Positions 1 through 64,000 of a stretch of DNA of 64,000 bases are shown here, in pieces; the stretch's first letter is position 1; each line of letters begins with the position of its first letter. The stretch spans positions 620,001 through 684,000 of the forward strand of contig NZ_AP017372.2 in the NCBI RefSeq assembly GCF_002356555.2, read 5' to 3'. The stretch comes from Halorhodospira halochloris (lineage in GTDB: Bacteria > Pseudomonadota > Gammaproteobacteria > Nitrococcales > Halorhodospiraceae). Made by a program: the position numbers and the translations under genes. The notes below the pieces were generated by a model. That model was not told the origin of the DNA. It ran no database searches and worked only from the letters and a program-made list of their open reading frames with translations.

Positions 1-1250
1 ACACGAACATGGTCGTGCATGATCGCCATTTCTTGCTGATTGAGGGTGCCGCGACGAATCTTAAGATTTTCTATTTCATCCTCTGTCAGCAAAGGATGTT
101 CCTTGCCTAAATGGTCGGTCCAAGTGTAGCGTTCGGCTATACGGTCGACCCTCTCTTGTGCTGCCTCTTCCATGAACTCTTTGCCGGTGTTGGCGCTGCA
201 CAGAAAATCCATGTCATCTTGGAGTTGCTGTTCAAAAACTTTAAGCTCCTCCTTAGCACGCTCGGCAGCTTCGGTGTCACCACTTGTAATTGCTTGATGT
301 TGCTCGGTGAGGGATTTTAGTTGAGCCTCTTGGCGTGTGGCAGCGGCTCTGGTCATTATCTCATTTATGCCGTCGATCTGCCGCTCAAGCTTTGTTGCCT
401 TGTTGACTATAGCCTCTGGAGTGGTGACCTTGCCGCAATCGTGTAGCCAAGCCGCCAAGGATAGCTCGTCATACTGCTCGGGGCTAAGCTTGAAATCTTC
501 GGTTGTGCTGCTCTGTGATTCATTAATCGCGTCGGCCACCATCATGGTTAAAAGCGGCACCCGCTCGCAGTGCTTGCCTGTAGTGGGATTTTTGCGGTCG
601 ATGCTTTTGGCTATGACCTTGGTGAAAGAGTTGAACAGCGCGCGTTGAGCATCAATCAGCTGCTGCTTGGTTAGGGCTATGGCTGCCTGCGAGGCGAGGG
701 AACTGGCGATCTTTTCATCCGCAGCGCTAAACTCAGTAGGCTCGCCGCTGTGCGGGTCGAGTGCATTGATTAACTGAAGTACTCCAATGACTGATCCTTC
801 ATGGTCGCGCATTGGAACTGTTAGAAAGGACTTTGAGCGGTATCCAGTCTGCGCGTCTATGCGCCGAGTACCACTGAAATCGAATCCCTCTGCGTCATAG
901 GCGTCAGCTATCCTAACGGCCTCCCCGCTTACTGCTGAGTAGGCCGCAACGTTTCTATCGTTGGGTGATCCATCTTCGGTGTACAGCGGCAATGTAGGGA
1001 AATCTACCGGGTTGCCGCTAGTTCCGCCGAGGTGCAGCCCTAAGCTATCGTTATGGACTGTCTCGAAACTTAAGAAGCTTTCTTCCTCGACACTGTAAAC
1101 TGTCCCCGCATCAGCATTGGTCAGATTGCGAGCCCCCCGCAGGATCATCTCTACCAGAGCGTCGGTATTCGTCTCTGCCGAAAGCGCCTGACCTATGGAT
1201 AGCAGCTGTTCTAACCGCTCCTCCAGAGGTTGCCCTGAGCCACGGGACAT
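1..1250 (-). CDS. GAF and HD-GYP domain signalling protein (partial, C-terminus beyond window)
   Basis: Reading the minus strand from an ATG at 1250 gives an open frame of more than 410 codons that leaves the window at position 1. Residues about 10-180 look like a GAF sensory domain. A linker follows, then an HD-GYP core: the metal-binding HD pair sits in LHDCGK near residue 268, followed by TPEAIVNKATKLE, and the conserved RRGTLNQQE block lies near the edge. HD-GYP proteins usually degrade cyclic di-GMP to 5'-pGpG or GMP, so this is probably a cytosolic, ligand-controlled phosphodiesterase. The GYP motif itself lies outside the window, so activity cannot be judged. There is no link to the photosynthesis genes beyond proximity. 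Confidence 0.85.
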   Translation of the reverse strand, partial: MSRGSGQPLEERLEQLLSIGQALSAETNTDALVEMILRGARNLTNADAGTVYSVEEESFLSFETVHNDSLGLHLGGTSGNPVDFPTLPLYTEDGSPNDRNVAAYSAVSGEAVRIADAYDAEGFDFSGTRRIDAQTGYRSKSFLTVPMRDHEGSVIGVLQLINALDPHSGEPTEFSAADEKIASSLASQAAIALTKQQLIDAQRALFNSFTKVIAKSIDRKNPTTGKHCERVPLLTMMVADAINESQSSTTEDFKLSPEQYDELSLAAWLHDCGKVTTPEAIVNKATKLERQIDGINEIMTRAAATRQEAQLKSLTEQHQAITSGDTEAAERAKEELKVFEQQLQDDMDFLCSANTGKEFMEEAAQERVDRIAERYTWTDHLGKEHPLLTEDEIENLKIRRGTLNQQEMAIMHDHVR

Positions 1251-1347
1251 CTAAACACCCCTCCGCCTGACACCCTGGGTTGAGATGGTATTAGCGCAAT
1301 CCTCAGGGTGTCAGGGATGACGTGAGCAAAGTGTAAGTCGTTGCTGG

Positions 1348-1545
1348 CTATATTACCCCCTTCTCTCGCATCAGTACATAACCAATGCCAGAGCCGACCA
1401 GGATCGATGTCAGCATCCAGCTGAGTGAAATCAAACGCGGATCCAAGGTTATGGCAATCGCTATCATCAGGAACAGAGTCAGGCCGACTCCCACTCCTAG
1501 CGAAACGATTAACTTGCCGCTCCAGGTGCTGGTGTCGATATCCAT
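1348..1545 (-). CDS. small two-span membrane protein, function unknown
   Basis: The product is about 65 residues, starting MDIDTSTWSGK. A TTG lies five codons further upstream, but the ATG at 1545 has a GAGGGG Shine-Dalgarno sequence about 7 nt ahead and is preferred. Two hydrophobic segments (about residues 12-34 and 40-57) are separated by a short polar turn, and the C-terminus is charged (MREKGVI). No family is recognised. It lies between the HD-GYP gene and trpB2. An overlapping plus-strand frame (1385-1567) shows no comparable protein character. Confidence 0.55.
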   Translation of the reverse strand: MDIDTSTWSGKLIVSLGVGVGLTLFLMIAIAITLDPRLISLSWMLTSILVGSGIGYVLMREKGVI

Positions 1546-1789
1546 CTTGTTTCCCCTCAAGTTATGATTATGGATTCAGTGCTGCTATTAGTCAGCCTTA
1601 TGTCTCACCGTGGCAACCTTTACTGATAGAGGCTAACTGGGCGCCCCTAAAATCCATGCGCCACCTGGCGAGCCAATTTTAACCTAAAAATTACGCTGTT
1701 CGTGCCGGTCTGGCAAGATGATCTTCCCCTATACGTTTCGCCCGGCTAACATACCGGCGTTCTGTGGTTTTATTTTATTGGGGAGCCCG

Positions 1790-3148
1790 ATGAGCGAGAC
1801 AATCAAATATCAGCTTGACGAGAGCCGTCTACCGCGCAGTTGGTACAACATCAACGCCGATTTGCCAGAGCCGCTCGCACCGGTTCTGCACCCAGGGACC
1901 AAAGAGCCGGTTGGGCCGAGTGACCTAGCTCCTCTCTTCCCAAACGGCGTCATTGAGCAGGAGATGAGCCTGGAGCGTGACATCGATATCCCGGCACCTG
2001 TGCGCGATGCCTATCGGCAGTGGCGGCCATCTCCGTTGTATCGGGCGCGGCGCTTAGAGCGCGAATTGGCTACCCCGGCAAAGATCTTCTACAAGTATGA
2101 GGGGGTTAGCCCCTCAGGCAGCCATAAGGCTAACACCTCGATACCGCAGGCTTTCTACAACCATGCCGAAGGGGTGCGGCGTATAACCACAGAAACTGGG
2201 GCCGGGCAATGGGGCTCTTCATTGGCTTTGGCAGGGGCCTTGTTTGACCTGCAGATTGAGGTTTTCATGGTTGCCGTAAGCTACCATCAAAAGCCTTACC
2301 GGCGCGCCTTTATGGAGAGTTTTGGCGCACAATGCATACCCAGCCCCAGCGATCGAACCGAGTTTGGGCGTTCGGTGCTCGCCGAAGACCCGCAGAGTAC
2401 CGGCAGTCTGGGCATAGCGATTGGCGAAGCTGTAGAGATGGCCGCATCCGCCCAGGATACGCGTTATGCCCTGGGCAGTGTTCTTAATCACGTGCTGTTG
2501 CACCAGACCGTAATAGGCCAGGAGGCAATGGAGCAAATGGCTATGGCTGATGCCTACCCGGATACCATAGTCGCCTGCACAGGCGGTGGCAGTAACTTTG
2601 CTGGCATTGTCTTCCCCTTCCTTGGTCAAGCCTTGCGGGGCGGGCCGAATATTCAGGCGATAGCGGTAGAGCCGACCGCTTGTCCTACCTTGACCAAGGG
2701 TAGGTTCGCCTATGATTACGGCGATACAGCTCACTTAACTCCACTAGCTAAGATGCACACCCTCGGCTCGAGCTTTAAGCCGCAAGGGTTCCATGCTGGT
2801 GGCTTGCGCTATCACGGTATGGCTCCACAAGTAAGCCATCTGCACGATCTCGGCTATCTGGACGCACGAGCCTATGATCAACTTGAATGTTTCGCTGCGG
2901 GATTGCGTTTTGCTAAAGCTGAGGGGATCATCCCGGCACCGGAGGCAACCCATGCGATCAAGGCCGTGCTCGATGAGGCTGAGGAGTGTCGCTTGGGTGG
3001 GACTGAGAAGACGATCCTCTTCAACCTCAGCGGCCATGGCAATTTCGATATGCAGGCATATACAGACTATTTGGGCGGCAAGCTAAAGGATCTAGGGGGG
3101 AGCAGTGACGAGGTCGCTATGGCACTTTCCGGCTTGCCGCAGGTATAG
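1790..3148 (+). CDS. trpB: TrpB2-type tryptophan synthase beta chain
   Basis: This 452-residue PLP enzyme condenses indole (or a related nucleophile) with serine. The frame is open from 1718, but the ATG at 1790 follows a GGGGAG ribosome site and gives the usual TrpB2 N-terminus. KYEGVSPSGSHKANTS near residue 100 carries the PLP-binding lysine, and GGGSNF near residue 265 is the phosphate-binding loop. The N-terminal extension and the KYEGVSP wording separate it from standard TrpB1. No trpA is adjacent. TrpB2 proteins often work without TrpA, as a stand-alone enzyme or indole salvage route; which applies here cannot be seen. Confidence 0.9.
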   Translation: MSETIKYQLDESRLPRSWYNINADLPEPLAPVLHPGTKEPVGPSDLAPLFPNGVIEQEMSLERDIDIPAPVRDAYRQWRPSPLYRARRLERELATPAKIFYKYEGVSPSGSHKANTSIPQAFYNHAEGVRRITTETGAGQWGSSLALAGALFDLQIEVFMVAVSYHQKPYRRAFMESFGAQCIPSPSDRTEFGRSVLAEDPQSTGSLGIAIGEAVEMAASAQDTRYALGSVLNHVLLHQTVIGQEAMEQMAMADAYPDTIVACTGGGSNFAGIVFPFLGQALRGGPNIQAIAVEPTACPTLTKGRFAYDYGDTAHLTPLAKMHTLGSSFKPQGFHAGGLRYHGMAPQVSHLHDLGYLDARAYDQLECFAAGLRFAKAEGIIPAPEATHAIKAVLDEAEECRLGGTEKTILFNLSGHGNFDMQAYTDYLGGKLKDLGGSSDEVAMALSGLPQV

Positions 3149-3214
3149 TGCCAATGGTTTCTTAGAGGTTATCTAGTAGCATAATAAACTTGGTGCACAG
3201 CTGAGGAGCTCGGC

Positions 3215-3700
3215 ATGACAGAAGATTGGATTCGCAAAGAGCGCAAACGGTTGGCTCAGCAGCTAACCGCATCCACCTGGAAAGGTTTGGTGTTGTCTAT
3301 ACCGCTAGTTGCTCTGGTAGCAGTGGGGTTTTATTTTTGGGTGGTGACTTCGTTTGAACTCCTCCCCGGGGCTGAACAGACTCTAGTTGCCTTGGTGGCG
3401 ACCTTTGCTTTGCCCGGTGCAGTATTTGTGTTCGTGGGTTTGCGCCGCTGGTTCTGGCAGCGTGCTATCCGCGGTGAGCTGAATCGGATGCGCTCGCAGA
3501 AATTTGTCAGCGAGTATGTTGAGCAACTCGGCGGCGAGGCCTCTTTGCACGCCCATTTGTCGGTGGTGGCCAAGGCCCGCGTAGACCGGGTGTTGGAGCG
3601 CGAGCGCTCCGATGAACAGGTCACTGATAGTGAGTATGCAACCGCGCTGCGTTATCTGCTTTTGCTGGAGCCATTGACCGAAGGCCGCACAAGTTCGTAG
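3215..3700 (+). CDS. small membrane protein, function unknown
   Basis: This 161-residue protein starts with a basic segment (MTEDWIRKERKRLAQQ), followed by two hydrophobic spans (about residues 23-46 and 55-76) and a charged, probably helical cytoplasmic tail of about 80 residues rich in Arg and Glu. GAGGAG lies about 8 nt before the start. It sits between trpB2 and the photosynthesis cluster, 66 nt after trpB2, so co-transcription with trpB2 is possible. No family recognised. Confidence 0.6.
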   Translation: MTEDWIRKERKRLAQQLTASTWKGLVLSIPLVALVAVGFYFWVVTSFELLPGAEQTLVALVATFALPGAVFVFVGLRRWFWQRAIRGELNRMRSQKFVSEYVEQLGGEASLHAHLSVVAKARVDRVLERERSDEQVTDSEYATALRYLLLLEPLTEGRTSS

Positions 3701-3766
3701 CCGAGGTTGACTCTTCGCTCGGTAGGGCGGTTGGGGTGAAAATGGTTTGCGCCGGCTGGCCGTGAG

Positions 3767-3796
3767 TTGACACCTTATTTGAGCCATAAGTAGACT
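3767..3796 (+). promoter_or_regulatory. candidate sigma-70 promoter for the bchF operon
   Basis: TTGACA at 3767-3772 is followed after 18 nt by TAGACT at 3791-3796, about 60 nt ahead of the bchF start. This is the only good -35/-10 pair seen between the upstream gene and the long bchF-puh unit. Assigned by eye. Confidence 0.4.
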
Positions 3797-3856
3797 CGCT
3801 CCGGAGCCGACCGCAAAATGCTACGGTTGATCAAGATTAAAGGGAGATGCAGCGCG

Positions 3857-5712
<1,856 letters not shown>

Positions 5713-5713
5713 C

Positions 5714-7292
5714 ATGCATTTAGCGCTCTGGACTTATGAAGGCCCTCCGCATGTTGGTGCGATGCGCGTGGCAGCATCGATGGAGGGCGTGCATTATGTC
5801 CTGCATGCGCCCCAGGGTGATAGCTACGCAGATCTGCTCTTTACCATGATTGAGCGCCGTGCTTCCCGGCCGCCGGTAACTTACACGACCTTCCATGGCC
5901 GCCACCTCGGGGCGGATACTGCCGAACTAGTTCGCCAAACCGTTCGTGACGCGTATGAGCGCCATCAACCACAGGCGCTGATGGTAGGAGACTCCTGTAC
6001 AGCGGAGCTATTACAGGATCAGCCGGGTACCTTGGCGGCCGGCATGGATCTGCCCGTGCCGGTGATAGCGCTCGAGAGCGCCGCCTACTCGCGAAAAGAG
6101 AACTTTGGCGCTAGTGAGGCCTTTTATCAGCTGGTTCGGGGCACTCTTGTTGCTAATCAAGATGGTGCTTTGGGGCACGCTGCGCCGGCAGCGGATAGCG
6201 ATCGCAGCGCCGCTTGCGATAGACCCACAGCCAACCTGCTCGGGCCAACTTCATTGGGGTTTAGGTGCCGCGATGATGTCAAGGAGATCAAGGCCCTGCT
6301 GGAACGTCTAGGCATCGGCGTTAACGTGGTAGCTCCCCTCGGGGCAACCCCGGCCGACTTGTCCCGCATCCCCGCCGCCGATTTTAATGTCTGCCTTTAT
6401 CCGGAGATTGCTAGGACCACTTGTGAGTGGCTGCAGCGGCAGTATCGTCAGCCCATGGTAACTACTGTCCCGCTGGGGTTGGGCGCCACTCGGGATTTCA
6501 TCCGTGAGATTGGGGATGTGTCTGGGGTTGATGCCAGCGCTGTACTGGAGCAATGCACTGCCCGCATGTCTTGGTACAGCCGTTCAGTGGACTCTAACTA
6601 CCTAACCGGCAAGCGGGTTTTCATCTTTGCCGATGCTACGCATGCGATAGCCGCTGCGCGGATTGCACGTGAGGAGTTAGGTTTCAGTGTGGTCGGGCTG
6701 GGTACGTACAGCCGTGAACACGCTCGAGAGGTACGTCAGGTGGCCAAAGATTTGGGCCTGGAGCCTTTGATTACCGATGATTACTTGGAGGTGGAGAAAA
6801 GTGTTGCCGAGGCAGCGCCAGAGCTGGTTCTTGGCACTCAAATGGAGAGGCATATAGCCAAGCGCCTAGGACTGCCCTGTGCAGTAATCTCGGCGCCAGC
6901 ACATGTTCAGGACTTTCCGGCCAGCTATGCCCCGAACATGGGGTTCGAGGGCGCCAACGTAATATTCGACACCTGGGTCCATCCGCTTATGATGGGTCTC
7001 GAGGAGCACCTTCTAGGGATGTTCCGCGAAGACTTCGAGTTTTCAACTGACACCCCATCACATATGGCTTCATCAGGGGCAGGCCAGGAGCGTGCCGCTG
7101 AACAGGAGCAAGCTGTGGCTGAGGCGTCAGTTGCGGAAGCGGATAGCCCCGGTGCACAAATACGCTGGACGCCGGAAGCGGAGTCGGAGTTACGCAAAAT
7201 CCCGTTTTTCGTGCGAGGAAAAGCTCGGCGCAATACCGAGCACTTTGCCGCCGAGCGGGGAATTGCGACCATCACAGTGGAGACCATCTACG

Positions 7293-7318
<26 letters not shown>
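5714..7318 (+). CDS. bchB: dark-operative protochlorophyllide reductase subunit BchB
   Basis: BchB (534 residues) is the NifK-like partner of Bch[17 protein letters not shown] near residue 93 and the C-terminal PCP-red domain (about 480-534, [17 protein letters not shown] and [12 protein letters not shown]) identify it. Between the catalytic body and that domain lies a low-complexity Ala/Glu/Gln linker of about 40 residues (about 440-480), longer than I expect for the family. The last 26 nt overlap the start of bchH. Confidence 0.95.
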
Positions 7319-11928
<4,610 letters not shown>

Positions 11929-11929
<1 letters not shown>

Positions 11930-12630
11930 TGCCAACAAGCTCATATAAGAAAAGACTTGGCAAGGTCGAAACATATTTTGACGATACTGCCGTTGAAGCT
12001 TGGCGCAAGCTGACCTCAGACGCCCCTGTAAGCGGGGTAAGGGCTACAGTGAGGGCGGGTCGTGAAGAGATGCGCACCACATTGCTGAGCTGGTTACCTA
12101 GCGATATGCGCGGAAAACGAGTGCTAGATGCCGGATGTGGGCCGGGGATGCTTTCATATGAGCTGGCGCGTCGCGGTGCGCAGGTTACGGCGATTGATGT
12201 ATCGAGCAACCTAATAGATATAGCTCGACAGCGGTTGCCAGAGGATATTGATAGCCAAAGGATAGATTTCCAGGTAGGCGATATGCTCGATTCAAGCCTT
12301 GGCGAATTCGACTACGTCGTCTCTATGGATGTCCTGATCCACTACCCCTGTGACGATGCTGTTGCAGCGTTGGCCGATATAGCACAGCGTACGCGCGGCA
12401 GTATTGCGTTTACCTTTGCCCCGCGCACACCCTTCTTGGCCGCAATGCACTGGGTAGGCAAACTCTTTCCCCGCAGCGATAGGTCGCCGGCAATTGAACC
12501 GGTTGCGCAGCGGCGCTTGTTGGAGGCTTTGGCTGGTGAGGAGCGTCTTGAGGGCTGGAAACCTGGTCGATCTCAACTAATCAGTCGAGGTTTTTATACC
12601 TCGCAAGCACTGGAGCTACAGCGACAATGA
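11929..12630 (+). CDS. bchM: Mg-protoporphyrin IX methyltransferase BchM
   Basis: BchM methylates the ring C propionate of Mg-protoporphyrin IX using S-adenosylmethionine, making the substrate of BchE. It has 233 residues. The SAM-binding loop VLDAGCGPGMLSYELARRG lies near residue 65, and the YFDDTAVEAWRKL N-terminus and YDVVSMDVLIHYP-type acidic loop fit BchM. It overlaps bchL upstream and lhaA downstream (ATGA). Confidence 0.93.
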
Positions 12631-14054
12631 GTCAGTGGGTCGGCAACTTCTATCGTAATTTTAGCCGCTTTGCTCTGCCGTTTGCAGATGCAACGACAGA
12701 GCAGCTGCCAATGACCAGAATTTTCCGGTTGGCCCTGTTCCAAATAACGGTCGGCATGATGTACGTCCTGTTTACCGGGACGCTGAACCGGGTCATGATT
12801 CACGAGCTCGGCATCGCCGCGGCCTTGCTAGGTGCCATGCTGGCGCTGCCGGTACTATTAGCTCCATTGCGCCTGCTTATTGGCCACCGCTCCGACCATC
12901 ATCCTTCCCACTTGGGTTGGCGGCGGGTCCCGTATCTGTGGATGGGGACCCTGTTCCAGTTTGGCGGCCTGGCAATTATGCCCTTTGCCATATTGGTTCA
13001 ATCGGAGCACGCCGCAGACTACCCATTGCTTGCCTCACTGGGGGCCGGTTTGGCATTTCTGCTTGCTGGGATCGGCGTGCATATGACCCAGACCGCAGGA
13101 TTGTCACTGACCAATGATCTTGCCCCCGACGATAAGGTGGCTAGGGTTGTTGGGCTGATGTACATCATGCTGCTGATCGGGATGGTTATAGCGGCGGCGA
13201 CATTCTGGTATTTCCTGAGTGATTACAGCCATTACCGCCTAATTCAGGTCATTCAGGGAGCCGCGGTTGCCACCTGGGCTTTGAATATTATTGCCCTATG
13301 GAAGCAGGAACCGCGTGATCCAAGTCGGACCCGCGTCGATAGGCCGCGACCATCTTTTGCTTCAGCATGGCAAAGTTTCAGTGAGATGGGTCCGGTGGCT
13401 CGGTTGCTAGTAGTCATCGGCCTGGGTGCAGCAGGGTTTGGTATGCAAGACATCATAATCGAACCCTACGGTGCCCGGGTGCTGGACCTAGAGGTAGCCG
13501 GCACCACCCTGCTTACAGGACTGTGGGCAGTGGGAATGCTGGTTGGTTTCTCGGTTTGCGGGGCGTTGCTAGATAAGGGAAGTAACCCGTACCGAGTGGT
13601 CGCTGCTGGGGCTTTGATAGGGGTGGTAGCTTTCGCTATGGTCATTGCTTCAGCACCCTTGGAGTCGCCGATGCTGTTTAGGATGGGCAACTTCGTGATA
13701 GGACTCGGTGCAGGGTTGTTCTATGTCGGGACACTGGTGGCAACGATGGAGTTAGCGCCCCCTGAGAAGAGCGGGTTCGCCATCGGGGCGTGGGGTGCGG
13801 TGCAAGCTACCGCGCTTGGTGCGGCCCTGGCTACTGGGGCCGGGTTGAGTGATCTCATATCCGCGTTAGGCGCTGCGGGTATGCTAGGGGAGATCTTCAC
13901 GCACCCGGCGGCGGGGTACAGTGTAGTCTATTCACTGGAAATAGTGCTGTTAGTGGCGATGGTGGTGGCCGCTTGGCCCTTGGCGCGTATAAACAGGAAT
14001 CAAAGTGGTTCATCAACATCATCGTCTCGTTTCGGTCTGGCCGATAATGGCTAA
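12627..14054 (+). CDS. lhaA: LH1 assembly protein LhaA (PucC-like MFS membrane protein)
   Basis: This 475-residue protein has about 12 membrane spans in an MFS-like fold. LhaA promotes assembly of the LH1 ring, possibly by delivering bacteriochlorophyll. The N-terminus FRLALFQITVGMMYVLFTGT and GHRSDHHPSHLGWRRVPY are characteristic of the Bch2/PucC/LhaA group. Its place between bchM and puhA is the usual one for lhaA, and a second paralogue (PucC type) lies at 44952-46337. Confidence 0.9.
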   Translation: MSQWVGNFYRNFSRFALPFADATTEQLPMTRIFRLALFQITVGMMYVLFTGTLNRVMIHELGIAAALLGAMLALPVLLAPLRLLIGHRSDHHPSHLGWRRVPYLWMGTLFQFGGLAIMPFAILVQSEHAADYPLLASLGAGLAFLLAGIGVHMTQTAGLSLTNDLAPDDKVARVVGLMYIMLLIGMVIAAATFWYFLSDYSHYRLIQVIQGAAVATWALNIIALWKQEPRDPSRTRVDRPRPSFASAWQSFSEMGPVARLLVVIGLGAAGFGMQDIIIEPYGARVLDLEVAGTTLLTGLWAVGMLVGFSVCGALLDKGSNPYRVVAAGALIGVVAFAMVIASAPLESPMLFRMGNFVIGLGAGLFYVGTLVATMELAPPEKSGFAIGAWGAVQATALGAALATGAGLSDLISALGAAGMLGEIFTHPAAGYSVVYSLEIVLLVAMVVAAWPLARINRNQSGSSTSSSRFGLADNG

Positions 14055-14078
14055 GGCCAATAAGTGTGGAGGTGCGTT

Positions 14079-14903
14079 ATGGAAGCGTTTTATCCAATGG
14101 GAATCGCCAGGTTCGATTGGGGAATATGGGCAGTCATATTCTTCTTCGTCTTCCTGGCAGGCCTGATTGTCTATTGTCGTAGGGAAGACAAGCGCGAAGG
14201 TTATCCGCTGATCTCCGATCCGAACGACAAGTACGGCGCGCCGCGTCTTGTCTCGGGCACGATCCCGCGGGTACCTAAGCCGAAGACCTTCCTGCTGCGT
14301 GACGGGCGCACCATTCAGGTGCCGCGTCAGGAGAAGGTCGAGTGGGACCGTAACTATAAACTCGAAGCTCAGCCGACTGCGCCGTGGCCTGGTTCCCCCT
14401 TGGAGCCGATAGGCAATCCGATGAAAGCGGCGATCGGGCCTGGTGCTTACGCCAAGCGCGAAGATAAGCCGGAGCTGACTTGGCATAACAAGCAAAAGAT
14501 CGTGCCGATGCGGATCGCCACCGAGTATTATGTCGTGGAAGACGATCCGGATTTGCGCGGTGCTCCGGTAGTCGGCCTGTGCGGCGGCCAGGGTGGCCGT
14601 GTACGTGACATCTGGGTTGATCGTAGCGAGTGCCGTATCATGTACTATGAGGTTGAGATTAGCCCTCATACCTCGGGCAAGGACAGCGTCCTTTTGCCAC
14701 AGTGCTTTGCGCGGGAAACTCGCCGCATGGACGGAGTATGGGAGATCCGCGTGAATTCGATCACGGCAGAGCAGTTCCGTGATGTGCCACGCCTTTCCAA
14801 CCCTGACCAAATCACTCCTCAAGAGGAAGATATGGTCTGTGCCTATTATGGTGCTGGCACGCTGTACGCCGTCCCTGGCCGTACGGAGCCGTTCTTGCCG
14901 TGA
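14079..14903 (+). CDS. puhA: photosynthetic reaction centre H subunit
   Basis: PuhA caps the cytoplasmic side of the reaction centre and guides protons to QB. The frame can be read from a GTG at 14064, but the ATG at 14079 follows GGAGGTGCG and gives MEAFYPMGIARFD, 274 residues. One N-terminal span (about 12-32) is followed by YCRREDKREGYPL and the soluble PRC-barrel domain (VVGLCGGQGGRVRDIWVDRSE around 160-185). The stop overlaps the puhB GTG start. Confidence 0.95.
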   Translation: MEAFYPMGIARFDWGIWAVIFFFVFLAGLIVYCRREDKREGYPLISDPNDKYGAPRLVSGTIPRVPKPKTFLLRDGRTIQVPRQEKVEWDRNYKLEAQPTAPWPGSPLEPIGNPMKAAIGPGAYAKREDKPELTWHNKQKIVPMRIATEYYVVEDDPDLRGAPVVGLCGGQGGRVRDIWVDRSECRIMYYEVEISPHTSGKDSVLLPQCFARETRRMDGVWEIRVNSITAEQFRDVPRLSNPDQITPQEEDMVCAYYGAGTLYAVPGRTEPFLP

Positions 14904-15565
14904 AGGAGCATGATTTCGAGCCTATCCCTGGCCTCCCCGAGAGGCCTCCGGAAGGCGAACAAATCCTTTGGCAAGGCAAGCCCGCTTGGTGGTCATTCAC
15001 CAAGCGGGCCCTGCATGTAAGGAAGGTCGCGGCTTACTTCTTAATTGTCGGGGCTTGGTTCGCATACACTTCCCTGCGTGATGGAGACGGTGTCAACTAT
15101 GCCCTAGGTGACTTTTTTGGGCAGATAATTATCGGTGCTTTGGTTTGCGGCCTCTTGATTTGGATCGGTCGCTGGATGGTGAAGCACGCACTCTATACAA
15201 TTACTAATCAACGAATTGTTATGCGTATTGGTGCTTCTTGGCAGGCATCGATAAACCTGCCGTTCGCTCAGGTTGAATCTGTAGACTTGAGAAAGCATAG
15301 GGACGGCCATAGCGATATAATGATCAAAATGGATCAGCGGGAGAGGTTGAGTTTTATGTTCTTCTGGCCGCATATACGTCCATGGCGACTTAATCGACCT
15401 GAGCCGATGCTGCGTTCACTGCCCGATGGCGACGAAGCCGTTAAAATACTGGTTGACGCCCTGAAAAAGCATGTAGAATCGGAGCAGAAGGAAGAGCGCA
15501 GGGGCAACGTCAGGGAAAATCAAGGCACCACAAACTCCCCTGCCTATGCAAACGAGGCTAGGTAA
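14900..15565 (+). CDS. puhB: photosynthetic complex assembly protein PuhB
   Basis: The start is a GTG overlapping the puhA stop (GTGA). PuhB has 221 residues. It opens with PIPGLPERPPEGEQILWQG, has two membrane spans (about 42-60 and 73-92), and then a bacterial PH-like domain (TITNQRIVMRIG). The C-terminus is a charged tail of about 35 residues. PuhB helps reaction-centre assembly in purple bacteria, and its place after puhA is standard. Confidence 0.9.
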   Translation: MKEHDFEPIPGLPERPPEGEQILWQGKPAWWSFTKRALHVRKVAAYFLIVGAWFAYTSLRDGDGVNYALGDFFGQIIIGALVCGLLIWIGRWMVKHALYTITNQRIVMRIGASWQASINLPFAQVESVDLRKHRDGHSDIMIKMDQRERLSFMFFWPHIRPWRLNRPEPMLRSLPDGDEAVKILVDALKKHVESEQKEERRGNVRENQGTTNSPAYANEAR

Positions 15566-15575
15566 TGAGGTTGCT

Positions 15576-16040
15576 ATGAGCGACGAGCACCTGCGTGCTG
15601 GAGTAATCACAAACGTGGTATTCCCGGTGACCGCCTTCACGGCGGTCGCACTCTTCACAGCCTATGTGATTTACGGTGGGCTAGTCTTAGGGCACGGCTC
15701 GAGAGAGGGTAGCGTTACGAGCGATGCCCCGGTTGAGTTTGAGCGGGGGATCTTTTTCGACCCTCTCGAAGATGGCGGTCTGATAATACGCGATCATCGT
15801 GGCGATGAATTGTGGAGCATTGCCGAGGATGAGTCGGCCTATATCCATAGTACCGCGCAGCGGATGTGGGATTATCGTGATCGTGATAACGTCTCGGCAA
15901 CACTGCCATTTATCGTTAGGAGTCACGAGGACGGGCAGGTAATAGTCTCCGATCCGATGACTAAGCGGGGCGTAGCGATCAACTCATTTGGTTCGCAGAA
16001 TGCCGAAGATTTCGTAGACACCTTGAAAGCGGCAGAGTAG
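15576..16040 (+). CDS. puhC: photosynthetic complex assembly protein PuhC
   Basis: The ATG at 15576 (MSDEHLRAG) is chosen over one at 15546 that lies inside puhB and lacks a Shine-Dalgarno sequence. The 154-residue product has one N-terminal span (about 12-36) and a periplasmic domain with FFDPLEDGGLIIRD and GRGVA-like (KRGVAINSFG) blocks typical of PuhC. PuhC influences the organisation of reaction centre and LH1. Next comes an 84-nt gap before the PuhE fusion gene. Confidence 0.85.
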   Translation: MSDEHLRAGVITNVVFPVTAFTAVALFTAYVIYGGLVLGHGSREGSVTSDAPVEFERGIFFDPLEDGGLIIRDHRGDELWSIAEDESAYIHSTAQRMWDYRDRDNVSATLPFIVRSHEDGQVIVSDPMTKRGVAINSFGSQNAEDFVDTLKAAE

Positions 16041-16124
16041 TTATTATCGTTTTGTAGCTTTATTTTCCCGGCTGGGTCTGGTCACTTAACTAACCGGTCA
16101 CGGTAGTAGTTGGAGCTCTAGCGG

Positions 16125-17900
16125 ATGTTTGAGTACCTACTGCCCGTGCTGTTCGCGCTGTTTTTGTGGTGGTTCAGTACGGGAGTCGTTATCTATCTTG
16201 ATAACCTTCCAATGCGGACTTTCCGCTGGAGCATGATCGCCGGGACAATAGGTCTCGTCATCGGCCTATACCTAATAGCCGTCAGCAGTGCTGATAAATC
16301 GGCGGCTGGGGCGTATCTAGCCTTTACTGGCACCTTGCTGGTGTGGGCCTGGGTCGAGCTAAGTTACTACACCAACTACGTCACCGGTCCGCGCCAGACC
16401 CCGTGCCCTGAGGGCACGTCCGGTTGGCGTCGGTTCAAACTGGCTCTGCAGAGCAATCTCTACCATGAGCTTGCCATACTCTTGCTCGGCGCGATTATTT
16501 TCGCACTTACCTGGTGGGACGGTAACCGCGTTGGTTTATGGACCTTCCTAGTTTTAGCCTGGATGCACGAGAGCGCCAGGCTGAACGTCTTCCTTGGCGT
16601 ACGCAATCCCAATGAAGAGTTCGTCCCTGCTCATATGCATTTCGTGCGCAGTTTTATCCGCCGCAGACCGATGAATCTGCTCTTCCCCATATCAGTGTCG
16701 GTCTCGACAGTGGCTTTGGTGCTGATAATTCAACAGGCCATAGCACCAGGGGTGGATGCACACACTGCGGTTGGACTGACTCTTGTAGCCACATTGATGG
16801 CCCTAGCTATCCTCGAGCATTGGTTCTTGGTCATTCCCCTGCCGACGGCGATGCTATGGTCCTGGGGGCTGCAAGCTCGGGGGAACGGTTCCTGTTTCGA
16901 TGTCGACGTGGTAATGGGCACCTTAGGCTCGGGTAAGACGACCTTTATCCGGCGGTTGCTCGGTAGTGAGAGCTCTGCAGATGGACATGACGTTGTACTA
17001 ATCAGCGACTTTAGTGACCGAGGGGTTGATGCTGCTGTTCTCAAGGCTGAAGGTGCTGAAGTAATTAATTTCGTCGACGCTGGCGGCTATAGTTCCCTAC
17101 ATAAGGAGCTTGCCGAACAGCTGCGCGAGATCTCGCGCGATAACACTCCGCAGCGCATAATCATTGAGCCGAGCGGGCCGCGTGATGCAGTTGCGGTAAT
17201 CGAGGCCATGCGTTCACCGGCTGTTCAGGGCCTGATAAAGGGGGTGCGGCGTTTTACTATTGTCGATGCAGAGACCTTCCAGGTTGATTACTCACGCAAC
17301 CCTGATGCAATGCGCAGTGAATTGCTCAACAGCCCCTATATCGTGGTCAATAAGATTGATCGGGTAGGCGAAGAGGTCCTAAATACGGTGGCCTCCACCC
17401 TGCAGGAGCTGAATCCATCAGCTATATGTTTCTACACGCGCTACGGAGATATTGACTCTGAACAGCTCCGTAGGATGACTTACCAGAGGCCCATGCAAGA
17501 GGATGAAAACAGCATGGAAGCCGATGATGCGGCTCGTTTCGATGCGGAACATAAAGCCACCAGAGAGGGCGAGACCTGGAGTTCTGTTCTGGAAGGGGAG
17601 TTCGATGTGAAACTCTTGCGCGAATTCCTTGATGAAGCCGCTGCGGGCAATTTCGGCGACCTGGAGCGAGTCAAAGGCATTGTCAGGTTGCACTCCTCTT
17701 GGGTGAGGTTTGACCTATCTGGTGGTCGAGTCGGCATGACTGCTTTTACCCCCTACGACGATGAGCAGCCGCGGGTAGTAGTGATTGGCGAAGGGGCGGT
17801 TACTCAATCGCACAAGATAGAACAAGCACTACGCAGCTGTCTGCGCACATCAAATAATCCCTCCGATGCGCCACAGCGGGCGGTTGCACTCTCGTCATGA
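16125..17900 (+). CDS. puhE: PuhE assembly protein fused to a CobW/G3E-family GTPase
   Basis: This is a single uninterrupted 591-codon frame. Residues 1 to about 260 match PuhE (DUF3623): about seven to eight spans, with LSYYTNYVTGPRQTPCPEG, WMHESARLNVFLGVRNPN and HMHFVRSFIRRRPMN. The second half is a P-loop GTPase of the G3E/COG0523 type: Walker A GTLGSGKTTF at about 265-274, IIIEPSGPRDAVAVIEAM near 350, and the specificity motif VVNKID near 408. The end (VVVIGEGAVTQSHKIEQAL) resembles a CobW C-terminal domain. The CxCC metal motif of COG0523 is absent; DAGGYS stands where GCICCS is expected. PuhE is normally a stand-alone protein of about half this length, so the fusion is unusual. It overlaps the next gene by 4 nt. 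Confidence 0.85.
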   Translation: MFEYLLPVLFALFLWWFSTGVVIYLDNLPMRTFRWSMIAGTIGLVIGLYLIAVSSADKSAAGAYLAFTGTLLVWAWVELSYYTNYVTGPRQTPCPEGTSGWRRFKLALQSNLYHELAILLLGAIIFALTWWDGNRVGLWTFLVLAWMHESARLNVFLGVRNPNEEFVPAHMHFVRSFIRRRPMNLLFPISVSVSTVALVLIIQQAIAPGVDAHTAVGLTLVATLMALAILEHWFLVIPLPTAMLWSWGLQARGNGSCFDVDVVMGTLGSGKTTFIRRLLGSESSADGHDVVLISDFSDRGVDAAVLKAEGAEVINFVDAGGYSSLHKELAEQLREISRDNTPQRIIIEPSGPRDAVAVIEAMRSPAVQGLIKGVRRFTIVDAETFQVDYSRNPDAMRSELLNSPYIVVNKIDRVGEEVLNTVASTLQELNPSAICFYTRYGDIDSEQLRRMTYQRPMQEDENSMEADDAARFDAEHKATREGETWSSVLEGEFDVKLLREFLDEAAAGNFGDLERVKGIVRLHSSWVRFDLSGGRVGMTAFTPYDDEQPRVVVIGEGAVTQSHKIEQALRSCLRTSNNPSDAPQRAVALSS

Positions 17901-19483
17901 ACCCATTCACGCAACTGAGTGCTAGCAGCATTGAAGCCAGACATTTGGTGACTGGGCTGGCCATAGTTGCTTTTGCACTATCGCTTTTCCATTTGTTGTC
18001 TGATCGAGCCGGCGTTGAGCGCTGGCATGCCGAGGTGGGCAGCACTCCAGTTACCGTATACCAGCCAGAGGGGATGCAAGAGCAGGCCCCGGCTGTTTTG
18101 GTATCGCACGGGTTTGCTGGATCGCGGCAAATGATGGAAGGGTTCGCGCTGACAATGGCGCAGAATGGCTATATTGCTGTTTCCTTTGATTACTTAGGCC
18201 ATGGTAGGCACCCCGAGCCGCTCTATGGCGAACTCGGCGAATGGGACGGTGCCGCTGCGGTACTAATGGAACAGACCCGACAGGTTATGGAGTTCGCCCG
18301 TGATCTTCCCAATAGTGATGGTAGGATAGCTGTACTTGGGCACTCCCTTGGTTCAGGCCTAATGGCTCGCTTCGCTCAGCTCAATGAAGATGTCGATGCC
18401 ACTGTCGGTATATCACTGTTTGCACCCAAAACCGATGAGCAAACCCCGAAAAACCTCTTGAGTGTAGTAGGCGGCTTCGAAAATCGGCTCAAAATCCAAG
18501 GCCAAGAGCTTGTGGCCATGGTCACCGATGATCATGAGCCTGATGATATCCGGCCTGGACAAACCTATGGCAGCTTCGATGACGGCACCGCCAGACGGCT
18601 TGAGGTTATAAGGGGCATTGAGCACGTTGGGATATTGTTTAGCTCGCGAAGTGCTGATCAAGCGAGGCTCTGGCTTGATGAGGTTTTCGATCGGTCCGGT
18701 GGGGGATTTACGCTCTCGAGCGGTGGGTGGATAGCACTGCTGTTCGCCTCATTAGTGGTATTGGCATATCGCCTAGCTGCAGTTTTGCCGGTTGTCTCTT
18801 CGCCAGCTAGAGGGGTGAGTGCATCCTGGAAGAAGCTGCTCTTGGTAGCGGGTGCTCCGGCCCTAGCTACCCCTATTTTGCTTGCACCGTTACCAACAGA
18901 GTTCTTGCCTGTAGTTGTCGGAGATTACTTGGCGGTTCACTTTGCAGTCTACGGTACCTTGATGCTTGTGGCGCTGTGGTGGTACTCAGGTTGGCAAGCG
19001 CCAAGTCAGTGGTACGCTACTATTGGCGCCGACCCGAAGAGGCTGATTGTTGCAACTGCGCTGTTACTCTTCTTTTGCTTGGGCGTTATAGGCTGGGCGC
19101 TGGAGCAGTTCATAACCTCATTCTATCCCGTTAGTGAGCGCTTACCCCTGTTGGCAGTAATGTTTATAGGCACACTGCCTTTTTTCCTTGCTGATGAATG
19201 GTTAACCCGCGGTGATGGTGCCAAGCGAGGGGCTTACCCCTTGACCAAGCTTCTGTTTCTGGTATCCCTAGGGATCGCTGTAGCGCTCGATTACGAGTCT
19301 CTCTCATTCCTACCCATGATTCTTCCTGTCTGGATCATATTCTTTATTCTCTATGGGCTATTTAGCCGCTGGTCTTTCCGGCGCACCGGTAATCCTCTAG
19401 TGGCCGGGATAGTCAATGCAGTTGCATTTGCTTGGGCCTTGGCGGTTACCTTCCCGATGTACGCAGGGGTGAGTCCGCCGTAG
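17897..19483 (+). CDS. alpha/beta hydrolase with C-terminal multispan membrane domain
   Basis: A 528-residue protein coupled to the PuhE fusion gene by an ATGA overlap. An N-terminal hydrophobic anchor (about 16-36) precedes an alpha/beta hydrolase domain: VLVSHGFAGSRQMMEG (oxyanion region), FDYLGHGRHP, and the nucleophile elbow GHSLGSG near residue 150. A His in RGIEHVGILF near 242 could complete the triad. From about residue 275 to the end are six or seven membrane spans without a recognised family. The substrate is unknown. Its place at the end of the puh unit suggests a link to pigment-complex assembly, membrane lipids or pigment turnover, but this is only inference. Confidence 0.7.
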   Translation: MNPFTQLSASSIEARHLVTGLAIVAFALSLFHLLSDRAGVERWHAEVGSTPVTVYQPEGMQEQAPAVLVSHGFAGSRQMMEGFALTMAQNGYIAVSFDYLGHGRHPEPLYGELGEWDGAAAVLMEQTRQVMEFARDLPNSDGRIAVLGHSLGSGLMARFAQLNEDVDATVGISLFAPKTDEQTPKNLLSVVGGFENRLKIQGQELVAMVTDDHEPDDIRPGQTYGSFDDGTARRLEVIRGIEHVGILFSSRSADQARLWLDEVFDRSGGGFTLSSGGWIALLFASLVVLAYRLAAVLPVVSSPARGVSASWKKLLLVAGAPALATPILLAPLPTEFLPVVVGDYLAVHFAVYGTLMLVALWWYSGWQAPSQWYATIGADPKRLIVATALLLFFCLGVIGWALEQFITSFYPVSERLPLLAVMFIGTLPFFLADEWLTRGDGAKRGAYPLTKLLFLVSLGIAVALDYESLSFLPMILPVWIIFFILYGLFSRWSFRRTGNPLVAGIVNAVAFAWALAVTFPMYAGVSPP

Positions 19484-19492
19484 CACTAGGCT

Positions 19493-19655
19493 GCCCCTAA
19501 AGCCTTCCCCCCGGGGTGATGGAGCCATATCTGCACCGGGTGTGGAGGACGCCGTGAATCCATCCCTGGAGGCTTCATGGCGCCATCCCTGGCGCCAAGA
19601 CCTCCACAACCGGTGCAGATATGGCTCCATTGCACCGGGGGAAGGCTTTAGAGGC
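19493..19655. repeat. palindromic repeat element, copy A
   Basis: A long inverted repeat. The left arm (19493-19538) and right arm (19610-19655) are almost perfectly complementary (about 46 nt) and flank a core of about 70 nt (19539-19609) carrying CCCTGGAGGCTTCATGGCGC. The ends read GCCcCTAA and TTTAGAGGC. The same core and end motifs occur at 32649-32793, 49428-49570 and 53125-53273, with different arm sequences. It separates the convergent puh unit and bchJ and could also act as a terminator for both. Confidence 0.85.
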
Positions 19656-19715
19656 GACCCATTAGTAGGCTAACAGCGGTCGACAGCGGCGCGGGGCATG
19701 ATAGATTTGCTGCTC

Positions 19716-20333
19716 TTATCTGTAGACTAGTTCGAATGTGCAAGCCTCATACCCCGAGGCGCAGCAGTTCGTCTCGGTGACCGTTGTTCCACTCCAGACA
19801 AGTTCCTTGAAGAGGGTCTCGAATACCGCTGCATGCCAATGGCAAATGGGGGTATTCGATTGCTCACCGGTAATCACGGGGTTGTTGTAGATCTCTAGTA
19901 AGCACTTGTCGCTGCGGGTGACAACGAACCTACCTGAGCCGACGAATGTCCAGGCGTTTCTCTCAATGGCACGGAGCAGGAGCGGACCAGCAAATATAGG
20001 GGGAAGTACGCGCAGTATGGCACGGGCGAACCCTGGAATGCGCCTTTTTAGAACATAGTATCCGGTCCTTACCCCGGCATCGAATAGGATCTTCTGCGCC
20101 TGATCAGGGGGGAGTTGTTCGCGCACCTGCTTGTGCAACGCGGTCACAGAAGATTCGGGGACCATTTCAGTCGGTGGCTCATCGAACCAGTGGCTCAAGT
20201 CGGCAGCACGAAATACACTCCGAGCCGTTGTCTCAGTGGCTGCCGCGCAAAGGGCGGCAGCCACTTGGGCGATAGCGTTAGGGCCGATCTTAGCTTCTTG
20301 ATGCGGCCCATCTGCGCTGATTTCCGAGGTCAT
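19716..20333 (-). CDS. bchJ: BchJ, V4R-domain bacteriochlorophyll biosynthesis protein
   Basis: A 205-residue protein with the V4R (4-vinyl reductase) domain in its second half: FVGSGRFVVTR, NNPVITGEQSN, ICHWHAAVFETLFKELV and the cysteine-rich TNCCASGYEACTFEL end. BchJ was first proposed as an 8-vinyl reductase; later work assigns that reaction to other enzymes, and BchJ probably carries or channels porphyrin intermediates to early pathway enzymes. It starts 3 nt after the bchE stop, so the two are co-transcribed. Confidence 0.88.
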   Translation of the reverse strand: MTSEISADGPHQEAKIGPNAIAQVAAALCAAATETTARSVFRAADLSHWFDEPPTEMVPESSVTALHKQVREQLPPDQAQKILFDAGVRTGYYVLKRRIPGFARAILRVLPPIFAGPLLLRAIERNAWTFVGSGRFVVTRSDKCLLEIYNNPVITGEQSNTPICHWHAAVFETLFKELVWSGTTVTETNCCASGYEACTFELVYR

Positions 20334-20336
20334 TCT

Positions 20337-22019
20337 CTAAACCTTATCGGTCTCGGTCTCTTCCTTCTTCTGGCTACTGGAGTTGCTCTTGCCTTTTACT
20401 TCAACAACGCTCTCAGTGCTGGTCCTCTCAGTCTTATCACCGCCCTTATGGGAGCGAGCCGCCTTGGTCTGTTCCTTGCCCTTTGACTCCTTGATGGCAT
20501 CCCATTCAGCGCGTTGTGCATCAGAGATGGTGCGCGATTTATCGAAGCTCTCCTCGATGTTCTTGCTGACCTGATCGCGAGTCTGGGGTCCCCAATAGCC
20601 GTGCTTGCCCAGATCGTAGAACTTGCGCTGGAAGCCGGCCTTGAGGAAGGCCTTTAAGCAGCCGAGAAGGTATTTGCGTCGATCACCACTACCCGCCCAT
20701 GGATAGGAGAAGAGCGCCTTTTTCATATAAAAACGGCGATAGTTGCTCATAGTGCGGTCGAGAAGTTCACCGCGATCCATGGCGTCCGGTTTGATGATCG
20801 GGGTAACGAAGTTGTACTTCTCGAAGTCGAAGACTTCTACTGTATCGCTAAGCTCGTGGAACAGATCGGAGAACGGCCAAGGGGTATACATTGCCCAGTT
20901 GGCCAGATCGGTGCCCCAGTCGCAGGCCATCCGATAGGTCTCTTCGAGCGTCTCAGCTGTTTCGTTCTCAAGCCCAACAATGAACTGCGCCTCTACAACT
21001 ATACCGGCATTACGCAGTAGCTCAACGGCGCGCTTGTTCTGCGCTACGGTGGTCTCCTTGTTGAACCGGTCGAGCTTGAGCTGAGCAGCAGCCTCAGTGC
21101 CCAGGGAGACGTGGATCAGACCGGCCTTGCGATAGAAATCGAGGATGTCTTCATCGCGCAGGACATCCGTCACCCGTGTGTTAAGGCCCCACATGATGCC
21201 GCGTTGCGGTAGGCCACGGTCAATCAGCGCCTGACAGAACTCGATGAACTTTTTCCGGTTTATGGTCGGTTCTTCGTCGGCGAGGATGAAGAAGCCGACC
21301 CCGTGCTCATCAGCCAGATGCTCGATCTCGTCGACAACTTTCTCGGGGTCGCGGATCCGGTAGTCGCGCCAGAACTTCCACTGCGAGCAGAACGAGCAGG
21401 TGAAGGGGCAGCCGCGGGCCATGTTAGGTATGGCAACGCGGGTATTGAGCGGGATGTAGGTGTACTTCTCCCACTCAAGAATACCCCAGTCAGGCCAAAT
21501 TGAATCGAGATCTTTGATGGTTGGGGCTGCTGGGGTGGCTACTATCTGGTTTTCATCACGGTATGCAATGCCCTTTATGTTTTCCTTATCACTCGGCCAA
21601 CGTCCCTCGGCAACGGCCCGTGCCAGGTTGACCATGATCTCCTCACCCTCACCGCGGACTACTGCATCTATCCACGGGGCCTCGCTAAGAACCTGCTTGA
21701 ACATGAAGGTGGGGTGAATGCCGCCAATAAGGGTGACAACGTTAGGGTCGACCTCTTTAGCAATCTCCAGGGCACGCTCGGCTATATAGACGGCGGGCGT
21801 GATGGCGGTAGTGGCAACAATGTCCGGTTTTTCTTTTTCCAACTCCTGACGGATGTAGTCGTCAGAGAGGTTGTCGGTCATTGCGTCGATAAACCGCAGA
21901 TTGTCGAAGCCGGCCTGTTTGAGTGCCCCCGCTAGATAAGCGACCCATGCCGGCGGCCAGTTGCCCGCTATCTCGGCGCCGCCAGAAGAGTAGTTCGGAT
22001 GTATGAACACAATACGCAT
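20337..22019 (-). CDS. bchE: anaerobic Mg-protoporphyrin IX monomethyl ester cyclase BchE
   Basis: BchE forms ring E without oxygen, using a radical SAM cluster and a cobalamin. The product has 560 residues. The N-terminal B12-binding-like domain begins [20 protein letters not shown]. The radical SAM motif [11 protein letters not shown] is near residue 203. The last 65 residues are a Lys/Glu/Ser-rich low-complexity tail. No oxygen-dependent acsF is seen in the window, which fits an anaerobic lifestyle. It is transcribed divergently from bchI. Confidence 0.93.
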
Positions 22020-22186
22020 GGGCCGTTCCTCCGCCTTGTTGACGTGTTCGAGTTAAAGTTCTAAGTATCGCCATAAGATGCACTTTAAAAGTACTTCTTG
22101 TCTAGGCTTAGCGCGCTGAGTTTAACAAAATCTTGCCGCTAAGGGCTGTGCCGCAGCTTTCGCTTTGGTAAGCTGCGCCGGTCGAG

Positions 22187-22220
22187 TTAGCTAGCGCTGA
22201 CGATTAGCTAGCGCTAACGA
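22187..22220 (+). repeat. two 17-nt tandem repeats in the bchE-bchI divergent promoter region
   Basis: TTAGCTAGCGCTGACGA (22187-22203) is followed directly by TTAGCTAGCGCTAACGA (22204-22220), 16 of 17 identical. The pair lies 48 nt before the bchI start and about 170 nt before bchE, in the only spacer between these divergent units. Head-to-tail repeats in such a position are candidate binding sites for a regulator, but they do not fit the TGT-N12-ACA site of PpsR/CrtJ. Confidence 0.6.
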
Positions 22221-22267
22221 TACGATCATGTTACACGTTTACCCAACAAACTAGGGACGGGACATCA

Positions 22268-23296
22268 ATGGCTCCAGCGTTTCCCTTTTCTGCAATAGCC
22301 GGACAAGATGAGATGAAACTCGCGATGACCATCGCCGCCGTAGACGGCTCCATCGGTGGCGTGCTTGTTTTTGGTGATCGCGGTACTGGTAAATCGACGG
22401 TAGTGCGTGCCCTTGCCGGGCTGTTGCCGACTATCCGGGCTGTGGCTGATTGCCAATATCACTGTGATCCGGACAAAGAGGACACCCTGTGTGATAGCTG
22501 CCGTGATAAGACCGCGGCGGGGAAATCACTCAAGGTAAGGCGGATAGATGTGCCGGTAGTCGACCTACCCCTTGGCGTGACCGAAGACCGAGTAGTTGGC
22601 GCACTCGACCTGGAGCGTGCCCTGAGCAGCGGCGAAAAGGCCTTTGAGCCGGGGCTGTTGGCCCGAGCCAATCGTGGTTTTCTCTATATCGATGAGGTCA
22701 ATCTACTTGAGGACCACATCGTCGATTTGCTGTTGGATGTGGCCGCTAGCGGTGAGAACGTGGTCGAGAGAGAAGGACTGAGCGTTCGCCACCCGGCCAA
22801 ATTTGTCCTCATCGGCAGCGGCAACCCGGAAGAGGGTGAGCTGCGTCCCCAGCTGCTGGATCGCTTTGGGCTATCGGTCGAGGTTTCTACCCCAGAGGAT
22901 CTGCATACCCGCATGCAGGTGGTGCGCCGACGTGATGAATACGAGGCCGATCCCCACGCCTTCGTGGAGAAGTGGAAGCGTAAGGATGGGCAAGTGCGCA
23001 GAAACATTGAGCGCGCCCGTGATCAGCTGCCGGAGGTAGAGGTCAGCGATAAAATCCTGGAGCATACCTCCAGGCTCTGCATAGCGCTGGGGACAGATGG
23101 GTTGCGCGGCGAGCTGACCTTGATCCGTGCCGCTCGAGCGGCTGCTGCCTTAGAGCTTGCCGATAAGGTCGAGCCCAAGCACTTGCGTCAAGTTGCTCCG
23201 GTGGCACTGCGTCACCGCCTGCGGCGCAATCCGCTGGATGAATCGGGTTCAACAACCCGGGTCCAAAGGGCTATAGAGGAGCATCTGCCTGAATGA
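22268..23296 (+). CDS. bchI: magnesium chelatase ATPase subunit I
   Basis: BchI is the AAA+ motor that powers Mg insertion together with BchD and BchH. It has 342 residues. Walker A GDRGTGKSTV lies at about 38-47, Walker B LYIDEVNLLEDHIVD near 140, and the sensor block FVLIGSGNPEEGELRPQLLDRFG near 180. The cysteine-rich insertion around 62-85 is typical. It overlaps bchD by 4 nt. Confidence 0.95.
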   Translation: MAPAFPFSAIAGQDEMKLAMTIAAVDGSIGGVLVFGDRGTGKSTVVRALAGLLPTIRAVADCQYHCDPDKEDTLCDSCRDKTAAGKSLKVRRIDVPVVDLPLGVTEDRVVGALDLERALSSGEKAFEPGLLARANRGFLYIDEVNLLEDHIVDLLLDVAASGENVVEREGLSVRHPAKFVLIGSGNPEEGELRPQLLDRFGLSVEVSTPEDLHTRMQVVRRRDEYEADPHAFVEKWKRKDGQVRRNIERARDQLPEVEVSDKILEHTSRLCIALGTDGLRGELTLIRAARAAAALELADKVEPKHLRQVAPVALRHRLRRNPLDESGSTTRVQRAIEEHLPE

Positions 23297-25122
23297 GTGC
23301 GGTGCTGGATTACGACAGCGCTGCCGCGGCATGGCAGGACTCGGTGACCGCTGCAGCGCTGCTTGCTATAGATCCATATGGGGTAGGTGGAGTCTGCCTG
23401 CGAGCTCTGCCGGGGCCGGTTCGTGACCGTTGGGTGCAGGTTGCCCGCGAGCTTCTACCGCCTGGAACACCGTGGCGGCGCATCCCCATCAATGTATCGG
23501 ATAGCCGTCTGCTCGGCGGGCTCGATCTAACTGCCACCCTGCGCTCGGGGCGCCCGGTGCTCGAAAAGGGAGTTCTAGCAGAGAGCGACGGAGGCTTGGT
23601 TGTGCTGGCTATGGCTGAGCGGATTCCGCTGGCCACGGCAGGGAAGCTTGGGGCAGTCATTGATAACAACGAGGTGGCGGTGGAACGCGATGGGCTGGCA
23701 GAGCGCATCGCAACTCGTTTCGGGGTAATAGCCCTGGATGAGGGGGCTCATGACGATGAGCGCCCGGTAGGGCCTTTACGTGATCGCCTCGGCTGCCACC
23801 TTGATCTTAATGGCATACCGGTGAATGTAGCTGGGGGCTGTGAATACTCAGCCGATGAGATAGAGGCAGCACGCCACCTGCTGCCGTCGGTCGAGTGTAG
23901 CGATCAACTTGCCGAGGCCCTTTGTGCAGGTGGCCTCGCTTTGGGTATTGGTTCGCTGCGGGCGCCATTACAAGCCCTGCGCGCTGCCCGCGCTGCAGCG
24001 GCGCTGGAGGGACGCTGTGAGGTCAATGAGGACGATATCCGGCTGGCAACACGACTCATCATGGTTCCTCGGGCTACCCAGGTCCCCCCTGCACCGCCTG
24101 AAGAGGCACCTGAAGAAGAGCAGCAAGAGCAGCAACAGCCGAGCGAACAGCCCCCCGAGGAACCCCCTCCGGAGCCCGAAACAGAGCAGGATGAAGGGGA
24201 GGACTCCGGTGATGATGACGAGCAGGCCCAACTCGACGGTATCCCCCAAGAGCTGGTGCTGGAGGCGGCGCGTGCGGCACTGCCGGATAATCTCTTTGAG
24301 CGGCTAAAAATCAAGGAACTTGCCCAGCGCGGCCAGTCCCAGGCCGGCCAAGCTGGGGCACTGCAACAAGGGGGCGCGCGTGGCCGTCCCGCAGGTGTCA
24401 GGCGAGGTTCGCCGCGCTCGGGGGTGCGCCTGAACGTGGTCGAAACGTTGCGCGCAGCTGCGCCGTGGCAAACGCTGCGCCGCGAACAGCAGCAGAGCGA
24501 GCGCAAGGTCATAGTGCAGCCGGATGACTTTCGGGTCACCCGGTATAAGCAGCGTACCCAGACTACCACCATATTTACTGTCGATGCGTCCGGCTCCGCG
24601 GCCATGAATCGGCTCTCTGAGGCCAAAGGTGCGGTGGAACTGTTGCTAGCTGAGTGCTATGTGCGCCGCGACGAGGTGGCTCTGATCTCTTTCCGGGGCA
24701 CCGGTGCTGAGGAGTTGTTGCCCCCGACTAGATCGCTGACGCGGGCCAAGCGTAGCCTAGCCGGATTGCCTGGTGGCGGCGGCACACCGCTTGCTTCTGG
24801 CCTGGATGCGGCCCGCGATTTGATTGAAGAGGTTCAGCGCAAAGGCAATACACCGGTGCTGATCGTTCTTACCGACGGGCGGGCAAACGTTACCCGGGCC
24901 GGGGTAGGGGGGCGAGAGCAAGCCCAGAAAGATGCCACTGAAGCCGCCCAGATGCTGCGTGTGACCGGGGTGCGTTCATTAGTGGTGGATACTTCGCCAC
25001 GGCCGCGGCCCATGGGCAGAGAGCTTGCCGAAGCAATGGGAGGGGACTACTTGCCACTGCCGCGCGCCGATGCTTCGTCTATCAGTGAAGCAGTACAGGC
25101 GGTAACGGGTGCTAAGGGTTAG
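23293..25122 (+). CDS. bchD: magnesium chelatase subunit D
   Basis: BchD (609 residues) scaffolds the BchI ring. The N-terminal AAA-like domain has lost a clear Walker A. A Pro/Glu/Gln-rich acidic hinge (about 258-315, with runs such as EEEQQEQQQPSEQPPEEPP) leads to a von Willebrand A domain. That domain has a MIDAS metal site DASGSAAM near residue 431 and LTDGRANVTRAG near 525. Length and order are normal. Confidence 0.94.
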   Translation: MSAVLDYDSAAAAWQDSVTAAALLAIDPYGVGGVCLRALPGPVRDRWVQVARELLPPGTPWRRIPINVSDSRLLGGLDLTATLRSGRPVLEKGVLAESDGGLVVLAMAERIPLATAGKLGAVIDNNEVAVERDGLAERIATRFGVIALDEGAHDDERPVGPLRDRLGCHLDLNGIPVNVAGGCEYSADEIEAARHLLPSVECSDQLAEALCAGGLALGIGSLRAPLQALRAARAAAALEGRCEVNEDDIRLATRLIMVPRATQVPPAPPEEAPEEEQQEQQQPSEQPPEEPPPEPETEQDEGEDSGDDDEQAQLDGIPQELVLEAARAALPDNLFERLKIKELAQRGQSQAGQAGALQQGGARGRPAGVRRGSPRSGVRLNVVETLRAAAPWQTLRREQQQSERKVIVQPDDFRVTRYKQRTQTTTIFTVDASGSAAMNRLSEAKGAVELLLAECYVRRDEVALISFRGTGAEELLPPTRSLTRAKRSLAGLPGGGGTPLASGLDAARDLIEEVQRKGNTPVLIVLTDGRANVTRAGVGGREQAQKDATEAAQMLRVTGVRSLVVDTSPRPRPMGRELAEAMGGDYLPLPRADASSISEAVQAVTGAKG

Positions 25123-25136
25123 ACGGGGAGTTAGAG

Positions 25137-26018
25137 ATGGCGGCCTTGGCGTGGGATCGCAGCGGCAGAGACTGGCCGCAGCGTGAAGCCAGTCGGTTTG
25201 TAGTAGCTGACGGAATAACCTGGCATGTCCAGGTGTATGGTTCTGGGCCAGTCGTTCTGTTGCTTCATGGGACGGCCGCGGCAACGCATTCATGGCGGCA
25301 TTTCGGCCCGGCCTTGAGCGCCAACTTTACTGTGGTTGCCATGGATTTGCCAGGCCACGGCTTCACTAGCACAGCTCAGCAAAGGTTGCCTGATTTGCAC
25401 CGCGTTGCTTATGGCGTAGCGCAACTGCTTGCTGAGTTGCAACTGGAGCCGAGCGTGGTAGTGGGCCACTCTTCAGGGGCTGCTATCGGCGCTCGTATGG
25501 CCCTCGATAGTTTGATCTTTCCGCGCTTGTTAATCGGTTTAAATGGCGCCTTTCTACCTTTCCCTGGGCTAGCCGGAATGCTCTTTCCTAACGCTTTGCG
25601 TCTGCTCAGTCTAGATCCTGTTTTGCCTTATTGGATCGCGTTGCGCGCTTACGAGCCGGGTTTTATCCGGCGGGTGATTGGCTACACGGGCTCATCAATA
25701 GATGAGTTTGGGGTCAAGCTATATCGGCGCCTTGCAGCTAAGCCGGCCCACGTTGCTGGGGCTATGGCAATGATGGCCGGAAGCCACGATGATCTGCACA
25801 AGCTGGCTAAGGACATAGCTCAATTGCGTTGTATGATTGTGCTGTTCGCTGCCGAGAGGGATGGTGCTGTGCCGCCAGGGCAGGCGGAGAGAATATGTTC
25901 TAGAGTTGAGAACTGTCGGGTCGAGCAGGTGCCTGGTCTAGGGCATCTCGCCCATGAAGAGCGTCCAGAGTGGATGGCTCAGCAGGTATTAGCCGCCTGG
26001 TCTAGGATCGCCAACTAA
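25137..26018 (+). CDS. bchO: alpha/beta hydrolase BchO
   Basis: A 293-residue alpha/beta hydrolase located directly after bchD, as bchO is in other photosynthesis clusters. It opens with DRSGRDWPQREASRFV, then VVLLLHGTAAATHSWRH, MDLPGHGFTS, and the nucleophile elbow VVGHSSGAAIG near residue 115; the His near 272 (GLGHLAHEERPE) completes a triad. BchO is thought to support magnesium chelatase, but the reaction is not known. The stop codon lies inside the first unit of an 11-nt tandem repeat. Confidence 0.88.
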   Translation: MAALAWDRSGRDWPQREASRFVVADGITWHVQVYGSGPVVLLLHGTAAATHSWRHFGPALSANFTVVAMDLPGHGFTSTAQQRLPDLHRVAYGVAQLLAELQLEPSVVVGHSSGAAIGARMALDSLIFPRLLIGLNGAFLPFPGLAGMLFPNALRLLSLDPVLPYWIALRAYEPGFIRRVIGYTGSSIDEFGVKLYRRLAAKPAHVAGAMAMMAGSHDDLHKLAKDIAQLRCMIVLFAAERDGAVPPGQAERICSRVENCRVEQVPGLGHLAHEERPEWMAQQVLAAWSRIAN

Positions 26019-26064
26019 GGGCCAACTAAGTGCCAACTAAGGGCTAACAAGGTTCAACTAGGGG
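26010..26064 (+). repeat. 11-nt tandem repeat at the end of bchO
   Basis: Five units of 11 nt: GCCAACTAAGG, GCCAACTAAGT, GCCAACTAAGG, then the degenerate GCTAACAAGGT and TCAACTAGGGG. The bchO stop codon TAA (26016-26018) is in the first unit. The array probably arose by slippage. No Rho-independent terminator is seen between bchO and crtI. Confidence 0.75.
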
Positions 26065-26117
26065 CGAGCTGAATTGCTGCAATTATATAAACATAATAAT
26101 TCATACAAGGTGTCGTG

Positions 26118-27635
26118 ATGTCGAACAGCCCCTCTTCAAGATCAAGCCGTGAGAGGCCGCATGCGATAGTCATCGGGAGCGGTTTTGGTGGCCTTGCGGC
26201 TGCGGTTCGTCTGGGAGCCAGAGGTTATCGGGTGACAGTTGTTGAGCGTCTCGATGCCCCAGGAGGACGTGCCTATGTGCATCAGCAGGATGGCTTCACC
26301 TTTGACGCTGGGCCTACCATAGTCACCGCGCCTTTCTTGCTGCGGGAGTTATGGGAGCTGGCTGGACGGGATTTCGATCAGGAGATAGATCTGCGCCTCA
26401 TGGATCCCTTTTATAGGGTCATGTTCCATGATGGATGTCAATTCGATTATAGCGGCGACCCGGCTAAGCTACGTCAAGAGGTGGCACGGTTGTCACCGCA
26501 GGATGTTGCGGGCTTGGAGCACTATAGCGAAGTTAGCCGGCAGATCTTTGAGGTTGGTTTTGAGCAGCTAAGTAACCAGCCGTTTGGCCACTGGAGCGAT
26601 ATGGCGAAGGTGTTGCCCGATTTGATACGGCTGCAAAGTTATCGCAGTGTCCACGGTCTAGTGTCGAGGTACGTCCGCGACCCACGCTTGCAGATGGTGC
26701 TCAGCTTCCACCCGCTCTTGATCGGGGGTAATCCCTTCTCGGTAACTTCGGTCTATTGCCTTATTGAGTACCTGGAGCAGCATTGGGGTGTCCATTATGT
26801 CATGGGCGGAACTGGGCGCCTGGTCAGCGGATTGGTAGATCTTATTGAGTCACAGGGTAACGAGATCCGTTATAACGCCGATGTGACCGCGATAACGCTA
26901 GATGGCCGGCGTGCCACAGGTATAGAGTTGGCGGATGGTGAGCGCATCAGTGCGGATATCGTGGTCTCCAATGCCGATGCGGCGTGGACCTACCGTAACA
27001 TGGTCCCCGAGTCTGCACGGCGGCGCTGGACCGATAACAAGCTCGATAGAATGCGCTACTCAATGGGGCTATTCGTCTGGTATTTCGGCACCAAGCACAA
27101 GTATAAGGATGTCAAGCATCATACGATACTCATGGGGCCGCGCTATAAAGAGCTTATTGAGGATATCTTCAAGCGCAAAATCCTTGCCGACGATTTTAGT
27201 CTCTATCTGCACCGTCCTACTGCAACCGATGACTCTGTCGCCCCTAAGGGGTGTGACACCTTCTATGCCCTCTCGCCGGTGCCCCATCTTGACTCCGGGG
27301 TAGATTGGCAAGAGCAAGCTGAGCCGTACCGGCAGGCGATTGCCGAATACCTCCAGGATCATCTGCTCCCTGACCTGGAGTCTCATTGCGTTACCTCGCG
27401 GGTTACGACCCCGCTTGATTTTCTCAACCGGCTGAAGGCTACTCACGGTTCGGCCTTCAGTATGGAGCCAGTTCTCCACCAGAGTGCCTGGTTCCGGCCG
27501 CACAACCGCAGTGAGGATGTGCAGAATCTCTATCTGGTAGGGGCAGGCACCCATCCTGGAGCGGGCCTGCCTGGTGTGCTCTCCTCAGCGCGGATTCTTG
27601 ATAAGGTGGTACCAGATGCTGGCTCCTTCGCCTGA
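26118..27635 (+). CDS. crtI: phytoene desaturase CrtI
   Basis: CrtI desaturates phytoene to neurosporene or lycopene. The ATG at 26118 follows AAGGTGTCGTG; a GTG one codon earlier is the alternative. The product has 505 residues. The FAD-binding motif VIGSGFGGLAAAVRLGARG is at about 15-35, with ERLDAPGGRAYVHQQDGFTFDAGPT-type continuation, and the C-terminal FAD motif LYLVGAGTHPGAGLPGVLSS near 470. The number of desaturation steps cannot be read from the sequence. The 3' end overlaps crtB by 20 nt. Confidence 0.94.
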   Translation: MSNSPSSRSSRERPHAIVIGSGFGGLAAAVRLGARGYRVTVVERLDAPGGRAYVHQQDGFTFDAGPTIVTAPFLLRELWELAGRDFDQEIDLRLMDPFYRVMFHDGCQFDYSGDPAKLRQEVARLSPQDVAGLEHYSEVSRQIFEVGFEQLSNQPFGHWSDMAKVLPDLIRLQSYRSVHGLVSRYVRDPRLQMVLSFHPLLIGGNPFSVTSVYCLIEYLEQHWGVHYVMGGTGRLVSGLVDLIESQGNEIRYNADVTAITLDGRRATGIELADGERISADIVVSNADAAWTYRNMVPESARRRWTDNKLDRMRYSMGLFVWYFGTKHKYKDVKHHTILMGPRYKELIEDIFKRKILADDFSLYLHRPTATDDSVAPKGCDTFYALSPVPHLDSGVDWQEQAEPYRQAIAEYLQDHLLPDLESHCVTSRVTTPLDFLNRLKATHGSAFSMEPVLHQSAWFRPHNRSEDVQNLYLVGAGTHPGAGLPGVLSSARILDKVVPDAGSFA

Positions 27636-28605
27636 TCCCCGGCTTGCTCCGCAGGAGCAACTCAGCGCCGAAGATCGCAATGCTTGTCGTGCCCTGCTGG
27701 CAACAGGTTCGAAAACATTTTTCGCCTCATCTTGGTTACTGCCGCGAGATCTGCGTGATCCTGCCACTGCTCTGTATGCATTTTGCCGCCTGGCGGATGA
27801 TGCAGTAGATCATGGTGATGGCGGGGTAGATGTTCTAGATGACCTGGATAGGCGGCTTGATGCTGTTTACGCCGGTGACCCATTTGATTATCACGCTGAC
27901 CGAGCATTTGCCTGGGCAGTGCACCACTATAGGATCCCTCGTGCACTGCCGGGAGCCTTGATCGAAGGGTTTTCCTGGGATGCAAAAGGGTGGCACTGTG
28001 ACTCCCTTGATGATCTGTTTGCTTATGCGGTTAGGGTGGCTGGCACTGTTGGCTTGATGATGTCACTGCTGATGCGGGTTAGGGATCCGCAGGTATTGGC
28101 AAGGGCATGTGATTTGGGCGTGGCTATGCAGCTGACCAACATAGTGCGCGATGTCGGCGAGGATGCCCGCAGCGATAGGATCTACTTGCCACGCCAGTGG
28201 TTGAGTCAGGCCGGGGTAGAGCCTGAGCGGTTGCTTGCCCAGCCTGAGTATACCCCGCAGCTGGGGCGGGTGGTGCAGCGTTTGCTAAAGCATGCGGATA
28301 TGCTTTACGAGCGCTCAATGGCCGGTGTGCAGGAGTTGCCTTGGCGCGCCCGAGGTGGTATATGCGCGGCGCGGCTGCTCTATGCGGAGATCGGTCGCGA
28401 AGTCGAACGGCGCGGCCTTGATTCGGTCAATCAGCGCGCAGTAGTCCCTGCACGGCGCAAGGCGGCTGTGTTGCTTAGGGTTGTCCCCGAGCTTGCCGCA
28501 TACCACCGTGGACTGGCTGTGCCGCCACTAGAGCAGGCCCGCGCGCTTATTGAGTCTGTCGAATCGTGTTGCCCTGATCCTGCCTTAGCGCCAACGGCGC
28601 GTTAG
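27616..28605 (+). CDS. crtB: phytoene synthase CrtB
   Basis: CrtB joins two geranylgeranyl diphosphates into phytoene. The ATG at 27616 (MLAPSPDPRL) is preferred to one at 27574 buried in crtI; it gives 329 residues. The two Mg-binding aspartate motifs are visible: FCRLADDAVDHGD near residue 55 and QLTNIVRDVGEDARSDRIYL near 172. The stop is next to the convergent crtC stop (4-nt overlap of coding ends). Confidence 0.93.
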   Translation: MLAPSPDPRLAPQEQLSAEDRNACRALLATGSKTFFASSWLLPRDLRDPATALYAFCRLADDAVDHGDGGVDVLDDLDRRLDAVYAGDPFDYHADRAFAWAVHHYRIPRALPGALIEGFSWDAKGWHCDSLDDLFAYAVRVAGTVGLMMSLLMRVRDPQVLARACDLGVAMQLTNIVRDVGEDARSDRIYLPRQWLSQAGVEPERLLAQPEYTPQLGRVVQRLLKHADMLYERSMAGVQELPWRARGGICAARLLYAEIGREVERRGLDSVNQRAVVPARRKAAVLLRVVPELAAYHRGLAVPPLEQARALIESVESCCPDPALAPTAR

Positions 28606-29675
28606 CTGCTGGCATCGCGAGGCATTCGCCAAGGCAGCATCCATTGGGTCGAACCGCGAACAAACCTATCCATTGATAGACTTTCATGGACAGCGGTCAG
28701 TTGCTTACCTTCTAGGGTAGTCTCCACTACTGAGCGTGAGTAGAACGGGGTGTCCTCTAAGGATCTGGTCACTTTTGCCGCCTTTGGCTCATCAGCGAAC
28801 ATTCGCCGCGGTATCCGCCACATTGTTTTGGGCAGTTCAACCGCAGTCGCAAGGCTGATCGGCCGAGGTTGCTGCTCGGGGCAGAGTTCGCAGGCAATTA
28901 CGTGCGCGTCCCCTTGCCGCGGTTGCGCGTCATAGATGACCACAGCTCCATCTTGGGTCTCAGCTCGTGACCACTGCCAGGCGCTAAAGCCATCCTCCAA
29001 GGGTTCATCACCAGCATTGGTATCTAGATAAGCACTCCCGCGCCAGCTCAATTGGGGTTCGTGCAGTTCCACCTCCATGCGCGCCTTTGGTGCTAAGGGC
29101 CGCCAGCGATGCAGTCCATTATGGTCAATCGTAAAGGTGTGGTTGTTGCTGCTTAAGGGGGTCAGACGAAAACTGCCACGTACATTGCCCGGCAAGGGCT
29201 TGGTGATCTCGTTGAATTCGCCGATTAGCTGATCACCTTCCCAGCGCAGCGAGCTTGGTCCAATTTGCAACTGCTGTTGGTGCTGTCCCAAGGCATAGCG
29301 ATCACGCTCTGTCATTGCCCATTTGCTGCGTCCGCAGCCATAAAGTGCCACATTGAAAGCACAATGATCGCGTGGATCGGTGCTCGCGCCAAGCTCCTGA
29401 CGTGTCCGTCGATAGTAAGGCGAGAAGACGCTACCGATGAAGGCTATAACCGTAATGCCATAGCGACCGTCATCGCTTAGGCCGTCCACATACCACCATG
29501 TGTAGCCCAGCGGCGGTACCTGGTAGCTGAAATCCGGTCGCCAGTCGCGTCGAGCACCTATTGCAGTTTGGTCGCCATGGTGGGGATCATCTTTGGCCTC
29601 GAGGGTGATATCCTTAGTAGTGTGGCGATCATCGGAGGTTGGCGTCGGTTGGTTAGTTGTCCGTGACGTTGACAT
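28602..29675 (-). CDS. crtC: carotenoid 1,2-hydratase CrtC
   Basis: CrtC adds water to the psi end of neurosporene or lycopene, giving 1-hydroxy carotenoids such as rhodopin. The product has 357 residues, with an N-terminal low-complexity Thr/Asp-rich stretch of about 45. YTWWYVDGLSDDGRYGITVIAFIGS-type and VFSPYYRRTR blocks, and GSAYLDTNAGDEPLEDGFSAW-type sequence near 215, are characteristic. No crtD, crtF or crtA is seen, so later spirilloxanthin-type steps must be elsewhere or absent. Confidence 0.9.
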   Translation of the reverse strand: MSTSRTTNQPTPTSDDRHTTKDITLEAKDDPHHGDQTAIGARRDWRPDFSYQVPPLGYTWWYVDGLSDDGRYGITVIAFIGSVFSPYYRRTRQELGASTDPRDHCAFNVALYGCGRSKWAMTERDRYALGQHQQQLQIGPSSLRWEGDQLIGEFNEITKPLPGNVRGSFRLTPLSSNNHTFTIDHNGLHRWRPLAPKARMEVELHEPQLSWRGSAYLDTNAGDEPLEDGFSAWQWSRAETQDGAVVIYDAQPRQGDAHVIACELCPEQQPRPISLATAVELPKTMWRIPRRMFADEPKAAKVTRSLEDTPFYSRSVVETTLEGKQLTAVHESLSMDRFVRGSTQWMLPWRMPRDASS

Positions 29676-29696
29676 ATCCCGGGTCCCTGTCTAGCG

Positions 29697-29721
29697 TACA
29701 TGTCTGTTGCGATACAATGTA
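29697..29721. promoter_or_regulatory. dyad operator-like site between crtC and crtE
   Basis: TACATGT, a 10-nt spacer, then ACAATGTA form an interrupted palindrome (one base gap) in the 77-nt divergent spacer. TGT and ACA half-sites recall PpsR/CrtJ operators, but the spacing here is 10, not the consensus 12. TACAAT at 29713-29718 could be the -10 box of crtE, in which case the dyad overlaps the promoter. Confidence 0.45.
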
Positions 29722-29752
29722 CTAGTTTTCACGCCGCCGTTGGAGGGGCTAA

Positions 29753-30628
29753 ATGGAACCGATTCAACGCATTGAGCGCGCACTAGAGTCGGCGGTGGCG
29801 AGGGCCGTCGCTGAACCGGCCCCCCCGCGGCTGGCGGAGGCCGTTCGCCATGCCGTCTTCGCGGGTGGTGCTCGGGTTAGACCGCGGCTCTGTCTTACCG
29901 TGGCAATGGCCTGCGGTGACGAGTCGCCTGAACTCGCTGATGCGGCCGCTGTAGCGATAGAGTTGATGCACTGCGCATCGTTAGTTCACGACGACTTGCC
30001 GTGTTTCGATGATGCGGCTACTCGCCGCGGCCAGCCATCAGTTCATGTTGCATATGGCGAGAGGTTAGCGGTACTTGCCGGCGATGCACTGATTGTCCAG
30101 TCGCTTGAGACATTGGCCCTGCAGATTAAGGAGTATCCGCAGCGTAGCGCCGATCTGCTAATGACGATAAGCCAAGCTACCGGCATGCCGCACGGCATTA
30201 CAGCCGGGCAGGCTTGGGAGTCGGAGCCAGAGGTTCCGGTTGCTGCTTATCATCAAGCCAAGACCGGTTCACTATTTGCTGCGGCGACTGTGGCCGGGGC
30301 TATTGCTGCCGGATCAGCGGATCAGGCCGACAGTTGGCGGCTGGTTGGTGAGCGTTTAGGCGAGGCCTACCAGGTTGCAGACGATCTGCGTGACGCGGTA
30401 GGTGCTGAGGAAGAGCTTGGCAAGCCTACTGGCCAGGATACAACTCACGATCTGCCCAGTGCCGTGCGTGAGCTGGGTATCAAGGGGGCCAAGCAGCGCC
30501 TCGATAACTTGGTTGAGCAGGCGGTTGGGGCCGTCCCCGAATGCGCTGGCGCTGAGCAGTTACGGGCTGGGATTATTGAGGAGATGGAGCGCGTACTGCC
30601 CAAAACCTTGAGCCGTAATGCCGCGTAA
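29753..30628 (+). CDS. crtE: geranylgeranyl diphosphate synthase CrtE
   Basis: This trans-isoprenyl diphosphate synthase of 291 residues supplies geranylgeranyl diphosphate for carotenoids and for the bacteriochlorophyll tail. The first aspartate-rich motif is HDDLPCFDDA near 82-91, and the second is YQVADDLRDAVG near 208. The long spacing of the first motif (DDxxxxD) is the bacterial type shared with IspA, so farnesyl synthase is possible in principle. The setting, divergent from crtC and upstream of bchC, favours crtE. Confidence 0.88.
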   Translation: MEPIQRIERALESAVARAVAEPAPPRLAEAVRHAVFAGGARVRPRLCLTVAMACGDESPELADAAAVAIELMHCASLVHDDLPCFDDAATRRGQPSVHVAYGERLAVLAGDALIVQSLETLALQIKEYPQRSADLLMTISQATGMPHGITAGQAWESEPEVPVAAYHQAKTGSLFAAATVAGAIAAGSADQADSWRLVGERLGEAYQVADDLRDAVGAEEELGKPTGQDTTHDLPSAVRELGIKGAKQRLDNLVEQAVGAVPECAGAEQLRAGIIEEMERVLPKTLSRNAA

Positions 30629-30712
30629 GGAGTGCTTGTCTGCGACCTAATCTCACCGGGCGGCGTATGTGCGCGCTTCGCCTTGACATCCCTGGGCGAG
30701 CGGTTAGGCTAC

Positions 30713-30747
30713 GCAGCCAAAGTGGAACTTTACACTGCAGCCAAAGT
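30713..30747 (+). repeat. direct repeat GCAGCCAAAGT upstream of bchC
   Basis: The 11-mer GCAGCCAAAGT occurs at 30713-30723 and 30737-30747, a period of 24 nt, immediately upstream of the bchC GTG start at 30765. The second copy lies about 17 nt from the start codon. It may bind a regulator or be a chance repeat. Confidence 0.4.
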
Positions 30748-30764
30748 AAATCGAGGGCGAAGTA

Positions 30765-31709
30765 GTGGAATCATCCGAATTGAGAGAAGCGCGAGCAGTC
30801 GTCTTTCAAGCCCCCCAGCAACTCGCGGTAGAGCGAGTATCCCTGATTGAGCCTGGACCTGAAGATGTAGTTGTCGATATCCATTACAGCGGCATCAGTA
30901 CTGGCACTGAGCGCCTGCTTTGGACCGGCACTATGCCCTATTTCCCGGGCCTCGGCTACCCCATGGTGCCTGGTTACGAGTCGGTCGGCAGAATAGCTCA
31001 GGCTGGCCCCTCGTCAGGGCGCAATGAGGGGGAGATGGTCTTCGTCCCCGGGTCGAGATCATTCGAGGATGTCCGGGGGGTTTTTGGTGGCGCGGCTTCG
31101 CGAGTGGTCATAAGCGGATCCAAGGCCCTGCCGGTGCCAGATCACTTGGGTGAGCGTGCAGTTTTGCTTGCCCTGGCGGCAACGGCCTGGCATGCAGTCG
31201 CACCGGCACCGCCAGATTTGATCGTGGGTCATGGGGTACTGGGCCGGCTGATGGCCCGCATAGGGGTGCTCCACGGCAATCCACCGACGGTTTGGGAGAC
31301 CAATGAGAAGCGCTTTGAGGGCGCTGTTGGGTATCAGGTAGTCGATCCCGATAGCGATGAGCGCCAGGACTATAAGCGCATCTGCGATGTCAGCGGTGAC
31401 AGCTCATTGCTGGATAAGCTTATCTCACGCCTGGGTAAGCAGGGCGAGGTTGTCCTCGCCGGATTTTACAGTCAGCGCCTCAGCTTTGAGTTTGCTCAGG
31501 CCTTTATGCGCGAGATTAGCATCCGTATTGCTGCTGAGTGGCAGCCAGAAGACCTAGAAGCCGTTATGACAAAAATCTGCTCCGGTGAGCTGGACCTTGA
31601 GGGGTTGATCACTCACCGACACGGATTCGAGGCGGCGGAGACCGCCTATCGGATAGCCTTTAATGATCCTGATTGTTTAAAGATGGTTCTCGACTGGAGA
31701 GAAGGTTGA
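30765..31709 (+). CDS. bchC: bacteriochlorophyllide a dehydrogenase BchC
   Basis: BchC oxidises the 3-hydroxyethyl group to the 3-acetyl group. The start is GTG at 30765 (MESSELREARAVVFQAP), 314 residues. It is a medium-chain dehydrogenase/reductase: GISTGTERLLWTGTMP near residue 45, MVPGYESVGRI near 74, and a nucleotide-binding HGVLGRLMARIG block near 152, where a Rossmann Gly-rich loop is expected. The stop overlaps the bchX start (TGATG). Confidence 0.92.
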   Translation: MESSELREARAVVFQAPQQLAVERVSLIEPGPEDVVVDIHYSGISTGTERLLWTGTMPYFPGLGYPMVPGYESVGRIAQAGPSSGRNEGEMVFVPGSRSFEDVRGVFGGAASRVVISGSKALPVPDHLGERAVLLALAATAWHAVAPAPPDLIVGHGVLGRLMARIGVLHGNPPTVWETNEKRFEGAVGYQVVDPDSDERQDYKRICDVSGDSSLLDKLISRLGKQGEVVLAGFYSQRLSFEFAQAFMREISIRIAAEWQPEDLEAVMTKICSGELDLEGLITHRHGFEAAETAYRIAFNDPDCLKMVLDWREG

Positions 31710-32638
31710 TGGGTGCCGAGCAGCCGCAGAGAGAAACGCAGATAATCGCAATATATGGTAAGGGCGGAATAGGTAAGAGTTTTACACTGTCCAACCTTTC
31801 TTACATGATGGCGCAGCAGGGCAAGAAGGTCCTGTTGATCGGTTGTGATCCTAAAAGCGATACCACTTCATTGCTTTTCGGTGGCCGGGCAACGCCAACC
31901 ATAATCGATACCTCGTCGCGCAAAAAGGCAGCTGGTGAGTCAGTAAGCATAAGTGATGTCTGTTTTAAGCGCGACGGCGTCTTTGCCATGGAGCTTGGCG
32001 GCCCTGAAGTAGGTCGCGGCTGTGGCGGGCGCGGCATAATCCATGGCTTTGAGATACTTGAGAATCTTGGCTTCCACGACTGGGACTTTGATTATGTCCT
32101 GCTAGATTTCCTAGGTGATGTCGTCTGCGGCGGTTTCGGCTTGCCGATTGCACGTGATCTGTGCCAAAAGGTCATTCTGGTAGGTGCAAACGACCTGCAG
32201 TCGCTCTATGTAGCCAATAACGTCTGCTCGGCGGTGGACTACTTCCGACGTTTGGGTGGCCACGTTGGTGTTGCCGGCCTGGTAGTTAACAAAGACGATG
32301 GGACCGGAGAAGCACAGGCTTTTGCCGAATCGGCGCAGATCCCGGTGTTATCTTCTATCCCTGCCGATGAAGAGATCCGCCGCAAGAGTGCTAACTATGA
32401 AATAGTCGGTTATCCAGGGGGTGACTGGGGGCCGTTGTTTGATCAGCTTGCCAAAAATGTCGCAGATGCCCCACCGGTAATGCCTAATCCCTTGGATCAC
32501 GAGGAACTGCTGGGGCTGTTCAAGAGCGAGGATGTTGGCCGCGATATAGAGTTAATCCCCGCTCAGCCCGAAGATATGTGTACCCATTCGGCGGGGGAGA
32601 AACCATCCCTTGAGATCGTCTACGACGAAGATCGGTGA
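31709..32638 (+). CDS. bchX: chlorophyllide reductase iron-sulfur ATPase BchX
   Basis: BchX is the NifH-like ATPase of chlorophyllide a oxidoreductase, which reduces the C7=C8 bond (BChl a) or forms the 8-ethylidene group (BChl b). The frame is open from 31673; the ATG at 31709, overlapping the bchC stop, gives 309 residues. The P-loop GKGGIGKSF is at about 19-27; cluster cysteines lie in GRGCGGRG (about 109) and VVCGGFGL (about 144). A 190-nt gap filled by a palindromic element follows. Confidence 0.94.
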   Translation: MGAEQPQRETQIIAIYGKGGIGKSFTLSNLSYMMAQQGKKVLLIGCDPKSDTTSLLFGGRATPTIIDTSSRKKAAGESVSISDVCFKRDGVFAMELGGPEVGRGCGGRGIIHGFEILENLGFHDWDFDYVLLDFLGDVVCGGFGLPIARDLCQKVILVGANDLQSLYVANNVCSAVDYFRRLGGHVGVAGLVVNKDDGTGEAQAFAESAQIPVLSSIPADEEIRRKSANYEIVGYPGGDWGPLFDQLAKNVADAPPVMPNPLDHEELLGLFKSEDVGRDIELIPAQPEDMCTHSAGEKPSLEIVYDEDR

Positions 32639-32648
32639 CTGTGGGGAA

Positions 32649-32793
32649 CCTCTAACAACTCCACCCTTGAGTCAAGCAGCTTCCCCGCGGTGGCAGATAC
32701 TGCACCATGGACAGTGCAATGAAGCCTCCAGGGCGGGATTGACGGCTTTCCCTGCAACGGGGCAGCCGCTTGGAGCGCGTGAGTTGTTAGCGG
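32649..32793. repeat. palindromic repeat element, copy D, between bchX and bchY
   Basis: Left arm CCTCTAACAACTC... (32649-32687) pairs with the right arm ending ...GAGTTGTTAGCGG (32758-32793). The core is in reverse orientation to copy A: the complement reads GCCGTCAATCCCGCCCTGGA then GGCTTCAT. The arms are less perfect than in copies A and C, suggesting an older insertion. It fills most of the bchX-bchY spacer. Confidence 0.75.
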
Positions 32794-32827
32794 CCCTCCG
32801 CAAGCCGCTGCACATTGGAGAAAGGAA

Positions 32828-34207
32828 ATGAGCGAGCGAGCGGGTCCTTATAATCAACCCCAAACTATGTGTCCTGCCTTCGGTTCGCTGCGTGTTGGTC
32901 TGCGCATGAGGCGAACTGCAACCGTAGCGGTTGGCTCGGCATGCTGTGTCTACGGGCTAAGCTTTACCGGCCACTTTTATGGTGCGCGGCGCAGCATTGG
33001 CTATGTTCCGTTTGATTCTGAATCATTAGTAACCGGTGGCTTGTTCGAGGATGTTCATCAGGCAGTTTACGAACTGGCCGATCCTCAGCACTACGATGCC
33101 ATAGTCGTTGTCAATCTCTGTGTTCCCAGTGCCTCAGGGGTGCCACTGCGGCTATTGCCGGAGTCGATCAATGGTGTTCGGGTGTTGCCTATCGATGTCC
33201 CCGGTTTCGCGGTGACTACTCACGCTGAGGCCAAGGATAAGCTTGCTGCAGCGATGCTTAAGTACGCACGAGCTGAAGCTGAAAGCGGTCCAGTAAAGGC
33301 CCCTCGCAGTGGGCGCTCGCAGATGCCCGTAGTGACCTTGCTCGGGGAGATGTTCCCTGGGGATGCCGTCAGTATCGGCAGGATGCTTGAGCCTATGGGG
33401 CTCGCCGTTGGTCAAGTCGTGCCTACTCGGGAATGGCGCGAACTATACGCTGCCCTTGACTGCCGGGTTGCGGCAGCCATCCATCCTCACTATACGGCCA
33501 CTATCGCCGAGCTAGAGGCTGCCGGGCGCAGTGCGGTGCCTTCAGCGCCGGTCGGTCGGGAAGGCACTGAGGCCTGGTTGGAGGCGGTTGGTAGTGCCTG
33601 CGGTGTCTCCTCGGAGGCAATCGAGGCGGCTAAAGCGGCTGCCCTGCCTGCTGTGGAGAAGGCAATTGCGGCTGCCCCGATCAAGGGTAAGGTAACCATC
33701 TCAGGTTACGAGGGATCGGAGTTGCTGGTGGCAAGATTGCTCGTTGAGTGTGGCGCTGAGGTCTGTTCCGTAAATACTGCCCTGCCGCATACGCCGTGGT
33801 CGGAGCCAGATCGCAAATGGCTCGAGGACTTGGGTATCCAAGTGCGTTTTAGGGCCACGCTCAAAGATGAAAGTGCCGCAATTGATAGACATAAACCGGA
33901 CTTGGCAATAGGTACTACCCCCTTAGCACAAAGGGCTAAGGAGCGGGCAATACCCGGGCTCTACTTTACCAACCTGATTTCAGCGCGGCCCTTGATGGGG
34001 ACTGCAGGACCAGGATCATTGGCTCACGTGATCAACGCCGCTATCGGCTACAAGGAGCGTTGTAACATCATGAACGATTTCTTCTCGGGGGTAGGGCAGG
34101 GTTCAACAGCGGGCATTTGGCCGCAGATACCGCATGCGCCATCAGCACACGTCAATCCTGCCGCATCATTAGCTGCTGAAGAAACTGGCAAAGGGGAAGG
34201 GAACTGA
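32828..34207 (+). CDS. bchY: chlorophyllide reductase subunit BchY
   Basis: BchY (459 residues) is the NifD-like subunit of chlorophyllide oxidoreductase with BchZ. Cysteines in [18 protein letters not shown] near residue 18 and [20 protein letters not shown]-type sequence near 40 are typical cluster ligands. [14 protein letters not shown] is a variable tail. GGAGAAAGGAA lies ahead of the ATG at 32828. It overlaps bchZ (TGATG-type junction). Confidence 0.94.
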
Positions 34208-35748
34208 TGCAAATCCCCGATCTGGATAGAGCTGGAGGTTATTGGGGGGCGGTTTACTGCTTTACCGCCGTCAAGGGGCTACAGGTCATTATTGACGGAC
34301 CGGTTGGGTGCGAGAATCTGCCCGTGACAGCAGTGCTGCATTATACCGATGCATTGCCACCGGAAGAGCTGCCCGTGGTGGTGACTGGCCTATCAGAGGA
34401 AGAGCTGAATAGGGCCGGTACAGAAGGGGCCATGCAGAAGGCCTACGAGAGCCTGGACCCAAATACCCCTAGTGTGGTGGTCACAGGATCCATCGCTGAG
34501 ATGATCGGTGGCGGGGTAACGCCGGAGGGGACAGGTATACTTCGTTTCCTCCCTAGGACGATAGATGAAGATCAATGGCAGGCGGCCGACAGGGCCTTGC
34601 GTTGGCTATGGGAGCAGTTTGGCAAGAGGCGCGGTAGAGTTCCGAAGAAGCGACCACGCGCGGAAGGTGACCCACCAAGAGTAAACATCATCGGCCCTGC
34701 GTATGGCATGTTTAATATGCCCTCCGATTACGCTGAAATTAAGCGCTTGATAGAAGGTATCGGGGCTGAGGTAAACATGGTCTTTCCGCTGGGATGTCAT
34801 GTAGAAAATGTCCCGCGGTTAATTGATGCAGAGCTGAATGTCTGCATGTACAGAGAATATGGGCGCGCATTATGTGAGACCTTGGGGCAGCCATATCTGT
34901 TTGCGCCCGCAGGATTTCATAACACTACTCGTTTTTTACGCGCTTTAGGGAATGAATTAGGCCTGGACCCAGAGCCTTTTATCGAACAAGAAAAACATAC
35001 CACTATTAAACCGCTGTGGGATTTATGGCGCTCAGGAACCTTGGATTTTTTCGCAACCGCGAGCTTTGGGGTGGTTGCGGGAGAGACGCATGCGCGAGGT
35101 ATACGCAGGTTGCTGCAGGATGACTTGGGTATGCCTTGCAATTTTTGTTTTGAGCGCAGGCCTGGCGGCAAAACTGACAATAATGCCGTGCGTGAGGCTG
35201 TACATAATAAAACACCACTGGTTTTATTTGGCAGTTATAACGAAAGGATGTATGCGGCTGAAATAGGTGGCAGTTCTCGATATATTCCTGCCTCATTTCC
35301 TGGTGCGGTCATACGCCGCCACACGGGCACCCCGTTAATGGGGTACGGTGGAGCCACTTACATCGTACAGGAAGTTTGTAATTCGCTCTTTGATGCGCTC
35401 TTTCATATTTTGCCGCTGGGTACGGAGATGGATCAGGTAGAAGCGACCCTGGCGCGCAGCGAGAGCGGTGAGGAGCTGCATCCAGAAGCCTTTGTGACCA
35501 AGAGTCTTGGCGAATCTGAACAGCGAGGGGGAGCAAACGCCCTTACCTGGGATGAGAAGGCAAGAGAGCTTCTGGAGCAGTGGGTAGAAGAACAGCCGAT
35601 GCTGGTTAGGATCTCCGCGGCTAAGAGGTTGCGCGACGCTGCTGAACAGAAGGCCCGATCGGAAGGGGCGGAGAGGGTCACTGAGGAGCACGTCAGGAAC
35701 TGCGGTGACGTCCTGCCAGGGCTAAGACGAGAAGGCAACGGGGCGTGA
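34207..35748 (+). CDS. bchZ: chlorophyllide reductase subunit BchZ
   Basis: BchZ (513 residues) is the NifK-like partner of BchY. The N-terminus [40 protein letters not shown]-type sequence and the C-terminal helical domain (about 440-513) fit the family. Roughly between 34,840 and 35,420 base composition shifts visibly to A/T-rich codons (for example GAACAAGAAAAACATACC, TTGGTTTTATTTGGC-like stretches), unlike both ends of the gene and its neighbours. The reading frame is intact. Confidence 0.94.
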
Positions 35749-35858
35749 TAAAGGCGCGGCGAAAGCGCGCTACCCGTTGAAGCCTGGCCCTGAAACAGTA
35801 GAAGATTACGCTTGGAGACGAACAGCAGATCGAGTGCACGCGAGGGAGGCACTTAGTG

Positions 35859-36089
35859 ATGAGCGAGGCGATTAAGGCGCGGCTAAATGCAGGAAGGACA
35901 CGACGCAAAGAAGAGGTGCACTACCGCTTGCTGCTGGCCGCATGTTTTTGTGTTTTTCTGCTGGGCGCGCTACTTGCTCGCCTTGTTCCATCAAGGTGGC
36001 GGGCAAGTGCTGAGGGAGAGCAGCGCTCAATGATCGAAGAAGCACGTGCTGCGGCGCGCGCGTCTGTCCCCTACGTCTTCATGAGCTGA
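35859..36089 (+). CDS. pufQ: PufQ-like protein
   Basis: A 76-residue protein with one hydrophobic span (about 22-44, LLLAACFCVFLLGALLARL), a basic N-terminus (RRKEEVHYRLL) and a short hydrophilic C-terminus. The start at ATG 35859 follows GAGGGAGGC. Size, single span and position directly upstream of pufB match PufQ, which stimulates bacteriochlorophyll supply to the forming complexes. Sequence similarity within PufQ is weak, so the assignment rests largely on context. Confidence 0.7.
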   Translation: MSEAIKARLNAGRTRRKEEVHYRLLLAACFCVFLLGALLARLVPSRWRASAEGEQRSMIEEARAAARASVPYVFMS

Positions 36090-36120
36090 GGACAGATGCA
36101 AGCACGCTGCACGCTACAGG

Positions 36121-36207
36121 TTTTCCGGCCGAGAGCGGGGTTCTCGGCGGGGAAAAGGGCCACCGCCAAGGTGGCGAAAGTCCCTTACCGCGCGGGGATT
36201 AGCGCGG
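36121..36207 (+). promoter_or_regulatory. three consecutive RNA hairpins ahead of pufB
   Basis: Hairpin 1 (36121-36156) pairs TTTTCCGGCCGAGA with TCTCGGCGGGGAAAA; hairpin 2 (36159-36175) pairs GCCACC with GGTGGC; hairpin 3 (36188-36207) pairs CCGCGC with GCGCGG. They lie between pufQ and the pufB Shine-Dalgarno GGAGGTAAGAACT. In other purple bacteria, hairpins at the pufBA ends give the LH1 message a longer life; the same role is inferred here. Confidence 0.65.
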
Positions 36208-36240
36208 AGCTGGGTTAAACGCCGAACGGAGGTAAGAACT

Positions 36241-36501
36241 ATGACTGATATTCGTACGGGGCTCACTGACGAAGAGTGCCAAGAGATCCATGAGATGAAC
36301 ATGCTCGGCATGCACGCGTACTGGTCGATCGGCCTGATCGCCAACGCGCTGGCCTATGCCTGGCGTCCGTTCCACCAAGGCCGTGCCGGTAACCGCCTTG
36401 AGGACCATGCGCCGGATTACGTCCGCTCTGCTCTGACCTCGGTCCAAGAGCAAGCGAGCAGCGTAACGGCCGCTGTTCAACAAACGCCGATGGTCGGCTA
36501 A
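36241..36501 (+). CDS. pufB: LH1 antenna beta polypeptide PufB, with Asn in place of the BChl-ligand His
   Basis: An 86-residue light-harvesting 1 beta chain: LTDEECQEIHEMNMLGMHAY, a membrane span, then AYAWRPF at the periplasmic side. In ordinary beta chains the BChl ligand is the His in AHxLAWxWRPW; here the aligned segment reads IANALAYAWRPF with codon AAC, so the ligand position is Asn. The earlier conserved His (EIH, 18 residues before) is kept. About 42 residues follow WRP, whereas most beta chains end within a few residues. GGAGGTAAGAACT is a strong ribosome site. Confidence 0.93.
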   Translation: MTDIRTGLTDEECQEIHEMNMLGMHAYWSIGLIANALAYAWRPFHQGRAGNRLEDHAPDYVRSALTSVQEQASSVTAAVQQTPMVG

Positions 36502-36526
36502 CGGTAACGGCTAAGGAGATATAACC

Positions 36527-36724
36527 ATGTGGAAACTGTGGAAATTTGTTGACTTTCGCATGACTGCGGTGGGCTTCCACCTGTTCTTTGCGCTGCTGGC
36601 GTTTGCAGTGCATTTCGCCTGCATCAGCTCAGAGCGCTTTAACTGGCTTGAAGGTGCACCAGCAGCCGAGTATTACATGGATGAAGATCCCGGCATCTGG
36701 AAGCGTACTTCTTACGACGGCTAA
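36527..36724 (+). CDS. pufA: LH1 antenna alpha polypeptide PufA
   Basis: A 65-residue LH1 alpha chain: MWKLWKFVDFRMTAVGF, a hydrophobic span, and the BChl-ligating His in AFAVHFACISSERFNWLEG. The usual DPRR near the N-terminus is replaced by DFRM. A polar C-terminal tail of about 20 residues (YYMDEDPGIWKRTSYDG) faces the periplasm. AAGGAGATATAACC precedes the start. From memory, the sequence resembles the alpha chain of BChl b-containing Halorhodospira. Confidence 0.94.
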   Translation: MWKLWKFVDFRMTAVGFHLFFALLAFAVHFACISSERFNWLEGAPAAEYYMDEDPGIWKRTSYDG

Positions 36725-36740
36725 CTGTCAGCGGCTGAGA

Positions 36741-36877
36741 AGTACGCCGTCGGGGTATATTGGGAACAAGCTAAAGGCGGCTTAGCCCGACGTACCCTGA
36801 GTGAGGGCTAGCACCATAGCCCCTCGGCCAGATGGGGGATCGTTGCGGGGAGTGAGATATCACCGGGGCGATCCCCC
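36741..36877 (+). promoter_or_regulatory. pufA-pufL intercistronic hairpins
   Basis: Three stem-loops fill the 200-nt gap between pufA and pufL: GTACGCCGTCGGG with CCCGACGTAC (36742-36795), GAGGGCTA with TAGCCCCTC (36803-36825) and GGGGGATCG with CGATCCCCC (36834-36877), the last followed by TTT. In other purple bacteria an intercistronic hairpin here stabilises pufBA mRNA and limits read-through to pufLM, setting the LH1 to reaction-centre ratio. Confidence 0.7.
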
Positions 36878-36925
36878 TTTAATGGTCGGGGATAAAGAAA
36901 AGGTGCCGTGAGAGGGAATGCAGCC

Positions 36926-37765
36926 ATGGCAATGCTTGACTTTGAACGAAAGTACCGCGTAAGGGGAGGGACACTCCTCGGCGGCGACCTATTCGATTTT
37001 TGGGTAGGTCCGTTTTACGTCGGTTTCTTCGGTGTAACAGCGATCTTCTGTGCCGTATTCGGCTTTTTGATGATCGGGCTGAAGGCGGCGATATCAGAGA
37101 CGTGGAGTATCTTCCAGCTAGTGTTAGCGCCACCGAACCTAGAGAACGGTTTTGCGCTAGCGCCGCTGGATGAAGGCGGTTTATGGCAGATAGTTACCGC
37201 CTGTGCAATAGGTGCGTTTGTTAGCTGGGCGCTACGTGAGGTGGAGATCAGCCGCAAGCTAGGTATCGGCTACCACATTCCGTTTGCGTTCGGTGTAGCG
37301 ATCAGCTTCTTCGTACTGGCGCAGTTGGGCCGTCCGCTACTGCTTGGCGGTTGGGGCCATGCGTTCCCGTACGGGATCATTGCGCACCTGGACTGGGTCA
37401 ATAACGTCGGTTATCAGAACCTGCACTACCACTATCACTGGGCGCACATGCTCGGTTGCAGTCTGTTCTTTGCGACGTCGTTCGCATTGGCGCTGCACGG
37501 TGGTTTGATCCTGTCGGTAACGAACCCGAAGAAGGGCGAGGTGGTGAAGACGGCCGAGCACGAGAACACCTTCTTCCGTGACTTTGTCGGCTATTCGATT
37601 GGTAGCTTGGGCATTCACCGTTTGGGTCTTGCTCTGGCTCTGAGCACCTCGATCTCGTGTATCTTCGGGATTCTGACGACTGGCCCGTTCTGGTCGCGCG
37701 GATGGCCTGAGTGGTGGTACACGTGGTGGCCACAAATCCCAATCTGGAACTGGGGGGTAAGTTAA
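36926..37765 (+). CDS. pufL: photosynthetic reaction centre L subunit
   Basis: The ATG at 36926 ([15 protein letters not shown]) is the family start; a GTG at 36908 is six codons earlier. The 279-residue protein has five membrane helices. Ligand histidines are visible: AHLDWVNN and HYHWAHMLG for the BChls, and ALHGGLIL and GIHRLGLAL for the non-haem iron/quinone region. [19 protein letters not shown]-type N-terminal sequence is conserved. pufM follows after 1 nt. Confidence 0.96.
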
Positions 37766-37766
37766 A

Positions 37767-38729
37767 ATGGCCGAGTACCAAAACGTATTCACCCGTGTAC
37801 AGGTTCGTGGTCCAGCTGAGCAGGGTCTAGAGGTACCGGGCGGTAGCTGGAATCGGGTCGGACGTCCCCGTTTCTCGTACTTGCTGGGTAAGATTGGTGA
37901 TGCTCAGGTTGGGCCGATTTACCTGGGAGCGACAGGTGTCGTAGCTAGCTTAGGTTTTTTGATCTTCTGCCTGATGGTGGGTTTCAACTGGCTAGCTGCG
38001 GTTGACTGGTCGGTTCGCGAGGTATTTCGCCAATTCTGGTGGTTGGCGGTAGAGGTACCGCCGCCGGAGTATGGACTGCGCATTCCGCCGTTTAACGATG
38101 GTGGCTGGTTCCTTTGGGGGCTAGCGATTTGTTCGCTGTCGTTGCTGATGTGGTGGGCTCGCACGTACATTCGTGCCCGTGCCCTTGGGCTTGGCACGCA
38201 TGTGGCGTGGGCCTTTGCGGCGGCGCTGTGGTTCTACTTCATCATCACCATCATCCGTCCGGTTGCGATCGGCTCTTGGGATGAGTCGCTGCCGATCGGC
38301 ATGTTTGCTCACCTGGATTGGTTGGTAGCGATTTCGGAGCGTTACGGCAACTTCTACTACAACCCGTTCCACATGCTGTCGATAGCGTTCTGCTTTGGCT
38401 CGGCGCTGCTGTTTGCTGCGCACGGTGCGACCATATTGGCGACCGGGCGTTATAACAGTGAGCGTGAGATAGAGCAGATCACTGACCGTGGTACGGGCTC
38501 TGAGCGTGCTGCGCTGTTCTGGCGCTGGACGATGGGCTTTAACGCGACCATGGAGTCGATCCACCGCTGGGGCTACTGGATGGCGATTCTTGTCCCGCTT
38601 GTGGCCTCGATTGGTCTATTCCTTTCCGGTACGGTGATAGAGAGCTGGTACGAGTGGGGGCTGAAGCATAACTTGGTCCCGATTTATGAAGAGCTCTCCG
38701 ATCCGGCACGGAATCCGGCTGCACAATAG
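37767..38729 (+). CDS. pufM: photosynthetic reaction centre M subunit
   Basis: The 320-residue M subunit has five helices. AEYQNVFTRVQVRGP opens the protein. AHLDWLVAISERYG, NPFHMLSIAF, AAHGATIL and ESIHRWGYW provide BChl and iron ligands. A C-terminal extension of about 15 residues ends NPAAQ. With PufL it holds the special pair, accessory pigments, bacteriopheophytins and quinones. Confidence 0.96.
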   Translation: MAEYQNVFTRVQVRGPAEQGLEVPGGSWNRVGRPRFSYLLGKIGDAQVGPIYLGATGVVASLGFLIFCLMVGFNWLAAVDWSVREVFRQFWWLAVEVPPPEYGLRIPPFNDGGWFLWGLAICSLSLLMWWARTYIRARALGLGTHVAWAFAAALWFYFIITIIRPVAIGSWDESLPIGMFAHLDWLVAISERYGNFYYNPFHMLSIAFCFGSALLFAAHGATILATGRYNSEREIEQITDRGTGSERAALFWRWTMGFNATMESIHRWGYWMAILVPLVASIGLFLSGTVIESWYEWGLKHNLVPIYEELSDPARNPAAQ

Positions 38730-38741
38730 GGGGTAGGAATT

Positions 38742-39860
38742 ATGGATGGACGTTACCTGACGCGATCGCTAGCGGTAGGGGCGTTGGCAGCCGGCTTCCT
38801 GGTAGTTGCTGGTTGTGAGCGTCCGCCGTTTGAGCAAGAGCAGACGGGACCGCGTGGTACAGGCATGTACGTGCTTGATAACCCGCGGATTCTGGAGTCA
38901 CGGTTGGATCTGCACACGGCGCCGGAGGCGCGGCCGATGGCATCAGAGGACGGTGAGCGAGCTGGGGATGTTCATGAGAACGTCCAGGTGCTTGCCGATC
39001 TGAGTGATGAGCAATTCTGGCGCATCAAGGAAGAGATGACGGACTGGGTAGCCGGTGATGAGGGCTGCACCTATTGTCATACGGATGATCTGGCCAGTGA
39101 TGAGAAGTACCAGTACCGTGTCTCACGCGACATGATCGAGATGACGCGGTACTTGAACGCCAACTGGGCGGATACTCACCTGACTCACTCGAATGAAGCC
39201 GGTGTAACTTGTTACACCTGCCACCGTGGTGAGCCGATTCCGCCGGCCTCGTGGCACTCCGAGGAGGAGTCTGGTGAGACGCGGTTCATGACCGGTATGG
39301 GTGATCTGCAGCTGCAGAACAAGATCAGCTCCAAGACCGCCTATACGGCATTCCCGCGTGATGCCCTGGACACCTTCTTGGTTGGCCATGAGGGTGAGCT
39401 GTCGATCGTCGGTGAGGGTGAAGGTGGCTTGCGCACTGCGACTACGGAGGGTGTAAGCCTGCGTGAGGCCTACGAGGCGGTAGGTCTGATGATGCACCTG
39501 AGCTACTCACTCGACGCTGGCTGTACGCTTTGCCACAACGTCAGCCGCTGGGCGAGCTGGGAGGATAGTCCGAAGGAGCGGGAGACCGCTTGGCACGGTA
39601 TCCGCATGGCTCGTGATATCAACGTCAACTGGATCAACCCGTTGATTGACGAGTATCCTGAGGACGCGGATGTTCTCGGCCCGACCGGTGACGTAGGCAA
39701 GGTCAGCTGCCAGACTTGCCACAATAAGGAGCGTCGTCCGCTCTACGGCGAGGAGTTCCTGGAGCTCTATCCGGAGCTCGTCGGCGAGCCGGACCCTGAC
39801 TTCGACTACCTGCAGTTTGGTGACCTTGGCACCGATCTGCTCAAGGGTGTGAATGACTAA
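38742..39860 (+). CDS. pufC: reaction-centre tetraheme cytochrome c subunit
   Basis: PufC re-reduces the special pair. The 372-residue precursor has a lipoprotein signal peptide ending VVAGC (Cys near 25), so it is anchored by lipid in the periplasm. Four haem motifs are visible: CTYCH (about 109), CYTCH (about 156), CTLCH (about 260) and CQTCH (about 323). TRYLNANWADTHLTHSNEAG-type and WHGIRMARDINVNW blocks fit the repeat structure of the family. Two hairpins follow the gene. Confidence 0.95.
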   Translation: MDGRYLTRSLAVGALAAGFLVVAGCERPPFEQEQTGPRGTGMYVLDNPRILESRLDLHTAPEARPMASEDGERAGDVHENVQVLADLSDEQFWRIKEEMTDWVAGDEGCTYCHTDDLASDEKYQYRVSRDMIEMTRYLNANWADTHLTHSNEAGVTCYTCHRGEPIPPASWHSEEESGETRFMTGMGDLQLQNKISSKTAYTAFPRDALDTFLVGHEGELSIVGEGEGGLRTATTEGVSLREAYEAVGLMMHLSYSLDAGCTLCHNVSRWASWEDSPKERETAWHGIRMARDINVNWINPLIDEYPEDADVLGPTGDVGKVSCQTCHNKERRPLYGEEFLELYPELVGEPDPDFDYLQFGDLGTDLLKGVND

Positions 39861-39885
39861 AGGCTAGCTGAGAATCGGTCCTATT

Positions 39886-39906
39886 GAGGGGGCACCCAGC
39901 CCCCTC
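39886..39906 (+). terminator. hairpin just after pufC
   Basis: GAGGGGGC, loop ACCCA, GCCCCCTC gives a perfect 8-bp stem 26 nt after the pufC stop. It lacks a T tract and more likely protects the mRNA 3' end or slows polymerase than terminates alone. Confidence 0.55.
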
Positions 39907-39968
39907 GGGTCCAACATAACGCGAAGCCGATAGACTCTTCATTACCCGAAGAGGTCAGGATATAAAAC

Positions 39969-40003
39969 AACGGCGCCATGCTTGAAAGCATGGCGCCGTT
40001 TTG
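39969..40003 (+). terminator. Rho-independent terminator of the puf operon
   Basis: AACGGCGCCATGCT, loop TGAA, AGCATGGCGCCGTT is a perfect 14-bp stem followed by TTTTG (with A-rich sequence on the other side). It is the strongest terminator in the window and closes the bchC-puf unit about 110 nt after pufC. Confidence 0.85.
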
Positions 40004-40066
40004 CATTGCAGACATAATTATAGATATTCATGATTGTCCGCGCCCTTAAAGCCAAGCGAGGGTTGA

Positions 40067-40085
40067 GTGGGCTTCTATGCCGCAC
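40067..40085 (+). promoter_or_regulatory. conserved upstream motif, copy 1
   Basis: GTGGGCTTCTATGCCGCAC lies 130 nt ahead of the first microprotein start. Its ends are complementary (GTG...CAC). Nearly the same 19 nt occur at 41642 and 42302, each about 120-135 nt before a related microprotein gene. No similar copy was noticed elsewhere in the window. Confidence 0.6.
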
Positions 40086-40214
40086 ACCTAGATAAGGGTT
40101 ATGTGCGATAATTGATTTGCAAGCTGTAGTGAGAGATACCGCTCTTCTCCAGCTGGCTAGAAAATGCTTAAGAGCACCAAGAAGTAGAGACTACAACCGC
40201 ATAAGGGGGTTTCT

Positions 40215-40295
40215 ATGGATGCCACGATCGTAGTAGCTATATTAGTGGTAATGGCGGTAGCTGGGTTCATTCCTTGCCTAAAGCGTAGAGTGTAA
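40215..40295 (+). CDS. single-span microprotein, copy 1 (candidate LH1 accessory polypeptide)
   Basis: A 26-codon frame: MDATIVVAILVVMAVAGF, then a basic end CLKRRV. AAGGGGG lies 6 nt ahead of the ATG. It is the most diverged of three related microproteins (others at 41793 and 42442), sharing DAxIVVAxLVxMAxxG. The hydrophobic span of about 17 residues with a positively charged C-terminus predicts a single membrane helix with the C-terminus in the cytoplasm. The conserved coding pattern, ribosome site, shared upstream motif and downstream hairpin support a real gene just after the puf operon. Confidence 0.7.
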   Translation: MDATIVVAILVVMAVAGFIPCLKRRV

Positions 40296-40921
40296 GGCTT
40301 GGGATAGCTGATCAGCCGAGCTGGCGGGGTTTATACCTCGCCGGCTCAGCAGCTTGCATTCTCGCCGGCTCAACGCAAATGACGTAACTACGATGCTCTG
40401 AGAAAGCAATCATAAGCTGCCGTTTGGTACATAATAGCTAGATATAAGCTCCAAGGCAGTTTTCCATTGTGCCTCTCACGTACACCCATTCCGCACTCTC
40501 TCTCACTACTCCTTGGTTGGTTGTGATGAGCTTCTCCCTACTAGAGGCGCTCCAAGGGGGGGATTTGGCTCGAGGGGTGTTTTGGAGGCGCCCATATGGC
40601 ATATGTTGCACTATGCGTTAATCAAGCAAAGCACTATACCGAAAGTGGTTGCCCCTCGCCTGCGGCGCGTCTTAAAGACGCAGTGATTTAGGTGTTGTAA
40701 ACCGTTTAAAGTGTTTAGGATGGACGGGTATAGGTCTGTCGAGCTGGCTGCGGTAAGCCGCCCTATCATTTGTAAAGACCTAAGAAGCAGCCGGGGTAGG
40801 GTGTTCTGGTATCATATAGTCGTTTGGCTCCCTATTTAGGATTTTGAGCTATCCTAGCAGCATGACAATATTCTCAGGAATATGAACCTGTAAATGGTTT
40901 CTTTTCACGGAGGTGGCCACT
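40296..40921. other. 626-nt region without recognised gene
   Basis: After the microprotein hairpin there are no convincing frames. An inverted repeat GGCGCTCCAA / TTGGAGGCGCC spans 40546-40592, and a small palindrome GCGTCTTAAAGACGC lies near 40667-40681. The stretch is more A/T-rich than the flanking operons. No tRNA fold was recognised. A small RNA or a relic of the palindromic elements cannot be excluded. Confidence 0.5.
40318..40347 (+). terminator. hairpin after microprotein copy 1
   Basis: GAGCTGGCGGGG and CCTCGCCGGCTC pair across the loop TTTATA (two G-U type pairs), 22 nt after the stop. There is no T tract. CGCCGGCTCA is repeated about 25 nt downstream. Confidence 0.5.
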
Positions 40922-41632
40922 ATGAGTGATAATGTGAACGATAAAGGTGGAACAAGATCAACTGCGGGTGCTGGGCAAGAAGACAAGACTACTGGCGGGC
41001 CAGCAACCGAAACGGGTAGCAAGGAGCAAGGCAGCCCAGCAGGGTCAAGTAAGGCTAGCCAGGCTAAACCTGCGGGTGGGGCAACAAAAGGATCGAGCGC
41101 TTCTTCTGCGGCTAGCAAAGCAGACTCTAATGCTACCGCCGGAGGGTCAGCTGCTCAGGAGGAAAATAAGGCAACTACCGGACAAACAGCGGACACGAGC
41201 TCAGGGGGTTCTACAACAGCTTCATCGCAGGGGCAGGGTCAGTCCTCCGCGGCAAGTAGCTCGACCAGTGGCGCAAAGGCTAGCCCCTCTGCAGGCCCGA
41301 GCACTAACCCAGAGCAAGTCGAGAATACCGCCACTGTGGCTTCGTATATCGTTGGTGCTGTGACAGGTCTGATGTACCTCCTGGCGCACCGCGATAAGCC
41401 AAGGGTTAGATTTCATGCTAGTAGATCGATCCTGATCACTGTGGTTATCGTTGCGGCATGGCTAGTTGTCTCGTTGCTAAAAACTACAGTTGCAGGCATC
41501 CCTCTTGTGCTTTGGGCAGGTTTTGCATTCCTGATTTATATGGCCGTTTTGGCATTCAAGGGCACTACTTTGGAGATTCCTTTCCTAGACGACTATGTCA
41601 AGAAGTTCTCTGAAAAGATGTCTCCGAAGTGA
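40922..41632 (+). CDS. DUF4870/Tic20-like membrane protein with long low-complexity N-terminus
   Basis: The ATG at 40922 follows CACGGAGGTGGCC; the product has 236 residues. Residues 1 to about 135 are almost entirely Ser, Thr, Ala, Gly, Gln, Lys and Glu, with no hydrophobic segment, so probably disordered. From ENTATVASYIVGAVTGLMYL the sequence becomes a three-span domain like DUF4870 (related to Tic20): RFHASRSILI near 160 and a final LEIPFLDDYVKKFSEKM. The function of this family is unknown. It sits between microprotein copies 1 and 2. Confidence 0.75.
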   Translation: MSDNVNDKGGTRSTAGAGQEDKTTGGPATETGSKEQGSPAGSSKASQAKPAGGATKGSSASSAASKADSNATAGGSAAQEENKATTGQTADTSSGGSTTASSQGQGQSSAASSSTSGAKASPSAGPSTNPEQVENTATVASYIVGAVTGLMYLLAHRDKPRVRFHASRSILITVVIVAAWLVVSLLKTTVAGIPLVLWAGFAFLIYMAVLAFKGTTLEIPFLDDYVKKFSEKMSPK

Positions 41633-41641
41633 TGCGACAAT

Positions 41642-41660
41642 GTGGGCGCCTATGCCACAT
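41642..41660 (+). promoter_or_regulatory. conserved upstream motif, copy 2
   Basis: GTGGGCGCCTATGCCACAT, preceded by AT, gives a clear dyad ATGTGG...CCACAT. It lies 132 nt ahead of microprotein copy 2 and directly after the stop of the DUF4870-like gene. See copies at 40067 and 42302. Confidence 0.6.
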
Positions 41661-41792
41661 GCCTTTGTGGTAAGTGGTATGGCAGCATTTAGAGTGCAGG
41701 CTGGCAGTTGCAGATCTTGATAATGAGTTCTGGCTACCGGCGTGCTTGCATAGACCAATATGCACCAAAACCTATATTAAGGGAGGTTTAAC

Positions 41793-41882
41793 ATGGGTGA
41801 CGCAGGAATTGTAGTAGCAGTTCTAGTAATCTTGGCCATCCTTGGCTGGCCGAATATCTCCAGCACCCTGCGGCGCTGGTAA
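41793..41882 (+). CDS. single-span microprotein, copy 2 (candidate LH1 accessory polypeptide)
   Basis: A 29-codon frame: MGDAGIVVAVLVILAILGW, then PNISSTLRRW. AAGGGAGG lies 9 nt before the ATG. It is almost identical to copy 3 (one amino-acid difference, Leu for Met at about residue 14), with several synonymous differences, a sign of protein-level selection. One membrane helix with a basic, Trp-terminated C-terminus is predicted. Tiny single-span proteins of this type are known as LH1 accessory chains (for example gamma in Blastochloris viridis); that role here is inferred from context only. Confidence 0.75.
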   Translation: MGDAGIVVAVLVILAILGWPNISSTLRRW

Positions 41883-41892
41883 GTGCCTCTTG

Positions 41893-41927
41893 TGCACGAC
41901 CTGGCCATCAAGTGGCTGGGTCGTGCA
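41893..41927 (+). terminator. hairpin after microprotein copy 2
   Basis: TGCACGACC and GGGTCGTGCA close a stem that continues inside with GGCCA/TGGC around loop TCAAG, 11 nt after the stop codon. It has no T tract but is the only structure between this gene and the next. Confidence 0.6.
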
Positions 41928-42301
41928 AGTCGATAGTCGATAGTAAAGATAGGCTCAACGGGTAGCGGGTAGTCCTTACTAAAATGGCTACGATTGACGC
42001 TCGAATGCAGGCAGCGATCAAAAGTTTTTATCCCTCTCCATCCTCCCCTCTTCTTTTAATTATCCGAATACAAGCAGTTAACTGGGTTCGTTGGTACTAC
42101 CCGAGGCTATTAGCTCAAAAGATACGGGCAGCTACAGTCAGAATCACAAGCTGCCCACACATCTATACACTGTCTATTTAATCTCCTCGGTACAAATCCA
42201 AATTCGATGATTTTCTGTGGGAGGAAAATCACAGCTGACGATTTTTCTAGCAGTGAAATCCTCCAGTTAGATATCAAGTATTACAGAATTATTTGCATGC
42301 A
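41928..42301. other. 374-nt region without recognised gene
   Basis: An A/T-rich stretch between microprotein copies 2 and 3. A 65-codon frame at 41984-42181 has no ribosome site and an ordinary random composition, so it is not called. An interrupted inverted repeat GATTTTC / GAAAATC is near 42210-42230. Otherwise nothing recognised up to the conserved motif at 42302. Confidence 0.45.
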
Positions 42302-42320
42302 GTGAGCGCCTATGCCGCAC
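42302..42320 (+). promoter_or_regulatory. conserved upstream motif, copy 3
   Basis: GTGAGCGCCTATGCCGCAC lies 121 nt ahead of microprotein copy 3. It differs from copies 1 and 2 at only three positions each. About 25 nt downstream, copies 2 and 3 also share TATGGCA, which could form a second half-site with TATGCC. Confidence 0.6.
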
Positions 42321-42441
42321 ATTACCGGCCAGCATAATATGGCAAGATAATAACTGCACGCCGGCGGCCTGGTACTTCAAGGTGGAGGCTGTCGGTATGC
42401 AGGTAAGAAAACAAACCTGATGATCAATTTTGGAGGTTCAC

Positions 42442-42531
42442 ATGGGTGACGCAGGAATTGTAGTAGCAGTTCTAGTAATTATGGCCATCCTTGGCTGGCC
42501 GAACATCTCCAGCACCTTGCGCCGCTGGTAA
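42442..42531 (+). CDS. single-span microprotein, copy 3 (candidate LH1 accessory polypeptide)
   Basis: A 29-codon frame: MGDAGIVVAVLVIMAILGW, then PNISSTLRRW. TGGAGG lies 6 nt before the ATG. The first 40 nt are identical to copy 2, and later differences are mostly synonymous (AAT/AAC, CTG/TTG, CGG/CGC), pointing to a fairly recent duplication under purifying selection. Its own hairpin terminator follows, so it is probably monocistronic. Confidence 0.75.
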   Translation: MGDAGIVVAVLVIMAILGWPNISSTLRRW

Positions 42532-42542
42532 GGTGAAGAATG

Positions 42543-42587
42543 GCCTCGATCAGGCCACCCCAGAAGCGGTCTGATCGAGGCTTTATT
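42543..42587 (+). terminator. Rho-independent terminator after microprotein copy 3
   Basis: GCCTCGATCAG (42543-42553) pairs perfectly with CTGATCGAGGC (42571-42581) and is followed by TTTATT, 11 nt after the stop codon. Confidence 0.8.
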
Positions 42588-43030
42588 GGAGTTCTAGGAA
42601 TCCGCAGTGCATACCTCCCGATCTTAACCTTATTGTCTCAGCCCTCCCTCCCCTGTTAGAGCAGACGCTCCGGCAACAGCCTACGATCCGCCGCATGCCG
42701 CATGCCGCATGCCGCATGCCGCATGCCCCGTAAGTAGGGCTTGAGCGGCTGATATGCGGATCTACCGCTTTATTTGGTTAGTTTTAATTATGGGGGGCGA
42801 GAATTAGTCAAGTTGTGGCATTTTCACCACAAATCAGATCCCAGTGGAAAGTGGCGTCTCGGCAGTATAGAAGCGAGCAGCGTCTGGACTTTGGCAAGGC
42901 TTGTAGCTCCTTGTCCAATAAATTGGTGCGCAATCAGACAGAGCATTTTGATTGCCAGATTATAAGGGCGGAGTGATAATTGCGTTGTCACGATAAAAAC
43001 TCTCGGCACAACTCAGCCTGGAGGGGCATA
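42588..43030. other. 443-nt region without recognised gene
   Basis: This contains a heptanucleotide tandem repeat at 42691-42727 and otherwise A/T-rich sequence. A 63-codon plus-strand frame (42774-42965) lacks a ribosome site and recognisable character and is not called. It ends in the terminator at 43031. Confidence 0.45.
42691..42727 (+). repeat. tandem heptamer CCGCATG, five units
   Basis: CCGCATG is repeated five times without interruption, ending CC. Each junction creates GCATGC, a six-base palindrome. It is a small slippage-prone array in a non-coding region. Confidence 0.85.
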
Positions 43031-43068
43031 AAAAAGCTTGATTATATGTGCGTTATAATCAAGCTTTT
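43031..43068. terminator. perfect 15-bp terminator hairpin
   Basis: AAAAGCTTGATTATA pairs with TATAATCAAGCTTTT across the loop TGTGCGT. A tracts on the left and T tracts on the right allow function on either strand. It lies about 42 nt beyond the end of the minus-strand gene at 43110, which it most likely terminates. Confidence 0.75.
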
Positions 43069-43109
43069 AGCTGCAGCTAGCAGCTTATTGTTTGTAGTTG
43101 CTTAAAAAA

Positions 43110-43583
43110 TCAATTTTTCATTATTTCTTTTATTTTTTCTGTATGTTTAGCCGGGCTGTCCACGCCGGGTAGGACATGAGACTTATCATCGTACGTTTTG
43201 ATCCATATGTCCCCAACCCGGATTAGTGAGGCAATAGCGTTGCTTTGCCAAAAAACATCCTTTATGTCATTAGCTGATAGAGTGTTCTTCTCGGTGCTAC
43301 CAAAAAAGCCGTGGTAAATAATTACTTTGTCATTCTCCAGCTTGCAACGCCAAGAATGGGTTGTAAATACGATGATGAAGACCCCGCCTATTATCAGTAA
43401 AATACTGAAAAATGAGAAGAAAACGATCGGCCCAGCAATGTCTTCAAAGACTGCCCCATCCGCGCGGTGTATCTGGTACATGATATACCAGAGGATCATG
43501 ATCAAGATGCCAGCAGCTACTAGACCCCAGCCCACCAGTGGGCTGCGGTAAGCAGAAGAAATAATCTGAGCGGATCTATCCAT
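43110..43583 (-). CDS. two-span membrane protein with PH-like domain
   Basis: The start at 43583 (MDRSAQIISSAYRS) is chosen because a GAGGCAAG ribosome site precedes it and overlaps an ATG four codons upstream. The 157-residue protein has two hydrophobic spans (about 18-38 and 55-78). A compact C-terminal half follows (WRCKLENDKVIIYHGFFG, NDIKDVFWQSNAIASLIRVG), arranged like a bacterial PH domain; PuhB has a similar plan. No family is certain. It lies downstream of the bchG-bchP unit but has its own composition (A/T-rich) and a 71-nt gap. Confidence 0.6.
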   Translation of the reverse strand: MDRSAQIISSAYRSPLVGWGLVAAGILIMILWYIMYQIHRADGAVFEDIAGPIVFFSFFSILLIIGGVFIIVFTTHSWRCKLENDKVIIYHGFFGSTEKNTLSANDIKDVFWQSNAIASLIRVGDIWIKTYDDKSHVLPGVDSPAKHTEKIKEIMKN

Positions 43584-43666
43584 TTCTTGCCTCATATATA
43601 CTGTGGCTTAAGGTTGCTGCGCTGATCGAAAACCAACTGGCATTTCTACCCTGCGACTATAAACAC

Positions 43667-44920
43667 TCAGCTCGAGCGCGCGAGGCCAGTTAGGTGGGCG
43701 ATGTTTTTTACCATGATGCGGATGTGTGCCATAGGCCTCGCTTTAACTAGGCGCTTATTCATGTAAGCGTCCCAGGTCAGGGCCTGGACATCAGGGTCAC
43801 GACATATGCTGACAAAGCGCTCGCGTCGGTTGTCGTTCTTATACCAGAACTTTTGCAAGGTGGCTAGCACTTTGAATACTTGGCCATGCTGCTTCATGAA
43901 GGCCTTATAAGCATTGCCAAGTGCTTCGCCATTGCCGGTGCGCAAGGTCTCCTCAACAGCCTCTGCAGCGTGCTGTGCGCTGGCCATGGCGTAGTAGATG
44001 CCTTCACCCGAGGCTGAGGCCACAACACCTGCTGCATCGCCTACAAGGACAACGTTGCGCCCATCATCCCAGCGCTCTAGTGGCCCGATGGGGATGGGAG
44101 CACCCTCGCAGCGGTAGGTCTTGGCCTTATCAAGGCCGATCTCTTTACGCAATTGGGCAACCGATGATTTCATCGAAAAGCCCTTAACGCCGGTGGCTAC
44201 GCCGACACTCGTTGTCCCACCGTGAGGAAAGACCCACGCGTAAAAATCGGGCGATAGCTCGCCCCGGTAGTGTAAATCGGCGCGATTCGGATCAAATCTA
44301 TCGTCGGTAGGTGTTGGTGACTCAACAATCTCATGGTAGGCGCCAACACAGGGTATATCTTGAGCACCGGGTACTGCCTGCTTGCCTACTGCTGAGCGGG
44401 CACCATCAGCACCAATAACGGTACGGGCCCAAACTTGTTTTTTGGCAGAGCCATCACGGCCACGACCCTCTTGGTACTCAATGAGCACCCCTTCACCGTC
44501 TTGGGTCAGTGAAGTGAACTTGCCATCACGCCGATCCGCACCAGCTTGCGTTGCTCTTTTACGCAGCCACTCATCGAACACCTCGCGGTCGACCATGCTC
44601 AGCATGCTCAAGGGCCCGTCTTTGGCGTCTGGCGGAAGGGCCACTCCGGGGGCGGGGATATCCATGTCAGCATGGCGATGGGTAGGGGAGATTATTCTCG
44701 CGCCGCGGACATTAGCTGCGATCAGGTCAAACGGGATATCGAATTCGCGTATCAACTGAGGCGGGATCAAGCCGCCGCAGGGTTTGATACGTCCTGGTCT
44801 ATCGATCATCGCCACGGACCAGCCCTGACGAGCTAGGTAATGGGCAGCAGTAGCACCGGCGGGGCCTCCACCGACTACAGCCACATCAAATTGGTCAGCA
44901 GAATTATTGGCCACTGGCAT
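43667..44920 (-). CDS. bchP: geranylgeranyl reductase BchP
   Basis: BchP reduces the geranylgeranyl tail of bacteriochlorophyll to phytyl (or a partly reduced form). It has 417 residues. The FAD motif VAVVGGGPAGATAAHYLARQG is at about 13-33, followed by IKPCGGLIPPQLI; the second nucleotide motif NVVLVGDAAGVVASASGEGI is near 285. It is the last gene of the bchG-pucC-bchP unit. Confidence 0.94.
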   Translation of the reverse strand: MPVANNSADQFDVAVVGGGPAGATAAHYLARQGWSVAMIDRPGRIKPCGGLIPPQLIREFDIPFDLIAANVRGARIISPTHRHADMDIPAPGVALPPDAKDGPLSMLSMVDREVFDEWLRKRATQAGADRRDGKFTSLTQDGEGVLIEYQEGRGRDGSAKKQVWARTVIGADGARSAVGKQAVPGAQDIPCVGAYHEIVESPTPTDDRFDPNRADLHYRGELSPDFYAWVFPHGGTTSVGVATGVKGFSMKSSVAQLRKEIGLDKAKTYRCEGAPIPIGPLERWDDGRNVVLVGDAAGVVASASGEGIYYAMASAQHAAEAVEETLRTGNGEALGNAYKAFMKQHGQVFKVLATLQKFWYKNDNRRERFVSICRDPDVQALTWDAYMNKRLVKARPMAHIRIMVKNIAHLTGLARSS

Positions 44921-44951
44921 ACTGATGACTCCCTGTATTAAGGCATCTGGC

Positions 44952-46337
44952 TTAACGGCTATTACCAGCTGGTTTAGTCGCTACTTGGTCAACCGCAAGT
45001 ACTCTTGCCGCCAGCCATGCCGATACTAAGAACAAGCCGGCAGCGAGAGTGAATACAACGTTATAGCCGAGGGTAGCTTGATCGAATATATATCTGAAGA
45101 TATCTACACCAGCAGTCCCCAGGAATATACCAAGGCCAAATGCAATGGCCTGTGCTGCACCCCATAGGCCGATCCTGACCCCCTCGCGGGACTCAGTACC
45201 TTCATTAGCAAGGCGCATCATGAGTCCGATAGCTGCAACTGCGAAAGCACCGTTGGCAACGCCGAGCAGGAATATGGAAGCTCGCAGCGGCCACATATCG
45301 TTAATGAACGAGCCTATCCCAAGCGCTCCCAGGGCTATTCCCGAGGCGACGCAGCCACCTATGGCCCAAGTCCATAATGCTCCTAAACGTCCGGGGGCAA
45401 ATCTACCGGCAAATCCGGTGAGCAGCATGCCTAGCAGCACGCCGGTATAGAGGAACATGCCACCGAGTTGAGTCGCCTCCCCTGCTGTAAGATCAAACGC
45501 CTGGCGGGCAAACGGTTCGATTATCGTCTCGTGAGCGTTGTAGGCGAGCATGGAGGCAAACACAAAGATTGTAAATCGCCGCGCCTTTGTGTCTCCCCAA
45601 ACATCTTTAAGTGCCTCGATGAAACGCGATGAGCCGTGTTGTTGGCTCGCGGCTTGGCCACCATCAGAGGCGCTATCAGAGGCGCCATCAGGTTCATCAC
45701 CTGGGGGGGCTGGCGATTTAACTGGCGCAACATCCGGGCCTTCCAGGCGGAACAGGGCTAGTGCTGCAAGTGTAAAGGCAATTAGGCAGACTATGCTGAC
45801 AACGACGAAAAGCCTTTCCAGTGAGAAAGGATCAAGCACTGAGCCGACGATTCCCCCAGTGACCGCAAAGCCTACTATCATCATCAACCACACAACCATA
45901 GCGGCTAAGGGCCGCCGTTTGGCGTCGACTCGCGTTGCTAGGAAGGTTAGTAAGGCGGTCCCGGTCGCGGCGCTGCCAGCGCCGATGAGAAAGTAACCGA
46001 ACACGGTAACGGCAATCCCGGCCCAGAGCACAGACTCCATCGCCAGGATGCCGGCAGCTGTGGTTATGCCGCCAATAGCCAGGGTCGTTATGCCGCCTAA
46101 GATCCACGGGGTGCGTCGGCCGCCGGTGTCAAGGCCGTGGCCTATGCGCGGGCGGGTGAGCTGAATAATGTAGTAGAGCCCACCGAGAAAACCAGGCAGC
46201 ATGGCCATCAAACCGAGATCTTCGATGATGGCCTGATTAAAGGTGGTGAAGGGTTGTATGACTATGGCACCGAGGGCGACCTGAACTAGCCCGAGACGGA
46301 ATATGCCCAGCCAGCCAAGATTGTTTGGCGCACTCAC
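44952..46337 (-). CDS. pucC: PucC-type light-harvesting assembly/BChl carrier protein
   Basis: A 461-residue MFS-like protein with about 12 spans, of the BCD (Bch2/PucC/LhaA) family: LGIFRLGLVQVALGAIVIQP, RPRIGHGLDTGGRRTPWILG and MLAYNAHETIIEPFARQAF are conserved blocks. A Ser/Asp/Gly-rich loop of about 40 residues (about 202-240) lies in the central cytoplasmic loop. Located between bchG and bchP, where the orf428/bch2 homologue usually lies, and overlapping bchG by 4 nt. A paralogue of lhaA at 12627. Confidence 0.88.
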   Translation of the reverse strand: MSAPNNLGWLGIFRLGLVQVALGAIVIQPFTTFNQAIIEDLGLMAMLPGFLGGLYYIIQLTRPRIGHGLDTGGRRTPWILGGITTLAIGGITTAAGILAMESVLWAGIAVTVFGYFLIGAGSAATGTALLTFLATRVDAKRRPLAAMVVWLMMIVGFAVTGGIVGSVLDPFSLERLFVVVSIVCLIAFTLAALALFRLEGPDVAPVKSPAPPGDEPDGASDSASDGGQAASQQHGSSRFIEALKDVWGDTKARRFTIFVFASMLAYNAHETIIEPFARQAFDLTAGEATQLGGMFLYTGVLLGMLLTGFAGRFAPGRLGALWTWAIGGCVASGIALGALGIGSFINDMWPLRASIFLLGVANGAFAVAAIGLMMRLANEGTESREGVRIGLWGAAQAIAFGLGIFLGTAGVDIFRYIFDQATLGYNVVFTLAAGLFLVSAWLAARVLAVDQVATKPAGNSR

Positions 46338-47254
46338 GCGCCTCCTCCAACAATCGAACCTATTGCCAGAGCAGTAATCAGCATGCCCAGGATATATGGG
46401 GTTACGCCAACAAAACTATACCACGCCGCATAGCCCTTGGGATCCTTGAGCAGCTTAACCATTAGCCCCATTTGCACGCCGAGCAGCACGGATACACCGA
46501 CCGCATGCCAGCCTTGATCCCAGGATAGGAGTAAGCCGATTACAACCAATTGCGGCACGATCATAGTCGCGCAGGCGACCTTAGCGGCCAGACTGGTGCC
46601 AAGCTGTACTGGGACGGTCTTTAGTCCCATCTGACGGTCGCCCTCAACGGCTTTAAAATCATTGAGGACCATGATGCCGTGGGCACCTAGGCTGTAGAGT
46701 AGGGCGGCGGCAAAGATGCGCCAGTCGGGTATCGCGCCGGCCGCAGTCATTATTGCCGCGCCAGTGATCCATGGCAGACCTTCGTAAGAGAGGCCAACTA
46801 CACCGGCGCTAATCCAGCCGTTTCTTTTGAGTCGGAATGGCGGGGCGCTATATACCCATGCTAGGGCAACTGCAACGACGGCAGCGGCGAATACGATGGG
46901 GCCCAGTATCGCGGCTATGACTAACGCCAGTACGCTACAGATTATTGCAATGTACAACCCCCACTTGCCCGGCATGCGGCCGGAGGGTATGGGGCGGTGA
47001 GGTTCATTGATGGCGTCTACGTGGCGGTCGAACCAGTCATTAATCGCTTGGCTTGTACCGCATACCAAGCCGGCGAGCATAACGCCAGCCGCGGCCATCA
47101 GCCACTGCCACCCGCTTGGCACTACGCCAGCGGAGACGACGCCGCAGAAGAAAGCCCAAGTCGGGGCGAGCCACGTCACGGGCTTGAGTAGCTCGACGAC
47201 AGTAGCAAAATCCGGCCGCGTGGGCGTTTTGTTGGGGTGAGTTGCCTCAGACAT
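46334..47254 (-). CDS. bchG: bacteriochlorophyll synthase BchG
   Basis: BchG esterifies bacteriochlorophyllide with geranylgeranyl diphosphate in the membrane. The 306-residue UbiA-family protein has about eight or nine spans. The first aspartate motif is INDWFDRHVDAINEPHRPIP (about 72-91) and the second region VLNDFKAVEGDRQMGLKT near 197. PVTWLAPTWAFFCGV opens the first helix. First gene of its minus-strand unit. Confidence 0.94.
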   Translation of the reverse strand: MSEATHPNKTPTRPDFATVVELLKPVTWLAPTWAFFCGVVSAGVVPSGWQWLMAAAGVMLAGLVCGTSQAINDWFDRHVDAINEPHRPIPSGRMPGKWGLYIAIICSVLALVIAAILGPIVFAAAVVAVALAWVYSAPPFRLKRNGWISAGVVGLSYEGLPWITGAAIMTAAGAIPDWRIFAAALLYSLGAHGIMVLNDFKAVEGDRQMGLKTVPVQLGTSLAAKVACATMIVPQLVVIGLLLSWDQGWHAVGVSVLLGVQMGLMVKLLKDPKGYAAWYSFVGVTPYILGMLITALAIGSIVGGGA

Positions 47255-47293
47255 GGCGGGTACATTACGGAGTTTCGCAGCCTTTAGTCAAGA

Positions 47294-48040
47294 CTAACGT
47301 GACAGTCGGTCGCGGCTATAATGCAGTTGCGCCGCTGCTACGAGTTGCGGTACAACATCAGCTGCACTGCCACGCAGACTCCAGTCGGCAGCAGAGGAAA
47401 GCTCAGTGGTTTCAGGGTTGATCTCAACTACCGGGACCCCATTCTCCAGGGCGTGTAAGGGGATCGAAGCAGCTGGCTGGACAACAGCCGAGGTGCCAAT
47501 CGATAACACCAGGTCGCTAACCTCAATAGCACTCAAGGCCTGCTCCATGGCGCCTTCGGGCAGCATCTCACCAAACCAGACCACATCGGGGCGCAGGACA
47601 TTACCCGTCTCCGGGCAACGGGGGAGGTCTGCGGCCTTCTCTGCCGGTAGTTGCTGACTGATCGGTCGGTCGCGGTGCAGGTTACCGTGCAGTTCTATAA
47701 CGTGTAGACTACCGGCGCGTTGGTGCAGCCCGTCAACATTTTGAGTAACAATAAGGCACTGCTCTAACTGCTCTTGCCACTCGGCAAGCGCGAGGTGGGC
47801 TGCGTTAGGCTGCGCCTTTGCAGCCATTTCCCGGCGCTGCTGGTACCAATCCCATACTTTGTGCGGCTGGCGCAGGAAACCCTCTAGAGTGGCGAGTTCC
47901 ATGGGGTCGAAGTTTGCCCACATGCCCTGCTGAGCGTCACGAAAAGTCGGTATACCGCTCTCGGCGGATACACCAGCGCCGGTCAGGGCGACTATGTTGC
48001 TCGTTTGCCTGAGTAGCTGCTGTAGAGATTTGTCAATCAT
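47294..48040 (-). CDS. cobB: sirtuin (CobB-like NAD-dependent protein deacylase) lacking zinc cysteines
   Basis: A 248-residue Sir2-family protein. GAGVSAESGIPTFRD (about 21-35), TQNVDGLHQRAGS (about 98), the catalytic His in VIELHGN (about 117), LRPDVVWFGE and GTSAVVQPAAS are intact. In the zinc-finger region only one of the four usual cysteines remains (RCPETGNVLRP); the first CxxC pair is replaced by RPISQQLP. WYQQRR near 65 provides the Tyr-x-x-Arg pair of class III sirtuins, which prefer succinyl or malonyl lysine. It is transcribed divergently from serB. Confidence 0.88.
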   Translation of the reverse strand: MIDKSLQQLLRQTSNIVALTGAGVSAESGIPTFRDAQQGMWANFDPMELATLEGFLRQPHKVWDWYQQRREMAAKAQPNAAHLALAEWQEQLEQCLIVTQNVDGLHQRAGSLHVIELHGNLHRDRPISQQLPAEKAADLPRCPETGNVLRPDVVWFGEMLPEGAMEQALSAIEVSDLVLSIGTSAVVQPAASIPLHALENGVPVVEINPETTELSSAADWSLRGSAADVVPQLVAAAQLHYSRDRLSR

Positions 48041-48111
48041 GACTTATCAACTTCTTTCGCGTATGGTTGCGATCATGGTCAAGATGGAACGCATCTTCAA
48101 GGTTATAAACT

Positions 48112-49344
48112 ATGAGCGAGATAATTCTCATCAACGTCTCGGGTGAAGATCAGCCCGGGCTAACGTCATCACTAATGGAGATTCTGGCCGAATACAATGT
48201 CGGTATCCTCGATATCGGCCAGGCCATGATCCATGACACCCTGTCGTTGGGAATCTTGGTGGAGGTGCCGGCGCAGGAAGACGTCTCGCCGGTTCTCAAA
48301 GACGTACTATTCCATTTGCACGATGCGGGGATGCAAGTACGTTTCACCCCAATCAATCAGGAGAAGTACCATCACTGGGTTGAAGGGGCGGGCAAGCCGC
48401 GCCACATCATTACCCTCCTCGGGCGCTGCGTAACTGCTGAGCAGATTGCCCGCATCTCGGCTGTGGTGAGCTCTCAAGGGCTTAACATTGAGGATATAGT
48501 TCGCCTGTCGGGCAGGCGGCCACTACACCTTGAGGGCAGGCGCTCACGCGCGTGTATCGAGCTCACAGTGCGCGGTCAGCCGGTAGACCCTGACGCCATG
48601 AAGCGTGACTTTATGGAGATATCCAAGGAGCTGGATATAGATATCAGCTTCCAGGAAGACAACGTCTACCGTCGTAACAGGCGCATGGTTGCCTTCGATA
48701 TGGACTCAACCCTCATCCAGCAAGAGGTCATTGATGAGATGGCCAAGGCTGCTGGGGCCGGTGAGGAATGTTCCAAGGTTACCGAACAGGCGATGCGCGG
48801 GGAGATAGATTTCCGGGAGAGTCTGCGAAAGCGGGTTGCTTTGCTTGAAGGGCTATCGGAAGAGACCCTGCAGAGGGTGGCTGAGAGCTTGACCCTGACT
48901 GAGGGGGCGCAACGGCTGGTGCGCACGGTCAAATCGTTTGGTTATGTCACAGCGATCATCTCCGGTGGGTTTACCTACTTCGGCCGTTATCTGCAGGAAC
49001 AGCTTGGCATCGACTATGTTTACGCCAATGATTTGGAGATCCAAGATGGTTATCTGACCGGCAGGGTTCTCGGCAATATCGTCGATGGTCCGCGCAAGGC
49101 TGAACTACTGCGCGAGATAGCCGAGCAGGAAGGGTTGGCGTTAGAGCAGGTTATTGCTATCGGCGATGGGGCCAACGATCTGCCCATGCTCCGCCAGGCT
49201 GGGCTGGGGATAGCATTTCGGGCTAAGCCGGTGGTCCAAGAGAGTGCCCGGCAGTCGATTTCCACCTTGGGCCTGGATGGAACGCTCTATCTGATGGGGA
49301 TCAAGGACACCGACACCCCAGATGAGGATAATAGCCACCACTAG
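48112..49344 (+). CDS. serB: phosphoserine phosphatase with two N-terminal ACT domains
   Basis: The 410-residue enzyme makes serine from phosphoserine. Two ACT-like regulatory domains (about 1-85 and 95-180) precede a HAD phosphatase: DMDSTLIQQEVIDEMA near 196, ISGGFTYFG near 283, and GDGANDLPML near 351. The long ACT-containing architecture resembles mycobacterial SerB2 rather than the short E. coli type and suggests feedback by serine. A palindromic repeat follows the stop. Confidence 0.93.
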   Translation: MSEIILINVSGEDQPGLTSSLMEILAEYNVGILDIGQAMIHDTLSLGILVEVPAQEDVSPVLKDVLFHLHDAGMQVRFTPINQEKYHHWVEGAGKPRHIITLLGRCVTAEQIARISAVVSSQGLNIEDIVRLSGRRPLHLEGRRSRACIELTVRGQPVDPDAMKRDFMEISKELDIDISFQEDNVYRRNRRMVAFDMDSTLIQQEVIDEMAKAAGAGEECSKVTEQAMRGEIDFRESLRKRVALLEGLSEETLQRVAESLTLTEGAQRLVRTVKSFGYVTAIISGGFTYFGRYLQEQLGIDYVYANDLEIQDGYLTGRVLGNIVDGPRKAELLREIAEQEGLALEQVIAIGDGANDLPMLRQAGLGIAFRAKPVVQESARQSISTLGLDGTLYLMGIKDTDTPDEDNSHH

Positions 49345-49427
49345 AGGCTTGTTGCGGCCTAAAAGGGCGGTTAGAGGAACTCAACAAGTCCCCGCTGCGG
49401 CAGACACAGTGCAGGCTCCAGGAACTT

Positions 49428-49570
49428 TATTGCCCCTTCCCCCGGGTTAACACTCAACTACCCCGGTGTGGATGGCGCCATGGATCAGTCCCTGGAGCCG
49501 TCGTGGCGCCATCCTTGGCGGCTAGACCTCCACGCCGGGGCAGTTGAGTGGCTCCGGGGGAGAGCTTATA
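49428..49570. repeat. palindromic repeat element, copy B
   Basis: CACTCAACTACCCCGG on the left pairs with CCGGGGCAGTTGAGTG on the right. The core (about 49467-49535) carries GGATCAGTCCCTGGAG and TGGCGCCATCCTTGGCG, close to copies A and C. An upstream stretch (49370-49427) resembles half of copy D (CCCCGCTGCGGCAG, GGCTCCAGG), as if two elements were nested or tandem. It lies between convergent serB and the CocE gene. Confidence 0.75.
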
Positions 49571-49685
49571 GATGCGCCTTTAGGGATGGCTTTACGGTAC
49601 CCTCCGCACTGGTCAGCCATAGCTCAATGGGGAGTTTTAGTAGAGGCTACTCAAAGGCCCGTTTCAAGCGAGCCTTTGTGGCCCG

Positions 49686-51725
49686 TTAAAGATACCGGCG
49701 TGGTATTGACTCGTGCCACGTTTTGGCGAACACCCGTAGATCGTTCTCATAGGCATCCAATGTCGCGTGAATATGGAAATGGCTCGTATCACAAGTCAAC
49801 AGGGTGCGTGTCTCGGTCAATACAGACCAGTTTCCCCGGCGCAGACCGCGGCGGTGGAGCGTTTCACCGTTCAGTGAGGTGAAATCATCACCGCGGGCGC
49901 GGTACCACTCACGTCCAGAGCGTTCGATCTCGAGGTCGAGTTCCTCAATGCGTTTGCGCCCCTCGTCCTCAATAACGTGCAGCGTTGATTCATCGCGCGC
50001 CAGATCTCGCGAAATGATCCAGTTGCCCTCGCCGCGCTCCAGGGTGGTGCTGCGTGGGGGTGGTGCTGCTTCGGCTTCAGGGAGGGCTGGCAGTTGGTGA
50101 TCCTCGGATCGGGGAGGGCGCACCGGCAACTCTAGGTGCGAGCCGGCCGGGTATATAGTTAGCTTGACCGGCTGCGGGGGTGCCCAAGTCAGGGGCCAGT
50201 AGGAAGTTGAAATTGCAAGGCGCAGGCGATGGCCAGCCGGGAATGACTGGGCTATGTGATCGAGCTGCAGACGCACCTTCTCGCGTTGGCCGGGTTCGAG
50301 CAGTTGGGGGTTGTCGTGGCCGTGGCGGTGGCAGAGGTTGAGGACCCCATAAGTGACCCGGGTAGCCTTACCGTCTTCGGCAACATCGGACAGGCGAACC
50401 GCGACTTGGGCTACCGGTCTGTTGACCTCCAATTCAAGCTCAATGGTCGGGGCGCCGAGAATCTCGACCGTCTCTTGCAACGGCTGAGTGTCAAACACTA
50501 GTGAACCACCGTCTTCTTCACGCTGATCGTAGGGCAGGTCGGGGCCGTTATTGAAAGAGCACCACTTGCCGCCGAACAAGCCAACGGAGAGCGGCGACTG
50601 GACGGAAACCGGCTTATCAGGATCTGATTCAGGCGGCGACTCGTGTGGCCACTGCAAATGACGCGGCGACAGCGGTAATCTGGTCAAATTGATGTTAGGC
50701 GATGGCCAGCTCGGCTCAGCCACCCAGCGTCCGGGGCGCAGAGCGTACTGCGTGCGCGGGCGGACACTATCCTGCATCCAAACTCTAAGCGGTGGTTCGT
50801 TCATCACCCCGGTATCGGTGCCATTGAGCCACTGTTCCCACCAGCGCAGGGCCTCTTGGAGAAAGCCGATTTGCGGTCCGGGCAGGCCGAGATGGGGGTA
50901 AATGTGGCTCCAGGGGCCAACCAGGCCTTTACACGGGCTTTCCAGGTTTTCAACCAGGCGAAAGACCGGGTTCGGGTAGCCGTCGGCCCAACCCGAGACG
51001 ATCATTACCGGACACTGAATAGCCGAATAGTCCTCGCATATTGATCCCTGCCGCCAATAATCGTCACGCTGTTGATGCTCCATCCACCTTTTCACCCACA
51101 AACCGCTGTGCTCCAGGCGCTGCATCCACATATCGCGCCACCCCTCGCCGACAACTTCGGGGTCGGGCGGCATAGAGTTATAGGCGAACATCACCGAGGC
51201 CCAGGAAAGGTTGTCGTTGAGCAAACACCCCCCTTTGTAGTGGACATCATCAGCGTAACGGTCATCGGTGGCTGCTACAGCGATTACCGCCTTGAGTTGA
51301 GGCGGTTGCCGAGCAGCTAGTTGCAGAGCGTTAAAGCCCCCCCAGGAGATGCCCATCATACCGATATCGCCGCTGCACCAGGGCTGCTGAGCAAGCCAGG
51401 CGAGGATATCTTCGGCGTCGTCCTGTTCCTGCGGCAGGTATTCATCGGTGAGGATGCCTTGTGAGTCGCCACTACCGCGCAGATCGACCCTGACCCCGGC
51501 GAAGCCGTGGGCGGCAAAATAGTGGTGGATCTGGGTATCGCGCGGTCTCTTGATGTCGCGTTTGCGGTAAGGGATAAACTCCAGTATGGCCGGTACCGGC
51601 TGCTCATCTGCACCCTGCGGCTTCCAAATCCGCGCTGATAGCTGAGTGCCGTCGCGTACGCTTATCCACTGGTGCTCTATTACCTCGACGTCGTTTGGCA
51701 ATTCATCAACCGCAACTGTGCTCAT
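49686..51725 (-). CDS. CocE/NonD family hydrolase (peptidase S15-like)
   Basis: The ATG at 51725 (MSTVAVDELP) has GAGGGGG 6 nt upstream and is preferred to one at 51752; the product has 679 residues. The N-terminal alpha/beta hydrolase carries the nucleophile in MMGISWGGFN (about 137), Asp in SGWADGYPNP (about 249) and His in GPWSHIYPHLG (about 282). A C-terminal PepX-like beta-sandwich follows (about 330-540), then a further domain of about 130 residues. Substrates in this family range from X-Pro peptides to esters and amides; none can be assigned. It lies 54 nt after the ATP-grasp gene. Confidence 0.85.
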   Translation of the reverse strand: MSTVAVDELPNDVEVIEHQWISVRDGTQLSARIWKPQGADEQPVPAILEFIPYRKRDIKRPRDTQIHHYFAAHGFAGVRVDLRGSGDSQGILTDEYLPQEQDDAEDILAWLAQQPWCSGDIGMMGISWGGFNALQLAARQPPQLKAVIAVAATDDRYADDVHYKGGCLLNDNLSWASVMFAYNSMPPDPEVVGEGWRDMWMQRLEHSGLWVKRWMEHQQRDDYWRQGSICEDYSAIQCPVMIVSGWADGYPNPVFRLVENLESPCKGLVGPWSHIYPHLGLPGPQIGFLQEALRWWEQWLNGTDTGVMNEPPLRVWMQDSVRPRTQYALRPGRWVAEPSWPSPNINLTRLPLSPRHLQWPHESPPESDPDKPVSVQSPLSVGLFGGKWCSFNNGPDLPYDQREEDGGSLVFDTQPLQETVEILGAPTIELELEVNRPVAQVAVRLSDVAEDGKATRVTYGVLNLCHRHGHDNPQLLEPGQREKVRLQLDHIAQSFPAGHRLRLAISTSYWPLTWAPPQPVKLTIYPAGSHLELPVRPPRSEDHQLPALPEAEAAPPPRSTTLERGEGNWIISRDLARDESTLHVIEDEGRKRIEELDLEIERSGREWYRARGDDFTSLNGETLHRRGLRRGNWSVLTETRTLLTCDTSHFHIHATLDAYENDLRVFAKTWHESIPRRYL

Positions 51726-51779
51726 AGCCCCCTCTTTCAAAATTGATTTCACCTTCGAGCATAGTCTGTCAGATAGCCG

Positions 51780-53072
51780 TCAGTTATCAATCTCAATGCC
51801 TAATAAAGCCCGGCATTTCTCAAAGCGCTCGAGTAGATCAGCGGTATCCTGGCCACCGAGCCAGATATTGGCCAACTCGTAGCTATAGCTGTCCTGATCA
51901 GCAAGCTCAGCTAACTTATCTTCTGCTTTGACCTGCATTTGTATTGATGCCCCGGGAATCTCTTGTTCTATCTGTTTGAGCCGTTCTTGGTCAGGCACCT
52001 TGGTTACTTGTCCGGGCTCGAAGGCGCGCACAAAGAACTTAGCGGCACATGGCCAGGATCCGAGTCGATGCTGGATCTGTGGTTCCCGTCCGCGGGCTAG
52101 GTCGATAGCGATGCGCTGATGTGAGACGCCATCGACCTTCTCAAGCAGTTCGCAGTGTGACTGACTTAGCCGGGGGTTAATCTCTAACAGCCAGATCTTA
52201 TCGCTGCTCGCAGAATAGAAGAACTCGACATTAAAAGGCGCTTGATCGAGGCCGGTTGCGCTAACTGCCCGGCATGCAGAATCGATCATGCGCAGTTGTA
52301 CCTCTTCGGGGAGGGTTGATGGGTACTGGTAGCGGGAAAATGAGACGCCATTGGGGTCGCGGATCGAATCGACAATGGCAAATATTCTTGGTTCACCGTT
52401 ATAGACATAGCCTTCCAGGGTGCACTGGTGGCCGCCGATTATCGATTCGGCGATACAGATATGCGCGGGTAAGGCGGCAATTTGCTGCGGCAGGGTTGCT
52501 TGTTGCATTACCCAGGCAAAAGGCTCGGCGAGTCGGGTTATGCCTTCACGCAGTTGCTCGGCTGCCGCGCTCAGTTCAGCTCGGTTGTTAACGCGAAACC
52601 CGAGCAGTGAGCGGTAAGCATTCAGCGGTTTGACCCAAAACGGGTACCCAAGCCTGTTTTCCAGGTCTTCTACTGCGTTAGCGTCGAAGGGGTCAAAGGC
52701 GGCGAAATTAGGTACTGCCTCAGGGATGGCCTGATTTTGGACTAGTCGACTCCAGTATTTGTGGTTGCAGCGCAGAACGGAGTTGATATCTGGTCCGGGC
52801 AGGCCGAATTCGCTGCTCAACAAAGCGGCTATTTCGGTAGCCGGGAAGTCGAGTAGGGAAATCACTCCGTCGATCTTGGCAGGCCATTTCTCAAGCTGTT
52901 CTCTAGCCGCAGAGTAGAGCTCAGCAGCAGCTATCTGCTCCACTCCACGGATCTTTTCGGCTCCAAAGAGGGAGTGAAAACGGTACTCGTCTGCATCTGG
53001 CAGGCGCTCAAGCACCTGCCGTTGATGCTCATCAAGCCCAAGCACGAATATGTTGCGGGTCTTCTCGGTCAT
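51780..53072 (-). CDS. ATP-grasp ligase-like protein, substrate unknown
   Basis: The frame can be extended to 53201 into a repeat element, but the ATG at 53072 (MTEKTRNIFVLGLDEHQ) is the likely start, giving 430 residues. The N-terminal region is a preATP-grasp-like fold. NHKYWSRLVQNQAIPEAVPN (about 118) and YPFWVKPLNAYRSLLGFRV-type sequence (about 160) begin the ATP-grasp domain, and IWLLEINPRLSQSHCELLEK near 305 is the metal-binding block. Such enzymes join a carboxylate to an amine. The partner hydrolase downstream suggests a make-and-break pair for a small amide or peptide, but this is inference. Confidence 0.8.
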   Translation of the reverse strand: MTEKTRNIFVLGLDEHQRQVLERLPDADEYRFHSLFGAEKIRGVEQIAAAELYSAAREQLEKWPAKIDGVISLLDFPATEIAALLSSEFGLPGPDINSVLRCNHKYWSRLVQNQAIPEAVPNFAAFDPFDANAVEDLENRLGYPFWVKPLNAYRSLLGFRVNNRAELSAAAEQLREGITRLAEPFAWVMQQATLPQQIAALPAHICIAESIIGGHQCTLEGYVYNGEPRIFAIVDSIRDPNGVSFSRYQYPSTLPEEVQLRMIDSACRAVSATGLDQAPFNVEFFYSASSDKIWLLEINPRLSQSHCELLEKVDGVSHQRIAIDLARGREPQIQHRLGSWPCAAKFFVRAFEPGQVTKVPDQERLKQIEQEIPGASIQMQVKAEDKLAELADQDSYSYELANIWLGGQDTADLLERFEKCRALLGIEIDN

Positions 53073-53124
53073 AGTTGCGCTCAGCAAGTTTCTGCGCCGT
53101 TTGCAAAAAGGAACCTCTATAGGG

Positions 53125-53273
53125 GCCTCTAGTGATCCCCTGCGCAGCCAATTGGGTGCCCCGACGTGGAGGACGCAGTAAATCCATACCTGGAGGCTCA
53201 ATGGCGCCAGCTATGGCGCCAAGATCCTCACACCTGGGTACCCAATTGGCTGCGCAGGGGGGTCATTAGAGGC
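53125..53273. repeat. palindromic repeat element, copy C
   Basis: Left arm GCCTCTAGTGATCCCCTGCG continuing CAGCCAATTGGGT (53125-53158) matches the complement of the right arm (53236-53273) almost base for base. The core carries GTGGAGGACGC, TACCTGGAGGCTCAATGGCGC and GGCGCCAAGATCC-type sequence shared with copy A. It lies between the divergent ATP-grasp and ilvB genes. Confidence 0.85.
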
Positions 53274-53351
53274 ACCCAAGCGGGGGACTGAGAATCTCGT
53301 TTTCATCCTGGTTACATAGATGGGGTTTATATCAACTTTTTAAAGCTCCCC

Positions 53352-53381
53352 TGGCAATATATCTGCAAAAGTTAGTATGAT
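53352..53381 (+). promoter_or_regulatory. possible ilvB promoter
   Basis: TGGCAA (53352-53357), 18 nt, TATGAT (53376-53381) is a weak -35 with a good -10, about 90 nt ahead of ilvB. TAGTTCTC occurs twice just downstream (around 53411 and 53427). Assigned by eye. Confidence 0.3.
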
Positions 53382-53473
53382 AGCCGACTAACATGGCGCG
53401 ATAGGCATTTAGTAGTTCTCACTTAGATAGTTCTCGATAGCAACCACCAACTGGCATTGAGCCGAGAGATTTT

Positions 53474-55393
53474 ATGGACACAGCAACAGCTAGCCCGCAA
53501 TCCGAAACTACGAGTCCTCAGCATCCACTGGCCGGCAAGACGATGAGCGGTGCCGAGATGATCATCGAGGTGCTTGCTCAAGAAGGGGTTGACACCATTT
53601 TCGGTTACAGTGGCGGCGCCGTGCTGCCTACTTACGACGCGGTATTTCGCTATAACCAGAGGTTGCGCAGCCCTGATTCGACCGGCGACCTAGACGACCC
53701 GATGCGCCTCGTAGTGCCCGCCAATGAGCAGGGGGCTGGTTTTATGGCCGCGGGCTATGCGCGCTCTACCGGCAAGGTGGGCTGTTTTCTAGTGACATCG
53801 GGGCCAGGGGCGACCAATACTGTCACCCCGATACGCGATTGTATGGCAGATTCTGTCCCGGTTGTTGCCATCACCGGTCAGGTGCCGACGCACGCCATGG
53901 GTACTGATGCCTTTCAGGAGGCGCCGATCGTCAATATTATGGGCAGCTGCGCCAAGCACGTCTTCCTGGTCACCGACCCGGAGAAGCTTGAGGCTACTGT
54001 CCGTACGGCGTTTGAGGTTGCTCGTTCGGGGCGGCCGGGGCCGGTGGTGATTGATGTTCCCAAAAACGTCCAGAATTGGTTTGGCGAGTTTCGCGGCGAG
54101 GGCTACCTGGATATCCGCGGTTATCGCCAGCGCCTCGAAACCCTGCGTGCAGCCAAGCTATCGGATCGCAAGTGTCGGAGTTTCTTCGAGATGCTGCAGC
54201 GCTCCCGCCGGCCATTGCTCTATGTCGGAGGCGGCGCGGTGATTGGCGAAGCAGCGCAGGATCTGCGTGACTTTGCCCACACCTATAAGATTCCTGTAGT
54301 CAGCACCCTGATGGGCTTGGGTGCTATGGATACCACCGATGATCTCTACCTGGGCATGCTCGGCATGCACGGTACCGCTTATGCCAACTACGCGGTTGAA
54401 GACTGCGATTTCCTGATTGCTGTAGGGGCGCGGTTTGACGATCGCGTCGCCGGCAAGGTCGAGGAGTTTGCCCCATTAGCTGAACAGATTGCCCATATCG
54501 ATATTGATGCCGCCGAGATAGGTAAGGTTAAAGGCGTTGATTGGGCCCACGTCGGCGAGGCGGCCAAGAGCCTGCGCCAGCTACTGCGCTATGGCGAATC
54601 CATGGGCTTTGAGGCGGATTTTGATGCTTGGATCAATCACGTGCGCGGCTTGCGCGAGCGCCACCCGATGGATTATGACCGCCACAGCGAGCTGATACAG
54701 CCTCACTACGTGATAGAGAAACTCAACGAAATGACTCGCGGTGAGGCCATAGTCGCAACCGGTGTCGGTCAGCACCAGATGTGGGCCGCCCAGTACTGCG
54801 ATTTTCGTCAGCCACGCCAGTGGTTGACATCCGGTGGGCTCGGGACTATGGGCTTCGGTTTGCCTGCCGCAGTCGGGGCCATTATCGGCAACCCCGACAA
54901 GACTGTCGTCAACATCGATGGTGATGGCTCTTTGCGCATGAACCTCGGTGAGCTGGAGACGGCGACGACCTATGGTTTGCCGGTTAAGGTTCTGCTGCTT
55001 AACAACTGCGGTGACGGCATGGTCAGGCAGTGGCAGAAACTCTATTTTGGCGACCGTTTCTCTGCCTCTGACAAGTCTCTGCGGCGTAAAGACTTCATCA
55101 AGGCTGCCGAGGCCGATGGCTATGAGTTTGCCCGCCGCGTGACAGACAAGGCAGAGGTGGAAGGTGCCTTGCGCGATATGTTGGCGTATCCTGGGCCGGC
55201 TTTCCTTGAGGTGATGATAGATCCGGATGCCGGCGTCTATCCTATGGTTGGTCCTGGCAGCAGTTATAAGGAGATGGTGACCGGCGACTTTATCGCGGGC
55301 CGCGAACTGGCTATTGGCTCGCCTAAGGAGAGGGGGCCTGCCAATGACGCCGATGGCAAAGATGAGCAGCAGCAGTCGCCAGACCTGTTCTAA
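53474..55393 (+). CDS. ilvB: acetolactate synthase, catalytic subunit
   Basis: This 639-residue ThDP enzyme makes acetolactate or acetohydroxybutyrate for branched-chain amino acids. VDTIFGYSGGAVLPTYDAV (about 36-54), the catalytic Glu in VPANEQGAGFMAAGYARSTG (about 80-100) and the ThDP motif GDGSLRMNLGELETATTYG (about 483-501) closing with LLNN are clear. Usual NNQxLGMVRQWQ is NNCGDGMVRQWQ here. N- and C-terminal extensions of about 25 residues make it longer than typical. No ilvN/ilvH regulatory subunit follows; the next gene is unrelated. Confidence 0.88.
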   Translation: MDTATASPQSETTSPQHPLAGKTMSGAEMIIEVLAQEGVDTIFGYSGGAVLPTYDAVFRYNQRLRSPDSTGDLDDPMRLVVPANEQGAGFMAAGYARSTGKVGCFLVTSGPGATNTVTPIRDCMADSVPVVAITGQVPTHAMGTDAFQEAPIVNIMGSCAKHVFLVTDPEKLEATVRTAFEVARSGRPGPVVIDVPKNVQNWFGEFRGEGYLDIRGYRQRLETLRAAKLSDRKCRSFFEMLQRSRRPLLYVGGGAVIGEAAQDLRDFAHTYKIPVVSTLMGLGAMDTTDDLYLGMLGMHGTAYANYAVEDCDFLIAVGARFDDRVAGKVEEFAPLAEQIAHIDIDAAEIGKVKGVDWAHVGEAAKSLRQLLRYGESMGFEADFDAWINHVRGLRERHPMDYDRHSELIQPHYVIEKLNEMTRGEAIVATGVGQHQMWAAQYCDFRQPRQWLTSGGLGTMGFGLPAAVGAIIGNPDKTVVNIDGDGSLRMNLGELETATTYGLPVKVLLLNNCGDGMVRQWQKLYFGDRFSASDKSLRRKDFIKAAEADGYEFARRVTDKAEVEGALRDMLAYPGPAFLEVMIDPDAGVYPMVGPGSSYKEMVTGDFIAGRELAIGSPKERGPANDADGKDEQQQSPDLF

Positions 55394-55401
55394 AGTCCCG
55401 A

Positions 55402-55962
55402 ATGGGGGCTAGGCAGGGGGTAAGGCTGGATATTTATCCTTATCTGCACCATTCGTGCCTTGGCCATGCGCCTCTCGAAGCGCTCTACCTTACTATCGAT
55501 GGTAGTGCCCGCATTGCGCGGGTGGAACTTGGGAGCGGTGGATTACGCCAGGATGCGCCGCTGCAAAAGGGGTTTGCCAATCTATCTGCTGCCCAGGCCC
55601 AGGTTGTGCAGCTGGGCATTGACTGGCTCGCAGCTTGGCCAAATAGTCCAACAGAGCTAGACCGGCTACCTTTGGCCCCGGCAGCTTCAGACTTTCAGCA
55701 ACGCCTGCGCAGCGCCCTTGTGGCCACCCAGCCGGGCCAGACGCTAACTTATTCGCGCTTAGCCAGCGCGCTGGCAACAGCGCCCCGTGCGGTGGGAGCC
55801 GGCTGCCGCGCGAATCCTTTGCCGCTCCTCGTTCCGTGCCACCGTGTAGTAGCGGCGCAAGGCAGGGGTGGCTATTGCGGCGGATCCAGCGCGGGAGAGT
55901 GGGCAGCCCTTAAGGGGTGGTTGCTAGAGGCTGAACAAGCAACAGCGAAGCCACGTGACTGA
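55402..55962 (+). CDS. ogt: methylated-DNA-[protein]-cysteine S-methyltransferase
   Basis: A 186-residue DNA repair protein that removes O6-alkyl groups from guanine to its own cysteine. The active-site motif LLVPCHRVVAAQGRGGYCGG is near residue 140-160, the helix-turn-helix region PGQTLTYSRLASAL near 112, and ANPLPL before the active site. The N-terminal domain is poorly conserved, as usual. It starts 8 nt after ilvB, so it may be read from the ilvB promoter. Confidence 0.88.
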   Translation: MGARQGVRLDIYPYLHHSCLGHAPLEALYLTIDGSARIARVELGSGGLRQDAPLQKGFANLSAAQAQVVQLGIDWLAAWPNSPTELDRLPLAPAASDFQQRLRSALVATQPGQTLTYSRLASALATAPRAVGAGCRANPLPLLVPCHRVVAAQGRGGYCGGSSAGEWAALKGWLLEAEQATAKPRD

Positions 55963-55968
55963 TAACCC

Positions 55969-55999
55969 CTTGAAATAACCATGGCTAGATCCCACCTAT
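55969..55999 (+). promoter_or_regulatory. candidate sigma-32 heat-shock promoter of htpG
   Basis: CTTGAAA (55969-55975), 15 nt, CCCACCTAT (55991-55999) resembles the sigma-32 consensus CTTGAAA-N11-16-CCCCATNT, about 70 nt ahead of htpG and just after the previous stop codon. Confidence 0.55.
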
Positions 56000-56067
56000 A
56001 CAGCGTCGCCGCGCAAACCAACGCAACAGTCAAGAACAAGTCATGACAACAGGAGGCGTAACTAGCT

Positions 56068-58005
56068 ATGAGCTCAGGAACCGATACCCAAACCCTGGAA
56101 TTTCAGGCCGAAGTGCAGCAGTTACTGAACCTGATGATCCACTCGGTTTACTCCAATCGCGAGGTGTTCCTGCGCGAGCTCATCTCCAATGCCTCCGATG
56201 CCATTGATAAATTGCGGTTTGAGGCGCTCAAACAGGAATCTCTTTTTGAGGACGACCCCGAGCTTAAGATCAGGGTTGATTTCGATGCTGAGCAGCGCAC
56301 CGTAACCATAACAGATAACGGCATCGGCATGGATCGCGATGATGTAGTCGAGAACTTAGGCACTATCGCCCACTCCGGGACCAAGCGCTTCCTTGAGCAG
56401 ATGACCGGCGATCAGCAAAAGGATGCCCAGCTTATCGGTCAGTTTGGTGTCGGCTTCTATTCAGCCTTTGTGGTTGCCGATAAGGTTGAGGTCTTCAGCC
56501 GTAAGGCCGGGGTTGAGCCGCAGTATGGAGTCCATTGGAGTTCCGAGGGCAAGGGCGCTTATACCATTGAGACGATTGAGCGCAGCCAACGCGGCACTGC
56601 CGTGGTCCTCCACTTACCGCAAGAGCAAGAAGAGTTCTGCGATGGTATGCGGCTGCGCCATATAATCCGCAAGTATTCAGACCACATATCAGTTCCTATC
56701 GAGATGCCGGCTCAGTCGGGTTCCGCACCGCAACAAAGCGAGGAGAAAGGCGCAGAGCAGGGCGAAGAGGAACAGGAACAGACGCCGCAGTGGGAGGTGG
56801 TCAACCGTGCCTCAGCGCTATGGATGCGGCCAAAGTCGGAGATCTCGGACGAGGAGTATAAAGAGCTTTACAAACACGTCGCTCACGACTTTGAAGAGCC
56901 GCTGACGTGGTTGCATAACCATGTTGAAGGTCGTCAATCATATGTTTCGCTGCTCTACATTCCTAAGCGGCCGCCATTCGATCTGTTCGAGCAAAAGCCG
57001 GCTCACGGGGTCAAGCTATATGTGCGGCGGGTCTTTATTACCGAAGATACCGAGCACCTGCTGCCACGCTATCTGCGCTTTGTCCGCGGAGTTGTCGACT
57101 CCGACGACCTGCCGTTGAACATCTCGCGCGAGATGCTTCAGCACAACCCGATGATCTCATCCATCCGTTCGGCTTCTGTGAAGCGGATACTTGATCGCCT
57201 TGAGCGGATGGCGAAGAACGAGCCGCAGATGTATGCCGAATTTTGGGAGTCATTCGGCCGCGTGCTCAAGGAGGGCATTGCTGAAGATCACGGCAACCGC
57301 GAGAAAATCGCCAAGCTGCTGCGCTTTAGCTCCACCTATGAAGAGAAAGAGACGCCAGATGTGAGTCTAGATGACTACATCGGGCGCATGAATGAGGGCC
57401 AGAATAAGATATACTATGTCACCGCAGAGAGCTTCAATGCGGCGCGCAATAGCCCGCACTTGGAGGTGTTTCGCCGCCACGGGATTGAGGTCTTGCTACT
57501 GCCCGACCCGGTTGATGAGTGGTTGGTTGCTCACCTGAACGAGTATGAGGGCAAGCAGCTGGTATCAATCGCCAAAGGGGAGCTGGACTTGGACCAGTTA
57601 ACCGGCGAGCAGGCCGAGCAGGAGAAGGCTCAGCGCGAAGAGAAGGAACAGGCGTATAAGGATCTTTGCTCTCGCCTGCAGGAGAAGCTCAATGATAAGG
57701 TCAGTGAAGTTCGAGTAAGTCACCGCTTAACTGATTCACCGGCTTGCCTGGTGGTCGGCGAGTATGATTTTGGTGTCGGCATGCAGCGCTTGCTGCAAGC
57801 CGCTGGCCACAACTTCCCGGCGGGTAAGCCGGCCTTGGAGATCAACCCCGACCATCAGCTGATTAAGAGGCTGGACAACGAGGCTGAACAGCGCTTACAG
57901 GATTGGGCCTTGACCCTCTACGAGCAGTCCCTGTTAGCCGAGGGGGGTCAGCTCGAGGATCCAGCAGCCTATGTAAAACGCGTAAACAGCCTGCTTACCG
58001 AATAA
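56068..58005 (+). CDS. htpG: molecular chaperone HtpG (Hsp90)
   Basis: The 645-residue Hsp90 homologue is complete. ATP-binding motifs in the N-terminal domain: ELISNASDAIDKLRFEAL (about 31-48), DNGIGMDRDDV (about 84), GTIAHSGTKRF and GQFGVGFYSAF. A Glu/Gln-rich acidic linker (about 215-245) is followed by the middle domain (RRVFITEDTEHLLPRYLRF, the Arg finger region) and a C-terminal dimerisation domain. AGGAGG precedes the start. Confidence 0.96.
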   Translation: MSSGTDTQTLEFQAEVQQLLNLMIHSVYSNREVFLRELISNASDAIDKLRFEALKQESLFEDDPELKIRVDFDAEQRTVTITDNGIGMDRDDVVENLGTIAHSGTKRFLEQMTGDQQKDAQLIGQFGVGFYSAFVVADKVEVFSRKAGVEPQYGVHWSSEGKGAYTIETIERSQRGTAVVLHLPQEQEEFCDGMRLRHIIRKYSDHISVPIEMPAQSGSAPQQSEEKGAEQGEEEQEQTPQWEVVNRASALWMRPKSEISDEEYKELYKHVAHDFEEPLTWLHNHVEGRQSYVSLLYIPKRPPFDLFEQKPAHGVKLYVRRVFITEDTEHLLPRYLRFVRGVVDSDDLPLNISREMLQHNPMISSIRSASVKRILDRLERMAKNEPQMYAEFWESFGRVLKEGIAEDHGNREKIAKLLRFSSTYEEKETPDVSLDDYIGRMNEGQNKIYYVTAESFNAARNSPHLEVFRRHGIEVLLLPDPVDEWLVAHLNEYEGKQLVSIAKGELDLDQLTGEQAEQEKAQREEKEQAYKDLCSRLQEKLNDKVSEVRVSHRLTDSPACLVVGEYDFGVGMQRLLQAAGHNFPAGKPALEINPDHQLIKRLDNEAEQRLQDWALTLYEQSLLAEGGQLEDPAAYVKRVNSLLTE

Positions 58006-58017
58006 GGAGACGGTATA

Positions 58018-58845
58018 ATGGCCACCACGCCGGAGGATGATGGCTGCTCAAGTCCGCCCCTTGAGCTTAAGGGTAGAATGGCTACCCTTACTGTGGTTAG
58101 GGTACAGACTACCGATCTTGATGCCCTGGTCAGTGCGCTGGAGCAGAAATTGCAGGAGGCTCCCAATCTGCTCAAAGGCGCTCCTATGCTGATTGAGCTT
58201 GCCGACGGGGTGACAGAGCGCGACATAGGCTTACAGCGTTTGGTTGTGCTTATGCGCGAAATGGGCGTGGTACCGGTTGCCGTGCGTGGTGCAGGGGTAG
58301 ATGAAGGTGTGGCACGTGCGGTAGGGTTGGGGATCCTTGGCGCTGAGGCGGAGTCGCCAAGGCGCGTGTCCCAAGCTCCGGGGAACCAGCGCGAGCCCAG
58401 TCACGATAAGCAGGCCGTGCCGAGCGCGGCGGATGGCCACAAAGCTGCTGAGCCGAGTGCTGCCGGGAGTGGGAGTGAGGAGGCTGATCACAATCGGCGT
58501 GGTTTAGCGCCGCGGGTGATTGATCACCCGGTGCGCTCAGGTCAGCAAGTTTACGCCCGGGGGAGGGATATAATCGTCCTTGGGGCAGTGGGCACAGGTG
58601 CAGAGATCCTTGCTGACGGCGATGTGCACATATACGGCGCATTGCGCGGACGTGCCCTAGCGGGCGTGCAAGGTGATACGCAGGCGCGCATTTTCTGCAC
58701 ATCCTTGGATGCTGAACTCGTCTCTGTGGCGGGCAATTATCAAGTCAGTGAGCGCTTTGAGGCCGATGTTAGAGGTAAACCAGCGCAGATCAGTCTCGAT
58801 GAATCAGGTTCTTTGCGAATTGAGCCTTTTGGCAAATCTATTTAA
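58018..58845 (+). CDS. minC: septum site-determining protein MinC
   Basis: MinC blocks FtsZ ring formation away from mid-cell. The 275-residue protein has an N-terminal domain (about 15-105), a variable Ala/Ser/His-rich linker (about 110-165, longer than usual), and the C-terminal beta-helix with VRSGQQVYARGRDIIVLGAV, GAEILADGDVHIYGALRGRA and ARIFCTSLDAELVSVAGNY, which binds MinD. AAGGAG precedes the ATG, 12 nt after htpG. Confidence 0.93.
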   Translation: MATTPEDDGCSSPPLELKGRMATLTVVRVQTTDLDALVSALEQKLQEAPNLLKGAPMLIELADGVTERDIGLQRLVVLMREMGVVPVAVRGAGVDEGVARAVGLGILGAEAESPRRVSQAPGNQREPSHDKQAVPSAADGHKAAEPSAAGSGSEEADHNRRGLAPRVIDHPVRSGQQVYARGRDIIVLGAVGTGAEILADGDVHIYGALRGRALAGVQGDTQARIFCTSLDAELVSVAGNYQVSERFEADVRGKPAQISLDESGSLRIEPFGKSI

Positions 58846-58862
58846 AGAGTGGGGAGATACCG

Positions 58863-59672
58863 GTGGCTAGGATAGTTGTTGTCACATCAGGCAAGGGGGG
58901 CGTCGGTAAGACGACAACGGCCGCCTCGTTCGCAGCAGGACTGGCGAAGTCGGGCTTTAAAACAGTAGTTATAGATTTCGATGTCGGGCTGCGCAACCTG
59001 GATCTGGTTATGGGCTGCGAGCGGCGTGTGGTGTTTGACTTTATTAACGTCATCACCGGCGATGCGCGGCTCCATCAGGCCCTGATCAAGGATAAGCGGC
59101 TCGACAATCTCTTCATACTGCCGGCCTCGCAGACGAGAGATAAAGACGCCTTGACGGAAGAGGGTGTCGAACAAGTGCTCAATGAGTTGCGTGAGGATTA
59201 CGACTACATAATCTGTGATTCGCCCGCAGGGATCGAACGTGGCTCACACCTTGCTGCTTATCACGCCGATGATGCCCTCGTAGTAACCAACCCCGAAGTC
59301 TCCTCGGTGCGGGATTCAGATCGAGTTCTGGGCCTGCTGGCAAGCCGCACTCTGCGCGCTGAACAGGGTAGAGAGCCGGTGAAAGAGCATCTGCTGCTCA
59401 GCCGTTACGACCCGCACAGGGTCAAGAAGGGGGATATGCTCAGCGTTGATGATGTTTGCGAGATACTAGCCATCGACCTGTTGGGGGTCATCCCCGAGTC
59501 GGAAGATGTGCTGAATGCATCTAATTCGGGGTTGCCGGTCATACTGGAACAGGAGACCGATGCCGGCCAAGCTTATTTAGATGCGGTGGCGCGCTACCAA
59601 GGCGAGGAGCGTCCGCACAGGTTTATCAATGCAGAACGCAAGGGCTTGTTCGGCCGGATGTTTGGGGGGTGA
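58863..59672 (+). CDS. minD: septum site-determining ATPase MinD
   Basis: A 269-residue ParA-like ATPase starting with GTG at 58863. The deviant Walker A KGGVGKTTT is at about 11-19, and DFDVGLRNLDLVMGCERR follows. The C-terminal amphipathic helix ERKGLFGRMFGG anchors the ATP-bound dimer to the membrane. It recruits MinC and is released by MinE. Confidence 0.95.
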   Translation: MARIVVVTSGKGGVGKTTTAASFAAGLAKSGFKTVVIDFDVGLRNLDLVMGCERRVVFDFINVITGDARLHQALIKDKRLDNLFILPASQTRDKDALTEEGVEQVLNELREDYDYIICDSPAGIERGSHLAAYHADDALVVTNPEVSSVRDSDRVLGLLASRTLRAEQGREPVKEHLLLSRYDPHRVKKGDMLSVDDVCEILAIDLLGVIPESEDVLNASNSGLPVILEQETDAGQAYLDAVARYQGEERPHRFINAERKGLFGRMFGG

Positions 59673-59679
59673 CAGCAAG

Positions 59680-59958
59680 ATGGTAATTGGAAAGTATTTT
59701 CGTGAGCGTAAATCTCGCCAGGGCAGCGCCAGCTTAGCTAAAGAGAGACTGCAGATAATAGTCTCGCATGAGCGTGCCGAGAGGGGCGGCCCAGATTATT
59801 TGCCTATGCTGCGCGAGGAGTTACTACAGGTGGTGCGCCGCTATGTGACAGTCGACCCTGATGCGGTAAGAGTGGAAGTCGAGAGGGAAGGCTCTCACGA
59901 AGTCCTCGAGCTCAACATCACCCTCCCCGAGCATTGTGAGTCAGAAGAGCAGAGGTGA
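59680..59958 (+). CDS. minE: cell division topological specificity factor MinE
   Basis: The open frame extends back into minD; the ATG at 59680 (MVIGKYFRERKSRQGSASLA) gives a normal 92 residues. The MinD-binding helix is AKERLQIIVSHERAERGGPDY, and the topological domain follows (LREELLQVVRRYVTVDPDAV). It stimulates MinD ATPase and drives pole-to-pole oscillation. Spacing to minD is 7 nt. Confidence 0.93.
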   Translation: MVIGKYFRERKSRQGSASLAKERLQIIVSHERAERGGPDYLPMLREELLQVVRRYVTVDPDAVRVEVEREGSHEVLELNITLPEHCESEEQR

Positions 59959-59964
59959 TTGACG

Positions 59965-59996
59965 CCTATCAGGCACTGTCTTTTGTGCCTTATAGG
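59965..59996. terminator. bidirectional terminator between minE and mltD
   Basis: CCTATCAGGCAC and GTGCCTTATAGG form a 12-bp stem with one mismatch and loop TGTCTTTT. It follows minE by 6 nt and overlaps the last codons of the convergent mltD. Confidence 0.65.
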
Positions 59997-61639
59997 TTTG
60001 CCCCCTGCTGAGTCACGTCAACCTCTATCCTGAGGCGTTGGCCCGGCTGTAAGTAGCTCCCCTCGGCGATATCGTTGGTCCTTTTGATATCGCTGACCCG
60101 AACGTTAAAGCGCTGCGCAATACGGGCAAGCGAATCCCCGCGGCGAACAGTGTAGGTTATTGTCTGCTTGCGCTGACTGGGTGAATCAGCGCCAGCCTGA
60201 ATCGCTTCGCCATCAACCCATACCACCAGCTTCTGGTTGGGGCGCAGCGTGTCCCCTGGGGCCATCCCGTTCCAGGAGGCGAGTTGGCGAACACTAACAT
60301 TGTAGCTTCTGGATATGTCCCAGAGTGTTTCGCCGGGTTGAACGATATGCTCACGCCTTTCACCGGCTCGGTTACGCTGCTGCAGGGCGCGCAGGCGATT
60401 GGCAGCGCTGAGCGAGTACTCACTTGGTGGCCGGCTTGATACGGGCACATAGAGGGTGTCACCTGTGCGTAAGGAGTGATCGTGAAGCCCGTTGATCTCC
60501 TGAATAAGATCGACATTGATATTGTACTGGCGGGCGATATGGCTCAGGGTCTCGCCTGAGCTGACCTCGTGGCGGCGCCACTCAACGAGCTCATCGCGAT
60601 CCATCTTGGCTAGCTCCGCCTCCAATCTGTCCGCCTCTTCTTTTGGCAGGACTAGCCGGTGTGGCCCCTCTGGAGCCGTAGCCCAACGATTGTAACCGGG
60701 GTTGAGCAGATAGAGCCTATCGATTGATATATCAGCCCATTCGGCCGCGAGTGCAAGGTCTATCTGATGGTCGGCTTCGACTATGCGGATGCGCTGTTCG
60801 TTGGTGATTGGGGGTAGGCTGACCTGGTATTCCTCTGGCTCCTGAATAATGTCACGGATAGCAAGTATGCGCGGCACATAGGCCATTGTCTCGCTGGGCA
60901 GCTGGAGGTTCCAGTAGCTTGGTTCCTTGCCCGCAGCCCGAGCGCGTTGCTGGGCCGCTCGCACGTTGCCTTGGCCGGCGTTGTATGCGGCCATCGCAAG
61001 CAACCAGTCGCCATCGAAAGTCTCGGCGAGGCGATCGAGGTAATCCAAGGCTGCCTCAGTCGAGGCGACTATGTCACGCCGACCATCGTACCAGTAGTTC
61101 ATCTCCAGGCCGAAGATGCGCCCTGTGCTCGGAATGAACTGCCACACCCCCGCCGCCCGTCCATGGGAGTAGGCAAAGGGCTGAAAAGCGCTCTCCACCA
61201 CGGCCAAGGCTACAACCTCGGTCGGCATGTCGCGCTCCTCGATCTCATCAAGGATATAGTAAAGATAAGGTTCGGCGCGCCGGGCTAAGGCATTGAAATA
61301 GCTGTTTCTGCCTTTAAAGAGCTGTTTTTGCTGCTCAATGCGACTATTGTTCTCGGCCTCCAGTTGGAAACCCTCGCGCAGTCGCTGCCAAATATCCATC
61401 GGGTAATCGGGGACAGTTGATGAGTAATGCCCGGGTTGATAATCGAACTCGGGGACCAAGTCGAACGGCGGCCCCAAGGCCAGATCTATACTCTCCTGAT
61501 CTAGCTGAGTTATCCAGTCTGGCTGCGCTGTGCTGTCCTGCTCAGGAGGCTTGAAGTCATGGGTTATCTCATATGACTCAAAACTGGCGCAGCCAGCCAT
61601 GGTTATGGTTACAAGTGCCCCCAATGCAGTCCGTTTCAT
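59990..61639 (-). CDS. mltD: membrane-bound lytic murein transglycosylase D
   Basis: MltD cleaves peptidoglycan glycan strands to anhydromuropeptides. The 549-residue precursor has a lipoprotein signal with lipobox MAGC (Cys near 17), so it is anchored in the outer membrane. An SLT domain follows with catalytic Glu in VVESAFQPFAYSHGRAAGVW (about 149) and MAAYNAGQGN. Three LysM repeats close the protein (about 360-405, 430-475 and 497-543). Confidence 0.93.
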   Translation of the reverse strand: MKRTALGALVTITMAGCASFESYEITHDFKPPEQDSTAQPDWITQLDQESIDLALGPPFDLVPEFDYQPGHYSSTVPDYPMDIWQRLREGFQLEAENNSRIEQQKQLFKGRNSYFNALARRAEPYLYYILDEIEERDMPTEVVALAVVESAFQPFAYSHGRAAGVWQFIPSTGRIFGLEMNYWYDGRRDIVASTEAALDYLDRLAETFDGDWLLAMAAYNAGQGNVRAAQQRARAAGKEPSYWNLQLPSETMAYVPRILAIRDIIQEPEEYQVSLPPITNEQRIRIVEADHQIDLALAAEWADISIDRLYLLNPGYNRWATAPEGPHRLVLPKEEADRLEAELAKMDRDELVEWRRHEVSSGETLSHIARQYNINVDLIQEINGLHDHSLRTGDTLYVPVSSRPPSEYSLSAANRLRALQQRNRAGERREHIVQPGETLWDISRSYNVSVRQLASWNGMAPGDTLRPNQKLVVWVDGEAIQAGADSPSQRKQTITYTVRRGDSLARIAQRFNVRVSDIKRTNDIAEGSYLQPGQRLRIEVDVTQQGANL

Positions 61640-61665
61640 AAGTTTGTTCTTTTGGTTCCGCGATT

Positions 61666-62436
61666 TTAGCCGCGATCTTTCCAGTGCCGCAGCGTGGCGA
61701 AGACCTCAGTCTTGGTGGTTAGCTTGCCCCCGGCCCAGCGCTCGGCTGACTCAACTACGCTAGCTTCGTGTGTGCGTAGAAAAGGATTGCTTTGCTTCTC
61801 CTCCCCAAGCGAACTCGGCAGAGTTGGCTGCGACTTCCCACGTAGGGCGCGCATTTGCTCTAATCGTTTGGCGATTTGCTGGTTATCAGGCTCAACCCTG
61901 TGGGCAAACTCCAGATTCTTGACGGTATACTCGTGGCCGCAGTAAAGCAGCGTCGAGTCTGGCAGGGTCGCTAACCTTTGCAGCGACTCATGCATCTGCT
62001 CGGCGCTGCCCTCAAACAGCCGGCCACAGCCGCCGGCGAACAGGGCATCGCCGCTAAACAGGCAGCCGTCGACGTAATAAGCAACATGGCCCTTGGTGTG
62101 GCCAGGGACAGGTATCACATCAATACCCGGAAAGCCGTCAAGGGTGATCTGCTCACCGCCATGTAGGGGATGATTGACCCCCCTGATGCCCTCTGCGCCG
62201 GGTCCGTATATCGGTGTTCGGCCAGTACCGGCGAGCTCTACGGCAGCCGCGGTGTGATCAGGATGGTGGTGGGTCAGCAGCAGTGCTGATATGGTTGCAC
62301 CATGCTTGTTCAGCCACTCATTGACCGGCTGCGCTTCGCCAGGGTCTACTACCAATACCCGAGACTGATCGCCATCGCCTGAGACGATCCAGATATAGTT
62401 ATCATTTAGTGCGCTTACTGACTCTACTCTCAGCAT
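61666..62436 (-). CDS. gloB: hydroxyacylglutathione hydrolase (glyoxalase II)
   Basis: GloB hydrolyses S-lactoylglutathione in methylglyoxal detoxification. The ATG at 62436 (MLRVESVSALNDNYIW) is the usual family start; another at 62460 lies eight codons upstream. The 256-residue metallo-beta-lactamase fold carries THHHPDHT (about 56-63), PVPGHTKGHVAYYV (about 110) and the C-terminal CGHEYTVKNLEFA. mltD follows after 26 nt, probably in one transcript. Confidence 0.93.
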   Translation of the reverse strand: MLRVESVSALNDNYIWIVSGDGDQSRVLVVDPGEAQPVNEWLNKHGATISALLLTHHHPDHTAAAVELAGTGRTPIYGPGAEGIRGVNHPLHGGEQITLDGFPGIDVIPVPGHTKGHVAYYVDGCLFSGDALFAGGCGRLFEGSAEQMHESLQRLATLPDSTLLYCGHEYTVKNLEFAHRVEPDNQQIAKRLEQMRALRGKSQPTLPSSLGEEKQSNPFLRTHEASVVESAERWAGGKLTTKTEVFATLRHWKDRG

Positions 62437-62541
62437 ATTTCCGGATTCTACATAAGTCAAATGGATGGCGTAAAGCTTTAATGACGCGTATAAAATTTAG
62501 TGGAATAGGATTTCTTTTTCCTCACCTTTGTTGAGCGAACA

Positions 62542-63285
62542 ATGCTAGCAAACGGCAAATCCATGCACATGCTACGGCAGTGGTATCAGACTCCCCTCGG
62601 CTGTCGGGTGGCTGAAGCCGAACGAGCTGCCCTGAGTGCTGAGTTATCAGCACTGCGCATCGGTTATGCGGTTTGTATTGGGGATCTGAATGATGGCCTT
62701 AGTGTGGCGCCTACACTGCGCCAGTGGCAGGGTGGCGAAGCTGGTGACCTGATATTCGACCCTAGTCGACTGCCATTTCAGGCGCAATCACTCGATTGCC
62801 TGATCCTTAGGCATGTGCTGGAGCTCGTCGAAGAGCCGCAAGCAGTGCTGCATGAGGCGCATCAAGTTCTGCGTCCGGAGGGCAAATTGCTGGTGTTGAG
62901 CTTCAATCCGCTGGGACCGTGGGGGGTGGCGCGGTTGATCGGCCACTGGCGAGGTGCAGAGCCACCGTGGTGCGGGCGGCAGTGGTTGGCTACGGCCATC
63001 GCTATGCGCCTGCGTCAAATCGGTTTTGCCGATATTACTGTGCAGTTCATCTGCCACCGTCTGCCTGTGCAGCGCAGCAGCGTTCAGCAACGCTTCGATT
63101 GCTGGGAGAGCTGGGTGAGGCGCTTGGGGGCGGGGCGGGCTAACGCGGCGGTCCAAATGGTGGCGGCTCGGCGGCGTACACCGGCGGGGTTGAGCGGTCT
63201 GGTGAGTTCGCGACTGGCTCGCGGCAGGCAAGAGCCGGGAGCAGCTCAGCCTGCCTCAGGTCGACAGGGTTGGTTTAATGGGTGA
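62542..63285 (+). CDS. SAM-dependent methyltransferase, substrate unknown
   Basis: A 247-residue class I methyltransferase of the Methyltransf_11 type, with the pattern [20 protein letters not shown] (about 84) and [20 protein letters not shown] (about 115). The usual glycine-rich SAM loop is weak ([13 protein letters not shown] near 40), a feature of the group that sits beside gloB and rnhA in many gammaproteobacteria. The last 45 residues are basic. Divergent from gloB; overlaps the longer possible rnhA start. Confidence 0.75.
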
Positions 63286-63307
63286 GCAGGAAACAGGAGA
63301 GGGCGAT

Positions 63308-63739
63308 ATGGTTGAGGCTTTCACGGACGGCGCCTGCCGCGGCAACCCAGGCCCCGGGGGTTGGGGAGTGCTGCTGCGCTATAAGGGGTATGAGCGCGAA
63401 CTGTGGGGTGGTGAACGGCAGACTACTAATAACCGCATGGAGCTGACCGCGGCAATCCGGGCCTTAGAAGAGCTCAGCAGGCCGTGTCAGGTGGTGTTGA
63501 CCACCGACTCGGAGTACGTCCGTAAGGGCATAACCGAGTGGATGGCGGGCTGGAAGCGGCGCGGCTGGGTTACTTCCGCGCGCAAACCGGTCAAGAATAA
63601 GGATCTATGGCAGCGTCTCGATGAGCTGGCCGATTACCATAAAGTCGAGTGGCGCTGGGTTAGGGGCCACTCTGGGCATGAGGAGAATGAGAGGGTTGAT
63701 GAACTTGCTAATCGCGGAGCGGATGAGGTGCAGAACTAA
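63308..63739 (+). CDS. rnhA: ribonuclease HI
   Basis: RNase HI degrades RNA in RNA:DNA hybrids. The ATG at 63308 ([20 protein letters not shown]) has a GGAGAGGG site; an earlier ATG at 63278, overlapping the methyltransferase gene, would add ten residues. The 143-residue product shows the active-site acids: FTDGA, MELTAAI, TTDSEY and the final Asp in [10 protein letters not shown], plus [12 protein letters not shown]. Confidence 0.94.
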
Positions 63740-64000
63740 CAGCCCACTTTGCCTGCTAGCGGCGTTTGCGCTATGCATTGTGGCGTTAACGGGCTGTTCT
63801 GAGCCAGATGTTGACGGCTTGGCGCAGGAGTACTGCGATTATTTTGAGAGCGCCGCAGATATGGATTTTGAGCAAAAGCAGGAGACCATAACCGCGCTCG
63901 ATCGCCGCCTGATAGAGAAGAATGTCCGTCAGGGGCGGATGCGCACTGCCCTGCGGCAGACCTGCCCGGATGTTATTGCGCGTTCGGATGTCGAGATGAT
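63723..64000 (+). CDS. putative lipoprotein (partial, cut by window end)
   Basis: A frame opening at ATG 63723, overlapping the 3' end of rnhA by 17 nt, runs to the window edge (92 codons). [20 protein letters not shown] followed by ALTGCSEPD is a lipoprotein signal peptide with lipobox LTGC. The mature part is charged ([33 protein letters not shown]) with Cys residues that could pair. No family recognised. Confidence 0.6.

Follow-up and report, generated by a model that had tools for sequence, protein, structure and literature searches.

What do the three very small genes downstream of the puf operon of Halorhodospira halochloris encode, and do they belong to its photosystem? Photosynthesis is not known to use longer wavelengths than those that these organisms absorb, and gamma-type subunits have been put forward as one reason for this. 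We analyzed a 64,000-nt window of the genome (assembly GCF_002356555.2, contig NZ_AP017372.2, positions 620,001-684,000, forward strand), and coordinates below refer to this window unless a genomic position is given. A sequence-only reading had proposed that the three genes encode additional gamma-like subunits of LH1 or the reaction center. We now consider it highly probable that two of them encode the LH1 gamma subunit, that the third likely encodes a further LH1-RC subunit, and that the tiny subunit genes are probably co-regulated.

Small genes downstream of puf

The puf operon (pufB, A, L, M and C) occupies positions 36241-39860 on the plus strand. pufB, L and C were assigned from order, size and visible sequence alone, and the products of pufM and pufA match chains M and w of PDB structure 8K5O. 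All three small genes lie on the same strand, beyond position 39860, where the frame taken as pufC ends. Gene 1 (40215-40295) has 26 codons, and genes 2 (41793-41882) and 3 (42442-42531) have 29 each; the frames share the pattern DAxIVVAxLVxxAxxG and a basic end. A purine-rich stretch is found 5' of every ATG, in keeping with the ribosome sites noted earlier. Each stop codon is followed by a hairpin, at 40315-40350, 41893-41927 and 42543-42581 for genes 1, 2 and 3; compared with 100 dinucleotide shuffles, their folding z-scores are -3.7, -4.7 and -2.2, respectively. A terminator scan, whose criteria are a short loop and a run of Ts, called none of the three. Each protein (gene 1, MDATIVVAILVVMAVAGFIPCLKRRV) has one hydrophobic stretch with a hydropathy maximum of 2.96-3.20 over 15 residues, as predicted for a single membrane-spanning helix.

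Copies 2 and 3 had been said to differ mainly at synonymous positions, and four of the five differing codons are indeed of this kind. As evidence for selection this comparison is weak by itself, with 166 of 5000 simulations equally conservative. The conclusion that selection acts on the proteins is borne out more strongly by Halorhodospira abdelmalekii, in which the frames are conserved. Gene 1 differs from its counterpart by 21 base and 7 amino-acid changes (6/5000 simulations as conservative), gene 2 by 16 and 4 (1/5000), and gene 3 by 20 and 5 (0/5000), the last two tests not being independent because the same H. abdelmalekii gene served both. Gene order is also retained, such that the end of pufC is followed in both species by gene 1, a DUF4870-like gene and gamma, and the gene 1 counterpart has the same length of 26 residues. 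The DUF4870-like gene lies between genes 1 and 2 (40922-41632, plus strand); its listed reading frame begins at GTG 40913, and the ATG at 40922 was read off the sequence. The product has a low-complexity N-terminus followed by a membrane domain that resembles DUF4870 at E 0.011 and scores below the curated cut-off. Together, these results show that the three frames are genes rather than chance occurrences.

LH1 gamma and its diverged relatives

The earlier suggestion that a matching subunit might already be present in a Halorhodospira LH1 structure proved correct. The gene 2 product is identical over 29/29 residues to chain v of 8K5O, annotated as "Gamma subunit of light-harvesting 1", and the gene 3 product agrees at 28/29 residues, with Met in place of Leu14. 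The organism of 8K5O (Qi et al. 2024, as cited in PMC12817894) is named as H. halochloris in a passage of that paper. The M chain encoded in the window matches 8K5O M end to end (E 1.3e-222), and the window alpha matches end to end in 16 chains, the structure also holding one chain of a different alpha. The window and 8K5O therefore represent the same organism and the same core complex. The assignment to a Halorhodospira-type host with several copies outside puf also stands. Because the gene 2 product is the 8K5O gamma, the central guess of the sequence-only reading was right and, for this gene, already known. The structure contains 16 gamma chains, or about one per alpha-beta pair. The two near-identical gamma genes are separate units, each with an upstream element, a ribosome site and a hairpin of its own around the frame, and they probably help to supply the roughly 16-fold excess of gamma over reaction centers in the ring.

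Gene 1 is less directly placed. No PDB chain equals its product, and the best relation is a weak match to 8K5O gamma (E 0.12); we also considered it as another of the small 8K5O chains and found no match beyond such weak ones. The gene 1 protein is thus absent from the modeled complex, which is not absence from the cell; as a subunit it would have been left unmodeled in 8K5O. The gamma-like reading of gene 1 draws support from family membership, position, conservation under purifying selection and the shared upstream element described below. We propose that gene 1 encodes a shorter, diverged relative of gamma that is most likely an LH1-RC subunit too, perhaps a minor or condition-dependent component of the ring, or one that occupies a special site.

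A fourth gamma-family gene, unlinked to the other three, is present in both H. halochloris and H. abdelmalekii. Its product likewise equals no chain in the PDB, and as a candidate for another small 8K5O chain it gave only weak matches to 8K5O gamma. Calculated masses are 2786.5 Da for the gene 1 product, 3121.7 and 3139.8 Da for those of genes 2 and 3, and 2995.6 Da for that of the fourth gene, with 28 Da to be added for a formyl group. Among 54 genomes of the order, both protein families, gamma and reaction-center small polypeptide, were detected in the same two. A contig scan with one short peptide pattern recovered only H. abdelmalekii; such a scan may miss distant relatives, for example in other BChl b gammaproteobacteria. 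Weak matches in the H. halochloris genome at 251997, 1835152, 1869424 and 1072429 were taken as chance, and two weak matches in another genome (G007) disappeared in a profile search at E ≤ 0.01. For gene 1, gene 2 and the fourth gene, the NCBIfam library gave no match, and the single Pfam match was PF12669 for gene 1 (E 0.21, below its cut-off). The genome also carries a second puf operon (G000:C1:1789364) that encodes an identical M. DNA homology between the two operons stops at position 40002 of the window, ahead of gene 1, and a genome profile search placed no gamma genes beside the second operon.

An upstream element shared by five genes

Each of the three genes is preceded by a copy of an element of about 20 bp on the plus strand: GTGGGCTTCTATGCCGCACA at 40067-40086 (2 mismatches in the genome-wide pattern search, 148 bases to the ATG of gene 1), GTGGGCGCCTATGCCACATG at 41642-41661 (3 mismatches, 151 bases to gene 2) and GTGAGCGCCTATGCCGCACA at 42302-42321 (1 mismatch, 140 bases to gene 3). 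Allowing at most 3 mismatches, the pattern has four matches in the 2.83-Mb genome, compared with one for the reversed control. Three are those of the window genes, and the fourth lies 148 bases upstream of a gene of 31 codons that encodes 8K5O chain 2 (31/31 residues). The divergent neighbor of that gene carries a mirrored element and encodes a protein that matches 8K5O chain 9 over its 29 residues. H. abdelmalekii has the same divergent pair, elements included, and the gene 1 element keeps 18/20 bases between the two species. A profile built from the nine sites of both genomes retrieved those nine only at E ≤ 10, with scoring applied to 150 out of 309 and 150 out of 325 first-look candidates. 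The cores stand out in an alignment of all nine leaders, that of gene 2 being the weakest.

When the element is shortened to 16 bases and 3 mismatches are allowed, the window yields four matches, including one at 889 that is not near these genes, and 2/100 shuffles do equally well; the window alone is therefore no proof, and the genome-wide 20-mer result carries the element. The 11-base core is expected to match about 1.4-1.5 times per genome by chance, so the argument is based on the 20-mer together with the products of the genes. One extra core match in H. abdelmalekii (C41) lies within a coding sequence and was discounted as a chance occurrence. The sequence-only reading had overlooked this element, both of the other small-subunit genes marked by it, and the fourth family member.

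The element is thus common to five genes, and we infer that it is regulatory, such that the three window genes and the two genes for reaction-center small polypeptides probably form one co-regulated set. A sigma-54 type promoter considered by eye in the leaders had unfit spacing, and a sigma-70 scan of 39860-42700 returned five sites (2.9 expected), none at the elements and one at 41751-41778, directly ahead of gene 2. A target site of RegA/PrrA would be a GCG inverted repeat with a spacer. One strict half-site pattern fits three of the seven elements tested; passages of two papers report no firm consensus (PMC4263372, PMC5506826).

Could the element instead be a remnant, left over from duplications by which the small genes were dispersed? 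The products are loosely alike (helix, G-x-P, basic end) and could share ancestry along with their upstream DNA, and some similarity is retained beyond the element, as could follow from common ancestry: of 10 pairs of gamma-type genes, 8 have leaders after the element, a stretch that includes the ribosome site, that are more alike than base shuffles (≤2/300 reach the score). Yet the gene 1 leader after the element is barely above shuffles between species (10/300), whereas the element itself keeps nearly all of its bases; the cores are distinct within the nine-leader alignment; and the fourth gamma-like gene, a member of the family, has no element in pattern and profile searches, so family membership and possession of the element do not go hand in hand. 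We therefore regard a mere remnant as improbable, and favor a regulatory element. Since the element picks out single-span RC-LH1 subunit genes, gene 1 likely encodes an undescribed subunit. Somewhat less improbable than a remnant is that gene 1 encodes a small assembly or membrane protein, descended from gamma and made with the photosystem but outside the ring. The missing PDB chain would fit such a role, as would a product three residues shorter than gamma without its RRW-type end, and the adjoining conserved membrane protein gene could encode an assembly partner. Against it, the other four element-carrying genes of the genome each encode an 8K5O chain or a one-residue variant of one, and the helix core of gene 1 is conserved with gamma.

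A similar question concerns the gamma pair, in which gene 3 (or 2) might be a redundant copy that gene conversion keeps alike. Genes 2 and 3 are identical at 95/102 bases from the ribosome site through the frame and diverge on either side of this stretch, and the leader of gene 3 is nearer to the single H. abdelmalekii gamma leader (z 7.3) than is that of gene 2 (z 5.3). Both genes nevertheless retain element, ribosome site and hairpin, and redundancy is compatible with a dose effect, as extra dose can itself be a role. A copy with no separate role is a real but doubtful prospect, and we prefer two genes that both supply the ring.

A wider proposal, to which we give about even chances, is that a private element of BChl b Halorhodospira switches on tiny single-span subunit genes (gamma twice, its 26-residue variant and two reaction-center small polypeptides), that at least one of these subunits is in no structure yet, and that the element-free fourth variant may replace gamma under other conditions, thereby tuning absorption. 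The fourth unlinked member in both species and the shared element emerged from the present analysis; the portions of the literature searched contained no description of the paralogues or the element, which is no proof that they are unpublished. The element gives a means of identifying the tiny subunit genes as a complete set.

Comparison with known complexes

The reaction-center small polypeptides (8K5O chains 2 and 9, which we take to be proteins G and Q) resemble the window proteins in size, hydrophobic stretch, G-x-P and basic end, and their genes carry the same upstream element. They differ from gamma in belonging to other sequence families and in being present as one chain each, and their genes form a divergent pair at G000:C1:2,092.7-2,093.3 kb, away from the puf locus of the window. 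Two diverged paralogues of the 8K5O gamma are encoded by gene 1 and by the unlinked fourth gene.

The sequence-only reading had drawn its analogy from Blastochloris viridis, another BChl b organism. Gamma is there a small protein of LH1 that occurs in nearly the same molar amount as alpha and beta and is encoded by four genes; under white light, deletion moves absorption from 1018 to 972 nm (PMC9788563). Both organisms thus have several gamma genes. The Blastochloris protein has 36 residues compared with 29 in H. halochloris, and its genes are described as distant from the photosynthesis gene cluster (PMC9788563), whereas those of the window lie within about 2.7 kb of pufC. A passage of the same 2022 study states that the H. 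halochloris genome has no orthologue of the Blastochloris gamma gene (PMC9788563). The genome nonetheless has a gamma family, unrelated in sequence and in four versions. A seven-member profile searched against PDB chains, in a collection that includes 6ET5 (its alpha chain was seen there), matched only 8K5O gamma at E < 0.1, and the six other sequences up to E 10 were Nef and phage coat proteins; no homology to Blastochloris gamma was found. A role in the red shift is therefore argued by analogy: gamma most likely tightens packing of the BChl b antenna, as in B. viridis, and most likely helps to push absorption past 1000 nm. For Halorhodospira, the authors of that study favored an electrostatic route (PMC9788563). 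Gene 1 and the unlinked gene, neither of which has a structure, make it possible to test directly whether absorption is tuned by variant gammas, an idea already raised for the fourth Blastochloris gene. PufX, PufY and protein W are likewise small additional parts of RC-LH1 complexes; these create a quinone channel (PMC9788563), whereas gamma is instead present in 16 copies.

Three small genes 3' of pufC

Three short frames lie 3' of pufC in the window: gene 1 (26 codons, at 40215), gene 2 (29 codons, 41793-41882) and gene 3 (29 codons, 42442-42531). A ribosome site precedes every frame and a stable hairpin lies 3' of its stop codon, as the sequence-only reading had claimed; on alignment the products fall into a single family sharing a conserved helix core along with a glycine-proline turn and a basic end. 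The gene 2 product is identical in every letter to chain v ('Gamma subunit of light-harvesting 1') of 8K5O, the H. halochloris LH1-RC structure, which contains 16 such chains; the gene 3 product differs solely by Met for Leu14. The window M and alpha chains also match 8K5O end to end, with 16 alpha chains of the window type and one different alpha. Passages of PMC12817894 assign 8K5O to Halorhodospira halochloris and list alpha, beta and gamma polypeptides. At the sequence level, these identities show that gene 2 encodes LH1 gamma. The earlier proposal of gamma-like subunits encoded outside puf was right in substance, and gamma itself is already known from the structure. In the suggested comparison with cryo-EM chains, gene 2 has an identical counterpart and the gene 1 product equals no PDB chain.

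A terminator scan calls none of the hairpins 3' of genes 1-3, and they could equally stabilise the message. When the 80 bases 3' of the stop were folded for 11 small genes, eight gave z values of -2.2 to -6.7, two were weak (-1.5 and -1.7), and the fourth gamma-like gene of H. abdelmalekii showed no surplus structure (+1.1).

H. abdelmalekii shares the order pufC end, 26-codon gene 1, DUF4870-like gene and 29-codon gamma, with a single gamma gene where the window has two; the frames are conserved in this related genome. Divergence between the species falls mainly at third codon positions. Simulations with the number of changes held equal gave amino-acid changes as few as observed in six of 5000 runs for gene 1, one for gene 2 and none for gene 3, the last two being compared with the same partner gene. 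Selection on the protein, originally argued from genes 2 and 3, is upheld by the comparison between species; that pair alone gives a far weaker signal (166/5000).

The DUF4870-like gene between genes 1 and 2 (window 40922-41632) encodes a membrane protein whose N-terminus is of low complexity and whose match to that domain is weak. It occupies this position in both BChl b species, and all nine genus genomes contain at least one relative. Homology between genes 2 and 3 is almost restricted to the ribosome site and frame, and the gene 3 leader is closer than that of gene 2 to the leader of the single H. abdelmalekii gamma gene; because of these two features, the sequences suggest gene conversion or recent frame replacement. 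The puf operon is itself duplicated (window 36225-40002 and G000:C1:1787790-1791599 of the same genome; 96.5% DNA identity, M identical). Homology stops at a 15-bp inverted repeat (window 39969-40000), and the second copy has no gamma genes.

An upstream element common to the small-subunit genes

Reading of the leaders revealed GTGGGCGCCTATGCCGCACA, or near variants, 140-159 bases 5' of the ATG in the three window genes and two H. abdelmalekii genes. Within the window, a 16-base form with up to three mismatches has four matches against 1.17 expected (2 of 100 shuffles reach four), and the match at 889 is unrelated to small genes; this result alone is not decisive. Across the whole H. halochloris genome, the 20-mer with up to three mismatches has four matches (reversed control, 1), three of which precede genes 1-3. 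The fourth, found without prior hint, lies 148 bases 5' of a 31-codon frame whose product is identical at 31/31 positions to 8K5O chain 2, 'reaction center small polypeptide'. A mirrored copy precedes a divergent frame of 29 codons, 166 bases ahead of its ATG; the product matches 8K5O chain 9 across all its 29 residues. This divergent pair recurs in H. abdelmalekii, where the elements lie at distances of 165 and 191 bases. The structure paper reportedly names chains 2 and 9 proteins G and Q.

An 11-base core occurs four times in H. halochloris, always at small-subunit genes (reversed control, 1), gene 2 having a variant core, and five times in H. abdelmalekii (reversed control, 0), four of them at small-subunit genes; the fifth sits inside a coding gene and was discarded as chance. 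The two further genus genomes searched, G002 and G003, contain no match to the element (reversed controls 0 and 1; 1 for H. abdelmalekii). A profile of nine sites recovered exactly those nine at E<=10 in the two BChl b species (150/309 and 150/325 candidates scored); since these are its training set, the informative part is the absence of any further match.

Beyond the element, 8 of 10 leader pairs among the five gamma-type genes exceed nearly all base shuffles (<=2/300 reach the score), a likeness that shared descent could explain. Both exceptions involve gene 1, with 91/300 shuffles reaching the score against gene 3 and 10/300 between species. The gene 1 element has kept 18 of 20 bases between species while the remaining leader has largely drifted, which points to function beyond shared descent.

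A short tandem run of GCATGCC units, resembling the core, lies 3' of gene 3 (window 42690-42730). Frames for the chain 9 gene are found at 1197-1298 (-) of locus extract L028 and 1240-1347 (-) of L031. Deposited chain 9 is 33 residues long, a length that suits the larger frame MEGHMDVV..., the comparison covering the residues after its first four. Within the opening codons of that frame, though, lies the ribosome site GAGGGG/GGAGG, and both species conserve a start that yields 29 aa; the start in the deposited entry may be placed four codons too far 5'.

A fourth member and a proposed model for the family

A profile search of the H. halochloris genome returned four strong matches (E 3.6e-13 or better), all being profile rows; two weak matches (E 0.24 and 0.52) were taken as chance. 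The fourth gene (G000:C1:2376360-2376446, minus strand; L003 1498-1587) encodes 29 aa, MTCSTLVVAVLVLLAAAGSPAVASRFRKY, and its H. abdelmalekii counterpart is on contig C60 (L009 1489-1578). Unlinked to puf, the gene is conserved in both species but has different neighbours in each. Selection on it is clear, with 6 amino-acid changes for 33 base changes (0/5000 simulations). Leader reading, genome pattern search and profile detected no element at this gene in either species, and its product equals no PDB chain.

Selection on the family members, the common element and the separate gene units are shown by the data. We propose that the element serves as a common activator site for small-subunit genes, possibly of the RegA/PrrA type. 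Two gamma genes with stable hairpins would help provide 16 gammas per reaction centre, and gamma would aid packing and the shift of absorption to longer wavelengths. Gene 1 and the fourth gene may encode variant subunits. Within the limited literature covered, the novelty may lie in the paralogues and in an element that ties together the tiny subunits of the complex.

Comparison with the Blastochloris gamma subunit

Among 54 genomes of the order, the gamma family was found in two at E<=0.01 (for eight genomes, scoring covered 150 of the first-look candidates). The small-polypeptide pair was found in these same two of 54; both species are named as BChl b-containing in PMC9788563. The profile did not find the family in seven of nine genus genomes, three of them <=83% complete.

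As described in PMC9788563, the gamma genes of Blastochloris viridis number four: a cluster of three and one that is divergent. In cells lacking them, absorption lies at 972 nm rather than 1018 nm after growth in white light, and halogen light yields no assembled LH1; the divergent gene on a plasmid gives 1003 nm (PMC9788563). On H. halochloris, that paper states that its genome lacks a Blastochloris gamma orthologue, recalls a similar-sized small polypeptide once isolated from its RC-LH1, of unpublished sequence, and supposes that the red shift arises there in another way (PMC9788563). Among the PDB hits of our seven-sequence family profile up to E 10, none is a Blastochloris chain. Although kinship between the two gammas is not detectable by sequence, the Halorhodospira family supplies the gene missing from that account.
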